From Brevibacillus laterosporus DSM 25 (GTDB lineage Bacteria; Bacillota; Bacilli; Brevibacillales; Brevibacillaceae): a stretch of DNA of 64,000 bases. Shown here in pieces: positions 1 through 64,000 of the stretch. Below the pieces are notes generated by a model. That model was not told where the DNA came from. It did not search any database and saw only the letters and a program-made list of their open reading frames with translations. The DNA is taken from the NCBI RefSeq assembly GCF_002706795.1, contig NZ_CP017705.1, positions 4,005,501 through 4,069,500 of the forward strand, in the 5' to 3' direction. How positions within the stretch are numbered: position 1 is the stretch's first letter; each line of letters opens with the position of its first letter. The position numbers and the translations under genes were made by a program.

Positions 1-1468
1 TGTCATTGGGGATGGTGCATTGACAGGCGGTATGGCTTTTGAAGCCTTAAATCACATCGGACATGAAAAAAAGAATGTAATCGTGGTCTTAAATGATAAT
101 GAAATGTCCATCGCGCCAAATGTAGGTGCTATGCATAACTATCTGGGAAAATTACGTACCGATCATATTTATAACAGAGCTAAGGATGAGGTAGAAAGCC
201 TACTGAAGGCGATTCCTGCTGTAGGTGGCAAATTGGCTCAACTGGCGGAGAAGGTCAAGGACAGCATGAAATATATGCTTGTGTCCGGCATTTTGTTCGA
301 AGAGCTGGGCTTTACGTACATTGGTCCTATTGATGGACATAACCTAGAGCTTGTGATTGATTCACTTCGTACAGCCGCGAATACACGAGGTCCGGTCTTA
401 TTGCATGTAATTACAAAAAAAGGAAAAGGGTATCTGCCAGCGGAACAAAACGCTATGAAATGGCACGGTACGGATACTTATAAGATTGAATCTGGTGAAA
501 TGATTAAAGCAGTTGCTACTGCACCAGCCTACAAAAGTGTCTTTGCAGATACACTGATTAAGCTAACACAACAAGACGATCGCATTGTAGCAATTACACC
601 GGCTATGCCCGATGGTTCAGGTCTCTTAAAGTATGCATCAGTATATCCAGAGCGAATGTTTGATGTTGGGATTGCTGAACAGCATGCATGTACGTTCGCT
701 GCTGGGTTGGCGACACAAGGGATGAAGCCGTTTCTAGCAATCTACTCCACATTTTTGCAACGTGCCTACGACCAGCTCATTCACGATGTTGCTCGAATGA
801 AGCTACCAGTTGTTTTTGCTGTAGACCGGGCTGGATTGGTAGGAGCCGATGGAGAGACCCATCAAGGTGTTTATGACATTGCTTTTATGCGTGCCATTCC
901 GAATATGGTAATTATGGCACCAAAAGATGAGAATGAAATGCAGCATATGATGAAAACAGCGGCCGATTATGATGGCCCTAGTTCTTTCCGCTATCCACGT
1001 GGAAACGGTCTTGGTGTCAAAATGGATGAAGAGCTCAAGGCACTTCCAATCGGTCAGATGGAAGTGGTTAAAGAGGGAAAAGGCGTAGCTGTTCTTTCAT
1101 TTGGGCATATCTATGACGTAGCGGAAAAAGCAATTAATCTTTTGCAAATGGACGGAATCATGCCGATGTTTGTCAATGCTCGTTTTTGTAAACCACTAGA
1201 TGAAGAATTACTCTTGCGACTAGCTAAGGAAAATATGGATATTGTTACTGTTGAAGAAGGCTGTGTACAAGGTGGCTTTGGCAGTGCAGTCATGGAATTT
1301 TATGCTGAACAGGGCTATCATAATATAGTAGTGGAACCAATGGGTGTTCCTGATTATTTTGTTGAGCATGGAAGTGTTAAGGAACAACGACAAGAGATCA
1401 GTTTAACAGCCGAAGCAATCGCTGCACGTGTACGCTCCTTACTACCAGTAAATAAACAGAGGGCCTAA
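1..1468 (+). CDS. dxs: 1-deoxy-D-xylulose-5-phosphate synthase (5'-truncated)
   Basis: The gene enters from the left edge already open in frame 2, so about the first 150 residues are missing. Dxs joins pyruvate and glyceraldehyde-3-phosphate with thiamine diphosphate to start the MEP isoprenoid pathway in the cytoplasm. The visible part begins in the thiamine-binding GDGALTGG loop and continues through the pyrimidine-binding domain with [13 protein letters not shown] and the C-terminal transketolase domain ending near VPDYFVEHG. The stop lies 8 bp before tlyA, consistent with one operon. Same gene order as in Bacillus subtilis. Confidence 0.97.
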
Positions 1469-1476
1469 TAACGACT

Positions 1477-2304
1477 ATGAAAAAAGAACGATTAGATGTC
1501 TTGCTTGCAGATCGAGGTCTGTATGAGACCCGTGAGAAAGCAAAACGAGCCGTCATGGCAGGGCTTGTTATTGTTGCAGGTGAAAGATGTGATAAACCAG
1601 GCACAAAATTTCCAGAAGATGTTGTCATTCAAGTGAAAGGTCACCTTCATCCTTATGTAAGCCGTGGCGGCCTGAAGCTGGAAAAGGCTATTAAAGAGTT
1701 TCAAATTGACATAACTGATCGGATCATGATGGATATTGGATCATCCACGGGAGGTTTTACAGATTGTGCCCTGCAAAATGGGGCTCGAAAGGTTTATGCC
1801 ATTGATGTAGGCTACAATCAACTAGCGTGGAAATTGCGTCAGGATGAGCGGGTCATTGTCATGGAACGCACCAACTTTCGTCACATGGATCCGGCCTCTT
1901 TTGAACACGAGATGCCAAATATGGCTTCGATTGATGTATCATTTATCTCTTTAAGGCTGATTCTGCCAGTGCTGTACATGTTCTTACAAGATGGTGGAAA
2001 TGTACTAGCATTGGTGAAGCCACAATTTGAAGCAGGTAAAGAGAAAGTAGGAAAAAATGGAATAGTCCGGGATGCCACTGTTCATCGTCAAGTGGTGGAG
2101 GAGATTGCCGGATTTGCTACGACATTAGGTTTCCAAGTAAATGGTGTCAGCTATTCGCCAATCACGGGTGGAGAGGGAAATATTGAATTTCTGCTCCATC
2201 TTTACAAACCGCGGGCTGACGAGAAAGTAGCAGATCAGGATGAGCCTTGGTGGCTTGCTCGTATTGAAGAAGTAGTAGCCGAAGCGCATAGGCGGTTGAG
2301 TTAA
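1477..2304 (+). CDS. tlyA: TlyA family rRNA 2'-O-methyltransferase / hemolysin-like protein
   Basis: 275 residues, the usual length for the YqxC/TlyA family. An N-terminal S4 RNA-binding domain (RLDVLLADRGLYETREKAKR, about residues 4-60) is followed by an FtsJ-like Rossmann methyltransferase with the SAM loop DIGSSTGGFTDCAL near residue 88. In mycobacteria TlyA methylates rRNA; the Firmicute target is inferred. It is followed by a strong rho-independent terminator, so it closes the dxs transcription unit. Confidence 0.93.
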   Translation: MKKERLDVLLADRGLYETREKAKRAVMAGLVIVAGERCDKPGTKFPEDVVIQVKGHLHPYVSRGGLKLEKAIKEFQIDITDRIMMDIGSSTGGFTDCALQNGARKVYAIDVGYNQLAWKLRQDERVIVMERTNFRHMDPASFEHEMPNMASIDVSFISLRLILPVLYMFLQDGGNVLALVKPQFEAGKEKVGKNGIVRDATVHRQVVEEIAGFATTLGFQVNGVSYSPITGGEGNIEFLLHLYKPRADEKVADQDEPWWLARIEEVVAEAHRRLS

Positions 2305-2330
2305 AGAATATAAGCTAATGAATAACAGAA

Positions 2331-2367
2331 CCTCAAATCATTTTCTAATGAATTTGAGGTTTTTTTC
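2331..2367 (+). terminator. Rho-independent terminator after tlyA
   Basis: Stem CCTCAAAT pairs with ATTTGAGG across a 13-base loop and is followed by seven or more T. It lies 27 bp after the tlyA stop. Confidence 0.93.
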
Positions 2368-2492
2368 CTATTTGCTATCTATAAAAAATCAATATAGGCT
2401 TTCATTGCAAGAAAAATTGATTTGTCCCTACACATCGTCTATAAGATGGGTAAGCAAGCAAAGAATTTGGTAAAAAATGAGGAGTGAAGATC

Positions 2493-2795
2493 ATGGAATT
2501 TGCGCTGATCATGGCCTTGCTAGGCATTGTTTTCCTTTTATTTGAAAAGGTAAGTTCCCTACAAAAGCAACTAAAAAAAATGGATGTAATCCTACAGCAA
2601 ATTGCTACACAGGTTGGAGTTCCAGATTATTCAGACATCACGAAATTAAGTTCCATTGGAGTTCAAAATCATCCGATAAACACAAAATTAAGTAGGCTAC
2701 TTTCAGAAGGGAAAAAAATTGAAGCGATAAAAGAAGCAAGAAAAGAGTTGGGACTTTCACTAAAAGAAGCAAAGGATTATGTGGAAAGATTATAA
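2493..2795 (+). CDS. Small membrane-anchored protein with L7/L12-like C-terminal helix-turn domain
   Basis: 100 residues from the ATG, which has GGAG eight bases upstream; a GTG at 2484 is a weaker alternative. Residues 3-17 (FALIMALLGIVFLLF) form one membrane helix, followed by a coiled-coil stretch (VSSLQKQLKKMDVILQQI). The last 35 residues (LLSEGKKIEAIKEARKELG, then LSLKEAKDYVERL) resemble the C-terminal domain of ribosomal protein L7/L12, a family found as small Firmicute membrane proteins of unknown role. It stands alone between a terminator and the nadK promoter region. Confidence 0.8.
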   Translation: MEFALIMALLGIVFLLFEKVSSLQKQLKKMDVILQQIATQVGVPDYSDITKLSSIGVQNHPINTKLSRLLSEGKKIEAIKEARKELGLSLKEAKDYVERL

Positions 2796-3046
2796 CTTGC
2801 ATAACAATTAGAAAATTTTATGCATTTTTACCTATTCAATCTAAGAAGGAAGGCTCAATCCCCTATCCATTATGCAAAAAAGTATGTATAATTGTATAAA
2901 GATGAACAAAGTGTAAAGCGAATCCATCGTTTCAAGTAAATCAAACGAGTAACCCTCATCTGAGATGATCAGCAAGAATTCATTGGGATAAGATTCGCGT
3001 AATCTCCCTGCTAGAAGCAGATGATCAAAGATACTGGGGTGACATT
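2796..3046. promoter_or_regulatory. Intergenic region upstream of nadK with possible sigma-A -10
   Basis: About 250 bp without a gene. A TATAAT at 2887-2892 preceded by TG and a weak -35 (TATCCA) 17 bp upstream may be the nadK-argR-recN promoter. The rest holds no convincing ORF or strong hairpin; transcription is inferred, not shown. Confidence 0.35.
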
Positions 3047-3904
3047 GTGAAGTCCATTGGAATTATCGCAAACAAGGGTAAGCCTAAAGCCCGCGTCGTC
3101 GCCCGTGAGTTATTATACTTGTTGGAAGCGCGTGGGGCAAAAGTTTATTTGGAACAAGATTTAGCAGGAGTGATTGGCCGAGAAGATGTAGCCGTATCCC
3201 TTTATGATTTTTCAAAATATGTTGAGATTCTTTGCGTGCTTGGAGGAGATGGCACCTTGCTCGGTATTGCTCGACAGTTAGCTGGTCAGAATTTACCAGT
3301 ACTCGGTATCAATCTCGGTACGCTAGGCTTTTTGTCAGAGGCTGAACCAGATAATCTAACCGATGCCGTAGAGAAGCTATTATCAGGGCAATACTATACA
3401 GAAGAGCGAAGTATGCTCACGACTGAACTGTACCGACAAGGTGAACGACTTGCCACTTATACAGCTATGAATGACATTGGGATAACTAAAGGATCATTCT
3501 GTCGAATCATTAAGTGTTCGGTTTATTCAAATGGGTTTTATGTAGGAACTTTTAGTGGGGATGGAATTATCGTTTCTAGCCCGACCGGTTCTACAGCCTA
3601 TTCTTTAGCAGCTGGTGGTCCAATTGTGGCTCCAAATGTGGCCATGCTCTTGCTTACACCAATTGCTTCTCATTCCTTGACTGCTAGACCCATTGTGTTA
3701 GCGTCAGATCAGCGTCTACGAATTGAGGTAGATGCTGTACATGATGAGATAGGACTTTCAATCGATGGGCAGTTTGGTTCTCGTTTAGAGGGCGGCGATG
3801 AGATTTTTGTTGAGCAATCCAAGCATGTTACACAACTAATTAAATGGACACAAGGCAATTTTTATGAATTAATTCGAACTAAATTACAAGGTGAATGGGA
3901 GTAA
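3047..3904 (+). CDS. nadK: NAD kinase
   Basis: 285 residues, GTG start with GGGGTG just upstream. NAD kinase phosphorylates NAD to NADP using ATP or polyphosphate in the cytoplasm. The signature GGDGTLLG lies near residue 66, followed by [10 protein letters not shown] and the NAD-binding [13 protein letters not shown] loop near residue 182. The gene abuts argR four bases downstream and is likely cotranscribed with argR and recN. Confidence 0.95.
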
Positions 3905-3908
3905 ATGT

Positions 3909-4358
3909 ATGAATAAAGGCCAACGACATATCAAAATCAAAGAGATCATCATGAATAATGATATCGAAACACAGGATGAGCTCGTAGAATATCTTCGTTC
4001 AAACGGGTACAGTGTAACACAGGCAACTGTTTCACGTGATATTAAAGAACTTCACTTAATTAAAATCCCGATGAGTGACGGTCGTTATAAATATTCTGTA
4101 CCGACGGACCAGAAGTTTAATCCGTTGCAAAAAATGAAACGTGTGTTACTGGATTCCTTTGTGAGCATTGATTTTTCTGAGAACCTTATCGTACTAAAAA
4201 CAATGCCAGGAAATGCCAATTCTGTTGCTGTTCTGATTGACAATTTACATTGGAATGAGATAATGGGTTGTGTTTGCGGTGATGATACTATTTTAATCAT
4301 TTGTCGAACCAAAGAGAATGCAAAAGAAGTGTCACAACGCTTCTTAGACATGCTATAA
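3909..4358 (+). CDS. argR: Arginine repressor ArgR/AhrC
   Basis: 149 residues from the ATG at 3909, the same length as B. subtilis AhrC; GGGAGT is placed correctly upstream, so the in-frame GTG at 3891 inside nadK is not the start. The N-terminal winged helix ([20 protein letters not shown], then [13 protein letters not shown]) binds ARG operators and the C-terminal domain with [10 protein letters not shown] forms the arginine-binding hexamer. It represses arginine biosynthesis and activates catabolism in relatives. Confidence 0.96.
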
Positions 4359-4370
4359 GGAAGGGTATGC

Positions 4371-6095
4371 ATGATCCACGAACTAACCATACGCAATTTT
4401 GCGATTATCAAACACACCACAATCTCTTTTTGTCAAGGGCTTAATATCCTGACAGGGGAGACGGGGGCAGGTAAATCCATTATTATTGATGCGCTTGGGC
4501 AATTGCTCGGTGATCGAAGTTCAGCAGAGCTTATCCGTTATGGAGAAAAACGGGCAGAGATAGAAGGACTTTTCGAATGTAAGCCTAGCCATCCTGCTTA
4601 TTCGGTCTGTGAGAGCTTTGGAATTCAGGTCGATCCTGACGGTATTCTGGTTGTACGTCGCGATATTTCCTCCACTGGGAAAAGTATCATTCGTGTTAAC
4701 GGTCAGCTAATTACCTTAGCAATGTTACGAGAGTTAGGTCCATGGCTGGTAAACGTACATGGTCAGCATGATCATCAGGCGCTTATGCAATCAGACAAGC
4801 ATATTCGCTGGCTTGATGCTTACGGGGAGCCCCGCTTGGTCGGGACAAAACAGGAATTTGGTCATTTATATCAAAAGTACCGCAAAGCAGTGCAAGATTT
4901 GTCACGAATGGCTAAAAATGAACGAGAATTGATGCAACGCATTGATTTATTAAGCTATCAGCTAAATGAAATTGAAGCTGCAAAATTGACCCCAGGCGAA
5001 GATGATAAGCTCATGCAACAACGCAAGAAGTGGGCTAATATTGAAAAAATATTTGCTGGTGTACAGGATGCTTACATGTCCCTATATGGAGACCAGAGGG
5101 GACAAGATTGGCTTGGGCATGCCATGGGAGAATTGGAACGGGTGCAACAATATGATGAACAGCTTGTCCCGATCGTAGAAACAATTCAAAGTGCGTATTA
5201 TCAGGTAGAAGATACTGTCCAACAATTGCGTCATATAAAAGATCGTCTTGATTTTGATCCAGCTATATTGGCAGAAGTAGAAGGCAGATTAGATCAGCTA
5301 TCCGGATTAAAGCGAAAGTATGGTAAATCTGTGGATGAAATCCTGGAATATGCAGCAGGTATCCAGGACGAATTAGATGAAATCCAACATTATGATGATC
5401 GCTTGCAACAAATGGAGAAGACACTCCGTGAAGCCGAAGCTGACGTAGCGGTTGAGGCTTTGGAGTTAAGTACGCTTCGCCGTGAGTTAGCGATAGAACT
5501 AGCTGACTTAATTGAACATGAGCTAAAAGAATTGCACATGGAGCGAGCCCGCTTTGCGATTGAGATTAAGCATATGCCAGACGAGCGTGGTATTGAGGTG
5601 GAAGGAAATCGAGTCAGAGTGAATTCCCGTGGGATTGACGAGATAGAATTTTTGATTGCGCCGAACCCGGGTGAACCACTACGCCCTTTAACCAAGATTG
5701 CTTCTGGAGGGGAATTATCTCGTGTCATGTTGGCAATTAAAAGTATTCTAGCTACTACCGAGCAAGTAGGTACTTTGATCTTCGACGAGGTGGATACTGG
5801 TGTAAGTGGTCGAGCAGCTCAAGCTATTGCTGAAAAATTGGCACGAGTAGCGAAACATCGTCAAGTTTTATGTATTACACATTTACCGCAAGTAGCTTCT
5901 ATGGCGGATGCCCATTTTTATATTCAAAAGCAGATGGATGAACAGGAGACCAGCACGACGGTTATCCTTATGTCACCAGAAGAGCGTGTTAACGAGCTTG
6001 CTCGTATGCTTGGTGGGGCTGAAGTAACAGAGAAAACAAAAGAACATGCTAAGGAAATGATTCTCCTTGGAAACGAGCGGAAAGCTGTCAATTGA
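4371..6095 (+). CDS. recN: DNA repair protein RecN
   Basis: 574 residues, full length for this SMC-like ATPase acting early at double-strand breaks. Walker A GETGAGKS near residues 30-37, a long coiled-coil centre, ABC signature LASGGELSRVM-like segment (IASGGELSRVMLAIKS) and Walker B TLIFDEVDTGVSG near residue 470. It lies 12 bp after argR, the conserved Bacillales order. Confidence 0.96.
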   Translation: MIHELTIRNFAIIKHTTISFCQGLNILTGETGAGKSIIIDALGQLLGDRSSAELIRYGEKRAEIEGLFECKPSHPAYSVCESFGIQVDPDGILVVRRDISSTGKSIIRVNGQLITLAMLRELGPWLVNVHGQHDHQALMQSDKHIRWLDAYGEPRLVGTKQEFGHLYQKYRKAVQDLSRMAKNERELMQRIDLLSYQLNEIEAAKLTPGEDDKLMQQRKKWANIEKIFAGVQDAYMSLYGDQRGQDWLGHAMGELERVQQYDEQLVPIVETIQSAYYQVEDTVQQLRHIKDRLDFDPAILAEVEGRLDQLSGLKRKYGKSVDEILEYAAGIQDELDEIQHYDDRLQQMEKTLREAEADVAVEALELSTLRRELAIELADLIEHELKELHMERARFAIEIKHMPDERGIEVEGNRVRVNSRGIDEIEFLIAPNPGEPLRPLTKIASGGELSRVMLAIKSILATTEQVGTLIFDEVDTGVSGRAAQAIAEKLARVAKHRQVLCITHLPQVASMADAHFYIQKQMDEQETSTTVILMSPEERVNELARMLGGAEVTEKTKEHAKEMILLGNERKAVN

Positions 6096-6111
6096 AATTG
6101 ACAGCTTTTTG
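6082..6111 (+). terminator. Terminator overlapping the recN stop
   Basis: AAGCTGTCAATT pairs with AATTGACAGCTT over a two-base loop and runs into TTTTT. The ascending arm includes the recN stop codon. Confidence 0.9.
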
Positions 6112-6204
6112 TTGTTATAAACAGGTGGCGTGCAGGTAACATTAAATATTAGTAAGTGAGGTGTAGCTGTAGGTGTAGGTAGGGAAGCTAGGAGTGATTG
6201 CTGG

Positions 6205-7530
6205 GTGATACGAAATCACAAAAGAAAATGGATTGGATCTCTGCTCTTACTCTTGACTGCGTTCATTGTTACTTCAACCCCCTTTCATGATGTAACCTCT
6301 TTACCCAAAGAACTACGGTTATTTGAAGGTTCCCTTAGCCAATTGAAGCTTTCCGTACCTGTTATGGGAACGCTAGTAAACAGTAACCCCGAAATTTTGC
6401 ACGTAAACGGAATAGAAGCCCGTGAAGTACACGTCGATTTTAGCCAACCATTGCAAGTAGCACCCAAAAAAGTAGGGCAAGCTCGTCTGCAATGGCGAGT
6501 TGGCAGCCTTCCCATTAAAGAAGTTAAAGTTAATGTGCTCCCCGATCTGAAAGTCATACCTGGAGGTCAATCTATAGGTGTTAAACTACAGACTGCTGGC
6601 GTTCTGGTAGTTGGGCATCATTTGGTTGACACAGGTAAAGAAAAAGTTTCACCTGGTGAAAGCTCTGGCATTCATGTTGGAGATATGATTGTCAAAATGA
6701 ATGATCTGTACATTAATGACATGAGTGAGGTAAAAAAGATTGTAAATGAAGCTGGTGCAAAAAATCAATCCATTCAACTCATGGTTGTACGCGGAAAAGA
6801 AAAGATCGTTTTGACACTTAAACCAGCACAAGACAAGAAAGATAATCAGTATCGTATGGGACTTTATATTCGTGATTCCGCTGCAGGTGTGGGAACGTTA
6901 ACTTTTTATGAGCCAGATTCAAAGGCATACGGAGCCCTTGGTCACGTCATTTCTGATGTAGATACAGGACAGGCTATCGTTGTGGGAGATGGACAAATCG
7001 TGCAGGCTAGTGTTACTTCCATTGAGAAAGGGCAGAGTGGTAATCCAGGTGAGAAATTCGCCCGCTTTTACAATGAAAATGAAGTGTTAGGCAACATTTC
7101 TAAAAACACCCCGTTTGGCATTTTCGGAAAAATGTACGATAAACCCAAAAGAGCAAAACAAAATGAACCATTGCCGGTAGCATTAGCTGAGCAGGTAAAA
7201 GAAGGTCCAGCTAAAATTTTAACAGTCGTGAATGGACAAGAGGTAGAAGAGTTTGAGATTGAGATTGTCAACGTTGTAAAACAGCATTTTCCTGCAACTA
7301 AAGGGATGATCATTAAGGTTAATGATAAGCGATTACTAGAAAAAACAGGTGGCATTGTACAAGGTATGAGCGGTAGCCCTATTATTCAAGATGGTAAAGT
7401 GGTTGGAGCAGTTACACATGTATTCGTCAATGATCCTACTTCTGGCTATGGTTGTTTTATTGAATGGATGCTACAGGATGCAGGACTGACGATAAAGCAG
7501 CAACAACCTGTGGGTCTCAAGGCGAGCTAA
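6205..7530 (+). CDS. spoIVB: SpoIVB serine peptidase (S55), sporulation
   Basis: 441 residues, GTG start with GGAG about 10 bases upstream. A single N-terminal membrane helix (IGSLLLLLTAFIVTSTP) directs the protein to the forespore intermembrane space, where the family cleaves SpoIVFA to trigger pro-sigma-K processing. A PDZ domain spans about 120-205 and the S55 catalytic serine motif GMSGSP lies at 387-392. Expression is expected from a sigma-G promoter, which I did not locate confidently. Directly precedes spo0A as in other Bacillales. Confidence 0.95.
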   Translation: MIRNHKRKWIGSLLLLLTAFIVTSTPFHDVTSLPKELRLFEGSLSQLKLSVPVMGTLVNSNPEILHVNGIEAREVHVDFSQPLQVAPKKVGQARLQWRVGSLPIKEVKVNVLPDLKVIPGGQSIGVKLQTAGVLVVGHHLVDTGKEKVSPGESSGIHVGDMIVKMNDLYINDMSEVKKIVNEAGAKNQSIQLMVVRGKEKIVLTLKPAQDKKDNQYRMGLYIRDSAAGVGTLTFYEPDSKAYGALGHVISDVDTGQAIVVGDGQIVQASVTSIEKGQSGNPGEKFARFYNENEVLGNISKNTPFGIFGKMYDKPKRAKQNEPLPVALAEQVKEGPAKILTVVNGQEVEEFEIEIVNVVKQHFPATKGMIIKVNDKRLLEKTGGIVQGMSGSPIIQDGKVVGAVTHVFVNDPTSGYGCFIEWMLQDAGLTIKQQQPVGLKAS

Positions 7531-7552
7531 TGCTTGCTTGAGACCTTTTTTT
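7513..7552 (+). terminator. Terminator after spoIVB
   Basis: GGTCTCAAG pairs with CTTGAGACC around a short loop, then seven T. It separates spoIVB from spo0A. Confidence 0.93.
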
Positions 7553-7654
7553 CATATGTGATTTTGATGAAACGAACGGAAAATAGCAAAGTTCTACAGC
7601 AAATTACAGGGCAACCCTCATATGAAAATCCGATCATTTATCCTTTTATTCTTA

Positions 7655-7727
7655 TTTGTCGAATCATCAGAGATATCATTCAATCTTTCGTCATGGGCAG
7701 GAGTTGAAAATGACCTGTCGAATTATT
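7655..7727 (+). promoter_or_regulatory. spo0A control region: two 0A boxes and a sigma-H promoter
   Basis: Two TGTCGAA sequences (7657-7663 and 7716-7722) match the Spo0A-P binding box. A sigma-H type promoter is visible as AGGAGTT at 7699-7705 and GAATTA at 7720-7725 with a 14-bp gap, and the second box overlaps its -10. This reproduces the autoregulated Ps promoter known from B. subtilis. The vegetative promoter was not placed with confidence. Confidence 0.8.
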
Positions 7728-7818
7728 TACCATAAGGAATCAAGAGAAACGTACTTCTTCACAGGAAAGAAGTGTTGGATCATGCTCTGTGACCGAATGC
7801 GTTAAGGAGGAACGGAAT

Positions 7819-8601
7819 TTGAGTAAGATAAGCGTGGTATTAGCTGATGACAATCGTGAGTTTGTAGGTCTTCTTGAAGAGTATATTAACACTCAGAGTG
7901 ATATGAACGTAAGTGGGGTCGCTTACAACGGAAATGATGTATTAAAGATCGTCCAAGAGCGCGTTCCAGATATTATCATTTTGGACATTATTATGCCTCA
8001 TCTGGATGGCTTGGCTGTATTAGAGCAAATTCAAGCGATGCGACTAACACCTCAACCCAAAATCATTATGCTGACAGTATTTGGCCAAGAAGAGATCACA
8101 AAGCGCGCGGTAGAACTTGGGGCATCTTACTATATATTAAAGCCTTTTGACATGGACATTCTTGCACAGCGAATTCGCCAAATGATCGGTAGCAAGACCT
8201 CTTTTATCCCAGTGATGAAAACCTCTTCTATGATGCAAAATAAGGGACGTAATTTAGATGCTAGTATAACCAGCATCATCCATGAGATAGGAGTACCGGC
8301 TCATATTAAAGGCTATTTATATTTACGAGAAGCTATTACCATGGTCTATAACGATGTCGAGCTATTGGGTTCTATCACAAAGGTGCTATATCCGGATATT
8401 GCTAAAAAGTTTAATACAACAGCCAGTCGTGTGGAACGTGCAATCCGTCATGCCATTGAAGTGGCTTGGTCGCGAGGTAATTTGGATTCCATTTCTAGCT
8501 TGTTTGGCTATACGGTTTCAAATACCAAGGCAAAACCTACGAATAGTGAGTTTATTGCGATGGTTGCAGACAAGCTGCGGATTGAGCATAAGGTGTCTTG
8601 A
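7819..8601 (+). CDS. spo0A: Sporulation master response regulator Spo0A
   Basis: 260 residues from a TTG start with AAGGAGGAAC seven bases upstream; the in-frame GTG at 7789 lacks a ribosome site. The receiver domain has the acidic pair D10/D11, the phosphoacceptor Asp56 in [10 protein letters not shown] and a conserved Lys in LKPFD. The C-terminal effector domain (from [15 protein letters not shown] onward, with [15 protein letters not shown] as recognition region) is nearly identical to Bacillus. It is intact, so the adjacent prophage has not broken it. Confidence 0.98.
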
Positions 8602-8891
8602 TGTCTATACCTACGCTGTTCTCACGTTAAGCTAGGCGTCCTGTTCCCGTAAATTTAAGCGGAAATTTGGCGGAGATTCCGATAAACTTTTTTGTTACGA
8701 TATCTAATGAAGATAGCGTAAACACCTTTCGCAAAGGACCATAATTTATCGGACGTGTCGTTGTTTCATAGTGTAACCCAAATGTATATCGCGAGGCAAT
8801 ACGCTAGTCCTTCGGGGCTGGCGTATTTATGTTCATAAGTTCGCAAATTATTAGAAAGGGAATCCTTTCCCTCTATCGAAAACATATCGGT
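8602..8891. other. Gene-free junction between spo0A and prophage; candidate attachment region
   Basis: About 290 bp without a convincing gene. It contains a perfect 9-bp inverted repeat, TCCGATAAA at 8678-8686 and TTTATCGGA at 8745-8753, 58 bp apart, which might be recombinase arm sites or chance. The host-to-phage transition falls in this region or slightly to the right. Without the other prophage end the core att sequence cannot be identified. Confidence 0.4.
8798..8830 (+). terminator. Stem-loop downstream of spo0A, probable terminator
   Basis: AATACGC.AG.CC pairs with GG.CT.GCGTATT around a TTCG tetraloop. The T tract is poor (TTTATGTT), so it may be a weak or bidirectional terminator or a structured leader. 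Confidence 0.55.
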
Positions 8892-8963
8892 ATGGAGGTG
8901 AATTATATTAACGTAGCAGAGCACGGAAAACCGACGCTTGAACCAGTCGAAGGTAATTAGAGT
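8892..8963 (+). CDS. Possible 23-residue peptide, weak
   Basis: An ATG at 8892 opens 23 codons ending PTLEPVEGN and a TAG. GGAGGTG follows rather than precedes this ATG and would place initiation at an ATT near 8905, giving about 18 residues. No similarity recognised. Listed because the ribosome site is strong; the coding status is doubtful. Confidence 0.25.
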
Positions 8964-9004
8964 TTTAGGATTTTATTATTATTTAATGCATAGGAGGAAC
9001 GTAG

Positions 9005-9559
9005 TTGGCCGTACTAGGAGCAACCTCAATAATTATATTTTTTATTGCAATAGTAGTCGTTATAAATCCAAGATGGCTATCAAGGGGAAAATTTCATCTT
9101 GCGAGAAAACATGGTTTAATAGTTTTATTATTGTCATTTGTAGGATTTGTATGTGCGGTAGCCTTGGATGGACCAACAGGTTCCGTCTCGACAACGAGTA
9201 ATGTACAAAGTGAAGAACAGCCTAAGATACAGATTGAGGACGCGATTATAAAAAGAGTGACCGATGACGTGAAGAAAAGAGACTTCGTTAAAGACGCGGC
9301 AATTACCGTAGACAAGGACCGAGTTAGTCTGGCAGTAATCGTTGACTATACTGTTAATAAAGAGACTGCAAAACGTATCGGTGATAACTTTGTACGCACT
9401 CTTGGATCAGCAGCAGGCGGGAAATCCCCAGAAAAGGACTATTATGGAGAGGTCTACGATTATTATGATTTGATAATTACAGTCGCAACGCCTGACGAGA
9501 CAATAATATCGACAGGGGCGAAAGTTACAATTGTATCCAGTATAAAATGGGATAGCTGA
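9005..9559 (+). CDS. Hypothetical membrane protein
   Basis: 184 residues, TTG start preceded by ATAGGAGGAAC. Two hydrophobic helices (SIIIFFIAIVVVINP near 8-22, LIVLLLSFVGFVCAVALDG near 38-56) are followed by a 125-residue extracytoplasmic or soluble domain of mixed strands and helices with no Cys. I do not recognise the family. It is a lone transcription unit with its own terminator at the prophage edge, typical of a lysogenic-conversion gene, but that is inference. Confidence 0.75.
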   Translation: MAVLGATSIIIFFIAIVVVINPRWLSRGKFHLARKHGLIVLLLSFVGFVCAVALDGPTGSVSTTSNVQSEEQPKIQIEDAIIKRVTDDVKKRDFVKDAAITVDKDRVSLAVIVDYTVNKETAKRIGDNFVRTLGSAAGGKSPEKDYYGEVYDYYDLIITVATPDETIISTGAKVTIVSSIKWDS

Positions 9560-9598
9560 GGAGGGTTTATGACTCCTCGGCTATTTTTTTTTTTTCAA
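9553..9598 (+). terminator. Terminator after the two-helix membrane protein
   Basis: AGC.GAGGAG pairs with CTCCTC.GCT and is followed by about thirteen T. The arm overlaps the stop of the upstream gene. Confidence 0.92.
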
Positions 9599-9781
9599 AA
9601 AGGTACCACGTCTACTAGTCTTAGAGTTTTTCATCAATAAATTTTTATGAAATGTCCCAATTACTACAATCACATGCCCCTATTAGGAGTAAAGGGATAA
9701 AAAGTTCTTATGAAAGTGTGCGAAAACAATTTGGCGTCCGTATAACCAAATAGAAGTCAAAAGTCCAGAGGTGAAACGTTC

Positions 9782-10177
9782 ATGACCGAACAGAATCTCG
9801 TATCAGTCGAAACACAATCGGAGTTCTCCGTCACTAGCGGCCGTCGCGAGACCCGCATCTTCCTTAAAATGTACGTGGACGCCGTACACTCCGGCTTCTT
9901 AGCGGATATTGGCGACGAAAACTGGCGCACACTCTGCGTTATAGCTTCGTTCATGAACGAGAAGGGCGAGTGTTACCCAACGCAAGAGATGATCGCACAC
10001 AGGCTCGGCGTAAGCCGCCAGACAGCGAATAGGCGCGTCAAACGACTACTAGAATATCGTTGGAATGGGCGCGAGGTCATACGGGCGGTGAAGGAGCGTG
10101 ACGGGAAGGGGCGGTGGGTTAATGCGAGGTATACAGTGCTCCCGATCAGTCATCTAGCGATATTTAACTCCGGATAG
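9782..10177 (+). CDS. Winged-helix DNA-binding protein, replication-initiator-like, interrupted by in-frame TAG
   Basis: 131 residues to the first stop. A helix-turn-helix of the HTH_36 type (NEKGECYPTQEMIAHRLGVS, then RQTANRRVKRLLEY) occupies about residues 58-100, as in phage and plasmid initiator or regulator proteins. The reading frame stays open after TAG (10175-10177) for 33 codons to 10279 and the extension, rich in DT repeats (SDTDTSDTDRLDTNYNYS), looks like the usual tail of such proteins. So this may be a nonsense-truncated gene or a readthrough product. Translation starts at an ATG with CCAGAGGTGAAAC upstream. Confidence 0.75.
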   Translation: MTEQNLVSVETQSEFSVTSGRRETRIFLKMYVDAVHSGFLADIGDENWRTLCVIASFMNEKGECYPTQEMIAHRLGVSRQTANRRVKRLLEYRWNGREVIRAVKERDGKGRWVNARYTVLPISHLAIFNSG

Positions 10178-10279
10178 GGCGGGTTTGTGTCCATGTCTCA
10201 CACGTCTGACACCGATACGTCGGATACGGATAGACTTGACACTAACTATAACTACTCTTTAACAAGAACTAATCTTTAA

Positions 10280-10446
10280 CAAGAAAAAGATAGCGCATCA
10301 ATCAGTCACTATGTTCCTTCTATCGCGCGGTCAATGTATTAATAGAAATAAAAGCACGAAAAAGATTATGACGCGGTAACGGATGTATAAGTGAATTGAT
10401 GAGTAGGACGATGGCTACGGCTAATCAATAGGAGGGATCGCGTTCT
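10280..10446. other. Short intergenic stretch, AT-rich
   Basis: About 165 bp between the initiator-like gene tail and the next ORF. It contains AT-rich sequence but no clear promoter, hairpin or ORF that I can support. Confidence 0.3.
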
Positions 10447-10641
10447 ATGGAAATTATCACCGCAATTCAAGCTGGCATCTATTCACGACACGGCATCCGC
10501 ACGGACGCTTACTATCGAGAGGGGTACGGACTGCTGATTGTTCGCGAAGGGGCCCCATTATTACCGCGTAACGTAATCGCGGCCTATGACGAAGATGAGC
10601 TTGATTTTATCGCGTATCACGTCAAGAAGAAAGGAGCCTAG
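10447..10641 (+). CDS. Small hypothetical phage protein
   Basis: 64 residues, ATG start with ATAGGAGGGATC upstream. Short mixed alpha/beta sequence ending in a basic KKKGA tail; no Cys, no membrane helix. Not recognised. First of a run of small early genes. Confidence 0.7.
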   Translation: MEIITAIQAGIYSRHGIRTDAYYREGYGLLIVREGAPLLPRNVIAAYDEDELDFIAYHVKKKGA

Positions 10642-10645
10642 CCCA

Positions 10646-10726
10646 ATGCGTATACTCGCCGGAACGTGGCGCCGGTTATCTCCCGCCACAAAAATACGAT
10701 TACTCAACGCGTGGTCACGTAAATAA
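10646..10726 (+). CDS. 26-residue basic peptide
   Basis: ATG at 10646, 26 codons. The GGAG inside the end of the upstream gene lies about ten bases before the ATG. The peptide has six Arg/Lys and two Trp and is amphipathic (SPATKIRLLNAWSRK). No family recognised. Confidence 0.5.
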   Translation: MRILAGTWRRLSPATKIRLLNAWSRK

Positions 10727-10744
10727 AACGAATATGGAGGTCAT

Positions 10745-11227
10745 ATGATGCGTAAGCACTTCGTCAATCTAACGAATGGAATCGAGGCTATCCCGGTCAT
10801 CCCGGGCGAGTATTCATTTATCCGTATTCAGTCGACAGCTTGCGAGCAGAAACGATGGGACTACCTGCTTCAAGACCTCGACTATACGTTTCTGATGTCG
10901 CTGGCCCTCGGACATACATGCGTTGTTTACGATTACGGCGCGAGGAAGAACGTCCCCCGTGCGGTTTACCAAGGCTTAGAGTTCATCTACTTCGCGTTGA
11001 ACCGAAGGTGGTTCGGAAAAGAGGTCATACCCGTAGTCCGCGGCCATAACGTCTATCAGTATTTCGACGAGTGCTATCGTAAGCTCACCGATCGGACACT
11101 GAAAAAACTAGACTATTTCCGAAAGTTTCTTTTTACGGATGAGATTCGGCTAGAGGTTAAAACAGCGTCGACCGAACACGACGGTGACTACCGATGGTAC
11201 CGTGACTTGCTTGCGGAGGCATCGTGA
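10745..11227 (+). CDS. Hypothetical phage protein, 160 residues
   Basis: Starts at ATG 10745 (an ATG ATG pair, 10745 or 10748) behind ATGGAGG. Globular sequence rich in aromatic residues with segments YSFIRIQSTACEQKRWDYLL and VYDYGARKNVPRAVYQG. No motif that gives a function. Its 3' end overlaps a convergent small gene by about 40 bp. Confidence 0.75.
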   Translation: MMRKHFVNLTNGIEAIPVIPGEYSFIRIQSTACEQKRWDYLLQDLDYTFLMSLALGHTCVVYDYGARKNVPRAVYQGLEFIYFALNRRWFGKEVIPVVRGHNVYQYFDECYRKLTDRTLKKLDYFRKFLFTDEIRLEVKTASTEHDGDYRWYRDLLAEAS

Positions 11228-11397
11228 CCCAGTAGACGATGTACTACCGCAAACTGTCGCACATGTAATTCTGGAAATCCTAACGTGTAATGCCCGCCTT
11301 CCCATTCGAGTTTGTACGGGATCGCGGCGGAATTTAATTCCGGAAGAATCATCGAAATATCTTCGTAAGGTACAACGTAAGTAAACGAAATATTCAA
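11188..11397 (-). CDS. Small hypothetical protein on the opposite strand
   Basis: 69 residues, TTG start at 11397 with AAAGGAG about ten bases upstream on the minus strand. Sequence has a protein-like pattern (SFTYVVPYEDISMILPEL, EWEGGHYTLGF). One of few leftward genes, overlapping the end of the preceding gene tail to tail. Function unknown. Confidence 0.6.
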   Translation of the reverse strand: MNISFTYVVPYEDISMILPELNSAAIPYKLEWEGGHYTLGFPELHVRQFAVVHRLLGHDASASKSRYHR

Positions 11398-11464
11398 TAT
11401 AGTTCACACTCCTTTACTGCGAATTATAGTGTGAGGAGTTGAGACAAAAATAGGGGGATAAGCA

Positions 11465-11725
11465 ATGAAAAACATAGGAGGAAGTCCGTCTTTACTGGTT
11501 AAAGAAATGCAATGTAATGTATGTAATGGTGTTTTTTATGAATTTGATGAACAGATTGAAAAAAAGAAATGGGTTGGCTGGGAACTCATAGATTTCCGTC
11601 TGGATAAATGTCCCCATTGTGATGAAAAGATTATACACGAAACAGTGCAAACTTTGTCTGAGAACTATGCATATGTAGAAGTAGACAAAATGACAGGAGA
11701 AGTCAAAGTGTATGGCGGCTTTTGA
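11465..11725 (+). CDS. Small zinc-ribbon protein
   Basis: 86 residues, ATG behind AGGGGGATAAGC. Two CxxC knuckles, CNVC near residue 18 and CPHC near residue 50, suggest a zinc ribbon. Base composition is more AT-rich than its neighbours, which hints at separate acquisition. Function unknown. Confidence 0.72.
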   Translation: MKNIGGSPSLLVKEMQCNVCNGVFYEFDEQIEKKKWVGWELIDFRLDKCPHCDEKIIHETVQTLSENYAYVEVDKMTGEVKVYGGF

Positions 11726-11741
11726 AAATGGGGAGGCAAAT

Positions 11742-11780
11742 ATGACCGAACAACAGATCAATTGGGACAAAATTAATTAA
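11742..11780 (+). CDS. Possible 12-residue peptide
   Basis: ATG at 11742 with GGGGAGGC seven bases upstream, encoding MTEQQINWDKIN. Good ribosome site but very short; could be a leader or chance. Confidence 0.35.
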   Translation: MTEQQINWDKIN

Positions 11781-11795
11781 TCGGAGGCGGTACGT

Positions 11796-12026
11796 ATGGC
11801 AAATTGGGGCGCGATTAGAGTACAGATCGGGATACAAGTTGGTAGGGCAAAAGGGTTAAGTGAAGGTGGAGTAGATGAGGTTTCTGTTGATGCGCTGGTA
11901 GAGGCGTTGGAATTATGCGAGTACGTAGCACAGCAGGCGGAAAAAGAGGTCACAGAGTTACGTGAACGACTGATACGTGAAGAGATGAAGGCGAATTTAT
12001 TTGCGATGTACGGGGGTGCACGTTAA
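11796..12026 (+). CDS. Small helical phage protein A
   Basis: 76 residues, ATG behind CGGAGGCGGT. Two predicted helices; similar in pattern to the next gene (IQ.(A/G).A...G(V)xxVS(V/I)), so the pair may be a duplication. The end, YGGAR, encodes the GGGGGTG ribosome site of the following gene, whose ATG overlaps the TAA. Confidence 0.7.
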   Translation: MANWGAIRVQIGIQVGRAKGLSEGGVDEVSVDALVEALELCEYVAQQAEKEVTELRERLIREEMKANLFAMYGGAR

Positions 12027-12241
12027 TGACAAACAGTGAAACTATTGAGGACATTAAAGCGATGATACAACAGGCGAAACTTGCACGAGACTTAGGAGTG
12101 GAACAAGTATCTATCAACTCTTTTATACGAGTCAGTGCGTGGCTACTGGTTTACATTCAAACTGTAGAAGAAATACGGTTGGAAATGGAGAGCTATAGTC
12201 CGCGTGCAGATTATATACGTATGAATCGAGGTGTTCGGTAA
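12026..12241 (+). CDS. Small helical phage protein B
   Basis: 71 residues, start overlapping the upstream stop (TAATG). Possible paralogue of the preceding gene over ATEDIK-like helix and VEQVSINSFIRVSAWLL. Ends in NRGVR and again overlaps the next start, so translation of 11796-12860 is coupled. Confidence 0.68.
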   Translation: MTNSETIEDIKAMIQQAKLARDLGVEQVSINSFIRVSAWLLVYIQTVEEIRLEMESYSPRADYIRMNRGVR

Positions 12242-12621
12242 TGGACGGTAACTTAACGTTATGCGAACTGTATGAGGTCGCGAATGAGATGTGCCGTAAA
12301 CATTGGGGCGTAGATTATACGGGTATTATCGAATTGAAGCGTCGTAACTGGAGACGTCGACTTGCTTGCTTTTCTACTCGTAGAAACGAACCTGAGTATG
12401 CGGCGATACGATTTTGCTCCGTTGTTAATGCACAACAAACACGAGACGAGGTAATAGACACGTTACTCCACGAACTCGTACACTGGCGGCTTTGGTCGCT
12501 AGGATTACCGCATCGCGACGTAGACCCTGAGTTTGTGCGTGAGTGTATTCGCGTGGGCACGTCGTTTAGTCAGACGACCGCGGCACAGAGAGCGGTTAAA
12601 TTATACGGGGGTGCGCGTTAA
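12241..12621 (+). CDS. SprT-like zinc metallopeptidase domain protein
   Basis: 126 residues. Zinc-binding motif HELVHW near residue 78 followed by a third potential ligand region (GLPHRDVDPEFVRE), as in the SprT-like family. Bacterial and phage members are mostly uncharacterised; eukaryotic SPRTN degrades DNA-protein crosslinks. A role in DNA metabolism is inferred from family only. Confidence 0.78.
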   Translation: MDGNLTLCELYEVANEMCRKHWGVDYTGIIELKRRNWRRRLACFSTRRNEPEYAAIRFCSVVNAQQTRDEVIDTLLHELVHWRLWSLGLPHRDVDPEFVRECIRVGTSFSQTTAAQRAVKLYGGAR

Positions 12622-12860
12622 TGGATGATTTTCGAGGCGAGGTTTGCATAATCGACGACAAGATCGTTAAAAAGTGCGTCGGACAAGACTTTTCCCTAGG
12701 GAAACTTTACTTCGAACTAGACGCGGATAAAGCGGAGTTGGATTGCGAAATGTACGAGACTCCGACTTTCGAGCTAGATGCGTGGAGGGCTCGTATTCTT
12801 ACTGCGGAAGAAATCGCGAATTTAGCGTTGTACGGTAGTTTGGATGGGAAAGGGGACTGA
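12621..12860 (+). CDS. Small acidic hypothetical protein
   Basis: 79 residues, ATG overlapping the upstream TAA. Strongly acidic, with three Cys and no recognisable motif. Part of the coupled string of small early genes. Confidence 0.68.
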   Translation: MDDFRGEVCIIDDKIVKKCVGQDFSLGKLYFELDADKAELDCEMYETPTFELDAWRARILTAEEIANLALYGSLDGKGD

Positions 12861-12862
12861 CT

Positions 12863-13216
12863 ATGCGAGAGGTAAAGGTTCGAGGTTGGGACGGAATGAA
12901 AATGTACTATTTCGATGTGGCGTTATACATGGCATTTAACGAAGAAGCACAAGATGACATGTGTCCTTCCTCGGCTAGTCAAAATCTCATGCTTCATACC
13001 GGACTAGACGACGAGAACGGCAAGGATATCTATGTGGGAGATATTGTTCTTGATCGAAATGAACCAGCAACAGGAATGGTGGAATTGTCATATGGAAGTT
13101 TTATTGTTAATTGGCACGGACCCGATATTGACGATCTGAGAGATTATCACGAATTCCTTGAAGTCATCGGCAATATCTACGAAAATCCAGAGTTAATGGA
13201 GGAGGCGTCCTTATGA
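12863..13216 (+). CDS. YopX-like protein
   Basis: 117 residues. Typical YopX pattern: N-terminal REVKVRGWDG, central LMLHTGLDDENGKDIYVGD and C-terminal FLEVIGNIYENPEL. The family is widespread in Gram-positive phages and its function is unknown. A second copy lies at 31243. Confidence 0.85.
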   Translation: MREVKVRGWDGMKMYYFDVALYMAFNEEAQDDMCPSSASQNLMLHTGLDDENGKDIYVGDIVLDRNEPATGMVELSYGSFIVNWHGPDIDDLRDYHEFLEVIGNIYENPELMEEASL

Positions 13217-13515
13217 CGAAGGTATGCGGAAGACCCTACGTGTTATTTGACCCCGAACAGACTGCGGCAATAAAACGAGCTGAACGAAAGAATGACGCTA
13301 TCGACCGCATCGTAAACGGATTGAACGAAGCTCTTAAAGGCATCGAGGATTACGTAGAAGACGTTGGGCCTGACGAAGAACTGTACTTAGCTCTCAATAA
13401 CACGCTATGTAGTTTTGAGTATTGGGCAGGTGTTATATATGACAACGGGGCGCTCTATTCGCGAGATGACGACTACTTAATGATCGAATGGAAAGGGGAA
13501 CGTGGTCTAATATGA
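13213..13515 (+). CDS. Hypothetical phage protein, 100 residues
   Basis: ATG 13213 overlaps the preceding stop, behind GGAGGAGG. Acidic helical middle (NEALKGIEDYVEDVG). No family recognised. Confidence 0.65.
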   Translation: MTKVCGRPYVLFDPEQTAAIKRAERKNDAIDRIVNGLNEALKGIEDYVEDVGPDEELYLALNNTLCSFEYWAGVIYDNGALYSRDDDYLMIEWKGERGLI

Positions 13516-13925
13516 TGACGCGTGAAGAAATCGGAGCGATACGTGAACGTGCGGAGAAGGCAACAGAAGGGTCATGGAAATGGCAAGAATACTATGATTG
13601 TTCACTATCAAATAGTGAAGGCAACGTGATAGTTACAGTAGTTGGCGATGATATGAGTTATATTAAGGTTTTACGTAATGAAGACGCAGAGTTCATAGCG
13701 CATGCCCGGGAAGACATACCGAAGTTACTAGCGGAGATCGAACGATTGCAGACGAATTGGCAACGGTTGGAAGAGTACGTATGTGAATGGCAAGACAAAT
13801 CCTTCGAGGATCACGACGTGTCAGAGAGCAGTGGTGCTCAATACTTCTTCGCAGGTAGGCTCAGCGCATTTAATAACGTGCAAGAGATGATTCGAGCACT
13901 AGAGCGGGAGGGCGAGGAATGTTAA
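13512..13925 (+). CDS. Phage protein with ATEG-W / DAxFIAxAR domain
   Basis: 137 residues from ATG 13512 or 13515. Contains the pattern ATEGSW ... NEDAEFIAHAREDIPKLL common in early phage proteins of unknown role; the same pattern recurs at 14059-14670. A short coiled coil (LLAEIERLQTNWQRLEEYV) follows. The longer frame from 13488 lacks a ribosome site. Confidence 0.68.
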   Translation: MMTREEIGAIRERAEKATEGSWKWQEYYDCSLSNSEGNVIVTVVGDDMSYIKVLRNEDAEFIAHAREDIPKLLAEIERLQTNWQRLEEYVCEWQDKSFEDHDVSESSGAQYFFAGRLSAFNNVQEMIRALEREGEEC

Positions 13926-14062
13926 CCCGAATCAAACTAGCTTACCACGCTTTTCAATTAAAACGCGCAGTCAAACGGATGGTTGCCGCAGATAAGGCGT
14001 ACACACGACACTTTTGCGAATGGCACGCGCTACGACACGGAAAGGGAGCGATGTGTAAATGA
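13919..14062 (+). CDS. 47-residue basic protein
   Basis: ATG at 13919 overlaps the upstream stop behind GGGAGGGCGAGG, and the stop overlaps the next ATG (ATGA). Highly basic with His (LAYHAFQLKRAVKRM, RHFCEWHALRHG), suggesting nucleic-acid binding; that is inference. Missed by a length cut-off. Confidence 0.65.
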   Translation: MLTRIKLAYHAFQLKRAVKRMVAADKAYTRHFCEWHALRHGKGAMCK

Positions 14063-14670
14063 ATAAAAGGGTAACGCCTCATGACGGCGGATGTTGGTTT
14101 TGTTATACGAAAACGAACGACATGGTGTTCGACACCGCATTTGACACATTTGTACATCGAGATTGCCTCGTAGGAGCCCTGATTCATGCCGAAAATCCAG
14201 AGGCAGTAATCATCGCAGAGGAAACGTTTTGTGACGATGCTGAGATATCTGAGCTGGCAAATGAGGCACGGAAAATAATAGATGCGAAAGGATTACTGTA
14301 TACGACTGACCGTAATTTACAAGAAGACTTAGAGACATGTTACGCGGCGACAGAAGGCCCTTGGGGCGCGAGCCATGATGAGTGGCCGGGTAATGCTAAC
14401 CTGCGCCATTGGGTATCTACGCATCATGACGGACTAGCTTGCGCTGTAAGCTACGAAGACGCTCGGTTTATTGCCGAAGCCCGTGACGGATGGCCTCATG
14501 CGATTGAAAGAGCACTGGATGCGGAAATGAAAGTAGCGCAGATGGAACGAAGACTTCGCGCGGTTGAATCTACTGTAGGGCGTATGCTCGATCCCTACGG
14601 ATGTCAGGACTTTTGGGCTTTCGTGATGGAGTACGAATCAGAGGAGGTGTCCCTCGATGACAAAGTGTAA
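14059..14670 (+). CDS. Phage protein with N-terminal Cys/His knuckle and DAxFIAxAR domain
   Basis: 203 residues. N-terminus has CWFC near residue 12 and HRDC near residue 33, a possible zinc site. The middle repeats the ATEGPW ... YEDARFIAEARDGWPHAIE pattern seen in the gene at 13512, so the two share a domain. Translationally coupled to the 47-residue gene. Function unknown. Confidence 0.68.
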   Translation: MNKRVTPHDGGCWFCYTKTNDMVFDTAFDTFVHRDCLVGALIHAENPEAVIIAEETFCDDAEISELANEARKIIDAKGLLYTTDRNLQEDLETCYAATEGPWGASHDEWPGNANLRHWVSTHHDGLACAVSYEDARFIAEARDGWPHAIERALDAEMKVAQMERRLRAVESTVGRMLDPYGCQDFWAFVMEYESEEVSLDDKV

Positions 14671-15037
14671 ACTCCCGCCTGCGAAGGCATGGCGCGAACG
14701 GGAAATTGCGGATTGGAATACGACTACATTTACCGAGTATCTACGTGACCGACACGCAGAACTCTACAGACTCCCCTACGTTCCTGCCCGGGGCTGGCGA
14801 TCTGAACAAGGGATGATTAAACGGATGATCGACGAACACGGAACGGAGGTAGTCAAACGGTTTATTGACGGGTGCTTCCGGGCGTATAAGCCAACGCGAC
14901 AGTACCCAACGTTGACCTTTACGTTTATGTATACGTATATGCGGGCGCGGGTACTGGCGATGGTATTGCGCGAGGAGAAACGAGTAACTGCGGAGGGGAA
15001 CGTAATGAGTACGGAGGAGCTGGCGGAGTGGTTGTGA
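14657..15037 (+). CDS. Hypothetical phage protein, replication-module neighbour
   Basis: 126 residues, ATG overlapping the end of the previous gene behind GAGGAGGTG. Helical, basic, with WRSEQGMIKRMIDEHG and TLTFTFMYTYMRARVLAMV. Last rightward gene before the leftward zinc ribbon. Not recognised. Confidence 0.65.
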   Translation: MTKCKLPPAKAWREREIADWNTTTFTEYLRDRHAELYRLPYVPARGWRSEQGMIKRMIDEHGTEVVKRFIDGCFRAYKPTRQYPTLTFTFMYTYMRARVLAMVLREEKRVTAEGNVMSTEELAEWL

Positions 15038-15039
15038 CT

Positions 15040-15243
15040 TTAGTACATCTTATCGTCTTCGTCTGTGGGTAAAATTTCGCCATTCCACCCACAAATGTCA
15101 CAATCAACACCCCACCCATTGATCGCGGCTACGACTGTTTTGCCTTTTCTATCTTTACATTCGAGGCCTGTAAATTTTTTAAGATTAAAAGAAATATCAG
15201 GTATTGGACCTGCACAGTTAGGGCAGAAGATAGGTTTTGGCAC
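15040..15243 (-). CDS. Small zinc-ribbon protein, leftward
   Basis: 67 residues from GTG 15243, which has GAGGTG six bases upstream; GTG 15252 is an alternative three residues longer. CPNC near residue 7 and CDIC near residue 50 make a zinc ribbon. AT-rich relative to neighbours. Transcribed against the operon from the 15.25-15.31 kb gap. Confidence 0.65.
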   Translation of the reverse strand: MPKPIFCPNCAGPIPDISFNLKKFTGLECKDRKGKTVVAAINGWGVDCDICGWNGEILPTDEDDKMY

Positions 15244-15321
15244 TTTTGACACCTCATGTTTTTATTCAGTATAACACGTATGAAGTTATTGTAAGTAAAT
15301 GTAATTCGGAGGTGAATGCGA

Positions 15322-16095
15322 TTGACGAACGCTAATTCCTGCATACTACGCGAACCCTGCCGCCACACCGCCGACCCGATCGCCTGCACTCGCCTGTGCT
15401 CGTCCTTCATCGCTATGCACGGAGCCAGCGGAACGGGGGGCCGAGTAGCCGCCGCCTGCATCCCGAGTGACTATGCCCATGTAACCGTCGAGACGGCACC
15501 GCCACGGGTCGAACAGCGCGGTATCTATTCGGGTATCGAACGTTATATAGCGACGTTTATTCGCCAATTTAACGAGGTTTCAGAACCTTCTGAACGTATC
15601 AAGTCGTTGTATCTATTTTCGTATGAACCCGGCACAGGCAAAACCACGACAGCCGCCGCAATTGCGAACGCGTATCTAACAACGCACTATATCGGCTCGG
15701 TCCAACGAGGGCGCCAGCCGTTACAGCGGCCGGTCTTCTTCCTCGACGTAAACGAGTGGCAAGAGAAGTATAACGAGTTCAACCGTAAGCACGTTCCTGC
15801 GGATATTGCGGAGCCTGCCGCGCGAGTATACTACGACTGGATGGCGCACGCTAAAAAGGCTCCGTTCGCTGTGCTGGACGATATAGGCGTGAGGGACGCG
15901 ACAAGTGCGTTCAGGGGCGATCTGCACACGGTAATTAACGCGCGTGTCACCAACGGACTGCCTACGGTTTATACGTCGAATATACCGATGGAAGAGTTGG
16001 TTACTCTATACGATAAAAGACTAGCGGATCGCGTGCGGGAGCAATGCTTGCAACTAGGGTTTAATGGCGATTCTAAGAGGGGGATACGAAAATGA
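15322..16095 (+). CDS. DnaC/DnaI-like helicase loader ATPase
   Basis: 257 residues from TTG 15322, ideally spaced from GGAGGTG; ATG 15316 is also in frame. Walker A YEPGTGKTTTA near residue 105, Walker B FAVLDDIGVRD near residue 190 and sensor YTSN match the phage DnaC family, which loads the replicative helicase. The N-terminal 50 residues hold several Cys and one His (SCILREPCRHTADPIACTRL), possibly a zinc site. Followed by the helicase and primase, so the loader role is well supported by context. Confidence 0.85.
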   Translation: MTNANSCILREPCRHTADPIACTRLCSSFIAMHGASGTGGRVAAACIPSDYAHVTVETAPPRVEQRGIYSGIERYIATFIRQFNEVSEPSERIKSLYLFSYEPGTGKTTTAAAIANAYLTTHYIGSVQRGRQPLQRPVFFLDVNEWQEKYNEFNRKHVPADIAEPAARVYYDWMAHAKKAPFAVLDDIGVRDATSAFRGDLHTVINARVTNGLPTVYTSNIPMEELVTLYDKRLADRVREQCLQLGFNGDSKRGIRK

Positions 16096-16292
16096 TTGCG
16101 AGATTATTCCGTACGAAGCCGCGTGTGACCGACGAGGAACGGGATTACTGCGCAGAGGCATTTATTGATTACGCGCTGTTAATTGAGTTTCGGAATGAGT
16201 TCGGGGAGTTGTCGGACGAGAAGGCTGACCGTTTAAATAATAAGCTAGAGGAATGGCATCAAAAATTTAAGTTTATAAAATCCAATAAATAG
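16092..16292 (+). CDS. Small hypothetical protein between loader and helicase
   Basis: 66 residues, ATG overlapping the loader stop behind AGAGGGGG. Helical and charged (DEERDYCAEAFIDYALLIEF). Unknown. Confidence 0.65.
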   Translation: MIARLFRTKPRVTDEERDYCAEAFIDYALLIEFRNEFGELSDEKADRLNNKLEEWHQKFKFIKSNK

Positions 16293-16384
16293 AAAGAATT
16301 GTAAATATTTATGCATACAATTGGCAAACACAACCATGGTATCATTTGGTTGTAAAGCGTTTTCATACACGGAGGTGAACGGTT
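16293..16384 (+). promoter_or_regulatory. AT-rich gap before the helicase gene
   Basis: 92 bp with two small inverted repeats, ATTGT/ACAAT (about 16299-16321) and CAACC/GGTTG (about 16330-16350). It may hold a weak terminator or promoter; no consensus pair was found. Confidence 0.3.
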
Positions 16385-17728
16385 TTGGCATACGGTGAAT
16401 CGTTTCTATCGAAAGTGATTGACACAAACGATACGGGAGCATTGCTTCGATACGATATTCGGGCCGAGCATTTCCCCACGGAAGCTGAACGGAAGGCCTA
16501 CCGATTCATAAAGGACTACGCGGACAGTAACGGAGGGCAGGCGCCTGATTACCGGACTGTAGTCGCTGAGTGTGCGGGCTTCACGTACATGCCGGAAGTG
16601 GGCGACTCCTTCGAATATATGGCGAAAAAGATTAGGAATGACGCGGGCAAGGTACGGTTACATTCGTTCCTAACCGGGCGGGACGTGAGCGATAAATTCA
16701 CGGAACTGCCGACGGAAGAGTTTGCCGCGTGGTTAGTAGAGCGCGTCGAAGAAGTACAAGTAAGCGTGCAGACAAAAAAGAGTATAGGCCGATCTCTCGA
16801 TGAACTGTCAGACGAAATGCGCGAAGAGTATAACAAACGTAAAGAGGGTAAGTCGTTCAGACTTTGGAAAACGCCATTTAACGTACTAAACGAGGCGATC
16901 GGCGGGCTATTTACCGGTGACATTTACGGGATAATGGCAGAATCAGGTCGGGGTAAATCGTATCTCATCATTGTGTTAATAGACGAATTATTACGCCAAG
17001 GTGCAACGGTTTTAGTTAAATCATTCGAGTTAAAAGCATTCCTATGGGTATCACGTCTCCTTTCGGTCGCGACTGCAAGGGATGAGGCGTTTGTCGATGA
17101 GCGGACGAACCAATCGGTAGGTCTGCCGAATAAAGAGATACTTGCCGGAAAACTCGAGGGTGAGGTTGAAAGTTATTTCTTCGAAATGTTAACGCGACTC
17201 AACGAATATTATCCGGGTAAGTTGGTATTGCAAGCGAAAGGAGATCGAGACCTTACGCGATCTCTTACGGAATTAGAGCGGGAGCTTAAACTACGGCCAG
17301 ATATTGACGTAGTGGTAGTCGATCCCTTCTACGGGATATCGGATGTTTATGGAAGTAACGCAAATAAAACAACAGGAGGCGCGGCGGAACAGGCAGCACG
17401 TAAATTCGAACGAATTGTTGGGGAAAACGATGTAGTCGGAATATACGCGGTGCAGGCAACGGTTGAGAAGAAAACACGCGAAGAAGGGGATCGTGAAATC
17501 AAGCTCCCGACTCGCGATCAAGTGAAGACAACGAAGGCACTCCTCGACATTGCAACGAATCTATTCTCGTTTGATTCAGCGGATGGTAATGCACAACTGG
17601 GGATCGAGAAAGGGCGAAATGGCGCGGAGGACCTTACGGTGGATTTGATAGCGCTAATGGACTACGGTGTACTACGTGAGCTACCTAGCGTTGAAGCGGC
17701 CGCAGATCAATTTAAGCTACCGTTTTAA
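16385..17728 (+). CDS. Replicative DNA helicase, DnaB/RecA-fold
   Basis: 447 residues, TTG start behind GGAGGTGAAC. Residues 1-130 resemble the DnaB N-terminal domain; the RecA core has Walker A AESGRGKS near residue 185, an Arg-rich SFELKAFLWVSRLLS segment, and Walker B DVVVVDPFYG near residue 312. Hexameric helicase at the phage fork; works with the loader upstream and the primase downstream. Confidence 0.88.
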   Translation: MAYGESFLSKVIDTNDTGALLRYDIRAEHFPTEAERKAYRFIKDYADSNGGQAPDYRTVVAECAGFTYMPEVGDSFEYMAKKIRNDAGKVRLHSFLTGRDVSDKFTELPTEEFAAWLVERVEEVQVSVQTKKSIGRSLDELSDEMREEYNKRKEGKSFRLWKTPFNVLNEAIGGLFTGDIYGIMAESGRGKSYLIIVLIDELLRQGATVLVKSFELKAFLWVSRLLSVATARDEAFVDERTNQSVGLPNKEILAGKLEGEVESYFFEMLTRLNEYYPGKLVLQAKGDRDLTRSLTELERELKLRPDIDVVVVDPFYGISDVYGSNANKTTGGAAEQAARKFERIVGENDVVGIYAVQATVEKKTREEGDREIKLPTRDQVKTTKALLDIATNLFSFDSADGNAQLGIEKGRNGAEDLTVDLIALMDYGVLRELPSVEAAADQFKLPF

Positions 17729-17741
17729 GGAGGGCGTATAG

Positions 17742-18755
17742 ATGCAGATAGATATTCGGGCCGAGCTCGAACAGTTTCCGTGGACAGCCGCAACGTGGAC
17801 GGGTGACAAGCTACTTGCGGCGAGTCCTTTCCGTTGGGACAGGTCGCCGTCATTCTACGTATGGTTACGGGATAGTAACGACCCACGTAATATAGCAAAG
17901 GCCGGCTACTGGTCGGATTTAGGCGCAAAGGATACGGACTATCAACACGGCGGGATCGTAAAGTTGCTGGCGTTTCTACGGGAAGAAACGGAAGAGGAGA
18001 CGCGGGATTACTTACGGTGGAAATACGGGGAGGGAACAGTTGACCCCGAGGCTCTTACGTTGGACCTGTCGGGGAGTTTACGTATGAGCCAGGCGCGAAC
18101 ACAGACGTTAGATTCCGACTTTCATAAGCAGTACACAGACCGTGACCATCCGTATCTATCTTCGCGAGGTATTACCGAAGAGGTACAACGTCTATTCCAG
18201 ACGGGCTATGATCCGAGGACTAATGCGATTACTATACCTTGGTTTAACGCAGAGGGAACGTTAGGCAACGTTAAATACCGAAAAGTTAATGAGAAGACGT
18301 TTTGGTACGCCAAGGGAGGGCGGCCTATACGTGAAATGGTGTACGGGTTGGACATTGTTTATAGGCAGAGAATTACAGGGGCGGTACTCGTGGAATCGGA
18401 GATTGACGCGATGTATCTGTGGAGTGCGGGAGTGCCGGCGGTGGCGTTAGGTGGCTCGGTGCTTAGCGAAGAGAAGGCGGAGGCTTTGCGGAAGAGCCCG
18501 ATAGAGATTATCGGGGTGATGGCGGACCACGACAAGGCGGGTCAGAAGATGAAACGGGCGGTCGTCGGAGGGCTGTCGGGATATATGACGGTTAACGTCG
18601 TAGGGTATCCGATCCGATACAAGGACCCGAACGAAATAAAAAATAAGGCGGAATTAAATCAAGTGTTAAAAAATGTGTTTACAGATAAAAAAAGTTTTAT
18701 TAAGATAAATTTTTGTAAAGGTAATAATTATTTTTTACGAAATATGACTTCATAA
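17742..18755 (+). CDS. DNA primase, TOPRIM domain
   Basis: 337 residues, ATG behind AAGGAGGGCG. The TOPRIM core shows the catalytic Glu in VESEIDAMYLW near residue 222 and the DxD in MADHDKAGQKM near residue 263. No cysteine zinc ribbon is visible at the N-terminus, unlike DnaG. Codon use turns abruptly AT-rich from about 18640 and the last 40 residues (FTDKKSFIKINFCKG) look unlike the rest, so the 3' end may have been replaced when the neighbouring module was acquired. Its end overlaps the leftward HTH gene. Confidence 0.85.
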   Translation: MQIDIRAELEQFPWTAATWTGDKLLAASPFRWDRSPSFYVWLRDSNDPRNIAKAGYWSDLGAKDTDYQHGGIVKLLAFLREETEEETRDYLRWKYGEGTVDPEALTLDLSGSLRMSQARTQTLDSDFHKQYTDRDHPYLSSRGITEEVQRLFQTGYDPRTNAITIPWFNAEGTLGNVKYRKVNEKTFWYAKGGRPIREMVYGLDIVYRQRITGAVLVESEIDAMYLWSAGVPAVALGGSVLSEEKAEALRKSPIEIIGVMADHDKAGQKMKRAVVGGLSGYMTVNVVGYPIRYKDPNEIKNKAELNQVLKNVFTDKKSFIKINFCKGNNYFLRNMTS

Positions 18756-18946
18756 TCAAGAGCTTCGAGTAGGGTAGCGACGTCACTCAGGTTCATATTT
18801 TCTCGAATAAGGCGCTGGCGAAAAGTTGTTTCCTTCACCCCTAATAGTTCAGCTAATTCCTTATAAGTTTTTATTTTCTTCTCTGATTTCATAATATCTA
18901 AGCACTCTTTAAATGTATTTCCTTGTAGTTCAATTTCTTTCTTCAT
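18728..18946 (-). CDS. Small helix-turn-helix regulator
   Basis: 72 residues, ATG at 18946 with AAAGGAGAG upstream on the minus strand. The helix-turn-helix covers TYKELAELLGVKETTFRQRL near residues 27-46 and the protein ends ALDYEVIFRKK, like small phage Cro-type proteins. It is divergent from the HTH+TPR receptor gene, with the three-box operator between. Probable extended -10 TGCTATGAT upstream. Role as repressor or antirepressor is inferred. Confidence 0.75.
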   Translation of the reverse strand: MKKEIELQGNTFKECLDIMKSEKKIKTYKELAELLGVKETTFRQRLIRENMNLSDVATLLEALDYEVIFRKK

Positions 18947-19008
18947 CTGGAATATCTCTCCTTTATTAAGTTTATATTCATCATAGCATATATTTAAATA
19001 AAATACAG

Positions 19009-19068
19009 CACATAGTGTATTTTAATGACACATAATGTATTGACACGTTACATTATGTGTCGTATACT
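19009..19068. promoter_or_regulatory. Divergent control region: sigma-A promoter for the receptor gene with three operator boxes
   Basis: A textbook promoter reads TTGACA at 19040-19045, 17-bp gap, TATACT at 19063-19068, facing right. Three near-palindromic boxes, ACATAGTGT, ACATAATGT and ACATTATGT, centre at 19014, 19034 and 19054, exactly 20 bp apart; the last two extend to a perfect 13-bp inverted repeat (GACACATAATGTA and TACATTATGTGTC). The boxes flank the -35 and fill the spacer, so a bound protein would block transcription. Confidence 0.85.
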
Positions 19069-19110
19069 TTAATTATACTATTTCGAATAATTGATGGCAG
19101 GTGATAACCA

Positions 19111-20436
19111 ATGATCGACATCAGTGACTTGACTTATTATCGTCTTAAATTAAGGGAAGAAATACTAATCCAAATGCATTCAAATAATCTTAGTCAACGA
19201 GACCTAGCTAAATTGATGTATATCTCTCCCCAATCGCTTTCTTATATTATGAAGAACAAGCAAGCGCTTACGCTGAACCAGATAGATTTACTGACACGCG
19301 TATTCAGGTTAGACGACGATTTTTTTTATGGAATGGTTTATGGAGAGCTTTTCAAGGACTCGTCCAAAGTTTCTCTTCCCAAAGTAACAGACTTTATTAG
19401 GGCATGCTTTCACTGCAAACAAGGTGTCAATCATTGTGGTAAAGTAGTCGAGTTATTCTTGGAAACAATAGATATAAAGGATATGTCCACCGCCTTAACT
19501 TTTGCAGAGACACTTTTCGGCTACGGCTTTCTAGCAGAGGCCGCGTCTGTATATTACGCAATTACAAATATTGAAAAGAAAATATCAGAAAGATTTGCGG
19601 TTTGCTGCCATCGAATTTTCTTGATCGAACGCGACAGGGATATGCGTAAGAAAGGCGTAGAAGCATTACATAAATTACGAGCAGTATTGAACGATCTACC
19701 CACAGAATATCCCGCACAAAAAAATGGTGTTGCAGAAACAGTAAATTTACAATTAGATGGGTACTATCGCGTCGTTACTTGGTATAATGTTACCAAAGAG
19801 TGGGAGGAACTTTCTGCTGTAGCAGATGCCTACTACAAAGAGGCAAAGGACGCTAAAGATACTAAGCATCTAGGGGAGTCGCTTCTCTATCAAGCCGCAA
19901 GTTTAATAGGACTGGGAGAACTCAGAAAAGCGGCAGAACTCCTCCGAGAATGTCGCGGACTAGACGATCATTACCGTTGGGCGGCGTTATCAAATGAGAA
20001 GTTAATTGAAGTAATGGAAGGCAAGATCGAAGCAGTAAATGAGTTTATCCGACTGGTGGTAGACAAGAATTGTGAACATGAGATTATTACGGTAGCCCCA
20101 TACGCCATGGAGATACTACTTTCAAAAGGGCAGTTAGAAAGAATAGGTGTGTTTTTAGAGAAATATAACGCGATTTTTGAGTCTGTTGCATTAAAGAAGG
20201 ATAAGTATAATAAGAGTCAATTCTATAATTTTCAAGTTGTTAGATTACAGTACTTTCTAGCTGTGAAACAGTATAATGAAGCATTCAACGACGTTCTTGA
20301 AGTCGTTAAAACAGCACTAGAGTTCGGAGATATTTCAATATACCAAAAAATGTCCGCGATCCTCTTCGAGCACAAGGCTATTTTAGGAGAGGACGTTGAA
20401 CATAGATATTTAAATATTTTAAAAGGGGCGAATTAG
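19111..20436 (+). CDS. HTH + TPR peptide-receptor regulator (RRNPP type, arbitrium AimR-like)
   Basis: 441 residues, ATG behind CAGGTGATAACC. An XRE-type helix-turn-helix occupies about 13-55 (NLSQRDLAKLMYISPQSLSY) and the rest is all-helical repeat sequence typical of TPRs (for example ALTFAETLFGYGFLAEAASV, LYQAASLIGLGELRKAAELL). This architecture is that of peptide-sensing regulators PlcR, Rgg, NprR and phage AimR. A secreted pre-peptide starts one base after its stop, and it sits in the prophage lysogeny region, so it is probably the receptor of a phage communication pair. Direct sequence similarity to SPbeta AimR was not evident to me. Confidence 0.8.
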   Translation: MIDISDLTYYRLKLREEILIQMHSNNLSQRDLAKLMYISPQSLSYIMKNKQALTLNQIDLLTRVFRLDDDFFYGMVYGELFKDSSKVSLPKVTDFIRACFHCKQGVNHCGKVVELFLETIDIKDMSTALTFAETLFGYGFLAEAASVYYAITNIEKKISERFAVCCHRIFLIERDRDMRKKGVEALHKLRAVLNDLPTEYPAQKNGVAETVNLQLDGYYRVVTWYNVTKEWEELSAVADAYYKEAKDAKDTKHLGESLLYQAASLIGLGELRKAAELLRECRGLDDHYRWAALSNEKLIEVMEGKIEAVNEFIRLVVDKNCEHEIITVAPYAMEILLSKGQLERIGVFLEKYNAIFESVALKKDKYNKSQFYNFQVVRLQYFLAVKQYNEAFNDVLEVVKTALEFGDISIYQKMSAILFEHKAILGEDVEHRYLNILKGAN

Positions 20437-20437
20437 A

Positions 20438-20581
20438 ATGAAAGCATTTATGGTTACATTAGTAGCAATTGTCTCCGTTTTATTTACTCAACCAGCACAG
20501 GCAGAACAGTTTACTTATGATAATGGATCAGAAGAGAGCGTGGCATATGTAACTTCCAGAATAGTTGGGGGAGGTTGGTAG
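20438..20581 (+). CDS. Secreted signalling pre-peptide, cognate of the upstream receptor
   Basis: 47 residues, ATG 20438 one base after the receptor stop, behind AAAAGGGGCG. Residues 1-22 form a signal peptide (Lys, hydrophobic core FMVTLVAIVSVLF, cleavage after AQA). The remaining 25 residues start EQFTYDNG and end SRIVGGGW, consistent with maturation of a short C-terminal peptide as for Phr and AimP. The mature form cannot be predicted surely. A strong terminator follows 17 bp later, making a two-gene operon. Confidence 0.8.
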   Translation: MKAFMVTLVAIVSVLFTQPAQAEQFTYDNGSEESVAYVTSRIVGGGW

Positions 20582-20597
20582 TACTACTAACCTATTT

Positions 20598-20627
20598 AAG
20601 ACACCTGTAATGGGTGTCTTTTTTTTT
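20598..20627 (+). terminator. Terminator of the receptor/pre-peptide operon
   Basis: AAGACACC pairs with GGTGTCTT around TGTAATG, followed by nine T. In arbitrium phages a terminator after aimP is also part of the lysogeny switch; here that is analogy only. Confidence 0.93.
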
Positions 20628-20823
20628 GTGTGTTTTTTCTTTTATTTCGCCTAAATTCGACAAAATGCGAGAAAAATCAAAATTATAAACCTAGTAGTAA
20701 AATTACCCTTTACCGGGTATACAATAAAAACAAGAAAGCGATATATAGCAGAAAGGGAGGTAACTAATAAAAAAAATATTACCGAAGTATCGGTACAAAA
20801 GTTGGTGAGAGCGGAAGTCTCCG
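20628..20823. other. Intergenic, AT-rich, with an orphan ribosome site
   Basis: About 195 bp. Holds TACCC/GGGTA repeats next to TATACAAT (near 20713-20735) that could be a promoter, and GAAAGGGAGGTAAC (20751-20764) not followed by a usable start codon. A hairpin AGCGGA/TCCGCT at about 20809-20824 may terminate the leftward repressor gene. Confidence 0.35.
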
Positions 20824-21081
20824 CTACTCTTCTTGGTCCCGATTGCTGTTACGGTTTCGTTTCGAGGGAGGTATTTCGATCCACTCGTACAGATCGTCGA
20901 TATGACAGTCTAAAGCGTGCGCAATAGACTTCGCGTTAGACAGTGACATGACATTCCGGTTGTTTGCGTAGTCAGATATTTGCTGGCGTTTCATCTTGAT
21001 TTTTTCCGCAAGGTCAGTCTGCGTCATATCAGCGATCTTCAACCGTTCATACAAGCGGCACCTTCCGACTTTAAACGTCAT
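20824..21081 (-). CDS. XRE-family repressor, candidate phage CI-type regulator
   Basis: 85 residues, ATG at 21081 with AGAGGTG upstream on the minus strand. Canonical XRE helix-turn-helix (MTQTDLAEKIKMKRQQISDY, then ANNRNVMSLSNAKSIAHAL) and a charged tail ending RNSNRDQEE. Divergent from the sigma-like gene. With the 72-residue HTH protein and the receptor it forms the probable lysogeny control set. Confidence 0.85.
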   Translation of the reverse strand: MTFKVGRCRLYERLKIADMTQTDLAEKIKMKRQQISDYANNRNVMSLSNAKSIAHALDCHIDDLYEWIEIPPSKRNRNSNRDQEE

Positions 21082-21211
21082 ACGGCACCTCTATATAAGT
21101 AATACATTAAGTATATCAAAATGAAATCGTAATAAAAATATTCAAGCAATGTGTGCGAATTAAAAATGAGAAGCGTATATCATTATGTAGGGTAACTAAG
21201 GAGGGTCAAAA
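21082..21211. promoter_or_regulatory. Divergent promoter region between repressor and sigma-like gene
   Basis: 130 bp, AT-rich. A pseudo-palindrome ATAC.TTAATGTAT near 21100-21115 could be the repressor operator. I could not place -35 and -10 elements with confidence. Confidence 0.4.
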
Positions 21212-21856
21212 TTGGAAAGAAAAAGAAAAATAAATAGCCTTGCAATCTTGTACAAGCAGTCCAGTGACCAGAACGTCTTTAACGAGTTATACCGCGAGCT
21301 GACGAAGGACTGGAACCGCCGTAAAAAAATTGATTCAAGAAATACGAGTGTTGATGAAGATTCAATCCTGGCGATGTATGAAGACGCACTGATAAAAACC
21401 TTAGATTTGTACGATTACCAAGAAAGGTCAGACGAGTTTTTACATCTTCTAAATTTCCATATTAGTAGAAGACGTATAGACATAGGACGGAAGTATACCA
21501 GACGGTTGAAATTAGAACGGGTTCTCACAGCCGAAGAAGAGTGCGCCAACACTCTCGAACGAATATCCGATAATTTCGACGCTGTTAAATACACGTCTTC
21601 AACAGAAGAGAATTACTTAGAAAAAAAAGAAAGAGACAAGCGTGAACTTGTCTCCCACCTCATCGAGTCCGCCAAGACTCTATCCGATGAGGTTACCGTG
21701 AAAATACTGACAGAGTTCTCGAAGTACGATTCGCCCAACAAGCTCGCCAAAGCTTTAGGGCTACACCACGAGACTGTAAACCGTAAGTTACGCAGAGTCT
21801 CACGATTGTACGACGCTAATCGATTCGGAGACTTACGCGATTACTTAGCGGTTTAA
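21212..21856 (+). CDS. RNA polymerase sigma-like protein
   Basis: 214 residues, TTG start behind AAGGAGGGTC. Domain order matches small sigma factors: region 2-like helices (ILAMYEDALIKTLDLYDYQE, HISRRRIDIGRKYTRRLKLE) and a C-terminal region-4-like helix-turn-helix (SPNKLAKALGLHHETVNRKL). It probably drives transcription of phage middle or early genes downstream; the target promoters are unknown. Confidence 0.72.
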   Translation: MERKRKINSLAILYKQSSDQNVFNELYRELTKDWNRRKKIDSRNTSVDEDSILAMYEDALIKTLDLYDYQERSDEFLHLLNFHISRRRIDIGRKYTRRLKLERVLTAEEECANTLERISDNFDAVKYTSSTEENYLEKKERDKRELVSHLIESAKTLSDEVTVKILTEFSKYDSPNKLAKALGLHHETVNRKLRRVSRLYDANRFGDLRDYLAV

Positions 21857-22048
21857 TACAAGCGTTCCTATTCACGCAAGATTATTGCGTAAGATAGGTG
21901 CCTTAATATTAGTATAGTTCATTTCTGTGTAATAACTCAATTGTAACAAAGTGGTTATTACAAAATCTTAACCATCTTTAATTGTTATTATACAGAACGT
22001 TCTGTTAAATACAGCGAATTAATTACTCTTGAAACGGAGCTGATCCCG
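21857..22048 (+). promoter_or_regulatory. Leader of the DNA-metabolism operon: hairpin, inverted repeat and perfect palindrome
   Basis: 190 bp with CCTAT.ACGCAA/TTGCGT.ATAGG (about 21869-21900, possible terminator without T run), a 9-bp inverted repeat TGTAATAAC/GTTATTACA with 17-bp spacing (about 21929-21963), and the perfect 14-bp palindrome ACAGAACGTTCTGT (21992-22005). It lacks the four-base spacer of the Bacillus LexA box. Likely the operator-promoter for the operon starting at 22049. Confidence 0.55.
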
Positions 22049-22180
22049 ATGTTTGAACGTGAGCAATACGAAGACACCGAATATATCTACAACGGAGGTT
22101 TCCCGCCCTATGATGATCCTGCGGACTATATTCCGATTACCTTATCCACCTCGCTCCGAAAGGCGGTGCGGCTCGGATGA
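22049..22180 (+). CDS. 43-residue acidic leader-operon protein
   Basis: ATG behind CGGAGCTG; stop overlaps the next start (ATGA at 22177), so the two are coupled. Tyr/Pro/Asp rich (YIYNGGFPPYDDPADYIPI). Unknown. Confidence 0.6.
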   Translation: MFEREQYEDTEYIYNGGFPPYDDPADYIPITLSTSLRKAVRLG

Positions 22181-22977
22181 ATCTCGCCGACTACCGACTA
22201 AGAGTTACGCCGCGAGTATGTCAAGAAGTAGCGAGGATCACCCGCAGACCTGCCGACAAAGTACATTCATGGATCGCGGACAAAATCCGAAAGGCGACGA
22301 TGATTGACGATGGTTTGTACGAATACCACGGAATACAATTTCAGGTACGACAGGTATCACCCGTACAAGTAGTCGTAGAAAGTGCGAGTGGAACGTATGA
22401 GCCGCCCAAAAACAACGTACCTGACGGATGTGTATCGGTGGGAAACGTACTTGTACGTAAGCACGCGATACAACGGGCTAGGGAACGGTTCGGCATCGAG
22501 ACAGAGAGCGCCGCACAATGGCTCGCGGATAAGTTCACACAATCAACTTTCGTAGCTAATACGAAAGACTCGAAGGGTAACATCGGCCGCCTCTTTAGTT
22601 GTGATGGGGTTTCGTTATGCGTCGATATTGGGCGAGATATTATACGAACGGTATTTCCGGGCGCGATTAGTTGCCCGAATCTATATCGCAAATTCAGCGA
22701 AATTGTATCGAAAGAGATGCGTAAAATTGATCGTTCGATAAGGGTGGCTGAACGTAAAGCAACGATTACCAAAGCACAGCTTAATTGTGAGAAATCGGAG
22801 CTAGAACTTCGTATGCTTAAAACGCGAAGTGTCGCCGTTAAGTTAGCGTGTCAAGCGCGTATAAACGCCATTAACGAATATTTTACGCAGATAGACGCTG
22901 ACATTGAAAAGTTGATCGCGCGAAAAAGTCTTGTTGCTAAGTCGGTTGTAGCGTATGCGAGGGCTACAGCGGGCTAG
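22177..22977 (+). CDS. Hypothetical phage protein, 266 residues
   Basis: ATG overlaps the previous stop. N-terminal half is mixed, with RKHAIQRARERFGIETE near residue 92, a pattern seen in phage proteins of unknown function; the C-terminal third is a long basic helix (KSELELRMLKTRSVAVKLA). No catalytic motif recognised. Confidence 0.72.
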   Translation: MNLADYRLRVTPRVCQEVARITRRPADKVHSWIADKIRKATMIDDGLYEYHGIQFQVRQVSPVQVVVESASGTYEPPKNNVPDGCVSVGNVLVRKHAIQRARERFGIETESAAQWLADKFTQSTFVANTKDSKGNIGRLFSCDGVSLCVDIGRDIIRTVFPGAISCPNLYRKFSEIVSKEMRKIDRSIRVAERKATITKAQLNCEKSELELRMLKTRSVAVKLACQARINAINEYFTQIDADIEKLIARKSLVAKSVVAYARATAG

Positions 22978-23162
22978 TATGGCCGACCTCCCGCGTCGGC
23001 AAGGCGGTGTGGACGAAGAAGGCGAGGCACCCCGTATGCCTGTCGTAAACCTGTGGGGAGTATTCAGCGTCCTTGGATAGCTGATTCTAGTAGACGACCG
23101 TTCATGCCGTCTTGCGGACGCGGGACTACCGGTGTCCGAAATGATGACGAGGAGTGTTGACG
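22978..23162 (+). other. Structured intergenic region, possible leader RNA or 33-residue ORF
   Basis: 185 bp, GC-rich, with GCCGAC/GTCGGC stem near 22982-23000 and further pairing GTCC/GGAC near 23110-23140. An ATG at 22979 opens 33 codons to a TAG near 23080 but has no ribosome site. I cannot assign an RNA family. Confidence 0.35.
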
Positions 23163-23573
23163 ATGGAGACGATTATGCACGAAGGTAAGTTGTATCGTAA
23201 GGTTGCGCGTAAGGCGAAAGAGGGCGATAAGTTCATTCAGATTACGGAAACAAGAGCATGGGATTTAACTATTGGAAGAGTTTACGCTCTAACAAGTTTC
23301 GACGGGGACGGAGACGGGTTATTTTACGGTGACACAGGCGGCATTCGGTATACTTTGGGTAAACAATACGTTGTACTGGAGCCGGTGACAGACACCGCAC
23401 ACAGCACACCAATCACGCTAATCTCCACAACGCCAGCCGTCGAGAAGACGTACACGATCCAGCTAACGGAACACACGATGGGCGAGCTGATCAACGCACT
23501 ACGTTATTTCGCATCGGATGAGCCAATCGGCGAGGAACTACGAGACAAATTCGAAGCCATCCGCAATTCATAA
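23163..23573 (+). CDS. Protein with SH3-like 'GDKF...GKxY...LEP' domain
   Basis: 136 residues from ATG 23163, eight bases after GAGGAG; GTG 23154 lies inside the ribosome site. Residues 7-75 form one SH3-like unit (KLYRKVARKAKEGDKFIQIT ... LGKQYVVLEPV) that recurs several times at 24938 and twice at 37468. The C-terminal half (TIQLTEHTMGELINALRYF) is distinct. Family common in Bacillales phages; function unknown. Confidence 0.72.
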   Translation: METIMHEGKLYRKVARKAKEGDKFIQITETRAWDLTIGRVYALTSFDGDGDGLFYGDTGGIRYTLGKQYVVLEPVTDTAHSTPITLISTTPAVEKTYTIQLTEHTMGELINALRYFASDEPIGEELRDKFEAIRNS

Positions 23574-23592
23574 CGAAAAAGGAGCGATGTGC

Positions 23593-24354
23593 ATGGGAAT
23601 CCGCGAAAAGTTAAAAGAACGTGAAGAAGCCCGCGACAAGGCGGCACAAGGAGCAGGCGGAGGCATTAACGCAGGCTTGCCGGAAGGTGTTACACGCTAC
23701 GTTAAGCTCGGTCAAGAACTAGCCGGGGGCAAGACGTTTGTCCTCCTCGCACCATACGGCCAATGGTACTTTTATTACACACACGAGGACGGCGAGAAGT
23801 ACCCGTCACGCGAAACCTACTATCGAAAGCATACGTGCTCACATAGCCCGAAAAAGGCGCCGGCTAACGACGACGAGGGCGTTACACTCTTCGACCAGCA
23901 CGCGAAGCCGAACGGAACTAACTGCCTATCGTGCAAGGCGAAAGCCAAACGCAAACTCTACTTCATGGTGCCGGTGTACGACCCCGAGTATAAAACGTGG
24001 CGCGTTCTCGACCTGAAAGAGTTCCACGCGAAAAACATTATGGATGACTTCGATAAGATTCAAATTACCGCGCAGAAGTTCAAGCCGGACTATACACTCG
24101 TTGGTGATGCGGTGACTATCGCGAAAACCTCCGACGGTAAATCGTATTCGATGGAATCGGGGAACCTTGACGAAACCCTCATCGAAGCCGCCCGTGCCTT
24201 TATCGGATCAGCCGAAATCAAATACGAAGAGCTCGCGAACTTCCGTACCGAAGATGATATTCGCGAGATACTCAAGAACGCAACGAAGAACGTAGACCAG
24301 ACGGTATTAGAGGACGGGCCGATTACCGTTTCCGATGAGGACTTGCCATTTTAA
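23593..24354 (+). CDS. Phage single-stranded DNA-binding protein with zinc knuckle
   Basis: 253 residues from ATG 23593, eight bases after AAGGAG. The protein ends DEDLPF, the acidic tip by which SSBs recruit partners. The centre has HTCSHSP near residue 80 and CLSCKAK near residue 116, a Cys/His set like the zinc module of T4 gp32-type proteins. Placed among polymerase and nucleases. The longer frame to 23518 overlaps the previous gene and lacks a ribosome site. Confidence 0.82.
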   Translation: MGIREKLKEREEARDKAAQGAGGGINAGLPEGVTRYVKLGQELAGGKTFVLLAPYGQWYFYYTHEDGEKYPSRETYYRKHTCSHSPKKAPANDDEGVTLFDQHAKPNGTNCLSCKAKAKRKLYFMVPVYDPEYKTWRVLDLKEFHAKNIMDDFDKIQITAQKFKPDYTLVGDAVTIAKTSDGKSYSMESGNLDETLIEAARAFIGSAEIKYEELANFRTEDDIREILKNATKNVDQTVLEDGPITVSDEDLPF

Positions 24355-24371
24355 CCGAGAGGAGGTCGCGT

Positions 24372-24527
24372 ATGCGTAAGTTTTTAATAATGTTTGCCTT
24401 TATCGTAGCCATTAACGTAGTGCCGGCGTTTGTCGCCCGATGCTTAGGTGCCGACTTCTTCCAGACCCAATACAGTATGTTAATCGCGTTCGTCGCGCTA
24501 ATGTACGCGAACTCACTATGCGAGTAA
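24372..24527 (+). CDS. Small two-helix membrane protein
   Basis: 51 residues, ATG behind GAGGAGGTCGCG. Hydrophobic segments FLIMFAFIVAINVVPAFVA and SMLIAFVALMYANSL. Sits between SSB and a nuclease. Function unknown. Confidence 0.68.
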   Translation: MRKFLIMFAFIVAINVVPAFVARCLGADFFQTQYSMLIAFVALMYANSLCE

Positions 24528-24539
24528 GGAGGCGATCAG

Positions 24540-24935
24540 ATGGCGAACTACTCGAATAATATCGGAGCCCATTCACAGTTAGTGGCGAAAACGGCGCTCC
24601 TTGCCAACGGCTATGAGATCGCCAATCCCGAAGCCCCCGAAGTGTACGACATTGTAGCGCGGCACCCGTTGTCACGCGACTGGCAGACGTTTCAAGTAAA
24701 GACCGTGCGTAGACGGGAAGACCGAGGCGGTGCGCTCGTTGTATGTGGGTCGCGTAACAGTGGCGAAGTTTACACGCGGGACGACGCGGACTATCTCATC
24801 GGAGTGCTCGACGGCGAAGTGTACTTGATCGAAAATCGGGAGCTGTCCGAATATTGGGCGACTCCAGACAATATCAACGAGAAATGGTGCAAGTTATCGA
24901 CTGTTATTAAAAAACAATTATCGGAGGCGGTCTAA
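24540..24935 (+). CDS. PD-(D/E)XK nuclease-like protein
   Basis: 131 residues, ATG behind AAGGAGGCGATC. The core shows a Glu/Asp context NPEAPEVYDIVARHP and the catalytic-type FQVKTVRRR near residue 58, with an N-terminal AHSQLVAKTALLANGYEI helix, as in PD-(D/E)XK endonucleases of phages and introns. May act as a recombination or processing nuclease. Confidence 0.68.
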   Translation: MANYSNNIGAHSQLVAKTALLANGYEIANPEAPEVYDIVARHPLSRDWQTFQVKTVRRREDRGGALVVCGSRNSGEVYTRDDADYLIGVLDGEVYLIENRELSEYWATPDNINEKWCKLSTVIKKQLSEAV

Positions 24936-24937
24936 TA

Positions 24938-26179
24938 ATGGGAAAACAATCGAACATTAAAACGGTAAATGGCGTTCAATATCGTGTGGTAACGGATCGT
25001 GATGCGCAGGTAGGCGATTATGTGTTCTACGATGAATCACCAAGGTCCTATATTGAAGAAGGTAAGCCGTATGAGGTAGTGGAAGTTGACTCCTTCGGTG
25101 ATCCTCAATTTATTGATGAGGAAGGCGATGAGTTCGATGCTTCATGGTCTGCCTCCTACGAGTTACTTGAAAAAATCGGCACCGTTCCGAACGAACTAGT
25201 AACGCATGTAGGCGTAAGTTACCGTAAGGTTGCCCGGGAGGCGAAGCCGGGTGATAAATTTGTAGTTCAGAATGAATCAGCCATGGATTATACCGCGGGT
25301 AAAGTTTACGAGATCGTCAGTTTAGGCGGTAGTGGTAATCCTCACTTTAATGACGACGTAAACGAGGAATATTACGTAACGCCAGGAGAGTACACCGTAC
25401 TAGAACCGGTTTCCATCGACGAGGAGTTAGCCGTAGCACAAGCGAGAGTTGCCGAATTGGAAGCGATGAAGAAGAAGGAAGTAGCGGAGGCAAACCGTTT
25501 GAAAATCGGGGAATATGCGAAAGTAGTAGAAGCCGGTAGAGAGATAGCTACGGTTGGACAAATAGTGAAGGTCGTCATCGATGATGAGTCCCATATGCCA
25601 TTCCGTACCGAGGACTTAAACGGGGAGTTTACAGGTTGGTTCCGAGAGGGTATGATAGTCCGCGCCACTGACGAAGAAGTTGCGGAAGCCAAGCGACAAC
25701 AAGCATTTGACCAGTTTAAACCGGGCGATAAGGTGCGTTTGGTTAGCGGTGGAGGTAAGTTTCCGCTATTCGGTTTTAAGAACGGCGGTATTTATACCGT
25801 TGTCCAAAACAAGGTTACGGTGGACGCTGGCGAGTACAGAGCGTCTATTCAAGATCAAGACGGATTGGAGGGCTACGCGAACCCCGATCAACTAGAGAAG
25901 CTAACCAGCGAAGAGGCGAAATGGGCCGCGCTCGGCCGTAAGGTTGGCGAGTTTAAGGCGGGCGACACAGTAAGATTCCTTGGACACCCGGGTGGTATTC
26001 ATGGTTTAAACAAGCACGTAGGAGTTATTACTACTATTGAACGGATTAGTGGAAGCCTTGTACCTTATTGGCTTAGTAAGCCCGGGTTTGTGAATGATGG
26101 TAACGGAACGTGGACTACGGCGGACCAACTAGAACTCATCGCACCTGTAGAATCCATCGTAAACTTACGAGTAGCCTAA
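24938..26179 (+). CDS. Multi-copy SH3-like domain protein
   Basis: 413 residues, ATG behind TCGGAGGCGG. Five consecutive units can be traced: near 5-80 (YRVVTDRDAQVGDYVFYDES ... YELLEK), 88-158 (SYRKVAREAKPGDKFVVQNE ... YTVLEPV), 185-245 (KIGEYAKVVEAGREIATVGQ), 255-320 (FKPGDKVRLVSGGG) and 340-405 (FKAGDTVRFLGHPGG). A coiled-coil linker separates the second and third. Tandem SH3-like barrels suggest protein or nucleic-acid scaffolding; unproven. Confidence 0.72.
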   Translation: MGKQSNIKTVNGVQYRVVTDRDAQVGDYVFYDESPRSYIEEGKPYEVVEVDSFGDPQFIDEEGDEFDASWSASYELLEKIGTVPNELVTHVGVSYRKVAREAKPGDKFVVQNESAMDYTAGKVYEIVSLGGSGNPHFNDDVNEEYYVTPGEYTVLEPVSIDEELAVAQARVAELEAMKKKEVAEANRLKIGEYAKVVEAGREIATVGQIVKVVIDDESHMPFRTEDLNGEFTGWFREGMIVRATDEEVAEAKRQQAFDQFKPGDKVRLVSGGGKFPLFGFKNGGIYTVVQNKVTVDAGEYRASIQDQDGLEGYANPDQLEKLTSEEAKWAALGRKVGEFKAGDTVRFLGHPGGIHGLNKHVGVITTIERISGSLVPYWLSKPGFVNDGNGTWTTADQLELIAPVESIVNLRVA

Positions 26180-26197
26180 CGAAAGGAGGCGGTCGCT

Positions 26198-27967
26198 CTG
26201 ACCGTAAAGTTATCGTTAAAACTCCGTTCACCGACCGTAGCCGACGCCGAGGTTAGACAGCGAGTAGCCGACGCGACCAAACGTAAGTATGCCGCAACAG
26301 AAACGATTGAGCAGGCGTGGGCACGGGTCGGCGCTCAGAAACTAACCGACAAGGAACGTGTCATCTACGAAACAGCCAAGACCGCATTCTTCTCCGGGGC
26401 GATAGGCAGGCTCTCGGAGAAGAAGCTCGCTAAAGACGAAGCCCTCGAAATGGGCCGCCGTGTCATACGCAAACGTGACGCGGAGGCCCGCGAAGGGCGG
26501 ATTGCGGAAGTGCTCGCGAATAAACCGGACAATTACTTTATCCTCACGGACGACACGCAGTTACCGGCATTTGTCGAGCGATTGCGCGAAGAAGTCCGGC
26601 GGCAACGAGCTGAGTGGACCGACCGTTTCCGTAAGCTAGGCGTAGAGTCAATGACCGCGGGCGACTTCGAGGGTACGGGCGTGGACGCGTACATCGATAT
26701 ATCAATCGGATTCTCCATATGGCTCCCGTTGCTCGACGAAGGTTATTATCTTCCGTATGGTCACGTGGATGGCTTCGATGTGCCGAATGCGTTCAAGGCG
26801 GGCGATCCGCAATTAACACGGTCAAAAGTACTCGCCGCAATCACACCGTATCTCTCACGACCCGAACACGGGAAGACGTTTCATATGGGGTCCGCACGTT
26901 ACGACTTACACGTAGCTAGAAACGATGGCTACACGATCAAGGGTTGCGTTTGGGATACGTTGGACGCGATGAACGATCTCAATGAACACGAGGAAGCGTA
27001 CGGTTTGAAACCGTTGGTCGCGAAGTACGGACGATGGTTCGGTTTACCGGGTCCGATATACACTTTCGAAGACCTCTTCGGTAACAGATCGCCTGCTCCG
27101 TTCAATACCGAGCTTGTCGGCATCTATGCGATCAAAGACGTACTGTACGGCTGGAAACTATTCGAGTGGCAGTACGAAACGATGGCGCGAACAAACCGTC
27201 TACTCGATTGCTATGCGGAAATTGATGCGAAACTACCGGAAACGGACGTATTCATGGCACGGTGCGGCTTCGAAATCGACCTTGAAACGATGCACGGACT
27301 AAGCGTTGAGTTTGAGGAAAAATTGGCGGAAGCTAGGCGACAACTGTTCGAGGCTTACGAAATTGACGACGCGTTTGTCCGCAAGATGGATCGGACTATT
27401 AACGCGAAGAAAGTAGCCGATTGGATCGCGGCGCAAAAGAAACGCATTGCCAAACGCGGAGAGAACGTAGCTAAGCAGCAGGCGATCATTGCAGAATTGG
27501 AGGCGCAGGGCAAAACGAAGCTAAAGAAGTATGAGAACGCGCGACAACAACTAGCAAAGTATCTTGCGGAAGACTTAGCGCCAGCAGACGAGGAGCACGC
27601 GCCTATATTCGTGGATGATGCAGAGTTCAAGCTGACGAACGGTAATCATATCGCGTATCTCATTTACGATCACGTCGGAATTAGAGATAGAACGCATCTC
27701 GTAAAGCGCGGCAAGGTACGATCGACTGCCGCAGATGTACTCGAAATGTACTACAAAGATGAGGAGGCGCTAGCACCGCTGGCAACCGTTGCCGCATACG
27801 AGAAACTACTGTCGACTTACGTTAATAAGATTCCGAACGCACTAGAGCCGGATGGACGATTGCATTCCGAATTTAAGGCGGGAGGGACGGCAACTGGGCG
27901 TTATAGTTCGAGTGGATATAACGGACGACCTATCGATATTCTTGACGAGTTCAAAACGGAGGTGTAG
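26198..27967 (+). CDS. DNA polymerase family A, exonuclease and N-terminal polymerase part (split gene)
   Basis: 589 residues if translation starts at CTG 26198, eight bases after AAAGGAGG; the frame is open from there and no ATG, GTG or TTG is suitably placed before ATG 26450. The 3'-5' exonuclease has D156 and E158 (AGDFEGTG). The protein ends shortly after the conserved TGRYSS motif (566-571), which in intact polymerases is followed closely by NLQN. The remaining catalytic half is encoded at 28244. The two products must associate to form the fork polymerase. Confidence 0.85.
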   Translation: MTVKLSLKLRSPTVADAEVRQRVADATKRKYAATETIEQAWARVGAQKLTDKERVIYETAKTAFFSGAIGRLSEKKLAKDEALEMGRRVIRKRDAEAREGRIAEVLANKPDNYFILTDDTQLPAFVERLREEVRRQRAEWTDRFRKLGVESMTAGDFEGTGVDAYIDISIGFSIWLPLLDEGYYLPYGHVDGFDVPNAFKAGDPQLTRSKVLAAITPYLSRPEHGKTFHMGSARYDLHVARNDGYTIKGCVWDTLDAMNDLNEHEEAYGLKPLVAKYGRWFGLPGPIYTFEDLFGNRSPAPFNTELVGIYAIKDVLYGWKLFEWQYETMARTNRLLDCYAEIDAKLPETDVFMARCGFEIDLETMHGLSVEFEEKLAEARRQLFEAYEIDDAFVRKMDRTINAKKVADWIAAQKKRIAKRGENVAKQQAIIAELEAQGKTKLKKYENARQQLAKYLAEDLAPADEEHAPIFVDDAEFKLTNGNHIAYLIYDHVGIRDRTHLVKRGKVRSTAADVLEMYYKDEEALAPLATVAAYEKLLSTYVNKIPNALEPDGRLHSEFKAGGTATGRYSSSGYNGRPIDILDEFKTEV

Positions 27968-27969
27968 AG

Positions 27970-28260
27970 ATGGAGAGGTTTCTCTGGAGATTTTATTGGG
28001 ACTGGGGTCGTAGTGGCGAGCTTGAAGGGCTGTTTGTTGCTACTGAGAATGAAATACAAGGGTTAGCCGGCAAGTCTGCATATTTTGGGGAGGTTCTCGG
28101 TAAACACAGTGAGGTTTACGGGACACTAGAGCAAGGAGACTTCGCTAAAATCAATCTTGATTCAGAGACTGTTGAGAAGGTTGTTGAGGTTCTAGGCGTC
28201 TCTTGGAGTGGGTTTGATCCACGTCACTATTTAGGAGAAGAAGATGCCGACGATAACTGA
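27970..28260 (+). CDS. Small acidic protein inserted between polymerase halves
   Basis: 96 residues, ATG two bases after the stop of the first polymerase half; its ribosome site ACGGAGGTG is the end of that gene. Sequence begins with aromatics (MERFLWRFYWDWGRSGELEG) and continues LFVATENEIQGLAGKSAYFG and GDFAKINLDSETVEKVVEVL; I recall similar free-standing phage and plasmid proteins of unknown role. No homing-endonuclease motif is visible. Its codon use is plainer (more GTT, GAG) than the polymerase. Confidence 0.75.
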   Translation: MERFLWRFYWDWGRSGELEGLFVATENEIQGLAGKSAYFGEVLGKHSEVYGTLEQGDFAKINLDSETVEKVVEVLGVSWSGFDPRHYLGEEDADDN

Positions 28261-29386
28261 CGAAAATTATCACGCAATCGTCCGCAAGCTAATCGCAGAT
28301 GAACGTAAAGTACAGCTCGGTACGAATTTACAGAACCTCCCGTCTAAAGGCGAAGGCGATCGTGTTCGAAACTGTTTTATTCCAGCCGAGGGGTTTATCT
28401 TCATCGGCGCCGACCTCGGTCAAATAGAACCACGTATCATGGCGCACATCATGTACGAGAAATACCGAGATAACTCCATGCGTCAAATCTTCGTTGATGG
28501 CGTTGACCTTTACACGACTATGGCGATGATGACGTTTAATCTGGCGGAAGAGTTTTGCGTAGACAAGGCGTACGATCCGACAGGCTCGTTTCAGCCACGT
28601 AAGCTTATGAAAACCGGCGTACTCGCGGTAGCCTACCGTCAATCCAAACGTTCTTTCGCGAAGAAAATGGGCGTAACGGAAGAGGTTGCGGAAATGTTTT
28701 TCGAAAACTTCGACCGCACATTCCCGTCATTTAACACAATGGTCGACGACATCATCGCTGGCCTCAAACGTGACCAATACGTTGAAACACTTCGCGGAAG
28801 AAAACGCAGATTCCCGGACTATAAGCGTGTAGCGGACGAGAAAAAAGGGAACGAGCGTCGACGTATACAGTTGTTCACGGAGCGCAAACGTCTACTTGAT
28901 AGGATTTCAACTAAAGTGATAAGCAACGGTATGTCTACGTTAAACGGTGATCTGACGATCAAAGACAGCTCTAGTAAAGAGGAACGTCGCCTTAGAGAAA
29001 TTCAAACTGAGCTTGATCATTTATATGAAATATCGGGACTCGTCGGCTACTGGGAACGCGCAGCATTTAACGCTGTTATACAAGGGACTGGCGCTGACAT
29101 TCTGAAAATGAACGGTAACCGAATGGCTCGCGAATGTATGGCGCGAGGTTGGGAAATGAACGCGTCTATACACGATGAAATATTGATTTCGGTTCCACGC
29201 GAACAATTGACGCCCGAGACGGTAGCGCTAGTCAATGAGATCATGACGGAAACCGTTTCGCTGAGTGTTCCGTTAGTGACGGACATAGTAATCATGCCGC
29301 GATGGATGGACGAACACAAGCCGGAAGAGTGGGACTACGAACATTGCCGGCCAAAGATTAAGAAGGAGGACGATGCCTTATCGTAA
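28244..29386 (+). CDS. DNA polymerase family A, C-terminal catalytic part (split gene)
   Basis: 380 residues, ATG overlapping the end of the small inserted gene with TAGGAGAAG upstream. Begins 27 residues before NLQNLPSK. Motif A is GADLGQIEPRIMAH with D57, motif B RKLMKTGVLAVAYRQSKRSF near residue 115, and motif C IHDEILISV with H310-D311-E312. All polymerase catalytic acidic residues are here, while the exonuclease and thumb are on the other chain. Confidence 0.87.
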   Translation: MPTITDENYHAIVRKLIADERKVQLGTNLQNLPSKGEGDRVRNCFIPAEGFIFIGADLGQIEPRIMAHIMYEKYRDNSMRQIFVDGVDLYTTMAMMTFNLAEEFCVDKAYDPTGSFQPRKLMKTGVLAVAYRQSKRSFAKKMGVTEEVAEMFFENFDRTFPSFNTMVDDIIAGLKRDQYVETLRGRKRRFPDYKRVADEKKGNERRRIQLFTERKRLLDRISTKVISNGMSTLNGDLTIKDSSSKEERRLREIQTELDHLYEISGLVGYWERAAFNAVIQGTGADILKMNGNRMARECMARGWEMNASIHDEILISVPREQLTPETVALVNEIMTETVSLSVPLVTDIVIMPRWMDEHKPEEWDYEHCRPKIKKEDDALS

Positions 29387-30408
29387 CATCCGAGCGAGCA
29401 CCCCGCATTGAACGTGAATTCACCGAACAGCTAGACGCTTACTACGCCTCACCCGCGACATCCTACTATGACAACGCTATTTCCCGTAGGTTCTATGAAC
29501 AGAAACTCCGCCATCTAAAGTTTAAGCCGTACCCACAAGACGGACTTGTAACCTTCGGCGCGTCTGGTACCGACAAATGCGATCTCGAAGTATTCTTCCG
29601 CAATCAGAAGGTGAAGCCGAAGAAATCCGATGACATCCCGTTCCGAGGACGCCAACGCCGTCAAGGTAACGCGAACATCGAACTTGTACAGCTTGACCTC
29701 GTACACATGGAGAAGCGACTCGGTGATAACGCGAAGTTTACCGTCGAAACGAACGAAGAGGGCGCGTACATGTTCGAGGACGAGGCACAGCAACGCGTAG
29801 TGTTCGAATACGACGGTGTTAAGTTCGCTATCACTGCAAAGCCTGACGGAATATTACGATATAACGGAAGCGATCGCCTACTATTTGAATACAAAACGAA
29901 GGCGTCCGGTCTACGTGCGATGAACAGCAAACTCGACCGCAACGGGGCGCAGGACGACCACTTGCGCCAAGTAACTGCTGAATCACTCGTATTCGGTATC
30001 CACGAGGGCGTCCTTCTATACGAGTCGACGCAGAAGCCCGCATGGTTTTCTGACGAGGACCGATCGTATGTGACAAAGGGACAAAAGACATGGGCTGACG
30101 GTAAGCCTATGGCGGACATGCGCCCGTTCTATTTTTACATCACCGACGAAATGCAGGAACGGTTACTCCGTGATCTCGCGAGACAAGCCCGGCTAGTTTA
30201 CGAGGGACAACAACCGGAAGTGACTGCGGACATGACAACGAAGTGCGGATTTTGTCCATTCTTTGCCGGTCATTGTCAAGCGACGTTGAGTGCTGAGAAC
30301 CTAGCGTTCTTACAAAAGGTTGACGTGCGGATGGCTCGATCAAGTCTTGCAGGCAAACAGGATCACCGAAGCTTACGAAACTATTTAGCAGAGGGAGGGG
30401 CGGCTTGA
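29380..30408 (+). CDS. RecB/Cas4-like PD-(D/E)XK exonuclease with Fe-S type cysteines
   Basis: 342 residues from an apparent ATC start at 29380 (GGAGG ten bases upstream); the first standard start, GTG 29611, would cut 77 conserved-looking residues. Active site pattern AITAKPDGILRYNG ... LFEYKTKAS near residues 155-175. C-terminal CGFCPFFAGHC near residue 300 together with an earlier Cys (TDKCDLEVF) resembles the four-Cys Fe-S cluster of Cas4 and AddB. Likely processes DNA ends in phage recombination or replication. Confidence 0.75.
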   Translation: MVTSERAPRIEREFTEQLDAYYASPATSYYDNAISRRFYEQKLRHLKFKPYPQDGLVTFGASGTDKCDLEVFFRNQKVKPKKSDDIPFRGRQRRQGNANIELVQLDLVHMEKRLGDNAKFTVETNEEGAYMFEDEAQQRVVFEYDGVKFAITAKPDGILRYNGSDRLLFEYKTKASGLRAMNSKLDRNGAQDDHLRQVTAESLVFGIHEGVLLYESTQKPAWFSDEDRSYVTKGQKTWADGKPMADMRPFYFYITDEMQERLLRDLARQARLVYEGQQPEVTADMTTKCGFCPFFAGHCQATLSAENLAFLQKVDVRMARSSLAGKQDHRSLRNYLAEGGAA

Positions 30409-30995
30409 TGGGCGAAATCTATACGTTCATTGACTTGGAAACAACGGGGCTCGATCATGAGAACGACCAGATAATCGAGATAGCCGCGGTGAAAACGGAT
30501 TTAGAACGCGAGTACGGACGGTTCCAGACGTTTGTGCAACTCGATGAAGGGCGCGACTTGCCTGACTTTATCACGGAGCTGACGGGTATCGCAGAAAGAG
30601 AACTGCACGGAGGTACTTATAGTTTCTTCGCTGTCGGTGCGTTAGCTAAATTTTTCACTGATACTACGGTCGTTGCTCATAATGCTCCGTTCGATTTATC
30701 GTTTATTTCTGGACGCGCTATTTTCCTTGAAAAGTTCGTCTGCACCCGAGCACTCGCCAAGCTGGTAGCGCCCACGGAGTCAGCTTCGTTAAAAGACGTG
30801 TGTGCTCGATATGGCGTTGAGTTAACCGGGCACCATCGTGCAATGAACGACGTACTCGCCACAATCGAGGTCTTCCGCAAGCTTAAACCGATTGCAGATT
30901 ATCGTGGAATTGACTACCGGAATGTAGTCGTAAATGCGCTGGATCGGCCGTTGAAATACGTACCTTACGGGGCGAAAATCGTGGAGGTGGCGTGA
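30408..30995 (+). CDS. DEDDh 3'-5' exonuclease, DnaQ-like
   Basis: 195 residues from ATG 30408, overlapping the previous TGA behind GGGAGGGGCGG. Motifs in order: FIDLETTGL (D, E), VVAHNAPFDLSF (D) and HHRAMNDVLATI (H, D). Proofreading-type exonuclease or RNase T-like. The polymerase already carries its own exonuclease, so this may serve repair or replication accessory roles. Confidence 0.88.
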   Translation: MGEIYTFIDLETTGLDHENDQIIEIAAVKTDLEREYGRFQTFVQLDEGRDLPDFITELTGIAERELHGGTYSFFAVGALAKFFTDTTVVAHNAPFDLSFISGRAIFLEKFVCTRALAKLVAPTESASLKDVCARYGVELTGHHRAMNDVLATIEVFRKLKPIADYRGIDYRNVVVNALDRPLKYVPYGAKIVEVA

Positions 30996-31243
30996 TGATT
31001 GATTTTAAAAAATGCCCTAAGAAAAAATTAAACACTGAGATAGCACTCGCTGAATTGGACGAATCTGATATTGTGGGTAGGACTATGTTCGCGAAGGGTG
31101 ATGAAGTTTTCGTTCTAGGTGTCGTACACCACCAGGAAGCCACGAAGTACGCGGAGGAAGGACGTTTGCATGTGATCTACTCGGAGGAACTTAGAGAATC
31201 AACGGTGGTCCATGAGTCGTTGTTAGAGGAGGTGGACGCCTGA
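30995..31243 (+). CDS. Small hypothetical phage protein
   Basis: 82 residues, ATG overlapping the preceding TGA behind GTGGAGGTGG. Contains KCPKKKLNTEIALAELDESD then a beta-rich FAKGDEVFVLGVVHHQEAT. Not recognised. Confidence 0.65.
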   Translation: MIDFKKCPKKKLNTEIALAELDESDIVGRTMFAKGDEVFVLGVVHHQEATKYAEEGRLHVIYSEELRESTVVHESLLEEVDA

Positions 31244-31635
31244 TGCGAGAGATAAAGTTTCAAGCCTTCAATACAATCGCTAAGATCATGGTGACATGGG
31301 AAGAGATCGTAGCCGATCCAACAATTCGCTTGTCTGAGTTTTTTACCTTACCACATCTTGTAATCAGGCAATACACCGGACTCAAAGACCGCAACGGCAA
31401 GGAGATTCATGAGGGGGATATCGTTAAAGGGAAAAGCTATACGCAAACTAGGCCTAGACGGCTTATCGGAAAAGTCCAATACAGATATAACGAATTTATT
31501 GTGTACGGCATTGGGAAATACACATTTATGGTTGAAGAATTATGTACTACTTTCGAAGTCATCGGCAATGTTTACGAGCATCCACATCTGTTAACTCTGG
31601 GTTTAACAGAGGAGGTGTCTACCAAATGCCGATAG
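31243..31635 (+). CDS. YopX-like protein, second copy
   Basis: 130 residues. YopX hallmarks: REIKFQAFNTIAKIMVTWEE at the start, IRQYTGLKDRNGKEIHEGD in the middle and FEVIGNVYEHPHLL at the end. Paralogue of the gene at 12863. Function unknown. Confidence 0.85.
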   Translation: MREIKFQAFNTIAKIMVTWEEIVADPTIRLSEFFTLPHLVIRQYTGLKDRNGKEIHEGDIVKGKSYTQTRPRRLIGKVQYRYNEFIVYGIGKYTFMVEELCTTFEVIGNVYEHPHLLTLGLTEEVSTKCR

Positions 31636-31829
31636 TCCCTCATGAGATGATCGATAATTATGACGAATTGGAACGCGAAGTAGACTCGCTTAAAACGGTG
31701 ATGGTGGTCGTGTCCGGCGACCTCCGCCGTTTAGCCTCCGAGCTACATACGGAGGATAGCGATGTGGTGTACGACAATCTGCTCGACTATGCGCGTCATT
31801 TAGAGAACGCGGCGGGCTTACGGAGGTAA
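31626..31829 (+). CDS. Small helical hypothetical protein
   Basis: 67 residues, ATG overlapping the YopX stop with GAGGAGGTG ten bases upstream. Mostly helical (DNYDELEREVDSLKTVMVVV). Unknown. Confidence 0.6.
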   Translation: MPIVPHEMIDNYDELEREVDSLKTVMVVVSGDLRRLASELHTEDSDVVYDNLLDYARHLENAAGLRR

Positions 31830-31831
31830 TC

Positions 31832-32068
31832 ATGGGAAAAAGAAACGTTTTGGCTACTATTACGCAACAAGAAGCTGAGAAGCTGACGAGAGCAAATGGA
31901 GAGTGCCAGTATTACGACGGACTTTCTAAACACTACGCAGAGTTAGCCGCAAGGTCAGCCGCAGAAAAAAACGCCATCTCTGCTGAGATGGCAGGAAGAT
32001 ACGGCATAAAATCCGAGAGATATCACATTGATGCCACTCACAGAGAGATTCGGGAAGGCTGGGTCTAA
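31832..32068 (+). CDS. Small hypothetical phage protein
   Basis: 78 residues, ATG behind CGGAGGTAATC. Helical, Ala/Glu rich (HYAELAARSAAEKNAISAEM). Unknown. Confidence 0.62.
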   Translation: MGKRNVLATITQQEAEKLTRANGECQYYDGLSKHYAELAARSAAEKNAISAEMAGRYGIKSERYHIDATHREIREGWV

Positions 32069-32081
32069 AGGGGGCTAGCGA

Positions 32082-32609
32082 ATGGCAAGACGGAAACAGT
32101 CGAGTAGGTATCTCGGTTTAGACATTTCGATGAACCCGGGATTCGCGGTCATAGACGTAGTAAACCGGGTGCCTACGCTAATATACGCGTCATCACTCGT
32201 TACATCTACGACGCATACGGACGGCCAACGTTTCGCATACATCGAAGCCAAGACGGTAGCAGTAGCTCACGATGCCGGTCCACTTATCGCAATTATACGT
32301 GAGGACTTTACGGACGGCCGGTCGAAGCGTGCCCGCCAAGGCGTGTTCGGTGCGTGGGCGGCGGTGGATCAAGGGTTGGCTCGGTATGGCTACACGGTGA
32401 CTGACGAGATTAGCCCGACGTCTGTGAAACGGCTGGTAACTGGTGATGGGAGGGCGGAGAAGAGCGAGGTCGCGGCAAGTGTCCGTAAGATGCTAGGATT
32501 GCCGGAAGATTATGAGTTTGCGGCTGGCTACGATGACAGCGATGCGTGTGCGGTTGTGCTGGCGTATCTTATCGCGAATAAATTGATAGACGTTGAGGAG
32601 GCGGAGTGA
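32082..32609 (+). CDS. RuvC-like Holliday junction resolvase
   Basis: 175 residues, ATG after AAAGGGGGCTAGCG. RNase H-fold features: first strand LGLDISMNPGFAVID with catalytic Asp, a Glu in the middle (IREDFTDGRSKRARQGVFGA region) and the C-terminal acidic pair GYDDSDACAVVLAYL. Predicted to resolve branched DNA before packaging. Confidence 0.8.
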   Translation: MARRKQSSRYLGLDISMNPGFAVIDVVNRVPTLIYASSLVTSTTHTDGQRFAYIEAKTVAVAHDAGPLIAIIREDFTDGRSKRARQGVFGAWAAVDQGLARYGYTVTDEISPTSVKRLVTGDGRAEKSEVAASVRKMLGLPEDYEFAAGYDDSDACAVVLAYLIANKLIDVEEAE

Positions 32610-32611
32610 GA

Positions 32612-32896
32612 ATGGCAAAGGTTACTTTTAGAACAGAAGAGTTAAGAGAGTACGGGCTCCCGTGGGAAGGTTACGACGGAGTAGAAGTGATTTTAGATCA
32701 AATTGTCGACCAATCGAGGTGGTCTATACACCACGACATTATCTTTAAATGGATTGATGGGAAGTATTACTCCACCGGCTATAGTGTCGGAGCAACAGAG
32801 TGCCAAGACGAGAGGCCGTGGGAATACGAGAATGAAGTCGAATGCACGGAAGTACATCAAGTAGAAAAAATGGTCAAAGTGTGGGAGGCGGTTTGA
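32612..32896 (+). CDS. Small hypothetical phage protein
   Basis: 94 residues, ATG behind GAGGAGGCGGAGTG. Beta-rich, Trp-rich (PWEGYDGVEVI, SRWSIHHDIIFKWIDGKYY). Unknown. Confidence 0.65.
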   Translation: MAKVTFRTEELREYGLPWEGYDGVEVILDQIVDQSRWSIHHDIIFKWIDGKYYSTGYSVGATECQDERPWEYENEVECTEVHQVEKMVKVWEAV

Positions 32897-33102
32897 TGTT
32901 CGATAGTAAACAATCTACTCTCTTCATTTTAGGCGCGTTGTTACTAGACATCGGAATCAACGTGTTTCTCGCGTGGGTAGTGTCCGTACTAGTGACATTC
33001 ATTTTCGGCATTGACTTCGGATTCTGGCAGTCGATAGCATCGTTAATACTCCTATCCATCGTGAGTAAAGTATTCTTTTCGAAGATGCCCGAGAATAAAT
33101 GA
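32896..33102 (+). CDS. Small two-helix membrane protein
   Basis: 68 residues, ATG overlapping the previous TGA. Helices LFILGALLLDIGINVFLAWV and FWQSIASLILLSIVSKVF. Unknown. Confidence 0.65.
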   Translation: MFDSKQSTLFILGALLLDIGINVFLAWVVSVLVTFIFGIDFGFWQSIASLILLSIVSKVFFSKMPENK

Positions 33103-33284
33103 AAGAAACCCACATTGAACGATCACTCCGTTACCTACGCGAGGAGCTAGAGGACGTAAACGAGAGCCTGTTCGTCAGTGAACGAAGATGTCTGGCGCTA
33201 AGATTACGCAGGCAAACGATAATTAACGCGATAAACGAAATTGAAAGGGAGATGACGCGGATTGACCCAACTACTAACGGATGA
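33099..33284 (+). CDS. Small coiled-coil protein
   Basis: 61 residues, ATG overlapping the previous stop. Charged helix throughout (SLRYLREELEDVNESLFVSE, LRLRRQTIINAINEIEREM). Overlaps the start of the reductase gene. Unknown. Confidence 0.58.
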   Translation: MKETHIERSLRYLREELEDVNESLFVSERRCLALRLRRQTIINAINEIEREMTRIDPTTNG

Positions 33285-35121
33285 GTTCGTCGAAAAGTAC
33301 CCGGACTTTCCCGAACACATGAACGAGCTCGGCAAGTTCGTATATTACCGGACATATTCACGGTGGCTACCCGAAATTGGCCGCCGTGAGACGTGGAAAG
33401 AAACGTGCCGCAGGGCTACGGAGTACAACCTCGGTCTCGCAGCAAAGCATTACGAAAAGATCGGCTATACGGTGCCTTACGCGAGTTTACGGGCCGAAGC
33501 CGAGGCGTTCTTTGACGAGATGTTCAATCTACGTCAATTCCTGAGTGGGCGGACGTTGTGGATTGGGGGTGCCGAAAGTGGGATCGCGGACAAATACCCA
33601 CTGTCTAATTTCAATTGCTCTAGTATTAACATTCGATCGTGGTCGGATTTAGGCGACCTGTTCTACCTATTGATGATCGGCACAGGCGTCGGATTCAAGT
33701 GTACGAAGGAGTTCGCGGCAGGCCTAGCGTCAATCCGTACAAATACCACGTTAATCAACGCGCCTTACGAACCTGTTCCCGTAGGCCGACGATTAGAGCG
33801 AACGAAAGTGACCGAACTCGACAACGGCTACGTGAAAATCTACGTGGGCGACAGTAAAGAGGGGTGGGTCGAAGCGCTCCGAGCCTATTTCGAAATCCTA
33901 ACGGAGCCAGATTACCGGAGTGTCCATACGATCAAGATTTCGTACAACTCCGTCCGACCTAAAGGGGAACGATTGAAACGATTCGGAGGGACGGCATCGG
34001 GGCATGAGCCTCTTGCGGAGATGTTTGCGGGAATCGACCGCGTACTAAAGAACCAGATCGACCCGACGTTAGCTCCATTAAAAAACAATATTCCTACGCC
34101 CTTCCTGGCTCCAAAAGGCTATGAGACGGATTACAAACGCGTCCGCCCGATCCATATTCTCGATATCGGAAACCTCATCGGAGCTAACGTGGTGGTCGGA
34201 GGCGTGCGCAGAACAGCCGAAATCTTCCTCTTTGATGCGGACGACTACGAGTGCCTCCTCGCCAAATACGGTATAAACGGCGTGTGGACGGAAGATCAAC
34301 TCGCGCATCATCGTAAGGTGGGCGAAATGCTAGAAGCCATCGGACAAAAGCCGGAGTGGTTCAACACCATTTCGAAAGTAGGAGACGGACGGTTCGGACT
34401 TGACCATCGGCGACTATCGAATAACTCTATCGCGTTTGAATCTAAGCCTAGTCGTGAGTTTTTAAATCTAGTGTTTACAATTATGCAATCGGAAGGCGAG
34501 CCGGGATTCATCAACTTGGAAGAGGCGAGACGAAGACGACCGAACGCCGAAGGCTTAAATCCATGTGCGGAAATACTACTAGATTCATACGGAGTCTGTA
34601 ACTTAACGACGGTCAACGTTATGCAGTTCGTAAGTGGCGGTAAACTCGACATCCGCGCACTTTTACAAGCTCAACGACGCTCCGCCCGTGCAGGCCTACG
34701 TATGACTCTCGTAACACTCGAATTACCACATTGGGACGCGATCCAACAACGTGACAGGCTTCTCGGCACGTCACTAACCGGATGGAAAGATGCGATGGCG
34801 GCCGTTAACTATAACGAACGTCAGGAACGTGACTTACTCGAACTTCTCGGCACAGTAGCAAATAACGAGGCGGAATCTTACGCTAAGGAACTCCGTGTGA
34901 ACGCGCCCTTACTTGTGACAACGGTCAAACCGGAGGGCACCATATCGCAGTTAGCCGGCGGCGTATCGTCCGGTCTCCACTGGTCGCACAGCCCGTATTA
35001 CATTCGACGCATCCGTATCAACGCGTCCGATCCACTCGTTAAGGTGGCGCAGGAGCTTGGCTGGACAGTTAGCCCCGAGGTAGGTACACCGGGCGACAAC
35101 CGAAGCAGAACGTCTTGCTAA
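33262..35121 (+). CDS. nrdJ: Adenosylcobalamin-dependent ribonucleotide reductase, class II, main part (frameshifted)
   Basis: 619 residues, TTG start behind AAAGGGAGATG. Reduces ribonucleotides to deoxyribonucleotides. Catalytic Cys119 (SNFNCSS), Cys435, Glu437 and Cys446 ([16 protein letters not shown]) match the Lactobacillus enzyme's 119/408/410/419. The frame runs into TAA at 35119 after DNRSRTSC while the homologous C-terminus continues in the +1 frame from about 35093. One base less in 35091-35095 would fuse both parts to about 750 residues, the expected family length. Confidence 0.88.
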
Positions 35122-35131
35122 TGCCCGAACG

Positions 35132-35524
35132 TTGGTCATCGACTTTCCTGTAGCTTCTGGCGCGTTAGAAACGAAAGACGACGTAAGTGCCACGCGTCAA
35201 TTCGATACTTACTTCCGATTCCAGCGATCGTACACCGACCACAATTCGTCCAATACGATTACGGTAAGGCCGGACGAGTGGGCAACGGTCGAGCAGACGG
35301 TGTGGGACGGATGGGACGACTTTGTGGGCGTATCGTTCTTAGCGTTAGACGGGGGTACCTATCAGCTCGCGCCGTACGAGGCTATTACGAAAGAGGAATA
35401 CGAGGAGCTACGTGCCAAGATGAAGCCGTTCGATCCGGCAATTCTAGCGAAGTACGAGACGGACGGAACTAGCGATTTGGAGGGCGCTGATTCATGTGAG
35501 GGTGGGGCGTGTCCAATTAGATAA
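35132..35524 (+). pseudogene. nrdJ: C-terminal part of the class II ribonucleotide reductase, +1 frame
   Basis: The +1 frame is homologous from about 35093 ([20 protein letters not shown]) and ends with [10 protein letters not shown], the redox-active cysteine pair that recycles the active site. TTG 35132 is the first possible internal start but has no ribosome site. Either the gene is broken, the read has an indel, or a +1 frameshift joins the parts. Confidence 0.8.
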
Positions 35525-35538
35525 ATGGAGGTGGCGGG

Positions 35539-35838
35539 ATGGAAATTCTGAGTACGGCATCAAACGGCGGGGCACTGTTTGGAGTTATAGGTCTTGGACT
35601 GCTGACGTTCCTATTTATAGCACTGGCATCTCTCTGCATACTCGGTGGTGAGAGTGTGGGGTTAGCGCTTACTGTAATGTCGGCGTTATGTCTGTTCGGG
35701 ACATATCATGCTGCGGTAGATTACGTTACACCAAGATACGAGGTCACCATAACGGACATATCCCGATTTGACACCGACAAGTACCAGATTATTGAACAAC
35801 GGGGCAAGGTATTCGTCGTTAAGGAAGTACGTCGATGA
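35539..35838 (+). CDS. Small membrane protein
   Basis: 99 residues, ATG behind TGGAGGTGGC. Two or three hydrophobic helices (ALFGVIGLGLLTFLFIALA, VGLALTVMSALCLFGTYH) and a soluble tail ending QRGKVFVVKEVRR. Unknown. Confidence 0.68.
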   Translation: MEILSTASNGGALFGVIGLGLLTFLFIALASLCILGGESVGLALTVMSALCLFGTYHAAVDYVTPRYEVTITDISRFDTDKYQIIEQRGKVFVVKEVRR

Positions 35839-36077
35839 GCTACGGCCCAACGAATGAACAACGCGAGTTAATCGAAATATTACGAGGCAAGCCCACGGTT
35901 GGTGAACAACTAGTTGATATCGTATTTCATGCGCTTTGTAAACTACACGATGAACACTACCGAGTGAACCTACGAGAACCAGACGACTTGGAAACGAAAG
36001 CCTACAAGGCTGGTCTGTATTTTGCCGAACGAAAACTTCTCGATGTCTACGAATCCATGAAGGAGGGTACCGAATGA
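35835..36077 (+). CDS. Small hypothetical protein
   Basis: 80 residues, ATG overlapping the preceding TGA. Helical with VGEQLVDIVFHALCKLHDEH. Precedes and overlaps dUTPase. Unknown. Confidence 0.62.
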   Translation: MSYGPTNEQRELIEILRGKPTVGEQLVDIVFHALCKLHDEHYRVNLREPDDLETKAYKAGLYFAERKLLDVYESMKEGTE

Positions 36078-36622
36078 TCCCCGTAAAAATCAAACGTCTG
36101 CACCCGGACGCAGTAATCCCGCAGTACGCAACGGCTGGCTCGGCCGGCTTCGATCTTGTCGCGGTTGAGGACGTGGCTATCTCGCCCGGTGAGACGAAAA
36201 AGGTTCCGTTAGGACTCGCGTTTGAAATACCGGAGGGCTTCGTGATGTTAGTGTGCATGCGGTCGGGCATTGCGTATAACACGACGCTTCGACAGCCGAA
36301 TGGTATCGGTATTATCGACAGTGACTATCGGGGCGAAGTTGCGATGATGTTCGTTAATACTTGCGGAGAGAGTGAATTTCACGATTTCACCTACGGTTTG
36401 GTTAATGGAAACTATCTCGTTAGTTCTAACGGAGAGGGAATAGAGGTGGACGGCAACTACTATGATCCGGGTGTAGACGGTTACTATCTAATCCGTAAAG
36501 GAGACCGCGTTGCCCAAGGATTGATATTGCCGGTGATGCAGGCGCAGTTTATCGTTGCGGACGAATTAAGCGAGACGGAACGCGGAGCCGGCGGATTCGG
36601 GAGTACGGGGGTATCGGCGTAA
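36074..36622 (+). CDS. dut: dUTPase (trimeric type) with internal insertion
   Basis: 182 residues. Five motifs in order: AGSAGFDL, RSGIA, GIIDSDYRGEV, DRVAQGLILP and RGAGGFGSTG. Hydrolyses dUTP to dUMP, feeding ThyX directly downstream. Between motifs 3 and 4 it carries about 40 extra residues (GLVNGNYLVSSNGEGIEVDG region) absent from short dUTPases; an insertion at this place occurs in staphylococcal phage dUTPases. Confidence 0.9.
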   Translation: MIPVKIKRLHPDAVIPQYATAGSAGFDLVAVEDVAISPGETKKVPLGLAFEIPEGFVMLVCMRSGIAYNTTLRQPNGIGIIDSDYRGEVAMMFVNTCGESEFHDFTYGLVNGNYLVSSNGEGIEVDGNYYDPGVDGYYLIRKGDRVAQGLILPVMQAQFIVADELSETERGAGGFGSTGVSA

Positions 36623-37440
36623 TGGCAGAGACGCAAATGTCCGTAAAATTAATCTCTCATACGCAACTGAGCGAAGAGTTTTACGATAGCTTCGATGAGT
36701 TTGAGGGAAATCAGCTAGTCCGATGGGGCGTAACCGACGGCCAAGCCGTAGCCCTAACCGCAATCAGAACGTGTTACTCCGCCAACAAGCCGTCCGAAAT
36801 CGTTGCTCTCGAAGGCGACAAGTACTTCGGCCAGACCGCATCTGACGGTGAAGAAGGAACGGAAGCCGACCGCCTGTTCCGCCACATTACACGATCGGGC
36901 CATACGTCCACTTTGGAACACCTCACGTTCACATTCGCAATCGAGGGCGTATCCCGCGCCCTTCTAGCGCAATTGACACGTCATCGGGTCGGCTTTAGTT
37001 ACTCCGTCCAGTCACAACGATATGTACGGATGGGGAGTTCCGATAAGACAGGCGGATTTGATTACGTGGTGCCGCCTTCTCTCAACGGAAAGGATACTGA
37101 TTCATCGAGAGGAACCGGATTTGACGAAGAGACAGGTGACCTCATATTCCGAAAGATAACGGCGTTAGAAGAGTTCGAAGAAGCGATGAGCACCCTACAA
37201 TCGGTATACGACCGTCTACGTCGTGCTGGAGTCCCACCGGAAGACGCCCGAATGGTACTTCCGAACGCGGCCGCAACCAATCTAGTTATGACCGCGAATC
37301 TCCGGGCCTTGCTCGACTTCTACGGCAAACGACGAGAGGGGCGTGGTAGTCAGTGGGAGATTGCGGAATTAGCCGAACAATTACGTAAAGAGGTCACGAA
37401 AGCAGAGCCGTGGACAGCACCGTACTTTGACGTAGCCTAA
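36622..37440 (+). CDS. thyX: Flavin-dependent thymidylate synthase ThyX
   Basis: 272 residues, ATG overlapping the dut stop. Family signature RHRVGFSYSVQSQRYV near residue 117 matches RHRxxSxxxxSxR with the usual spacing, preceded by HTSTLEHLTFTFAIEG. Converts dUMP to dTMP with FAD, NADPH and methylene-tetrahydrofolate. Forms a pathway with dUTPase, reductase and dNMP kinase. Confidence 0.93.
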   Translation: MAETQMSVKLISHTQLSEEFYDSFDEFEGNQLVRWGVTDGQAVALTAIRTCYSANKPSEIVALEGDKYFGQTASDGEEGTEADRLFRHITRSGHTSTLEHLTFTFAIEGVSRALLAQLTRHRVGFSYSVQSQRYVRMGSSDKTGGFDYVVPPSLNGKDTDSSRGTGFDEETGDLIFRKITALEEFEEAMSTLQSVYDRLRRAGVPPEDARMVLPNAAATNLVMTANLRALLDFYGKRREGRGSQWEIAELAEQLRKEVTKAEPWTAPYFDVA

Positions 37441-37467
37441 ATAAAAATTTCGGAGGGTGATCGGTAT

Positions 37468-38748
37468 ATGATGAACGTAACTATTTTGACGGATGGTAAC
37501 GGAGTTAAGCGTGAGTATCGCGAGGTTAAACGTGAAGGAAACGTCGGAGAGCTAGTGAAAGCAGACAAGAAATCGTCCCCGTTTTTTCAAAAGGGTGACA
37601 TTGGTAAGTTTGTGGGCGGGTATCACAACGTGGATTTTTCTGGTCAGGGAAACGTGAAAGTTGGAGAACACGATCTTTATCGGGTTAGTTCTTACGTAGT
37701 CCTCGAACCCACCGACATTATCCACGTTGACGGCGTACGCTACCGTGAAGAGAAGCGAGAGGCTAAGGCCGGCGAGCGTATTCTAATCGTCGCGGCTGAA
37801 AGTGCTGATAGAATGTACGATAACGGGAGTGTTCGAACTGTCAAAGAAATACCGGAGCAGTTTAATTGCGTGATTGTAAACGAACACAGTCGAATCATCT
37901 ATCATCGCGAATACGTAGTAATAACGCCTTTAGACGAACCGGCCACGAATAATATCACGGTGAACTTAACCGTCAACGTAACCTCATCGTCTCCTACCGA
38001 AATCCTTAAAGCGATCGTGGACAGTGTACAGGCGGAGTTGGCAAAATTCGTGGGTGCGCCAAACAACGAGGAAACTCGGGATAAGATAACGGAAGTTCTA
38101 ACGAATAAATCACGTGACGGGATCGTAGAACAGGCGAGTAAGGGAGCTGTAAGTGGCGCTTTACAGAAAATCCGTGATAACACCGTAGAACGAGCAAAGG
38201 CGGACTTGGTGGAGCTAAGGTCTGACATGTCCGACGTATTGAATCCGGCTCTTCGAGGACGCGCCGACATTTACCTTCTCAAAGGACACCTCGGATTGAC
38301 TGCGGATTTTATCGTCAACAAGGAAAAGAGAACGGTAGCCTGCTTACTTCGCGGCGGAGTACCGCCGGAAAGGGTATTCGCTCGCGGCACCGCCAAATGT
38401 TCGCCTGACGACTGCTTCAACGTCCATATCGGCAAGGCTATCGCGTTACGTCGCGCGTTGGGACTCGATGTGCCCACGGATTACTTAAACGCACCACATC
38501 CTACGGAGCCGCGTGTAGGTGACGTCGTAAAAGCAATAGATGGGATACACGGTGGCATCAGTGGTCTTGTTGAATCTGTAGGAGATACAAGCTTTATCAA
38601 CGGTGCTAACGGACTAGTTTTCCGTAACACAGAATACGAAAAACTAAAAGGTTATTCACGTTGCTGGACGTATCTAAAGAACGTAAAAATAATTGACGAC
38701 AGCAATCCGCAGTCCGCATATGTGTCGGAGGTGTATGCCGTTGCCTAG
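37468..38748 (+). CDS. Two-copy SH3-like domain protein with ribonuclease-like? C-terminal region of unknown function
   Basis: 426 residues, ATG behind CGGAGGGTGATC. N-terminal units near 10-85 (VKREYREVKREGNVGELVKA ... YVVLEPT) and 90-150 (VRYREEKREAKAGERILIV ... YVVITPL) belong to the same repeat family as 23163 and 24938. The middle is a long amphipathic helix stretch; the C-terminal part (YLLKGHLGLTADFIVNKEKR, GTAKCSPDDCFNVHIGKAIA) is not one I can name. Function unknown. Confidence 0.68.
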   Translation: MMNVTILTDGNGVKREYREVKREGNVGELVKADKKSSPFFQKGDIGKFVGGYHNVDFSGQGNVKVGEHDLYRVSSYVVLEPTDIIHVDGVRYREEKREAKAGERILIVAAESADRMYDNGSVRTVKEIPEQFNCVIVNEHSRIIYHREYVVITPLDEPATNNITVNLTVNVTSSSPTEILKAIVDSVQAELAKFVGAPNNEETRDKITEVLTNKSRDGIVEQASKGAVSGALQKIRDNTVERAKADLVELRSDMSDVLNPALRGRADIYLLKGHLGLTADFIVNKEKRTVACLLRGGVPPERVFARGTAKCSPDDCFNVHIGKAIALRRALGLDVPTDYLNAPHPTEPRVGDVVKAIDGIHGGISGLVESVGDTSFINGANGLVFRNTEYEKLKGYSRCWTYLKNVKIIDDSNPQSAYVSEVYAVA

Positions 38749-39289
38749 TCCGACTAAACTTGCCCTCTGCGGCAAAATGCGGAGCGGAAAAGATACCGTC
38801 GCGGGCTATCTAGTCGAACATTACGACTTCGTACCGTACGCATTCGGCGACGGCATCAAACGTGTGTGTCGCGAACTATTCCCCGAACAAGTCGCAAATG
38901 GCAAAAAGCCCCGTGCGCTATTGCAAGGCGTGGGGCAGGCGATGAGAGCGATTGACCCTGACGTGTGGATTAAACGAACCATGCGCGAAGTATATCAAGC
39001 ACAGGGCTTCGATGTAGTGATCACGGACCTTCGTCAGCCGAACGAATACGCACGCCTTTACTCGGAAGGCTACGTCATCATTCGCGTAAACGCTTCGGAC
39101 GATGTGCGAATAGACCGGATGCGCTCGGCAGGCGATACGTTTGATCTCGCGGACTTAACGCACGATACGGAACGATACGTAGATATGTTCGCGGTCCATT
39201 ACGAGTTGAACAATAACGGCTCAGTCCTCGACTTATGGGAGCAGATTGACGTTGTGATGCGGGAGATTATGCGTAGGGAGGCGGTTTGA
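38741..39289 (+). CDS. Deoxynucleoside monophosphate kinase
   Basis: 182 residues from TTG 38741, nine bases after GGAGG; ATG 38735 is also possible. P-loop LCGKMRSGKDTVAGYL at the N-terminus, lid and Asp region VVITDLRQPNEYARL as in T4 gp1-like dNMP kinases. Phosphorylates dNMPs for DNA synthesis. Overlaps the end of the previous gene. Confidence 0.85.
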   Translation: MPSPTKLALCGKMRSGKDTVAGYLVEHYDFVPYAFGDGIKRVCRELFPEQVANGKKPRALLQGVGQAMRAIDPDVWIKRTMREVYQAQGFDVVITDLRQPNEYARLYSEGYVIIRVNASDDVRIDRMRSAGDTFDLADLTHDTERYVDMFAVHYELNNNGSVLDLWEQIDVVMREIMRREAV

Positions 39290-39654
39290 TGGTAGAGGTA
39301 AACGTTTTGCGTGGAAAGGTACTAACGATAATCGACGACAGCCGTGAAGATGAGTTGATTTTTTATACGGAGGACGGCAAGTGTTACCGGATGTACCACG
39401 AGCAAGACTGCTGTGAGACCGTGTATCTTGAAGACATTTGTGGAGACTTGAACGATTTACTCGGAACGCCACTCTTACTCGCGGAAGAAGTTAGTGAGGA
39501 GCGCGGTCCTGTCGATGAGTGGGACGAGCGTTATACGTGGACTTTTTATAAGTTCGCGACTATCAAAGGAAGCGTGACTCTCCGTTGGTACGGGACATCT
39601 AACGGATATTATTCGGAGTCTGTTGACTTCGAACTAATCGAGGAGGCGGCTTGA
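39289..39654 (+). CDS. Hypothetical phage protein
   Basis: 121 residues, ATG overlapping TGA behind AGGGAGGCGG. Beta-rich and acidic (KVLTIIDDSREDELIFYTED, SVTLRWYGTSNGYYSESVDF). Unknown. Its C-terminal EEAA is encoded by the next ribosome site. Confidence 0.65.
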   Translation: MVEVNVLRGKVLTIIDDSREDELIFYTEDGKCYRMYHEQDCCETVYLEDICGDLNDLLGTPLLLAEEVSEERGPVDEWDERYTWTFYKFATIKGSVTLRWYGTSNGYYSESVDFELIEEAA

Positions 39655-39752
39655 TGTGGAAGTTTGCAAACGAGAACCCGATAGTATTCTTAATTCTTGT
39701 GTTTGTAGTGATGGGCTGGATATTCGAGATAGTGAAGCTGATCGTCAAGTAG
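39654..39752 (+). CDS. 32-residue single-helix membrane peptide
   Basis: ATG overlapping TGA, behind GAGGAGGCGGCT. One hydrophobic helix, PIVFLILVFVVMGWIFEIV, with a Lys tail. Unknown; overlaps a different-frame gene. Confidence 0.6.
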   Translation: MWKFANENPIVFLILVFVVMGWIFEIVKLIVK

Positions 39753-39913
39753 ACCCGTTCACACCCGACTGGCCTACTTATGTTCTCGAGGCCTATGCGG
39801 ACGGCTACCGTGCTGGCTACACGGATGGCCGCCACGCCGCCTCAACGGAAATTACTTACGATTTCTTACGGCCACGTCCGGGTGAAGCCGATGCTGGCGA
39901 CGGCGCCTCCTGA
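39656..39913 (+). CDS. Small phage protein, start uncertain
   Basis: The frame is open from GTG 39656 to 39913 (85 residues), but its first 30 codons overlap the membrane peptide and look non-protein-like. The credible part starts near 39745 (VDPFTPDWPTYVLEAYADGY, then RAGYTDGRHAAS). No good ribosome site or standard start was found there. Overlaps the leftward AbrB-like gene at its end. Confidence 0.5.
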   Translation: MEVCKREPDSILNSCVCSDGLDIRDSEADRQVDPFTPDWPTYVLEAYADGYRAGYTDGRHAASTEITYDFLRPRPGEADAGDGAS

Positions 39914-40251
39914 TTCTCGTGACGGAACGCGTACCAGTTGTTGGATCGTTCGATATACAGATACTTGCCGACGGGAACGTTATTTTTACGGACAAAGGAG
40001 CTCACAGCCGCGTAGTAACGTTTGCCGTCGAATGTAGCCGGCTGAACCGAGTCTTCGACGGAGACTTCGCCCGGACGTGCGATTCCGATGTTGCCGGTCA
40101 CAGGATCGTAACCCACGTGGCATTTAAACGGCGTGCCGGGCACTATGCCGAGCTTGGTGCGAAGTGCGGACGATAGATACAGACGGTTGAATTTGTCCAC
40201 CGAGATATAGGCTTCGAGGGATTCCGCGAAATTATGCGCGATGAAAGACAT
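39856..40251 (-). CDS. AbrB-like DNA-binding protein, leftward
   Basis: 131 residues from ATG 40251 with GGAGTGAATAC upstream. The segment AYISVDKFNRLYLSSALRTK followed by LGIVPGTPFKCHVGYD and GNIGIARPG fits the swapped-hairpin AbrB/MazE fold. The C-terminal tail is Pro/Ser/Arg rich. Probably represses the divergent methyltransferase operon or its own promoter. Confidence 0.7.
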   Translation of the reverse strand: MSFIAHNFAESLEAYISVDKFNRLYLSSALRTKLGIVPGTPFKCHVGYDPVTGNIGIARPGEVSVEDSVQPATFDGKRYYAAVSSFVRKNNVPVGKYLYIERSNNWYAFRHENQEAPSPASASPGRGRKKS

Positions 40252-40403
40252 AGTATTCACTCCGATCACTAACGTTATTTTAACGATAGTATACGTCATC
40301 CGACGATATATTGGAAGATAATTCCGTAACTGTCAACGTAATAAGCGCGATAGGCAGGCGTTTATTATCGTATCTCACACGCGAAATGAAGGAGGCGGCG
40401 TAA
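40252..40403. promoter_or_regulatory. Divergent promoter region upstream of the methyltransferase
   Basis: About 150 bp. Leftward -10 TATACT (complement of about 40279-40286) with TTCCAA 17 bp upstream; repeated AACGTTA/TAACG elements nearby (about 40270-40290) may be the AbrB-like operator. The rightward promoter is not clear. Confidence 0.5.
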
Positions 40404-41621
40404 ATGGGAAAAGCCGACCGCAAACGTTGGGAAGGTAACGTACGCTCGATGGCGATAGTAGCGAAACCACCCGAAGAAATAACAGAGGAAGACGTCCAGT
40501 TCCTACGCGAAAGCTACACGTCGGCAGGCGGTCTCTTACCGAACGCATTCTCCGGCGGTGCTTTCTTCACGCCGACGCACGTAGCGCGGTTCATGGTCGA
40601 GACGATTGCGGGACTGTCCGGTGGACTAACGGCAGGCACGTGCGTCCTCGAACCTTCAGCCGGCTCCGGTGTGTTTCTCGAACACATTCCGCCAGATTGC
40701 GAAGTGACTGCGCTCGAATTGGACGAAACGAGCGCTAAGGTGACGAAGCTCATCTATCCGCACGTTAACGTTATAAATGCGGATGCACTAACGCATGAGA
40801 GACGCGACTACTACGATATAGTCATTGGTAACCCACCGTATGGGCTGACGTTGGAGACGGAGCGTGACGATTTTACGACGCTATCCAAGTCGAAGGGCAA
40901 ATACCGCGGTAAGTCCGAGAACGTATTTATCGAACTCGCGATCAAAGCTGCAAAGCCCGGCGGTTACATTGCGTTCGTCCTACCGATGGGTATTTCGTAC
41001 GCGAATTATTCCGCAAAAATCCGTAAATACATGCATGAAACGTGCTGGCACATCGCGACGATTCACCTGCCAGGCGAAACGTTCCAACACGTAGGGACGA
41101 CGATAGCGACGCAGATTCTTATAATTCGGAAGGCACCGCCAGATACACCGTTAATTGAGCCTGCGACTAAACGGTGGGGATCGAGTTTTAAGCGTGGAGG
41201 ATACGGCGCTATCACGCAACACGATGCGCGGTTCCTAGCCGGACAGCTACCGTCATATTTCGCAGTGGTGACGGACATCGGGTTGGATGCTAAGGGGCGA
41301 CGGACTGACTCGGCACAACTGGACGATCTGCTCGTGGACTTTACGGATGACGGCTTAGTCCGGGAGAACTTGTATCCGCATATTCCGAGTTGGTACGGGA
41401 TCGGCAAGGGTAACGATGCGTTTTTCTTCTCGCATGGTAACGATTCCTGCGACGGATACAGAGACGGGTCCCAAACGTATGCCGACGGACCTTACCGGTG
41501 GAATGAACTGACACTCGGTGCGGGCGAGGAGATTAACGGTAATAGTACGTGGGACTTTGGGTGGATGGATCGGATTGTAGCGAAGTATTACGAGAGGACT
41601 ACGATAAAGGAGGCGGCTTAA
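40404..41621 (+). CDS. N6-adenine DNA methyltransferase (orphan)
   Basis: 405 residues, ATG behind AAGGAGGCGGCG. SAM-binding motif I VLEPSAGSGVFLEHI near residue 90, ALELDE, and catalytic motif IVIGNPPYGLTLE near residue 135, followed by ENVFIELAIKAAKPGGYIAF. No restriction endonuclease lies beside it, so it is likely a phage protective or regulatory methylase. Target sequence unknown. Confidence 0.87.
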   Translation: MGKADRKRWEGNVRSMAIVAKPPEEITEEDVQFLRESYTSAGGLLPNAFSGGAFFTPTHVARFMVETIAGLSGGLTAGTCVLEPSAGSGVFLEHIPPDCEVTALELDETSAKVTKLIYPHVNVINADALTHERRDYYDIVIGNPPYGLTLETERDDFTTLSKSKGKYRGKSENVFIELAIKAAKPGGYIAFVLPMGISYANYSAKIRKYMHETCWHIATIHLPGETFQHVGTTIATQILIIRKAPPDTPLIEPATKRWGSSFKRGGYGAITQHDARFLAGQLPSYFAVVTDIGLDAKGRRTDSAQLDDLLVDFTDDGLVRENLYPHIPSWYGIGKGNDAFFFSHGNDSCDGYRDGSQTYADGPYRWNELTLGAGEEINGNSTWDFGWMDRIVAKYYERTTIKEAA

Positions 41622-42001
41622 TGGGCGCATGTGCCGTAGATATCGAAAAGGGACACCGAAATCTTTCCGTTAGGTATGCGTTAAATAACCGCGACGGCGT
41701 GCACGCAATCCTACGCGACATCCACTATTTACGGTCAAGCCGGTTCGAACGGGGCGACTACGCGGCGTGTGACGTGTTAATTGATCTGGCGGAGGCGATC
41801 GAATGGGCAGGGCTGACGGATCGGGAGCGTGAAGCGTTGTATTACGTGTATGAACGTGATATGACGGCGAGGGAAGCGGCTCGAATTATAGGGATTAGTG
41901 ATCGGAGAGCCGGAATGCTTATCGACAGTGGTCTCGGACGTGTTGCGGCGGTGTTTAAGTGGTGGAAATACGGAGAAGTAACAATAGAGGAGGCGGCTTG
42001 A
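41621..42001 (+). CDS. Sigma-region-4-like transcription regulator, candidate late activator
   Basis: 126 residues, ATG behind AAGGAGGCGGCT. C-terminal half reads LTDREREALYYVYERDMTAR then EAARIIGISDRRAGMLI, a sigma-70 region 4 type helix-turn-helix as in ArpU/RinA-like phage late regulators. Its position before the late operon supports such a role. Confidence 0.72.
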   Translation: MGACAVDIEKGHRNLSVRYALNNRDGVHAILRDIHYLRSSRFERGDYAACDVLIDLAEAIEWAGLTDREREALYYVYERDMTAREAARIIGISDRRAGMLIDSGLGRVAAVFKWWKYGEVTIEEAA

Positions 42002-42450
42002 TGTTCGAACTAACGGTGATGGAACGTACAACGCGAATAAGCAGAATTAAAGAGGTGGTTGATCATTTTGTCATGACACAGGGGGATCGACCTCCTGCCG
42101 CCGAGCTAGAGAAATATTCAGACGCGATACTACACGAAGAACTCACCGATCCTAATGCGCATAAAGGATCACATAATGAATATCCGATCCTGAGCGAGAC
42201 ACAACTCGCGCGTCGTCGAGAGGGTAAGCATAAACGTAGAGGCTCCGGCATGGGCGGAGAGACCTCACTGGCTATCGTACAGGACACGGGAACGGATGGT
42301 AGAAGTTACCGCAAGCCGTCCCGTAGGAAACGGAGTCCATACGAAAACCGATTCGTGGATGAAACCGCGCGAATCCGTAATAAACAAAGACGGGAGCAGT
42401 ACGAAAAGTACCGTAAAGCCGGGGAAGTCAAGAAATATTTTATTGCGTAA
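42001..42450 (+). CDS. Basic hypothetical phage protein
   Basis: 149 residues, ATG overlapping TGA behind GAGGAGGCGGCT. Helical start, then a low-complexity basic middle (LARRREGKHKRRGSGMGGET) and a charged C-terminal helix (RIRNKQRREQYEKYRKAGEV). Possibly RNA- or DNA-binding. Unknown. Confidence 0.65.
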   Translation: MFELTVMERTTRISRIKEVVDHFVMTQGDRPPAAELEKYSDAILHEELTDPNAHKGSHNEYPILSETQLARRREGKHKRRGSGMGGETSLAIVQDTGTDGRSYRKPSRRKRSPYENRFVDETARIRNKQRREQYEKYRKAGEVKKYFIA

Positions 42451-42486
42451 GGGGTTCAGTTTTAGGGGATTTCGTATCTATGTATG

Positions 42487-42699
42487 TTAGAGACGTTCAT
42501 CCACAAGTTCGAGGATATCCGTAATCTCAACGCCAAGCACTTCGCATATTTTCGCAAGGTTATCGAGAGGTAAACGTAAAGTCTCATTATTGCACATTTC
42601 GTTGATTGACGAGACACGTATTCCAGTCAGGCGTGCGAGTTCTCGTTGAGAGATTCCACGTTCTTTTAGTAAAGCCCCTAATTTGATATGAACTTTCAT
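42487..42699 (-). CDS. XRE-family regulator, leftward
   Basis: 70 residues from ATG 42699 with GGAGTTG upstream. Standard XRE helix-turn-helix (GISQRELARLTGIRVSSINE) and C-terminal EVLGVEITDILELVDERL. Divergent from the micro-peptide module, separated by an operator-like palindrome; it probably represses that module. Confidence 0.85.
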   Translation of the reverse strand: MKVHIKLGALLKERGISQRELARLTGIRVSSINEMCNNETLRLPLDNLAKICEVLGVEITDILELVDERL

Positions 42700-42714
42700 C
42701 GCGAACAACTCCAT

Positions 42715-42832
42715 TACTCAACTTAACACTATAATAGCACGAAATGTATTGTCACGTTTAACGGAACGTGTTATCCTTCTTATAGAGGGTGTGATTTCCA
42801 TACCTTCCAGTAAATGAGAAGGAGGACGGGTA
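42715..42832. promoter_or_regulatory. Divergent promoter/operator of the XRE gene and micro-peptide module
   Basis: Perfect palindrome CACGTT-TAACGG-AACGTG at 42753-42770. Leftward promoter on the minus strand: GTGACA (about 42750-42755) and TATAGT with 16-bp spacing. The palindrome overlaps the leftward -35, so autoregulation is likely. The rightward promoter is not clear. Confidence 0.6.
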
Positions 42833-42937
42833 ATGGTGGAGGTCGTGCTTCTGGTGACCGCGCTGGTAAACTTGGCAACTGCGGTAGTCAACTATCGCAA
42901 TGGCAGGCGAAACGGCAACGGTCGGAACCTAAAGTAA
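42833..42937 (+). CDS. 34-residue membrane peptide with basic tail
   Basis: ATG behind AGAAGGAGGACGG. Hydrophobic helix VVLLVTALVNLATAVVN then basic tail YRNGRRNGNGRNLK. The shape recalls type I toxin or holin-like toxin peptides, but there is no sequence match I can name. First gene rightward of the XRE operator. Confidence 0.65.
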   Translation: MVEVVLLVTALVNLATAVVNYRNGRRNGNGRNLK

Positions 42938-42938
42938 A

Positions 42939-43002
42939 GACCCCTTACGTTAGCGGCGTAAGAGGTCGGTCAACAAACGGGTATGGGAGCCTAACGGTTC
43001 CC
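42939..43002 (+). other. Two RNA hairpins between membrane peptides
   Basis: Stem GACC.CTTACG/CGTAAG.GGTC (42939-42967) and stem GGGA.CC/GG.TCCC (42985-43002). No T tract follows either, so they may stabilise or regulate the mRNA rather than terminate it. Confidence 0.5.
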
Positions 43003-43072
43003 TGCCCTCCCCATTATCTTATTCCAATCATACCCTCGATTATGTACGATAGTCAACGGAGGCGTTGGAACA

Positions 43073-43159
43073 GTGCAAACTATTACATTGGTAATCGCGG
43101 TAATAGCGCTGGGCATTTCGATCGCCGCGTTGGTACGAGCCGTGAAAAACCGCAATTAG
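43073..43159 (+). CDS. 28-residue membrane peptide
   Basis: GTG start ten bases after GGAGG. Hydrophobic helix ITLVIAVIALGISIAALV with basic tail RAVKNRN. Similar design to the 34-residue peptide upstream. Its 3' end is part of the terminator stem. Confidence 0.62.
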   Translation: MQTITLVIAVIALGISIAALVRAVKNRN

Positions 43160-43191
43160 TCGTCGGATAGCCGGCGGCTTTTTGCGGTTTT
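43146..43191 (+). terminator. Terminator or attenuator before the micro-ORF array
   Basis: AAAACCGCAA pairs with TTGCGGTTTT around a GC-rich inner region (CGGATAGCCGGCGGC). The final T run is part of the stem. Confidence 0.72.
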
Positions 43192-43244
43192 GGAAGGATT
43201 TTGAAATCCCCTTGTCGAAAGGTGTAGACGAGGAGGTGGATACT

Positions 43245-43358
43245 ATGAAAGTTACTTTCGAAAGTTTCCCGGAGTGGAAGCATAGCGTAGACCCGGACTG
43301 GGACGCAGGCCCTCGTTGGAAAACTGCTCCTGAGTGGACCGGAGACGGCGGCCACTAA
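43245..43358 (+). CDS. Micro-peptide 1 of the PxW array (37 residues)
   Basis: ATG seven bases after GAGGAGG. Contains four PxW units, PEW, PDW, PRW and PEW, and ends TGDGGH. Five Asp/Glu and four Trp; no Cys, no signal peptide. Looks like a longer version of the shorter peptides that follow. Confidence 0.72.
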   Translation: MKVTFESFPEWKHSVDPDWDAGPRWKTAPEWTGDGGH

Positions 43359-43377
43359 TATGAGGAGGTTACACGAC

Positions 43378-43416
43378 ATGACTGATCCAGAATGGTGCGA
43401 TGATCCCGGTCATTAA
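43378..43416 (+). CDS. Micro-peptide 2 of the PxW array (12 residues)
   Basis: MTDPEWCDDPGH, ATG after GAGGAGGTTACACG. An in-frame upstream ATG at 43360 overlaps the ribosome site and is unlikely. Shares PEW and DPGH with the other members. Confidence 0.65.
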   Translation: MTDPEWCDDPGH

Positions 43417-43432
43417 TCGAGGAGGGAACGCG

Positions 43433-43504
43433 ATGATGTACGATAAAAATTGGCACGATGATCCTAACGGTATCGTTATCTGGATCGACGACCCCGGCTA
43501 CTAA
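43433..43504 (+). CDS. Micro-peptide 3 of the PxW array (23 residues)
   Basis: ATG 43433 after CGAGGAGGGAACG. Contains NWHDDP near the start and ends WIDDPGY. Confidence 0.66.
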   Translation: MMYDKNWHDDPNGIVIWIDDPGY

Positions 43505-43523
43505 AACGGAGGAGGCACGCAAT

Positions 43524-43601
43524 ATGACCGAATCAGATTGGGCGGTACAACGTAATTGCAATACGGGCGATCCGGGCTGGAACGCAGACCCAGGTCACTA
43601 A
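43524..43601 (+). CDS. Micro-peptide 4 of the PxW array (25 residues)
   Basis: ATG after CGGAGGAGGCACGC. Begins MTESDW, includes GDPGW and ends NADPGH; one Cys. Confidence 0.68.
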   Translation: MTESDWAVQRNCNTGDPGWNADPGH

Positions 43602-43618
43602 GTGAAGGAGTGTACGAG

Positions 43619-43675
43619 ATGACAGCACCTGATTGGACTAAACAACGTTTTAATGACGGTGGAATCGGCTGGTAA
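43619..43675 (+). CDS. Micro-peptide 5 of the PxW array (18 residues)
   Basis: ATG after GTGAAGGAGTGTAC. MTAPDWTKQRFNDGGIGW: begins MTxPDW like members 2 and 4 and ends in Gly-Trp. Confidence 0.65.
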   Translation: MTAPDWTKQRFNDGGIGW

Positions 43676-43712
43676 GTAGCCATGTTTACCACTGAGCAAG
43701 CAATTAACTAAG

Positions 43713-43737
43713 AGTCGCCAATTACGGCGGCTTTTTC
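43713..43737 (+). terminator. Terminator of the micro-ORF array
   Basis: AG.CGCC pairs with GGCG.CT around AATTA(C), followed by five T. Confidence 0.82.
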
Positions 43738-43760
43738 TATTTTATAGGAGGTCGTTACAA

Positions 43761-43955
43761 TTGACGGTTATAGGCTCGCGAGAATGGTATAACGAGGTTG
43801 GCGAACGTTTCGGCGTGTTTACGTACCTATACTCATCACGTCCGGACAGGATCATCGTTTCCGTAATCGGCGAAGAGGAGCCGCGGCGACAAGCCATCGA
43901 ATACATTAAAGCGAACGCTCCGATTGGTGTTTCGCCAGTGTTCCGAATAGGCTAA
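43761..43955 (+). CDS. Small hypothetical phage protein
   Basis: 64 residues, TTG start behind TAGGAGGTCG. Alpha/beta pattern (FGVFTYLYSSRPDRIIVSVI, RRQAIEYIKANAPIG). Unknown. Confidence 0.65.
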   Translation: MTVIGSREWYNEVGERFGVFTYLYSSRPDRIIVSVIGEEEPRRQAIEYIKANAPIGVSPVFRIG

Positions 43956-43970
43956 GTGGGAGGGGATCGA

Positions 43971-44240
43971 ATGAATTACGTACCAGCAGACGGCTATCGC
44001 GCGGTACTCCACCACGGTGAGGTTCGTCTTTCCGCGCAGAAAGAGTACGCTGACCACATTCGAGAAATGCGCGAGTCACAGTGGCGAGAACTAGACGGGA
44101 AGCTAGTCCATATTAAGATATCGGAAACGGACGACGAGGTTAAGGTATTCGCGATTGTTAAAGAACAGGAAATAAGACGTAAAGTACACATTGTATTCGA
44201 GAGTGATGATTTCAAACGTAAATTAAACGAGAGCTTCTGA
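43971..44240 (+). CDS. Small protein beginning with a tape-measure-like motif
   Basis: 89 residues, ATG behind GGGAGGGGATC. The first 20 residues, NYVPADGYRAVLHHGEVRLS, parallel DYVPFDGYRARLHKGERVMT in this phage's own tape measure C-terminal region (58744 on). The rest is a charged alpha/beta sequence (HIKISETDDEVKVFAIVKEQ). Role unknown; perhaps a tail-assembly partner or a shuffled module. Confidence 0.7.
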   Translation: MNYVPADGYRAVLHHGEVRLSAQKEYADHIREMRESQWRELDGKLVHIKISETDDEVKVFAIVKEQEIRRKVHIVFESDDFKRKLNESF

Positions 44241-44396
44241 CGAGTGCCTACCGTCGGGAGCTTTATTTAGTTTACGTACGCTACATGCGGTCGAGGAACG
44301 GCGTCATGAACCGTTCTTAACGCGTAACGCTCCACGCTATCGGCCGCAAGTTTACCTTATGGGAGCGTAAACAATAACGGAATGGGGAGCGATTGG
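44241..44396. other. Gene-free stretch with stem-loops
   Basis: About 155 bp. An imperfect stem AGCT..C.GACG/CGTC.G.AGCT sits at the upstream gene's end (about 44229-44262, weak terminator) and ACGCTCC/GGAGCGT form a longer-range inverted repeat (about 44328-44369). No ORF supported. Confidence 0.4.
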
Positions 44397-44495
44397 ATGC
44401 GGGTAGTATTTGACTGGCGTAGTATTTCCTTCGGTTCAACGACGACACTGTTCTGTTGTGGACCGTTTACGATATTTCGAGGTGATCGCGCATGA
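44397..44495 (+). CDS. 32-residue peptide coupled to the Rep-like gene
   Basis: ATG behind GGGGAGCGATTG; the stop overlaps the next ATG (ATGA). Hydrophobic, Cys-containing (ISFGSTTTLFCCGPFTIF). May be a translational leader for the downstream gene. Confidence 0.5.
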   Translation: MRVVFDWRSISFGSTTTLFCCGPFTIFRGDRA

Positions 44496-45352
44496 GCAAC
44501 GTACTAGAACGTACATACCATCCCGAGACGGGCGAGCTCGGCACGTTTATCCCAGACGGTTCTCACGTGACTATACAGACGGATGCGCAACGGGAAGCAA
44601 CCCGTCAGCATTTCGAACGCGAACGAATAAAACTGGTTTATCGTGGGCTAAATTGGGTCGCGTGTTATCACGAAGCTATACTCGGAATCATACGAGATTT
44701 AACGTTAATAGAGGCGGGAGCACTTATCAAGTTGCTTCCGTTTTTGCGTTTTAAGAGCGAGGGCAAGCTCGTACAGGACGGCAAGCCACTAAAGCAGACG
44801 GACATTGCTCGACTGTTAGGTCGCGGTAAGAAAGCGACTATGGCGATTCTACAACGATTGGAAACGCTCGGCGTCATAACTTGCGAAAAGGAAGGCCGTA
44901 CCAACGTGTACTACATTAGCGTCAATTTCCATACGATGGGCGACGTAATAGATGGCGCATCCTTTACGAAGCTATACCAAGTGAAAGCACGTGAGATTGC
45001 GGAGGAGTTGACGCTCAGCGAACTCGGCTTCTTATACAAGATACTCCCGTTCTTCCACTATCAGACGTACTATCTCTGCGACAATCCAGACGAGGAGAAT
45101 CCGGAGGTCATACGTCACTTGAACCGTGAGCAATTGGCCGAACGAGTGGGACACGACATACAGACGGTGTATGAGCTCGTGAATAAACTCCGCAACAAAG
45201 GCGTAGTGCTGACGACAACAAGTGCCAAGACAACGAATTATCTCGTCCATCCAGACGTTATGTTCCGGAAAGAGTACGAGGATGAGTATACGCGAGTCGT
45301 GCGGAGGATGTTCGAGGAACACCGGATTCGGCAGGCGAAGAAATTTGCTTAG
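44492..45352 (+). CDS. Winged-helix replication/regulatory protein, Rep-like
   Basis: 286 residues, ATG behind CGAGGTGATCGC. Two MarR/RepL-like winged-helix regions: LKQTDIARLLGRGKKATMAI then LQRLETLGVITCEKEGR (about 96-130) and HLNREQLAERVGHDIQTVYE (about 205-240). Its end carries a repeated 23-bp sequence. Resembles plasmid and phage initiator or maintenance proteins (RepL class); whether it initiates replication here is unknown. Confidence 0.65.
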   Translation: MSNVLERTYHPETGELGTFIPDGSHVTIQTDAQREATRQHFERERIKLVYRGLNWVACYHEAILGIIRDLTLIEAGALIKLLPFLRFKSEGKLVQDGKPLKQTDIARLLGRGKKATMAILQRLETLGVITCEKEGRTNVYYISVNFHTMGDVIDGASFTKLYQVKAREIAEELTLSELGFLYKILPFFHYQTYYLCDNPDEENPEVIRHLNREQLAERVGHDIQTVYELVNKLRNKGVVLTTTSAKTTNYLVHPDVMFRKEYEDEYTRVVRRMFEEHRIRQAKKFA

Positions 45353-45399
45353 GTCAAAACGATACCTTTTACCCCGTTTGCTTAGGTCAAAACGACACC
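45344..45399 (+). repeat. Tandem 23-bp direct repeat at the end of the Rep-like gene
   Basis: TTTGCTTAGGTCAAAACGATACC at 45344-45366 style unit recurs at 45377-45399 with one mismatch (T to C), spaced 33 bp. The first copy contains the stop codon. Iteron-like, next to a Rep-like gene. Confidence 0.75.
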
Positions 45400-45666
45400 T
45401 ATTGAAAGTGGGAATAACGTTGTAACGGCGGGGTGGAAGGCGGTTTTTACGGATTTTCTTCTCTTTATCTTTAGAGACGTATGACATCGGCTAACGCCGA
45501 GCTTCGGCAAACAAGTTGCCTCGCTATCACCTTTCATCGCGAACAAAGTATAGAAGTAAATATAACGCGGTAGAAGATATTGATACCGAGGCGGCTTGTC
45601 CGCTGAGGGTGGAGGCTCGATTGAGCCGTAGCTTACTACCTGTGTTACGAAAAGAGTAAGAGGGGG

Positions 45667-45783
45667 ATGATCGCTTTCAATCCGTTTAGTGAACTACGTT
45701 GGTACCACATGCCGTTACTACTCATTGGGGCTTCGTTGGAATTTATCACGGAAAAGTACCGCGAATGGGGATATAAAGACTAG
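45667..45783 (+). CDS. 38-residue amphipathic peptide
   Basis: ATG immediately after AAGAGGGGG, so spacing is tight. Sequence has a hydrophobic centre (HMPLLLIGASLEFI) and a charged end (TEKYREWGYKD). A terminator follows. Unknown. Confidence 0.5.
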   Translation: MIAFNPFSELRWYHMPLLLIGASLEFITEKYREWGYKD

Positions 45784-45795
45784 TCGGAAGTAAGC

Positions 45796-45826
45796 ACGCG
45801 GCGCCGTTCGTTGGTTCCGCGTTTTT
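45796..45826 (+). terminator. Terminator after the 38-residue peptide
   Basis: ACGCGG pairs with CCGCGT across about 15 bases, followed by TTTTT. Confidence 0.8.
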
Positions 45827-46467
45827 CTATGTCTAGGAAGCACAATCGCTACGCTACGTCAAGATCACGTTTTCTTCGCGTATATAATGAAGCGTCAGGA
45901 CGGATTAAGCTACGTATTGTTACCGATACATACCGAATTATATGGAATATATCCACTCGGACGTTCCAGACGCGTGCCCTCCGAAAACATCGGGTCACCG
46001 TTGAGTTGCGTCAAATATACGTATTAACCAACGGTTATATGCGTGATCTGCACCCGTTCCCTTTTATGCACCGATTGTGTATACGGTTGTATTCGAACGT
46101 ATGTTTGAGTCCGATAATCTACGGTATGTTAACCGTTGTTCGTACGCGAAACCAGCGTTATTACAGCATTCGTATGGTTACGTTTCGTTATACAGTTAAC
46201 ATAATCGGATGTATAACGATATATAGTGCGAACATGGTGTTATACAGGCGAATGACGGGGCCACACGCTTGCATAACGGTTGCATAGAGGAATCGGAAGT
46301 CGCTACGTTAAAGTAAGTAACCACGGTTACGCAACGTGTGTAACTACCGAAAAGTAAGCGAAATGCGAATCCCCCAAGGCGGTCGTCGGTTTTCCCACGA
46401 TCAGGTGCCGGACTATTTCTTGCAGGTTTTAAATCACCGGGTCCAATTAGACATCTTGAATGTAAAC
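45827..46467. other. Non-coding candidate packaging (pac/cos) region upstream of terminase
   Basis: 640 bp between terminators. One frame stays open from ATG 45828 to 46287 (153 codons, about 23 Arg and only four acidic residues) but it follows a terminator directly, has no ribosome site and looks unnatural. The DNA is rich in CGGTT/AACCG words (near 45995, 46028, 46083, 46132, 46270, 46322). The position before the small terminase gene is where pac or cos sites usually lie. Confidence 0.45.
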
Positions 46468-46503
46468 GAAAGCTACCGAATGCCTATCGGTGGCTTCTTT
46501 TTG
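46468..46503 (+). terminator. Terminator immediately upstream of the terminase genes
   Basis: GAAAGC.ACCGA pairs with TCGGT.GCTTC around ATGCCTA, then TTTTT. Only 28 bp separate it from the small terminase ATG. Confidence 0.88.
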
Positions 46504-46531
46504 TACTCAATTTACGAAAGGAGACGACAAC

Positions 46532-46987
46532 ATGGCGAAAGATTTACGCAAGCTTGAGGCACGACTTACCCAAGAACAGATTAAGGCGGCGCAGTTACTC
46601 GCGGTCAACAACTTCCTAGCTAAAAATCCCGTTGACGCGGAAAAGGGGCGAATGAGGCTCGATGAAATTGCGAAGGAAGCGGGTTGCTCCGTCAGTTCAC
46701 TCTACAAATGGCGCAATTATAACGAGACATTTATCGATTATGTGAACGGTCTGTCCGCAAACGCTTTTATGTCGCATCTTCCGCAGATTATGGAGAAGCA
46801 CTTGGACATGACGCTAAAGGGTCAAGGATCGATGAAGGGGATCGAGCTTTTTTATAAATTCGGCGGTCTGTTGATCGATAAGTCGGAGGTTACAAACGAT
46901 GATGGGCGTTCGCTACAGTCTATCGACGAACGACTAGCGGCGTTATTGGAACGGTCCAAGGAGCCTGATACCGATGGCATATCTTAA
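46532..46987 (+). CDS. terS: Terminase small subunit
   Basis: 151 residues from ATG 46532 behind GAAAGGAGACGAC. N-terminal helix-turn-helix (MRLDEIAKEAGCSVSSLYKW near 48-68) for DNA recognition and a helical oligomerisation part; resembles phBC6A51-type small terminases. Overlaps the large subunit gene by 14 bp. Confidence 0.82.
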   Translation: MAKDLRKLEARLTQEQIKAAQLLAVNNFLAKNPVDAEKGRMRLDEIAKEAGCSVSSLYKWRNYNETFIDYVNGLSANAFMSHLPQIMEKHLDMTLKGQGSMKGIELFYKFGGLLIDKSEVTNDDGRSLQSIDERLAALLERSKEPDTDGIS

Positions 46988-48677
46988 CGGAGAGTGGCTA
47001 GATAGGGCGGATCGGGAGGAGGAGATCGCGCAACGGTACCGTCTTATCGACGCGTACAAGAAACTAGCGAAAAGCGGGAGCCTTACCGAATACGATCTAG
47101 ACCAGTGGGAAAACGTCGTGGGCGAACTCGAAAAACTAGAACGAGTTCATCGCGCAGAACATGACGTTCTCTTTTTTACGTATGAATATTTTTCAGAGGA
47201 CAGGAATCCCGATAACAATTCGAATTTAATTCCGAAGGGGCAGACGCTTGAAGGCGCTGCCTCTTTTCATATTACGCTATGTGGACTTCTAGATCAGATC
47301 GTAAAGGGAGACATTAACGAGAATGTGGCGTGGTCAGTAGGGCGTCGTCACGCTAAAACAGCGTACCTATCGAACTCGTATCTATGCCACCAAATCGCGT
47401 TTCGCATGCAGAAGTATATCGTAGAGGTATCCGAAACTACCGATGTTGCCGGTGACTTCATCAAATGGACGGTTAACCAACTCAAGTTCAACGAGAAGCT
47501 ACGGGAGGATTTCGGACCGTTACTCCATCCGAAGCCATCGATGAATGAAGTCGACAACAAATACGAGTTTATTACGTCAACAGGCACGAAGGTTGAGGCG
47601 AAAGGGATCGGTACTCAGATGCGCGGTCTGCGTCATTTGAGTGAGCGGCCCGGTTTGTTTATTCTCGATGATTTGGAATCCGCCGAAAACACCAATACAC
47701 CAGAGACTCGCGCCAAAAACCTACATTGGTTTAGGTCCGAGATGTTAGAGGCATTGGGGTTTGGTGGTATTTGCGTATACATGGGAACAATCGTGCACTA
47801 TGATTCGTTGCTTAACCACGTATTGACCAAAGGTAAGGACTTCGTTTCAAGGAAATTCCCTGCTATTTTAGGTTGGTCAGAGCGTGAGGATTTGTGGGAC
47901 GAGTGGAGAAGAATCTACACCGAGGATCGTTCAGACGCAAAAGAACGCGCCCGGAATTTTTACAGGAGCAACGAGGAAGAAATGACCAAGGGCACCGAAG
48001 TCCTTTGGCCGCAAATGTACTCGTATCTCTACTTTATGGAGAAACGAGAATCAATGGGAGCCCGTGCCTTCAATCAGGAGTATCTTGGCAATCCCGTCGA
48101 TGAAGAGTCACAGATATTCGATCCAGAGCAGTTTACCTATTATATAGATTCTGAACTAGAGGAACTGACCCTCGACTATTACGTGGGGATTGACTTTGCC
48201 ATGGGAAAAGAGAAAGGCGATTACTCGGCTATTATCACACTCGCCCGAAATCGCGACACTGGTGTTTGCTACGTCACTGACGTCTTTCTAAAACGTGTTC
48301 ATCCCGATGTACTGCTAAACGAAACGGTGGACAGGGCGTTGCGGTTCCAGTACGAAGGTATCGCGGTAGAGGCGCAGCAGGCGCAAGAATGGTTCGCGCA
48401 CAAACTGGCGGAAGAGTTACGGAGAAAAGGATACCCTACGCATCGGCGTTTGAAGGAGATCAAGCAACGTATGCGTAAAGCACTCCGTATTGAATCGTTA
48501 TTACCGGATATTCAGAGTGGGAAGATTCGATTTAAGCGGGATCAACGTCTACTGATCGAAATGTTCGAAATGTACCCGAATCATAATCACGATGATGGTC
48601 CAGATGCCTTACATATGGCGTACGACGCGGCAAAAATACGTAGAAAACGAGTGGTCGACAAGCCCGCATATATGTAG
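46974..48677 (+). CDS. terL: Terminase large subunit
   Basis: 567 residues. ATPase: Walker A-like VGRRHAKTAYLSN near residue 125 and Walker B LFILDDLESAE near residue 230. RNase H-type nuclease: VGIDFAMGKEKGDYSAII near residue 402 and HDDGPDALHMAYDA near 540. Packages DNA into the prohead. Confidence 0.93.
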   Translation: MAYLNGEWLDRADREEEIAQRYRLIDAYKKLAKSGSLTEYDLDQWENVVGELEKLERVHRAEHDVLFFTYEYFSEDRNPDNNSNLIPKGQTLEGAASFHITLCGLLDQIVKGDINENVAWSVGRRHAKTAYLSNSYLCHQIAFRMQKYIVEVSETTDVAGDFIKWTVNQLKFNEKLREDFGPLLHPKPSMNEVDNKYEFITSTGTKVEAKGIGTQMRGLRHLSERPGLFILDDLESAENTNTPETRAKNLHWFRSEMLEALGFGGICVYMGTIVHYDSLLNHVLTKGKDFVSRKFPAILGWSEREDLWDEWRRIYTEDRSDAKERARNFYRSNEEEMTKGTEVLWPQMYSYLYFMEKRESMGARAFNQEYLGNPVDEESQIFDPEQFTYYIDSELEELTLDYYVGIDFAMGKEKGDYSAIITLARNRDTGVCYVTDVFLKRVHPDVLLNETVDRALRFQYEGIAVEAQQAQEWFAHKLAEELRRKGYPTHRRLKEIKQRMRKALRIESLLPDIQSGKIRFKRDQRLLIEMFEMYPNHNHDDGPDALHMAYDAAKIRRKRVVDKPAYM

Positions 48678-48694
48678 AAAGGAGGTCGAGACTT

Positions 48695-50245
48695 ATCACT
48701 AAACTATTCGTCACAGGCGCACAATTCCCGCCTGCTCGCGACGTCGAACGCCTATCCAAATACTATCGTGGCCGTAAGATTTTCGACGGCAAGCAAGCGG
48801 AAGTACTCGAACGTGCTACCGAAATCCTAAAGGATACGCCGCACGCTCCACAATTATCGAAGCTCTATATCGCGGTCAACTTGATGGACGTGCTACTAAC
48901 GAAGCCAGCCGATTTAATGTTTGGCGAACCTCCTTCGTATGAATCCGGCTTACCAGATTCCTCCCTCGAGCAACAACGACTGAGCTCTATCGTCGAGGAG
49001 AACGATTTGAACGTTTTGGGTCACGAGATAGTTACCGGTGCTGGAATTCGAGGAGACGCGTTCATTAAGACGTACTATGCTCAACGGCAGGACTTATCGG
49101 AAGTGCCCGAAGGTATCGAAATCAACGTGAAACCCGAGCCGATTATTGAAGCGGTTGACCCGTCGAACGTATTCCCTGAGCTATCGAAGGGCTCACGCAA
49201 ACGATTCAAAGCGATTAGTATAGCGTGGGTCGAGTGGGTGACGGAGACAAACGGATTGATAGAGTCAATTGTGGAGGGTTCGAAGACAACGCAGGCTCCC
49301 TATCTTAACGTCGAACGTCATGTTCCGGGGGCAATAATCTACGAAAGGTTCCGACTGCATCCCAAATCGGTAGATACGAGATATGATGCGCCGATTCAAA
49401 CGTTCACCATAGGCGAGGGGGTTAGTACAGGACGCGATAAAGATGTTGTTGCAACGGGTCTCTCTCACATGGCAATCCACCACATCCCGTACAAGTCTAC
49501 TGATACGGATTGGTGGGGAAGCAGTGGGATCGAAAAGATAGAGTCGGTACTAGCCGCGATTAACGATCGACTGGTTCAGATCGATTACATTCTGTGGAAA
49601 CACAGTGACCCGACGGCGTATGGCCCCGATTTAGGTGAGCCCGACGTACGATTCAGTGGGCGTTATATTCCCGTAGCTGAGACGGAGGTTAAACCCGGAT
49701 ACATGACGTGGGATTCGCAGTTAGACGGCGCCTTTAAAGAACTAGACGTGCTACTAGGCATCGTATTTCAAATGAGTGAGACACCGCAATGGCTATTCGG
49801 TACGACACTTGCGGAAGACAAGGGCGGAACTGGAACGTCACATACCGATGGCTCGGCGATAAAGTCACGTTTTATGCCGATTCTATCAAAGGTTAAACGG
49901 ATAAGAGCGCACGTTGACCGAGCTTTTCGTGACGCGTTGTACTCATCGCAAATATTAGAGAACTTCGCGAATGACGGCGTAGAGGGCTTCGAATCGTACA
50001 CGCCCGCATACCCAACTATTCGTTGGAAAGACGGTATACCTCGCGATGAGAAAGAGATTGCGGAAACTATGTCAGTGAGAACCGGGGGCAAGCCTACTAT
50101 AGACGTTCGTTCCGCGATTAAGTACATGGACGAAGTAGACGACGAAAAAGCAGACGAAATTATGGCGCGTATTGACGAGGACGAGAAAGCCGCAAACGGG
50201 ACGGTGGACTCGTCTATTTTTAATGCTGAGGGTGGCGAAGAATAG
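48695..50245 (+). CDS. Portal protein
   Basis: 516 residues if translation begins at ATC 48695, nine bases after AAAGGAGG; the first standard starts, TTG 48878 and ATG 48881, would delete about 62 residues that read like portal N-terminus (FPPARDVERLSKYYRGRKIF). Core features are a typical SPP1-like portal, with DRLVQIDYILWKHSDPTAYG in the middle and a C-terminal acidic tail. Forms the DNA-entry ring between terminase and head. Confidence 0.85.
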   Translation: MTKLFVTGAQFPPARDVERLSKYYRGRKIFDGKQAEVLERATEILKDTPHAPQLSKLYIAVNLMDVLLTKPADLMFGEPPSYESGLPDSSLEQQRLSSIVEENDLNVLGHEIVTGAGIRGDAFIKTYYAQRQDLSEVPEGIEINVKPEPIIEAVDPSNVFPELSKGSRKRFKAISIAWVEWVTETNGLIESIVEGSKTTQAPYLNVERHVPGAIIYERFRLHPKSVDTRYDAPIQTFTIGEGVSTGRDKDVVATGLSHMAIHHIPYKSTDTDWWGSSGIEKIESVLAAINDRLVQIDYILWKHSDPTAYGPDLGEPDVRFSGRYIPVAETEVKPGYMTWDSQLDGAFKELDVLLGIVFQMSETPQWLFGTTLAEDKGGTGTSHTDGSAIKSRFMPILSKVKRIRAHVDRAFRDALYSSQILENFANDGVEGFESYTPAYPTIRWKDGIPRDEKEIAETMSVRTGGKPTIDVRSAIKYMDEVDDEKADEIMARIDEDEKAANGTVDSSIFNAEGGEE

Positions 50246-51072
50246 TGCGAGAACCACCGATGCCCAACTATGATTACGAAACTGAGAAACTAGTTCGAGC
50301 ATACAAGCAAGCCGTCGAGGACATATTCCACGAGCTTGATCGGCTTGATATTACGTCGATTTCACGGGACAACGGGATTGCAGCTCTAAGCGAAGTCGCC
50401 CGCATACTATCCGCATTGGACAGAGAATCAGCGGAATGGGTTCGAGTAAATATACCTTTAGCCGCCAGCAACGGTGTAGCAGACGTTATTTACGCGCTAG
50501 GAGCCGCGTCAACGATCGAGGAAGCACGTTCAATAGCGAAGTTCAATCGAATGAATAAGGCAATGACTGACGCTGTAATAGCGGATGCGCAAGAGGACTT
50601 ACTTGCGGTGACAAAAAACATAAAACGAAGGGTACGAAACGCTGTGCGCAAGGTAACCGCAGAATCTATGCGGGCAAACATGGCGAAGGGGGTAAACGGT
50701 AGACGGACGATCAACCGAGATGTACTGTCGAGACTCCGAAAGACTCTAGGCGACTCCTTAAACACAGGAATTATTGACGCGGCGGGAAGGCGTTGGAAGC
50801 CGGAAGTCTATGTCGATATGGTAACCCGTACGAAAACGATGTTCGCGCACATGGAAGGCACGATAAACGAGGCGATTGGACGCGAAGTATACTACGGCAG
50901 GATTTCGAGGCATGGGGCAAAAGATGCTTGCCGACTGTGGGAAGGTCGGATCGTTAAGTTGACGCCCGATGCACCCGGCGATTATCCGTATCTTGAAGAT
51001 TTAAGAGGACGACGGGATATCTTCCATCCTCGTTGTCGTCATCTGGTCTCACCGATCAGAGCACCGGAATAG
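50245..51072 (+). CDS. Minor head protein (head morphogenesis, Mu F-like)
   Basis: 275 residues, GTG start behind GAGGGTGGCG and overlapping the portal stop. Helical N-terminal domain and the C-terminal signature DACRLWEGRIVKL ... DIFHPRCRHLVSPIRAPE typical of phage minor capsid proteins. Confidence 0.88.
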   Translation: MREPPMPNYDYETEKLVRAYKQAVEDIFHELDRLDITSISRDNGIAALSEVARILSALDRESAEWVRVNIPLAASNGVADVIYALGAASTIEEARSIAKFNRMNKAMTDAVIADAQEDLLAVTKNIKRRVRNAVRKVTAESMRANMAKGVNGRRTINRDVLSRLRKTLGDSLNTGIIDAAGRRWKPEVYVDMVTRTKTMFAHMEGTINEAIGREVYYGRISRHGAKDACRLWEGRIVKLTPDAPGDYPYLEDLRGRRDIFHPRCRHLVSPIRAPE

Positions 51073-51131
51073 TGTCCGGCCTTACGAAATGGCGAAAAAC
51101 TTTCGGAAACTATATAGCCGACGGGCTTTAA
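51072..51131 (+). CDS. Possible 19-residue peptide
   Basis: GTG overlapping the previous TAG; encodes MSGLTKWRKTFGNYIADGL. No clear ribosome site, but the amphipathic basic pattern is protein-like. Doubtful. Confidence 0.3.
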   Translation: MSGLTKWRKTFGNYIADGL

Positions 51132-51145
51132 GCGGGAGGTAACGA

Positions 51146-51841
51146 ATGACTGACACTTTTAAACTATTATTTCCGATGAATCTGCAAACTTTTGCGGAGG
51201 ATAACACAGAAGAACAAGCGCCACCAACCGACGATCCCGTAGAAACACCAAAAACCTTTACGCAGGAAGAATTAGACAGGATTGTAGCTGAGAGAGTCGC
51301 GCGTGAACGTAAGAAGACGGAGAAATATGCCGATTATGATGAGTTGAAAACAAAGATTACCGAATACGAGCGAGAACGTGAAGAGAAACAACGAGCTGAG
51401 ATGACCGAGATTGAGCGATGGAAAACGGATTTCGAGAAGGAAGTCGCGTCAAAACAAGCCTTAGAGCAAAGTGTCGCCGAAATGGAAGCGAAATACCGTC
51501 AGGAAAAAATTCGTAACGCGTTTATCACAGCGGCAACTAGCGCAAATATCGCTCATATCGACGATGCCTACATCCTCGCGTCAACTGATTTATCTAAAGT
51601 AACGATTGATGAGTCGGGCAATGTGACGGGGGTGGATAGCGTAATACAGTCTTTGGTAGAGACCAAACCGTTTCTTATCGCACAGACCAAAAAGGAGCCT
51701 AGTACGATCGGCGGACCGTCTGGATACGGACACGAAACGGGAGTCAAAACAATCGAGGCACAACTAGAGGATGCAAAGACAAAAAAAGACTTCGGAAAAG
51801 TCTTAGAGCTGTCCAATAAACTAAGTCAATTACGTAAGTAA
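51146..51841 (+). CDS. Scaffolding protein (GP20/DUF4355-like)
   Basis: 231 residues, ATG behind GGGAGGTAACG. Starts with LFPMNLQTFAED, then acidic linker and a coiled coil (ERVARERKKTEKYADYDELK and onward), with a C-terminal helix EAQLEDAKTKKDFGKVLELS. This layout is typical of phage scaffolds just upstream of the capsid gene. Confidence 0.87.
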   Translation: MTDTFKLLFPMNLQTFAEDNTEEQAPPTDDPVETPKTFTQEELDRIVAERVARERKKTEKYADYDELKTKITEYEREREEKQRAEMTEIERWKTDFEKEVASKQALEQSVAEMEAKYRQEKIRNAFITAATSANIAHIDDAYILASTDLSKVTIDESGNVTGVDSVIQSLVETKPFLIAQTKKEPSTIGGPSGYGHETGVKTIEAQLEDAKTKKDFGKVLELSNKLSQLRK

Positions 51842-51845
51842 CCTT

Positions 51846-51873
51846 ACCACCGATCTATTAGCGGTGGTTTTTT
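51846..51873 (+). terminator. Terminator between scaffold and major capsid
   Basis: ACCACCG pairs with CGGTGGT and leads into six T. Its position may adjust scaffold versus capsid expression. Confidence 0.88.
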
Positions 51874-51903
51874 AATACCCAAAAACAAGGAGGAATCCCA
51901 TTA

Positions 51904-53022
51904 ATGCTATTTACCTATGACTTTAAAGACCAAGTACGTGAACTATCGGCTGGAATTGATCTAATTATCGACGACGCGCCTACTCTACTAGGTTTGGTTG
52001 GCTTAAACGGCGAGCCACTAACACAAACGAAATTTGAGTGGATGTCCGACAACCTTAACTCGAACCGCGCCAATGTAAAGGCAGATGCTACGGCTACTGA
52101 TACTCAATTGGTCGTAAATGATGGTGACGGCGAGAAATTCCGCATGAATGCAATCGTGGTAGCCGGCGAAGAGTACATGAAAGTGACTGCCGTTGCTGGC
52201 GATGAGGTAACAGTAATTCGTGGATTTGACGGCACTACGGCGGGCGCTCTAAAAGCCGGAGCAGAACTTCGAATCGTAGCTCGTCCGCAGTTGCAAGGCG
52301 CTGGCGTAGGCCAAGACGAGGGCCACGATCGTTACGTCGATGATAACTATACGCAAATCTATGAGCGTTATGCCTCCGTCTCCAATACGCAAATGGCAGT
52401 TCGCACCCATAACGTAACCGACGAATTAAACTACCAAGTTGAGTTACGTTTGAAAGAGATGTCTCGTGAGATGAACGATACCCTGATTTATGGTCGTAAA
52501 ATTATGGGTAACAAGGGTACACCGAGCATGAGCGGTGGTCTTTTGTATTACGCGGATAAGAAGGGCGCGGCTAAAAAGAACCTCAGTGGAAAAGAGATCG
52601 ATGCAAAGGTTATTAACGATTTGATGGAAGAAGTTTATTTGCGCGGAGGTAACGTAAACACCATCCTGACAAACACAGCGGGTGCACGTCAAATCTCGAA
52701 ACTAGCAGCCAATACGATTCGCACTGAGCGACAAGATACTGCGACTGGTCACCGTATCTCCACGTTCGTTTCTGACATCGTAGGTGGCGGTGAAGCGACG
52801 ATTATCGTTGACCCGAACTTCCCGAAAAATAAGGTAGCGCTGTTCGATCGAAGTATCTTGTCGATGCATTCGTTGCAAGGTCGTGCCCTTTACGACGTGG
52901 ATGCAGGCGTACCGGGAGCTGACTTTGTAGCTCGTCAAATTCGCGGCGAGTACGGCGTGAAGGTAAAGAATGCAAAGGAGAAGATCGCAATTCTCGAAAA
53001 TATCTCCACGTCGGTATCGTAA
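51904..53022 (+). CDS. Major capsid protein, SU10/DUF5309-type
   Basis: 372 residues, ATG behind AAGGAGGAATCC. Contains an insertion of Ig-like or barrel character near 55-125 (VKADATATDTQLVV ... VIRGFDGTTAGALKAG) within the HK97-fold pattern, and the C-terminal IVDPNFPKNKVALFDRSILS. Typical of the SU10-like capsid family. Confidence 0.9.
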   Translation: MLFTYDFKDQVRELSAGIDLIIDDAPTLLGLVGLNGEPLTQTKFEWMSDNLNSNRANVKADATATDTQLVVNDGDGEKFRMNAIVVAGEEYMKVTAVAGDEVTVIRGFDGTTAGALKAGAELRIVARPQLQGAGVGQDEGHDRYVDDNYTQIYERYASVSNTQMAVRTHNVTDELNYQVELRLKEMSREMNDTLIYGRKIMGNKGTPSMSGGLLYYADKKGAAKKNLSGKEIDAKVINDLMEEVYLRGGNVNTILTNTAGARQISKLAANTIRTERQDTATGHRISTFVSDIVGGGEATIIVDPNFPKNKVALFDRSILSMHSLQGRALYDVDAGVPGADFVARQIRGEYGVKVKNAKEKIAILENISTSVS

Positions 53023-53033
53023 GGAGGTAGCAA

Positions 53034-53252
53034 ATGGCTAACTATAAAGCATCCCCTTTCTATGAAGTTGATAGCGGCAATATCCGCGTCAAGTTTGGAT
53101 TCTTCGGAACGTATTCAACCGAAAAAGCAGACGAAATTACTATGTTAGACGCGTTGGTCCCCACATGGATCAAGCGTACAGATGACGTAACTCATACGGA
53201 GGAACCCGCCGCACAACCCGCCAAAAGGGGACGCGGCAAAGCCTCCGAATAA
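53034..53252 (+). CDS. Small head-associated protein
   Basis: 72 residues, ATG behind AAGGAGGTAGC. Beta-rich start and basic/acidic tail (EEPAAQPAKRGRGKASE). Position suggests head decoration or stabilisation; not proven. Confidence 0.7.
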   Translation: MANYKASPFYEVDSGNIRVKFGFFGTYSTEKADEITMLDALVPTWIKRTDDVTHTEEPAAQPAKRGRGKASE

Positions 53253-53270
53253 AACCGGAGGTGTTTCCCT

Positions 53271-53654
53271 ATGATGTTATCAATCGAAGCCGCAGACGAG
53301 TATGTTGACGTAAATGTTATTGATATCGAGGATTGGGCGGACTGTGACGAAGCGAGAAAACAACGGATAATTAACGTCGCATCACGCACATTAACGTCTG
53401 CATTTCCAAAGTATACGATACCGGATACGGCTGTATATGAGTTCGCGGCAGTATTAGCCCGGGAGTTTAACGATACGTTACGGCAGGCGCACAGCGGCGT
53501 TAGTTCGTTTTCGTTATCCGGCGTTGCATCCTTTACCTTCCGTGACAAACCGAGAGAACTGGTCGACCTGATACCGCCAATAAGTCGTGAACTAATCGGG
53601 GCGGAAAACGACGTGAAACTCGGAAGCCGCGGCGTAGGATGGAGCGTGTTATAG
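53271..53654 (+). CDS. Head-tail adaptor (gp6/gp15-like)
   Basis: 127 residues, ATG behind CGGAGGTG. Helical, with DEARKQRIINVASRTLTSAF at residues 30-50. Position and helical pattern fit the first head-completion connector. Confidence 0.75.
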   Translation: MMLSIEAADEYVDVNVIDIEDWADCDEARKQRIINVASRTLTSAFPKYTIPDTAVYEFAAVLAREFNDTLRQAHSGVSSFSLSGVASFTFRDKPRELVDLIPPISRELIGAENDVKLGSRGVGWSVL

Positions 53655-54020
53655 ATGCCTTTGGTGCCGATGCGAAACAAGATAACGGTGTACCCTGCGT
53701 TGTTAGACGACGAGGGCAATCCGAAGACAGACGAATGGGATCGACCGGTATACGGCGATCCTTTCTCGTTGCGTTGCCGGATACAAGAGAAGACGAAGCT
53801 TGTCCGGGCACAGACGAATCAGGGCGGTGTGCATGGGGTTACTTCGCAGGAAGTCGTGTCCTCTGCGCAAATACTATGCGACAGACTAGCGCCTATTTCG
53901 ATCAGTGATCGGATCGAATTTGTCGACGAGCTCGGTAGAGTACGTCAGTATAGTCCGTTAGCGATCGAGATTAAGCGTAATATTGGCGGCAAGCCTATCT
54001 TAACGGAGGTGTCACTGTAA
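53655..54020 (+). CDS. Head closure protein
   Basis: 121 residues, ATG adjacent to the preceding stop. Beta-barrel pattern with NKITVYPALLDDEGNPKTDE and SISDRIEFVDELGRVRQYSP, like stopper proteins of SPP1/HK97-type connectors. Confidence 0.75.
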   Translation: MPLVPMRNKITVYPALLDDEGNPKTDEWDRPVYGDPFSLRCRIQEKTKLVRAQTNQGGVHGVTSQEVVSSAQILCDRLAPISISDRIEFVDELGRVRQYSPLAIEIKRNIGGKPILTEVSL

Positions 54021-54022
54021 CG

Positions 54023-54439
54023 ATGGAACTCGAATTTGATATGCGGGCATTTAAGGACGCGATTAAGCGAACGCCCGAGGTTGTATTTGCCGCAACCAAG
54101 CGAGGTATGCACGATGCTATGGACGAGTGGAAAGCGGAGTCAGTAGACGTTGCACCTTTGGACAAAGGCACGTTACGGCGCGGTATTAGTACGGAAGTCC
54201 GGCAGAAAAGCGGTGAGGTAAGCGGTGAGATTTCGGCCGTTGCGGTAGAAAGTACGCCCAAGTGGCCGAACTTTAATTACGCTTACTACTTTCACGAGGT
54301 AAAAGGTGACATCAAGAATCCGACAACTCCCGGCACTGTTGCGAAGTTTATAGATACTCCAGCCGATGAACATAAGAAAAAGTGGCTAAAAGACATTGAA
54401 GACGGAGTAAGAGCGGAAGTTCAGAAACTAGGTTTCTAA
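54023..54439 (+). CDS. Tail completion / HK97 gp10-like protein
   Basis: 138 residues, ATG behind AACGGAGGTG. FDMRAFKDAIKRTPEVVFAA then DVAPLDKGTLRRGISTEV matches the gp10 family's AP.dTG.L pattern. Neck-tail joining role. Confidence 0.78.
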   Translation: MELEFDMRAFKDAIKRTPEVVFAATKRGMHDAMDEWKAESVDVAPLDKGTLRRGISTEVRQKSGEVSGEISAVAVESTPKWPNFNYAYYFHEVKGDIKNPTTPGTVAKFIDTPADEHKKKWLKDIEDGVRAEVQKLGF

Positions 54440-54452
54440 CGGAGGTGGTACG

Positions 54453-54899
54453 TTGTCCGCACTTGTTGAACAGGAATCAGTGGGCGAGTTTATAAAGGCG
54501 GCATTACCTTCGATCGCGTTGAAATACGAGGTACCTGACAAGCCTGCGAAAAATAACGTAGTCGTCCGACTCCTGTCCTCCGATTCTGAGTCCGAGACGC
54601 GCTATCACTACCGGATTGATCGCGACTATCAGATCGTGGTATACGGTGTTGATGCGCAGGACGTCCTAGCGAAAATGGACGTGATCGAACGTAAAGCAAA
54701 CGATGGAACTACGTTAATTCCAGTGAAAGACTCGAAGCGGTATATCCGTATCGGGTCTTTTTCTTTTTCTACGGCACTCAAGACGGAGGGTGGTCTCTAC
54801 GCACGGCTTGGGGTGCTATCAACGGAGGTACGCGAGGCAAGAACGCAAGAACAGTACGACAAGATTATGCATGTATATGGGCGAGTTGAAGCCCGATAA
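54453..54899 (+). CDS. Tail terminator-like protein
   Basis: 148 residues, TTG start behind CGGAGGTGGTAC. Contains VVRLLSSDSESETRYHYRID and SFSFSTALKTEGGLYARLGV, fitting the tail terminator fold. Lies between gp10-like protein and sheath as expected. Confidence 0.72.
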   Translation: MSALVEQESVGEFIKAALPSIALKYEVPDKPAKNNVVVRLLSSDSESETRYHYRIDRDYQIVVYGVDAQDVLAKMDVIERKANDGTTLIPVKDSKRYIRIGSFSFSTALKTEGGLYARLGVLSTEVREARTQEQYDKIMHVYGRVEAR

Positions 54900-54913
54900 A
54901 AGGAGGTAACGCA

Positions 54914-55951
54914 ATGGAATGGGACCCACTTAACGAGCCGACCCGTCCCGGGCTCTATCTAATGTACGTGGAAGCGGCGGCATCACAGATTCGAGGCGGT
55001 GCACGTGGTATCGTAGCGATTCCACTTATGAAGTACGGAGCAAAGGCAACAGAAAAGACGTTCTACATGATTGAGACTGAAAAGCAATCGGTTGACTTGT
55101 TCGGCGTAACAAACATTCAGTCGATTCGATTTGCGCTGCAGGGTGGCGCAAAGCAAGTAATTGTATACACCATGCCGAAGGAGCTGACGCCGGAGTCATT
55201 TATTGAGATGCGCGATTCCTTTGAAACACGAGCATTTAACGTGTTTGTGTACGACGGGCTTGCGGATGCAGCCGAAATTGACGCAACGGTAGCGTGGACG
55301 AAACGCAATCGTAAGGAAGGTAAACATTTCGTGTATGTAACGGGCGGTACGGCGGCTGATGACGCTGACCCGAAAGTGGGTAATGCACGTAGCAAGAAGG
55401 TTGCGGACGACTATGTAGCTAACCTGATTGTCGGCGGAGTAGTCAACGGCAAGGAGTACCCGTCCTGTGAATACGCGGCGTACATTGCTGGTTTAATCGC
55501 AGGTACCCCGATTAACAAGTCGATTACGTACGCAAGATTACCGTTAGACGACGTTACTAAACGATTAACCAACGCACAGATCGAGGAGGCCCTCGAAGCG
55601 GGTTCGCTGGTCCTCGTACACAACGGTGATTATGTGCTTGTTGAAAAAGGGCAATTAACGAGCGGCGCCAAGATTCGCAAGATTCGCGGACGACAGGCGA
55701 TTAATACGGACATTCCGAAGACGGCCGCGAGTGAATACATCGGTAAGCTCGATAACAACCGAGACGGTCAGGCGGCACTTATTGCGGCCATCAAGGCGTA
55801 CTTAGAGCGTTTAGGCAAGGCGAACGTCCTCGAAGACCCAGTTGTAACGCTAGACCCCGAATTTGAATCGAAGGGAGACGCGGTGTTTTTGTACATTGCT
55901 TACACAGAAACCGATAGCATGGAACGCATCTTCCTACGAATCCACGTATAG
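54914..55951 (+). CDS. Tail sheath protein (XkdK-like)
   Basis: 345 residues, ATG behind AAGGAGGTAACG. Starts RPGLYLMYVEAAASQIRGGA, with SCEYAAYIAGLIAGTPINKS and VLVHNGDYVLVEKGQ near the middle, the conserved sheath core. Proves a contractile (myovirus-type) tail. Shorter than PBSX XkdK, so the outer domain is reduced. Confidence 0.9.
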   Translation: MEWDPLNEPTRPGLYLMYVEAAASQIRGGARGIVAIPLMKYGAKATEKTFYMIETEKQSVDLFGVTNIQSIRFALQGGAKQVIVYTMPKELTPESFIEMRDSFETRAFNVFVYDGLADAAEIDATVAWTKRNRKEGKHFVYVTGGTAADDADPKVGNARSKKVADDYVANLIVGGVVNGKEYPSCEYAAYIAGLIAGTPINKSITYARLPLDDVTKRLTNAQIEEALEAGSLVLVHNGDYVLVEKGQLTSGAKIRKIRGRQAINTDIPKTAASEYIGKLDNNRDGQAALIAAIKAYLERLGKANVLEDPVVTLDPEFESKGDAVFLYIAYTETDSMERIFLRIHV

Positions 55952-55965
55952 GGAGGTAAACATAG

Positions 55966-56412
55966 ATGACGAGAAATTTACTAGAATCCAACCGCGTCCT
56001 GAGTGGTTCGTTTGGAGAAATTTGGCTGGACGGCGTATGGCTGGCGAACTTCAACGCCGGGGAGTTGTCCGTCGAGATTCAATACGAAAAGATCAAGCGA
56101 TCCGGTAGTCGTAAAGCTGGGAACAAGCCTATGAGCATCGAATGTAGCGGTTCCATTCGCGGATACAAGATATCATCCGCGTTTGCTCGTAAGATAGGAC
56201 AGATCATGGACGACCGTAGCGGGGCTTTCGTCTGCCAGCTCGTCATGAAACTCGATGATCCCGAAGCATACGGTGCCGAGCGAGTACTAGCAAAAGGAGT
56301 TCAGTTCACCAAGATTGATGTAATGAAATTTGAACACGGGTCACCCGTTGAGACGGAGTGGCCTTTTGTTTTTGAAGATTACGAGTTCCTAGATTTCATT
56401 GAAGAGAAGTAA
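55966..56412 (+). CDS. Tail tube protein (XkdM-like)
   Basis: 148 residues, ATG behind GGGAGGTAAAC. Contains SGSFGEIWLDGVWLANFNAG and an AGNKPMSIECSGSIRGYKIS segment typical of XkdM tubes. Assembles inside the sheath. Confidence 0.88.
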   Translation: MTRNLLESNRVLSGSFGEIWLDGVWLANFNAGELSVEIQYEKIKRSGSRKAGNKPMSIECSGSIRGYKISSAFARKIGQIMDDRSGAFVCQLVMKLDDPEAYGAERVLAKGVQFTKIDVMKFEHGSPVETEWPFVFEDYEFLDFIEEK

Positions 56413-56440
56413 AACCTACTAACTATTAGGAGATGATTAC

Positions 56441-56806
56441 ATGACTGACGATCTATTAAAAGCCTTACTTGATGCGGATAAAAAACCTGAGAAAGATGTA
56501 CCTCTAAAACGGTTTGGGGCATTCCGTATTCGCGCACTTGATGATCAAGAAATTGAAGATATCGAAGAAAGAGCGACGTTTGGTAAATCGGTTGACCAGA
56601 CTAAAAAAGCGCTACTAATGATCCAAAAAGCAACAATTGTACCGGATTGGTCACACCCCGATTTACTCGCGAAATATGAGACACAGGATTCTGTAAGGGT
56701 TGTCGAAAAGACGTTGCTCCCGGGTGAAAGGGTTAAGCTGTTCACCGAGATTTTAGAGCTTTCCGGCTACGACTTAGGTTCTGCGGTTGATCAAGTAAAA
56801 AACTAA
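56441..56806 (+). CDS. Tail assembly chaperone (XkdN-like), zero-frame product
   Basis: 121 residues, ATG behind TTAGGAGATG. Helical, with DVPLKRFGAFRIRALDDQEI and VRVVEKTLLPGERVKLFTEI. Ends at TAA right after the slippery heptamer A AAA AAC (56797-56803), from which a -1 shift continues for 57 codons. Confidence 0.86.
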   Translation: MTDDLLKALLDADKKPEKDVPLKRFGAFRIRALDDQEIEDIEERATFGKSVDQTKKALLMIQKATIVPDWSHPDLLAKYETQDSVRVVEKTLLPGERVKLFTEILELSGYDLGSAVDQVKN

Positions 56807-56976
56807 TACGCGCGGGAGGCGAGGCTTATATTGTACACACGATTTTCCAGCGACAGGGCCTCCCGCCGGCCTACGTTTACAACGCACCAAGAGGTGAGCG
56901 TATCTTTATGTACGCTTCCACGGAGGTACAACTAGAAGACGAGATTGCGGCGCAGAGTAGGGAAGGAGGCGGCTAA
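56803..56976 (+). CDS. Frameshift extension of the tail assembly chaperone
   Basis: The -1 frame reads on from CTA 56803 as LIRAGGEAYIVHTIFQRQGL and ends at TAA 56974-56976. It has no start codon of its own and overlaps no other gene. As in lambda gpG-GT and PBSX-type phages, the long form should be made at low level and act with the tape measure. Confidence 0.85.
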   Translation, partial: LIRAGGEAYIVHTIFQRQGLPPAYVYNAPRGERIFMYASTEVQLEDEIAAQSREGGG

Positions 56977-56978
56977 TT

Positions 56979-58997
56979 ATGGCGTTTGATTTAGTCGGCC
57001 GGTTACGGATTACCGACGCGATGACCCCGACCCTCCGCCGAGTATCTTCGGAACTAGACCGGACGAACCTTTCGGTGAAAAAGATTGCCGCATCTACCGG
57101 CTCCTACCGTAATGCCCAAAGCCGTCTGACCAACGAGAACAGCCGATTTGTTCAAAGACAGAACGCCGCCACGCAATCGTTGAATAATTTCTCGGGGGGA
57201 CTTCCGAACCTTCTCGGGAAGCTTAAAATGTTGGCGGGTGCAGTCGTAGCGGTTGGGACGGCCTTTGACGGAATCAAAACGGCGGCCGACTTCGAGAGTT
57301 CGATGTCACGTGTTGCTGCTCTTTCTAGCGCTAGCGCCGGAGACCTTGCGAAACTAACCACGAAAGCCAAAGAGCTCGGCGCCTCTACGGTATTCAGCGC
57401 AAGCCAAGCGGCTGAGGGCATGCAGTTCCTTGCGATGGCGGGCTATAAGACCAACGAGATAATCGCGGCTATGCCCGGGCTTCTCGATGCGGCCGCGGCA
57501 GGTCAAACTGACCTTGGAACAACAGCCGATATCGTTTCGAATATCCTTTCCGGTTTTGGGATCGCGGCAGGAGATACGGGGCGTGTGGCCGACGTGCTTA
57601 CGAAGGCGTTTACGTCAGCTAACGTTGATCTTCAAATGCTCGGGTACACGATGAAATACGCGGCTCCTTGGGCGAAAGCGCTCGGTGTATCACTGGAAGA
57701 AACGGCCGCCGCCGCAGGTATCCTTGGTAATGCCGGTATCCAAGCGGAACAAGCGGGTACTACGTTACGGGGACTATTCGCGCGTTTTGCGAAACCTCCG
57801 AAAGAAGCGGCAGAGGCATTGGATAAGCTCGGTGTTAAACTGTTCGATAGTAAAGGGAAGATGAAGTCGCTCGCTACGATCCTCGGAGAACTTCAAAACG
57901 CGATGAAAGGCATGTCCAGCGAACAGAAAACGAGTCTAGCCAGTATAATCGCGGGTCTGGAAGCTGGTAGCGGATTTCTGGCGTTAATGGACGCTGGTCC
58001 CGATAAGTTGCGGAAGTTTACGAAGGAACTAGAGAACAGCGGAGGGACGGCTGGAAGGGTATCAAAAGTCCAACTCGATAACTTTAATGGTTCGCTTGTG
58101 CAACTGGAGTCCGCGCTGGAAGGGTTAAAGATAGAAGTGTTCTCCCCGTTGCTTCCTACCTTAAAGGACCTCGCCGAAAAGGGAGCGAATGCGGCCTCCG
58201 TCTTCAATAAATGGCTCGGAAGTAAAGAGGCGCAAAAGTGGGGAAAGACGACCAAGGACGTATTGGAAGTCGTTGGACCCTTGATTGTCGGAGCTACTAC
58301 GGCATGGGCTACTTATAAAGCCGTAATGCTAACGGCAACAGCCGCACAGTGGGCGTTTAATACCGCGGCTAGCGCTAACCCAATAGGGCTTGTAGTGGTC
58401 GGAATAGGTGCTTTAATTGGAGCGGGGTATCTACTGGTTCAAAACTGGGAGACTGTAAAGGATGCAGGCCGTTCCTTGTGTGTCACTATCAAGAATGGTT
58501 TTGCTACAGCGATAAACTGGATCATCGGTGGGCTTAATAGGCTCATTGACGCGATGAATCAAGCGTTCAATATCCAACTGCCTGACTGGATGGCTGACCT
58601 AACTGGTGGAAAAGAATTCACGCTTAATATCCCGAAAATAGCCGAAGTTGAAATGGATTACTCGCTTCAACAAGAGAAGATGAGAGATTTCCGTGAGCGG
58701 CGCAATATAGGCGTCGGGGATGATGGCTCTCACTACAGCGGCCTTGACTACGTACCTTTTGACGGTTATCGTGCGCGTCTACACAAAGGCGAAAGGGTAA
58801 TGACTGCGGAGGAGAACCGAGCCAGCAAGGAAGAGCCGTCTAACCCTCCGGTCGATAAACGAAACCCTGTGAACGATGGTGGTTCTAGTTACGCTTCTAA
58901 TAATGTTACGATTAATGTGCATGCGACCGTAAGAGAAGAAGCGGATATTGATAAGATTACATTAGGGATAGTGCATCGGTTGGTAGAGGTTTGTTAA
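56979..58997 (+). CDS. Tail tape measure protein
   Basis: 672 residues, ATG behind GAAGGAGGCGG. N-terminal helices, an Ala/Gly-rich middle of TP901 type (SRVAALSSASAGDLAKLTTK, AAEGMQFLAMAGYKTNEIIA) and two hydrophobic stretches (LIVGATTAWATYKAVMLTAT, IGLVVVGIGALIGAGYLLV). The C-terminal part has DYVPFDGYRARLHKGERVMT. Length would give a tail of roughly 100 nm by the usual 0.15 nm per residue rule. Confidence 0.92.
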   Translation: MAFDLVGRLRITDAMTPTLRRVSSELDRTNLSVKKIAASTGSYRNAQSRLTNENSRFVQRQNAATQSLNNFSGGLPNLLGKLKMLAGAVVAVGTAFDGIKTAADFESSMSRVAALSSASAGDLAKLTTKAKELGASTVFSASQAAEGMQFLAMAGYKTNEIIAAMPGLLDAAAAGQTDLGTTADIVSNILSGFGIAAGDTGRVADVLTKAFTSANVDLQMLGYTMKYAAPWAKALGVSLEETAAAAGILGNAGIQAEQAGTTLRGLFARFAKPPKEAAEALDKLGVKLFDSKGKMKSLATILGELQNAMKGMSSEQKTSLASIIAGLEAGSGFLALMDAGPDKLRKFTKELENSGGTAGRVSKVQLDNFNGSLVQLESALEGLKIEVFSPLLPTLKDLAEKGANAASVFNKWLGSKEAQKWGKTTKDVLEVVGPLIVGATTAWATYKAVMLTATAAQWAFNTAASANPIGLVVVGIGALIGAGYLLVQNWETVKDAGRSLCVTIKNGFATAINWIIGGLNRLIDAMNQAFNIQLPDWMADLTGGKEFTLNIPKIAEVEMDYSLQQEKMRDFRERRNIGVGDDGSHYSGLDYVPFDGYRARLHKGERVMTAEENRASKEEPSNPPVDKRNPVNDGGSSYASNNVTINVHATVREEADIDKITLGIVHRLVEVC

Positions 58998-59072
58998 TTA
59001 GACAGCCGCAGACAAATTCCTCTCAATCATGGCACGCAAAATCAGCAAGCAAGTGTAAACGAGGTGATGACG

Positions 59073-59741
59073 ATGGCAAACGGTATCCAATTCTGGCTCT
59101 CTTACAATAACGGGGCGGAACGCCTGCAACTCCCGGTCAACCCCGACTCTATCAAAATATCGAGTGATTTCGGCTATCAAGACGTTGAAGTCTCGCACTT
59201 AGGTGAATTTACCGTTATCGGTGATCCCAAGTTGCGAGACTTTTCATTTTCATCATTCTTTCCACGCGATTATCACCCGTCCTATTGCGAGTACGAAGGC
59301 TTTCCCGATCCGTGGTCAGCTAGAGAGATGCTAGAGAGGTGGCGCGACTCACGCAAGCCGTGCCGCCTGACAATTACGGGAACGCCGATAAATTACGCGG
59401 TGACCATCCGCAAGTTCGTTATCGTGCCCGAAAAACACGGAGCGCCCGGTGACATCTACTATGATCTCGAGCTGAAAGAGTACAAGTTCGTAACCATCCG
59501 TCAGATTGACATGAACGCGAAGAAAGGCAACGGAACAGCAACAGCGAAAGTGAAAAAGACGACCGCAAGGAGCGGTAAGAAAGACATCCCGAAACCTTAC
59601 ATCGTAAAGAAAGGCGACTGTCTATCAGTGATCGCGGCCAGATACGGACTTAAAACACGTGATATCTACGCCAAGAATAAAGCCGTTGTTGGTCCCGATC
59701 CAAACAAAATAAAGCCGGGTCAAAAGTTGGTGTTAGTATGA
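59073..59741 (+). CDS. LysM-containing tail/baseplate protein (XkdP-like)
   Basis: 222 residues from ATG 59073, six bases after GAGGTG. Tail-hub N-terminal domain (FWLSYNNGAERLQLPVNPDS) and a C-terminal LysM (YIVKKGDCLSVIAARYGLKT, ending KIKPGQKLVLV). LysM binds peptidoglycan; in PBSX the equivalent is XkdP. Confidence 0.9.
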   Translation: MANGIQFWLSYNNGAERLQLPVNPDSIKISSDFGYQDVEVSHLGEFTVIGDPKLRDFSFSSFFPRDYHPSYCEYEGFPDPWSAREMLERWRDSRKPCRLTITGTPINYAVTIRKFVIVPEKHGAPGDIYYDLELKEYKFVTIRQIDMNAKKGNGTATAKVKKTTARSGKKDIPKPYIVKKGDCLSVIAARYGLKTRDIYAKNKAVVGPDPNKIKPGQKLVLV

Positions 59742-60808
59742 CGTGGGAAGTGCATTATGACGGCGCGCCTTTGTTAGTCCAAAGCGCTACATGGTCCGGT
59801 GATATTACGCAGCCAGCCCGCACCTTGGAGATATCTTTCGTCAATACGGTGGACGGCCGTAAAAAAGCTGTCCCCGTAGAGCTCGGTAAGGAGTTACGTC
59901 TCTACAGTAATGGACATGAACTATTTCGAGGCCTGACGTTTAAGCATAATATCAATGATCGCGGGAGCATGAGCGTTACGGCGTACGATGATAATATCTA
60001 TCTTGCGAAGAATCAGGACACGCAGATATTTCGTAACATGAAGGCGAGCGCCATTGCGCAGAAACTATGTAAACAGTTTGATATTGCAGTCGGTAAAATC
60101 GACGACACGGGGTACGTAATACCCAAGCTTGTACTTCGAAATAAATCCATATGGGACATGATGATTACAGCGCTAACGGTTACGCAGAAGCAGACCGGCC
60201 GGCGTTTTTTTATTTGCTCGAAGGATGGCAAGTTTAATCTGTTATCGCGGAAAGAACAACCCGTCCGGTGGGTGCTCGAAAATGGCGTTAATATACTGGA
60301 CGCGTCATACTCGCAGTCGATCGAAGAACTACGAACGCAGGTCAAGGTGACGGGCGGGGACGACAAGAAAAAGCCGTTGGTGGCTGTGGTCAAAAACGAC
60401 GCACTCATACAACGATTTGGCATTATGCAACACCTCGAAAGTGCCGATTCGGATAAAACCCGTTCCCAAATCGAGCAACTGGCGAAGCAACTCCTAAAAG
60501 ACCTCGGTACTATTCACGACGAGGCGACCGTCAATGCGTTAGGGATTGATACAGTGTACGCGGGAGTAGGCGTCTATGTACAAGAGTCGATGACGGAGAT
60601 AATCGGAGGTTACTACGTTTCAACCGATAGTCATACGTTTGAGAGCGGTAAACACACGATGTCACTTACGTTGAGCGCGACGGATGATCTTCCGACGTTG
60701 AAATACGATCCACCACCGGAAGACAAGGCGAAGAAGAAAAAGAAGAAGAAACGGAAGGGGCGGAAGTCTGTTGTCGACGAAATCCTCAAAAAGACTCCAA
60801 GAGCCTAG
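59738..60808 (+). CDS. Baseplate hub protein (XkdQ-like)
   Basis: 356 residues, ATG overlapping the previous stop. Contains the late-gene D type pattern (LGKELRLYSNGHELFRGLTF, ILDASYSQSIEELRTQVKVT). Ends in a Lys-rich tail (PEDKAKKKKKKKRKGRK). PBSX XkdQ counterpart. Confidence 0.85.
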   Translation: MTWEVHYDGAPLLVQSATWSGDITQPARTLEISFVNTVDGRKKAVPVELGKELRLYSNGHELFRGLTFKHNINDRGSMSVTAYDDNIYLAKNQDTQIFRNMKASAIAQKLCKQFDIAVGKIDDTGYVIPKLVLRNKSIWDMMITALTVTQKQTGRRFFICSKDGKFNLLSRKEQPVRWVLENGVNILDASYSQSIEELRTQVKVTGGDDKKKPLVAVVKNDALIQRFGIMQHLESADSDKTRSQIEQLAKQLLKDLGTIHDEATVNALGIDTVYAGVGVYVQESMTEIIGGYYVSTDSHTFESGKHTMSLTLSATDDLPTLKYDPPPEDKAKKKKKKKRKGRKSVVDEILKKTPRA

Positions 60809-61214
60809 TCGGCTGGAAGGCGGGGGACCGAGCCAGTTTCGACAGCTCATCCAACAGATCGGATACAACAAGGGCGTGGACATCGAGCTCGGCACTGTCG
60901 TTGCTCCTCCGCCAGCTATACGAGTTACGGTCGATAACGATGAAAAGCTCGAACTGTTAGCGGAGGACTTGATCGTTGCGGAGCATTTGACGCGACATAA
61001 ACGGAAAGTGATGTTAACTAGTGAAACAGTGCGCGAAGCTATGACGAAGGCAGGCTATACGCCTCATGTGCATGATATTACGGAGTTGGTTATCGAAGGC
61101 GAGATCGAGTTCACCGACGAGCTGAAAGCGGGCGATCGCGTTATCATCCAGTCTATTGACGAAGGCCAAACGTATATCATTCAAGATCGGGCGGTGATCT
61201 ATAATGGCGCTTAG
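60771..61214 (+). CDS. Baseplate protein (XkdR/DUF2577-like)
   Basis: 147 residues from TTG 60771, overlapping the previous gene by 38 bp; GTG 60879 is a less likely alternative. Contains VDIELGTVVAPPPAIRVTVD and TLDELKAGDRVIIQSIDEGQ-like C-terminal OB-type segment. Confidence 0.78.
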   Translation: MSTKSSKRLQEPSRLEGGGPSQFRQLIQQIGYNKGVDIELGTVVAPPPAIRVTVDNDEKLELLAEDLIVAEHLTRHKRKVMLTSETVREAMTKAGYTPHVHDITELVIEGEIEFTDELKAGDRVIIQSIDEGQTYIIQDRAVIYNGA

Positions 61215-61617
61215 TCCGTTGCAACGACTAGAGGAACGAGTGATCCAATCGGAGCCAGACACACAGCCAACGTTAACCTATTCGTTAGATTTCGATACGG
61301 GTGATATCGGCGGCATGATCGACGGCGAAACGGCCATCCGTCAGTTTATTCGGAAGGTTATTATGACGGCGCGATTTCGGTTTCCGATCTACGACGGCGA
61401 GTACGGCTGTGAACTCATAGACTTAATCGGGCAGGATTTACCGATGGAGCTTTTGCGGTCGGAGATACCCCGCGTAATAACAGAGGCGTTGATTTATGAC
61501 GATCGAATAGACGACGTGTACGATTTTGAGATAGAACGAGAGGCGGACAAATTGTTCGTCTCTTTTTACGTTGATACGACGGATGGTTTGACGATAGAAG
61601 TCGTTGAGGGGGTGTGA
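61204..61617 (+). CDS. Baseplate protein (XkdS/DUF2634, gp25-like)
   Basis: 137 residues, ATG overlapping the previous stop. ATAGATAG-type wedge pattern with FPIYDGEYGCELIDLIGQDL near residue 58. Confidence 0.86.
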   Translation: MALSPLQRLEERVIQSEPDTQPTLTYSLDFDTGDIGGMIDGETAIRQFIRKVIMTARFRFPIYDGEYGCELIDLIGQDLPMELLRSEIPRVITEALIYDDRIDDVYDFEIEREADKLFVSFYVDTTDGLTIEVVEGV

Positions 61618-62693
61618 CATTGTACGAACAGCAAACACGTGAGGCAATACTGGAACGAATACTCGAAAGGTCCCGGCCGGACGTAGATAAGCGGCCCGGG
61701 GCGATCTTGTATGATGCGACGGCTCCGGTAGCGCCCGAACTAGAGGCACTATGGCTAGAGTTAGACGTAGTTTACGATAAGGGCTTCGCAATAAAGACTG
61801 ACGGTACTTTGTCGTCTTACAACGAATGGCTGACGCGTCGATGCGCCGAACTCGGTGTCTATCGGAAGCCCTCCGAAAAGGCGAAGGGCACCGTTACTAT
61901 TTACGGTCATGAGAGTACGGAAATCCCTGTAGGTACCGAAGTCTCTACGGACGGTGACGAGCCAATCTACTTTGAAGTAACGGAGTTTGGCGTCATTTTA
62001 AACGGGACTGTTACGTTAGCCACGAAAGCAATTGAGGGCGGAAAATCGGGCAACGTGGGAGCTGGCGAAATCAAGCTAACGCAGGGCAATATCACAGGGA
62101 TAACCGGCGTTACTAACGATCTGCCTTTCGAGGGCGGCATCGATGAAGAATCGGACGGGGCCCTACTAGAACGGTACCTTGATCGCGTCCGAAAGCCCAT
62201 AACGTCAGGCAACCGACATCATTACCGTAAGTGGGCGCTTGATGTCGTCGGTATCTCTGATGCGCGAGTATACGAGGTGTGGGACGGACCGGGAACGGTA
62301 AAAGTCGTCTTGCTAGACGACCGGAAGCGTGCGCCTTCCCGAGAACTAATCGACAAGGTAGCGACTTACATCGAAAAGGAGCGGCCTGCATGTGCGGAAG
62401 TTACGGTCGTTGGGGTAACCGAAATCCCAATCGAGGTAACCGCGAAGATAACGCTTGTGAACGGTCACGCCATCGAAGAGGCACGTGAGGAAGTGACGAA
62501 AGCACTAACGGATTATCTCGGTAAGCTCGCGCTAGTTGATTCGGTGGTTCGTTACACACGGGTCGCTGGTGTGGTCGGGGGAGCGGCGTCTGTCCTTGAC
62601 TATGCCGATCTAACCGTGAATGGTGCCGAAGAAAATATAACAATAGGCACCGATTCTATTGCGGTACTGGGGACGGTGACACTCAGTGAATGA
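61614..62693 (+). CDS. Baseplate J-like protein (XkdT-like)
   Basis: 359 residues, GTG start overlapping the previous stop. Matches baseplate J: RPGAILYDATAPVAPELEAL at the N-terminus, FEGGIDEESDGALLERYLDR and GNRHHYRKWALDVVGISDAR in the middle. Wedge component. Confidence 0.92.
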   Translation: MTLYEQQTREAILERILERSRPDVDKRPGAILYDATAPVAPELEALWLELDVVYDKGFAIKTDGTLSSYNEWLTRRCAELGVYRKPSEKAKGTVTIYGHESTEIPVGTEVSTDGDEPIYFEVTEFGVILNGTVTLATKAIEGGKSGNVGAGEIKLTQGNITGITGVTNDLPFEGGIDEESDGALLERYLDRVRKPITSGNRHHYRKWALDVVGISDARVYEVWDGPGTVKVVLLDDRKRAPSRELIDKVATYIEKERPACAEVTVVGVTEIPIEVTAKITLVNGHAIEEAREEVTKALTDYLGKLALVDSVVRYTRVAGVVGGAASVLDYADLTVNGAEENITIGTDSIAVLGTVTLSE

Positions 62694-63264
62694 CGTAATT
62701 AAACGCCGAATGCTCGATTCCTTACCGATTGTTCACTACGGAGAGTCATGTCAAATAAAGAACATAATTGAGCGGGAGTCGGAGGAATTTGCATTATTAC
62801 ACGAAGGGATTCGGGACCTGATCGACCAATTCTTCGTCGATACGGCAACGTGGGGTCTGACGCGATGGGAGTCCGTTGTCGGCGTGCCCACCGATCTAAC
62901 TAAACCAATCGAACAGCGGCGCTCCGTTATTAAGTCTAAGATACGCGGTACAGGGACGGTTACGTTGGCTGTGCTCGAATCCATTGCGGACGCGTTCTTC
63001 CCTGACGCCACGGCAGAAGAGGAGCCGCGCAAGTATGCGGTCATTATCGTAATCGGCGGTGATATCCCCCCGAATCTATACGATGCTTACGTTGCCCTCC
63101 GTGAAATGGCGCCGGCTCATGTCGATGTGGTACTCGCGCCTATGCCACGGGAAGTAATCGAAGTGGTCGATACTGTAACGGTAAATCTACGGCGATATCG
63201 AACGATCGGCGAACTACGTGTCGGAGATACGATCGGTAAGGAGCAACGGGAGGTGACGATATAG
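62686..63264 (+). CDS. Baseplate protein (XkdU/YmfQ-like)
   Basis: 192 residues, overlapping the J-like gene. Contains QIKNIIERESEEFALLHEGI and RWESVVGVPTDLTKPIEQRR, the usual YmfQ family start, followed by GTVTLAVLESIADAFFPDA. Confidence 0.88.
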   Translation: MNDVIKRRMLDSLPIVHYGESCQIKNIIERESEEFALLHEGIRDLIDQFFVDTATWGLTRWESVVGVPTDLTKPIEQRRSVIKSKIRGTGTVTLAVLESIADAFFPDATAEEEPRKYAVIIVIGGDIPPNLYDAYVALREMAPAHVDVVLAPMPREVIEVVDTVTVNLRRYRTIGELRVGDTIGKEQREVTI

Positions 63265-63546
63265 ATGGACGGAAGATATCTCGAACGGATCGCGGAGGAT
63301 ATCGCGGCCCGTGCGACTACAATCGTGTTGAATAACCAAACGGTGCCTATTCGGAGTATCAACCGGAATGGAGCGACGGTGACCATACGGACAGAATCAG
63401 TCAAAGGGATTGCGCGAGTTTCTTCATTAAGACTGTACGATGAAGCGGGTGGACTGATTGCGGAGAGGCAGGCGGATGTTCCGGTCAGCGAGGGGCAACG
63501 TTTGGAATTTCGGTTCAGTTTTGCTATTCGAGAGGGGGCGCGTTGA
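63265..63546 (+). CDS. Tail-fibre-associated small protein
   Basis: 93 residues, ATG adjacent to the preceding stop. Beta-rich with DIAARATTIVLNNQTVPIRS and VSSLRLYDEAGGLIAERQAD, as seen in small proteins between XkdU and fibres. Function not established. Confidence 0.68.
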   Translation: MDGRYLERIAEDIAARATTIVLNNQTVPIRSINRNGATVTIRTESVKGIARVSSLRLYDEAGGLIAERQADVPVSEGQRLEFRFSFAIREGAR

Positions 63547-63821
63547 TGTCGTTTAACGCACGGCTAGACTGGGAGTTCGAGGATGATATCACGGAGGGCG
63601 ACGTCAACCGATGGGAAAAAGGAATAGACGATGCGCACAAGCTACTGGAACAGCACACGGTGGCTATTTCGGCTTTGCAGATTGATGTGAAGACGATAAA
63701 AGATGCGGTGTTTAACAACTTCACGGACAACGTGTTTTTTGAAAACTTCGCTACCTTAGACGATATCACACTAACAGAAGGCTGGTATGACGAGGCTAAT
63801 AAAAGGCTGGTGGTTTTGTAG
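63543..63821 (+). CDS. Small tail-region protein
   Basis: 92 residues, ATG overlapping the previous TGA behind GAGGGGGCG. Contains a helical ISALQIDVKTIKDAVFNNFT and a beta end. Probably fibre or fibre-chaperone related. Confidence 0.65.
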   Translation: MMSFNARLDWEFEDDITEGDVNRWEKGIDDAHKLLEQHTVAISALQIDVKTIKDAVFNNFTDNVFFENFATLDDITLTEGWYDEANKRLVVL

Positions 63822-64000
63822 ATGAAAAACGAACAGCAATCTCTTACTGAAAATCGTGTTCCACTATACGTTAACGTTAATGGATATTCTAACGCGATAG
63901 GTTCAATCGGGCTGATTTTCAATATAGACAAGGCGATTAAACTAACTGGAATAGGTGTAGTCAGGACTGACAGTACTTACACTAAGGTTAGAATATGGAG
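63822..64000 (+). CDS. Tail fibre-type gene, 3'-truncated by window edge
   Basis: ATG 63822 overlaps the previous stop region; 59 codons visible before the edge, beginning MKNEQQSLTENRVPLYVNVN. No ribosome site is strong, but the frame is open. Fibre identity is inferred from position. Confidence 0.55.
   Translation, partial: MKNEQQSLTENRVPLYVNVNGYSNAIGSIGLIFNIDKAIKLTGIGVVRTDSTYTKVRIW

Follow-up and report, generated by a model that had tools for sequence, protein, structure and literature searches.

Arbitrium is known from Bacillus phages, and whether other phage groups have separately recruited RRNPP receptors for the same decision is an open question addressed here. In the AimR-AimP pairs of arbitrium (SPbeta, phi3T, and the Waukesha92 and Wbeta groups), a receptor and its peptide are phage-encoded and lie near regulators. 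Without peptide, both AimR and AloR are reported to switch on a promoter beside them, which the peptide shuts off (PMC11945551, PMC7425212). The AloR-AloP pair of Paenibacillus polymyxa is a receptor-then-peptide operon, in which the receptor combines an HTH with degenerate TPRs, the propeptide has a signal sequence, and the signal is short, Gly-rich and C-terminal (AloP13, SHGRGG; PMC7425212). Cluster 8, or subfamily 08, likewise has an HTH with TPRs, a short Gly-containing signal, and a range covering Paenibacillaceae chromosomes, plasmids and phages (PMC10075063, PMC12700828). These traits are shared by the receptor-peptide pair described below, and the range is shared by its family. In Moi 2025 (PMC12700828), AloR, subfamily 08 and AimR were placed in one structural clan, with a DPG motif in the peptides of subfamily 08 and AimR.

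The window, i.e., the whole 64,000-nucleotide stretch analyzed (C1:4005501-4069500), belongs to the 5.40-Mb, single-contig genome of Brevibacillus laterosporus DSM 25. The first-pass annotation, made from the sequence alone, had proposed a receptor with an XRE HTH and TPR-like helices, followed after one base by a 47-residue protein with a signal peptide ending AQA and a tail ending SRIVGGGW. This layout was exact, as the receptor stop and the pre-peptide start are separated by the single base 20437 (Table 1), and both peptide endings matched the translation. The signal sequence, MKAFMVTLVAIVSVLFTQPAQA, was read by eye rather than by a signal-peptide program, and the exported tail, EQFTYDNGSEESVAYVTSRIVGGGW, comprises 25 residues.

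Table 1. Features of the receptor-peptide locus and the surrounding prophage (positions in the window frame).
Feature	Position	Strand	Description
SpoIVB	6205-7530		Host gene left of the prophage
Spo0A	7789-8601		418 bits vs cut-off 200; with SpoIVB, the last clear host genes
attL	8527..8605	+	Last 24 codons of spo0A, stop and 4 bases; 79 bp, repeated at attR without mismatch
Divergent small HTH protein, 72 aa	18728..18946	-	Weak HTH matches; likely owner of the operators
Three operator-like sites CACATAATGTR	19009..19061	.	20 bp apart; overlie the -35 box
Receptor-peptide operon promoter	19040..19068	+	TTGACA-17-TATACT; 11/12 matches
Receptor, 441 aa	19111..20436	+	ATG 19111, TAG 20434-20436; XRE-type HTH, C-terminal TPR-like superhelix
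Receptor HTH	about 19183-19320	+	Residues 25-70; Pfam HTH_3 E 6e-6, 26.6 bits vs cut-off 23
Pre-peptide, 47 aa	20438..20581	+	ATG 20438, TAG 20579-20581; signal sequence residues 1-22, ending AQA
Predicted mature-signal core IVGGGW	20561..20578	+	Residues 42-47; inferred from the repeated xxGxGW units of relatives
Operon intrinsic terminator	20598..20627	+	
Terminator-to-repressor intergenic stretch	20640..20790	+	Candidate target promoter, aimX-like position
TTTGTCGAA with perfect Spo0A-box core	20656..20664	-	74 bases after the pre-peptide stop
Convergent XRE repressor-like protein, 85 aa	20824..21081	-	HTH_3 E 3e-11
HTH-like protein, 214 aa	21212..21856	+	Weak HTH matches; first of the rightward genes
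attR	69615-69693		Region G000:C1:4075112-4075193 of the source genome; ~100 bases past the integrase gene

The HTH expected of DNA-binding RRNPP(A) members was detected in the receptor by Pfam HTH_3, and an adjacent gene for a Sec-exported propeptide, which also characterizes RRNPP(A) systems, was present at the locus. The proposed helices were borne out by the AlphaFold2 model, which was built from a 16-row alignment (pLDDT 90.4, pTM 0.82) and showed an N-terminal HTH and an all-helical repeat array with one beta-hairpin (200-211). As modeled, the receptor has the TPR-superhelix fold of RRNPP(A) receptors, with a putative peptide pocket. NprR bound to NprX headed the VIA-align rows of the PDB matches listed, at Z 17.1 and with an rmsd of 8.1 over 291 aligned residues, and RappLS20 (Z 16.1), RapI (16.0) and phi3T Rap (15.6) were also listed. 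TPR proteins of other function (LGN, KLC and MamA) scored as high as the RRNPP receptors, and therefore the fold alone proves little; the query TM-scores were 0.15-0.43 among the 50 PDB rows listed. No AimR chain was among the structure matches listed, which says nothing either way about an AimR fold. In the family libraries, the receptor gave almost solely HTH matches and the pre-peptide nothing significant. The PDB sequence search with the receptor gave HTH proteins and, by profile, LapB TPRs, with no RRNPP receptor among the matches listed. When the receptor was compared with 50,697 phage records by tblastn, one weak record, SecTim467, was obtained, and blastn against phage records gave no match.

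The pre-peptide ORF is not due to chance. Five viral contigs (L040-L044) carried the pair, with a receptor identity of 91-100% and an intact pre-peptide in each; L040 was 100% identical and may be the same strain. On comparing the window with L041-L044, two of the 25 exported codons had synonymous differences and none had amino-acid differences. In the whole pre-peptide, four codons differed only synonymously and one amino-acid difference lay in the signal part, and the 441 codons of the receptor included 79 with synonymous and 44 with amino-acid differences.

A small ORF with a signal sequence, defined by a start within 150 bases of the stop, a length of 24-110 aa and a basic then hydrophobic start, was found at the stop of 49 of 59 receptors (window included) vs 26 of 262 control ORFs, the controls being open frames of at least 150 aa in the same loci, unvetted as genes. 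The 59 rows are those of the 64-row tree described below minus five AimRs, and contain both the window and its near-identical relative L041. At most 30 matches per profile search (genus; family) were taken as loci for the peptide scan. Six loci from the family search, two with a visible peptide (L096 and L104) and four without (L097, L100, L101 and L103), were left out of the tree and the count, as were the partial or frame-broken L049, L054 and L058, each with a GxGW-type propeptide, and near-duplicates. For L050, L062, L094 and L098, the ORFs scored by the rule were chance ones chosen as the shortest, and other ORFs are the likelier propeptides. No peptide ORF was found by the rule in 10 of the 59, namely three Bacillaceae loci (L056, L057 and L060), SecTim gp69, and L013, L017, L020, L024, L027 and L034 of one genome (G002). 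In the chromosomal L034, the open frame ends in a signal-sequence-like stretch closing DFGIGY, as if the receptor and propeptide were fused in frame, and an annotated 45-aa CDS overlaps the end of SecTim gp69. The first-pass annotation had held that a receptor phylogeny without a conserved peptide-coding neighbor would speak against the pair, and the opposite was observed.

Single-sequence searching of the source genome yielded four further receptors of 25-28% identity, and a small ORF with a signal sequence was present at the stop of every one. In three of these four pairs the peptide ends GEGW; the paralogue L005 ends DNGARPK, outside the xxGxGW form. Profile searching added AloR-type pairs (L031 and L036) in the same genome. 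Relatives of the receptor occurred in 4 of 5 genomes in the genus and in 26 of 39 in the family at E<=1e-30. Moreover, the peptide type, labeled after the peptides had been seen, tracked the receptor tree, with 9 changes over 54 labeled rows vs at least 25 in 300 shuffles. Together with the AloR homology described below, the recurrent ORFs and the paralogous pairs agreed with the RRNPP-type arrangement proposed at first pass, and we are confident that the window pair is a real RRNPP-type peptide-receptor pair. As a separate observation, the chromosomal GEGW pairs L006, L007 and L008 are followed by a conserved ORF of ~61 aa and then by a gene whose product starts like a signal sequence; these genes are likely a host regulon.

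To place the receptor, a maximum-likelihood tree of 64 receptors was used, in which SPbeta AimR (5 rows, 100/100), the SecTim gp71 type (7 rows, 100/99) and AloR (18 rows, 100/100) formed clades. The window receptor and most xxGxGW rows formed a separate group (19 rows, 93/96; 18 rows, 88/54). The receptors of phage Emery and of the EDGPGW plasmid lay outside this group, with L090 (98/93), and the WLGTGW receptor was likewise outside the 19. The place of the window receptor in the xxGxGW clade is only moderately supported, and its exact position is not firm because its branch is long (1.82). When the 16-row alignment of the window clade was compared using hhalign, 100% was obtained for AloR (E 3e-49, 411 columns), 99.2% for the gp71 type (E 2e-19) and 0.5% for SPbeta AimR. 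With HTH-type AimRs added, the window clade reached 93-95% against AimR (E about 1e-7), and the window with L041 alone 37-54%, over the HTH. The receptor had no match at E<=1 to NCBIfam AimR NF038310 (cut-off 70 bits) and none to PHROG 1728, which holds phi3T AimR. By sequence, the receptor is thus a relative of AloR, and any relationship to AimR is remote at most. The unlikeness to SPbeta AimR noted at first pass was therefore confirmed. The class that it had considered possibly distinct is not wholly new, since the clade of the window receptor is a full-length homologue of AloR.

Unlike AloR-AloP, the window receptor falls outside the AloR clade, its peptide ends GxGW instead of HGxGG, no spo0E-like gene was found after the pair, and the pair lies in a prophage regulatory region. 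The five SPbeta-group AimP controls end RGA, whereas the window peptide ends IVGGGW, and the lack of an RGA ending had been recognized correctly. In contrast, the implied foreignness of this ending to arbitrium was not upheld: in the review PMC11945551, the Waukesha92-like arbitrium peptide MMSEPGGGGW shares the GGGW ending, the comparison being one of peptide endings. A search of phages with a doubled arbitrium peptide gave no match.

Identity of the window family with the published cluster 8 was considered and rejected. Bernard 2023 (PMC10075063) reports that a plasmid of LMG 15441 carries two systems, one of AloR and one of cluster 8. Plasmid pBRLA33 of this strain encodes an AloR paired with EHGVGG and a receptor of the gp71 type paired with DYDPGY, and the window receptor gave no match to it at E<=1e-3. 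Because of this agreement with the published count, cluster 8 most likely corresponds to the SecTim467 gp71 type with DPG-type peptides, not to the window type. The window receptor lies outside the gp71-type clade and lacks a DPG-type peptide, and the profile of the window and L041 gave 2.8% against this clade. Other clusters of the same catalogue may hold the window clade. As relatives keep the receptor-peptide arrangement, the prophage pair is very probably a phage communication system from a receptor branch other than that of known arbitrium. In the open-access literature searched, 'Brevibacillus phage' and 'arbitrium' occurred together only in a taxonomy sentence and a reference.

As the relatives carry their signal in repeats, the form of the mature peptide could be proposed. 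The Emery propeptide has HGGIGW twice and the Brevibacillus plasmid propeptide EDGPGW twice, and NVGEHG (L021), DIGERG (L090) and SSGDRG (L087) are also each present twice. In the Paenibacillus alvei group (L049, L050, L051, L052, L053, L055 and L058), 3-6 IGxGW-type units occur, which is the form of a polymeric pheromone precursor; multi-copy propeptides are reported among RRNPPA systems (PMC9765709). Single-copy members end SFGEGW, GYGEGW, SVGEGW, DPGDGW and WLGTGW. Since the unit recurs in repeats and the single-copy members end alike, a hexapeptide of the form xxGxGW, possibly extended by a residue or two, is by analogy the likeliest mature signal; here it would read IVGGGW. The window propeptide has no internal repeat, and in L052, L053 and L055 the repeats end before the C-terminus with further residues after them; the mature end in the window is thus assigned by analogy, and its true N-end may give SRIVGGGW or RIVGGGW. 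The xxGxGW code, read off the repeated propeptides, allows such pairs to be recognized in other genomes.

The pair lies in a prophage. To the right of spo0A, the window encodes a DnaC-like loader, a DnaB-like helicase, primase, DNA polymerase, ribonucleotide reductase, terminase, portal and tape measure, and genes for a glucosaminidase and a phage integrase follow beyond its right end. The perfect 79-bp repeat at attL and attR re-creates the last codons of spo0A. As this repeat of the spo0A end recurs beside the integrase gene, the 3' end of spo0A is the insertion site of a ~61-kb prophage. The left boundary of the prophage is approximate, since ~230 bases following attL resemble the sequence preceding the right flank in genome G004. 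In the sister genome G003, the right-flank host gene follows spo0A at a distance of ~0.9 kb, the spacing expected of a prophage-free site. In G001, spo0A is followed by a 91% match to the left end of the prophage; in G004, integrase-like sequence (72%) precedes another copy of the spo0A end. A repeat of the spo0A end was also present ~0.5 kb away in G002. Given these signs of related elements and the repeat in G002, the 3' end of spo0A appears to be used repeatedly for integration. No open-access report found treated spo0A, a prophage, the integration site and Brevibacillus together.

The first-pass annotation had assigned the pair its own promoter, operators and terminator, and all three were found. 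The promoter ranked first of the 17 promoter-like sites that a 3.6-kb stretch contained, where shuffled sequence would give 9.9, and both promoter and terminator were kept in the aligned related phages. The operator region contains a perfect 13-bp inverted repeat (19027-19039/19049-19061). With one mismatch allowed, CACATAATGTR-type sites numbered six in the window vs 1.08 expected, three of them within 51 bp. The operator 13-mer with three mismatches gave 18 matches vs 17 expected, and therefore no regulon could be called beyond the promoter. In L041-L044, the operator sites were CACATAATGTG or close variants. Because these operators and the HTH region of the divergent 72-aa protein both differ from the window there while the predicted recognition helix of the receptor stays the same, the operators at 19.0 kb are probably read by the 72-aa protein and not, as assumed at first pass, by the receptor. 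The intergenic stretch after the terminator is largely conserved to about 20740 in the five aligned phages, and no aimX-like gene was found in the conserved noncoding sequence there. The described lysogeny region was thus recovered as a site inside the prophage beside XRE-type regulators, and control of lysogeny is its presumed role.

For the mechanism, we infer the processing site, import, target, direction of the effect and role in lysogeny. The operon would be transcribed from the 19.04-kb promoter, probably under the control of the small divergent HTH protein. The pre-peptide would leave the cell through Sec; cleavage behind AQA and further trimming would yield a C-terminal peptide of ~6-8 residues with the core IVGGGW, which an oligopeptide permease would import into neighboring cells. 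The peptide would then bind the TPR groove of the receptor and change how the receptor acts on a promoter close by, most probably within the 150 conserved bp that separate the terminator from the convergent repressor. With AimR and AloR as the template, a receptor-on/peptide-off scheme is proposed: with few lysogens near, the receptor would act at 20640-20790, and as the peptide builds up, this action would stop. The signal would report how many neighbors carry the phage and bias lysis vs lysogeny in an arbitrium-like manner, with output through RNA antisense to the repressor as one possibility. In the legend of Fig. 6 of Bernard 2023 (PMC10075063), the order 'QSS - divergently transcribed c1 repressor - operon of codirectional genes' is taken to indicate that the QSS controls the operon. 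Overall, a phage-borne RRNPP-type cell-cell signaling pair working by this mechanism is considered likely, and for control of the lysis-lysogeny decision by the window pair the chances appear about even.

The small ORF could instead encode a secreted or membrane protein with another job, such as a superinfection-exclusion factor, that stands beside an HTH-TPR regulator by chance, as about a tenth of the control ORFs precede a small signal-sequence ORF by the same rule. However, divergent paralogues are also accompanied by such an ORF, whose C-terminal motif is alike in kind and occurs in repeats, and this recurrence fits a processed signal and not a folded protein; this reading is hence very improbable. 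Equally improbable is a domesticated or decaying leftover out of signaling use. Loss of signaling may happen in the receptor family, since 10 of 59 receptors had no detectable peptide ORF, but both genes are intact in the window and the five viral contigs, the exported part differs only synonymously, and the promoter and terminator are conserved.

The main rival is a genuine RRNPP pair whose output is a host function, i.e., sporulation timing or a secreted product, and not lysis-lysogeny. The location of the prophage at spo0A and the Spo0A-box core after the pre-peptide gene both agree with it. The 9-mer TTTGTCGAA at 20656 is the only copy within the prophage part of the window, and it occurs again ~38 bases after the Emery peptide gene. 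TGTCGAA, the core Spo0A box (PMC3485338), was present within 150 bases after the peptide genes in 7 of 40 dereplicated loci; dinucleotide shuffles gave a mean of 0.65, with 0 of 500 reaching 7, and after other ORFs of the same loci it was present in 6 of 210. The motif was tested after being noticed in the window and Emery, and without both the count was 5 of 38. Among 7-mers with at least three G/C after peptide genes, TGTCGAA ranked first, tied with AAAGCAC, which we take to be terminator-derived. These cores lie about 40-120 bases after the peptide genes in several receptor clades. They are not one inherited stretch, because the six other loci are Emery (L110 6441), a plasmid (L065 4558), L021, L083, L087 and the gp71-type L120. 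The GEGW loci and most AloR loci were without a core after the peptide gene. The link between Spo0A box and peptide gene is a correlation, and the cores are candidate sites. A host output would also agree with the reported control of a spo0E-like gene by AloR (PMC7425212) and with the proposal of sporulation hijacking by phage QSSs (PMC10075063), and the three chromosomal GEGW paralogues precede genes for proteins with signal-like starts and not phage regulators. Against it, XRE-type regulators and phage genes surround the pair both in the window and in Emery, and the three nearest window neighbors, at 18728, 20824 and 21212, had no spo0E-like, rap or abrB match in the family libraries. A purely host output is therefore the less probable reading, although a serious one, and arbitrium-like signaling by the phage is preferred.

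Under the preferred phage signaling, a wider reading can be put forward tentatively, namely that a temperate phage integrating at spo0A counts lysogens through a non-AimR, AloR-related receptor and IVGGGW, and combines this count with the sporulation state through the Spo0A box of the output promoter. Phage and host may even hear each other, because IVGGGW shares the xxGxGW form with the host SFGEGW, GYGEGW and SVGEGW. If true, phages would have recruited an arbitrium-type system a second time, separately, and tied it to sporulation, with a possible direct link from phage signaling to Spo0A. Being compact, the Brevibacillus locus lends itself to testing: an isolated phage, Emery, is similar in layout, and the short predicted signal can be synthesized.

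In the gp59-gp64 region of Emery (KC595516), the order is a small XRE gene (-), receptor (+), peptide (+), two small ORFs (-, +), an XRE repressor (-) and a regulator (+). The main gene order is that of the window, with gp62 and gp63 as extra genes before the repressor. The Emery receptor gp60 is homologous to that of the window, yet belongs to another branch and was 17% identical in the structural match; its peptide unit is doubled, whereas IVGGGW is present once. The best viral structure match to the window receptor was S5MC02 (425 aa), taken as gp60 because gp60 is also 425 aa. The Emery pair is not annotated as a signaling system. The same phage (L110 3224-3742 and 4920-6403) carries, besides the pair, the gene gp55, annotated as accessory gene regulator B family, and Emery thus possibly has two peptide-signaling parts. 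In SecTim467 (L063 3049-6484), a gp71 (cluster 8) receptor with DDPGY and an AloR type are present, with a putative Spo0E gene between them.
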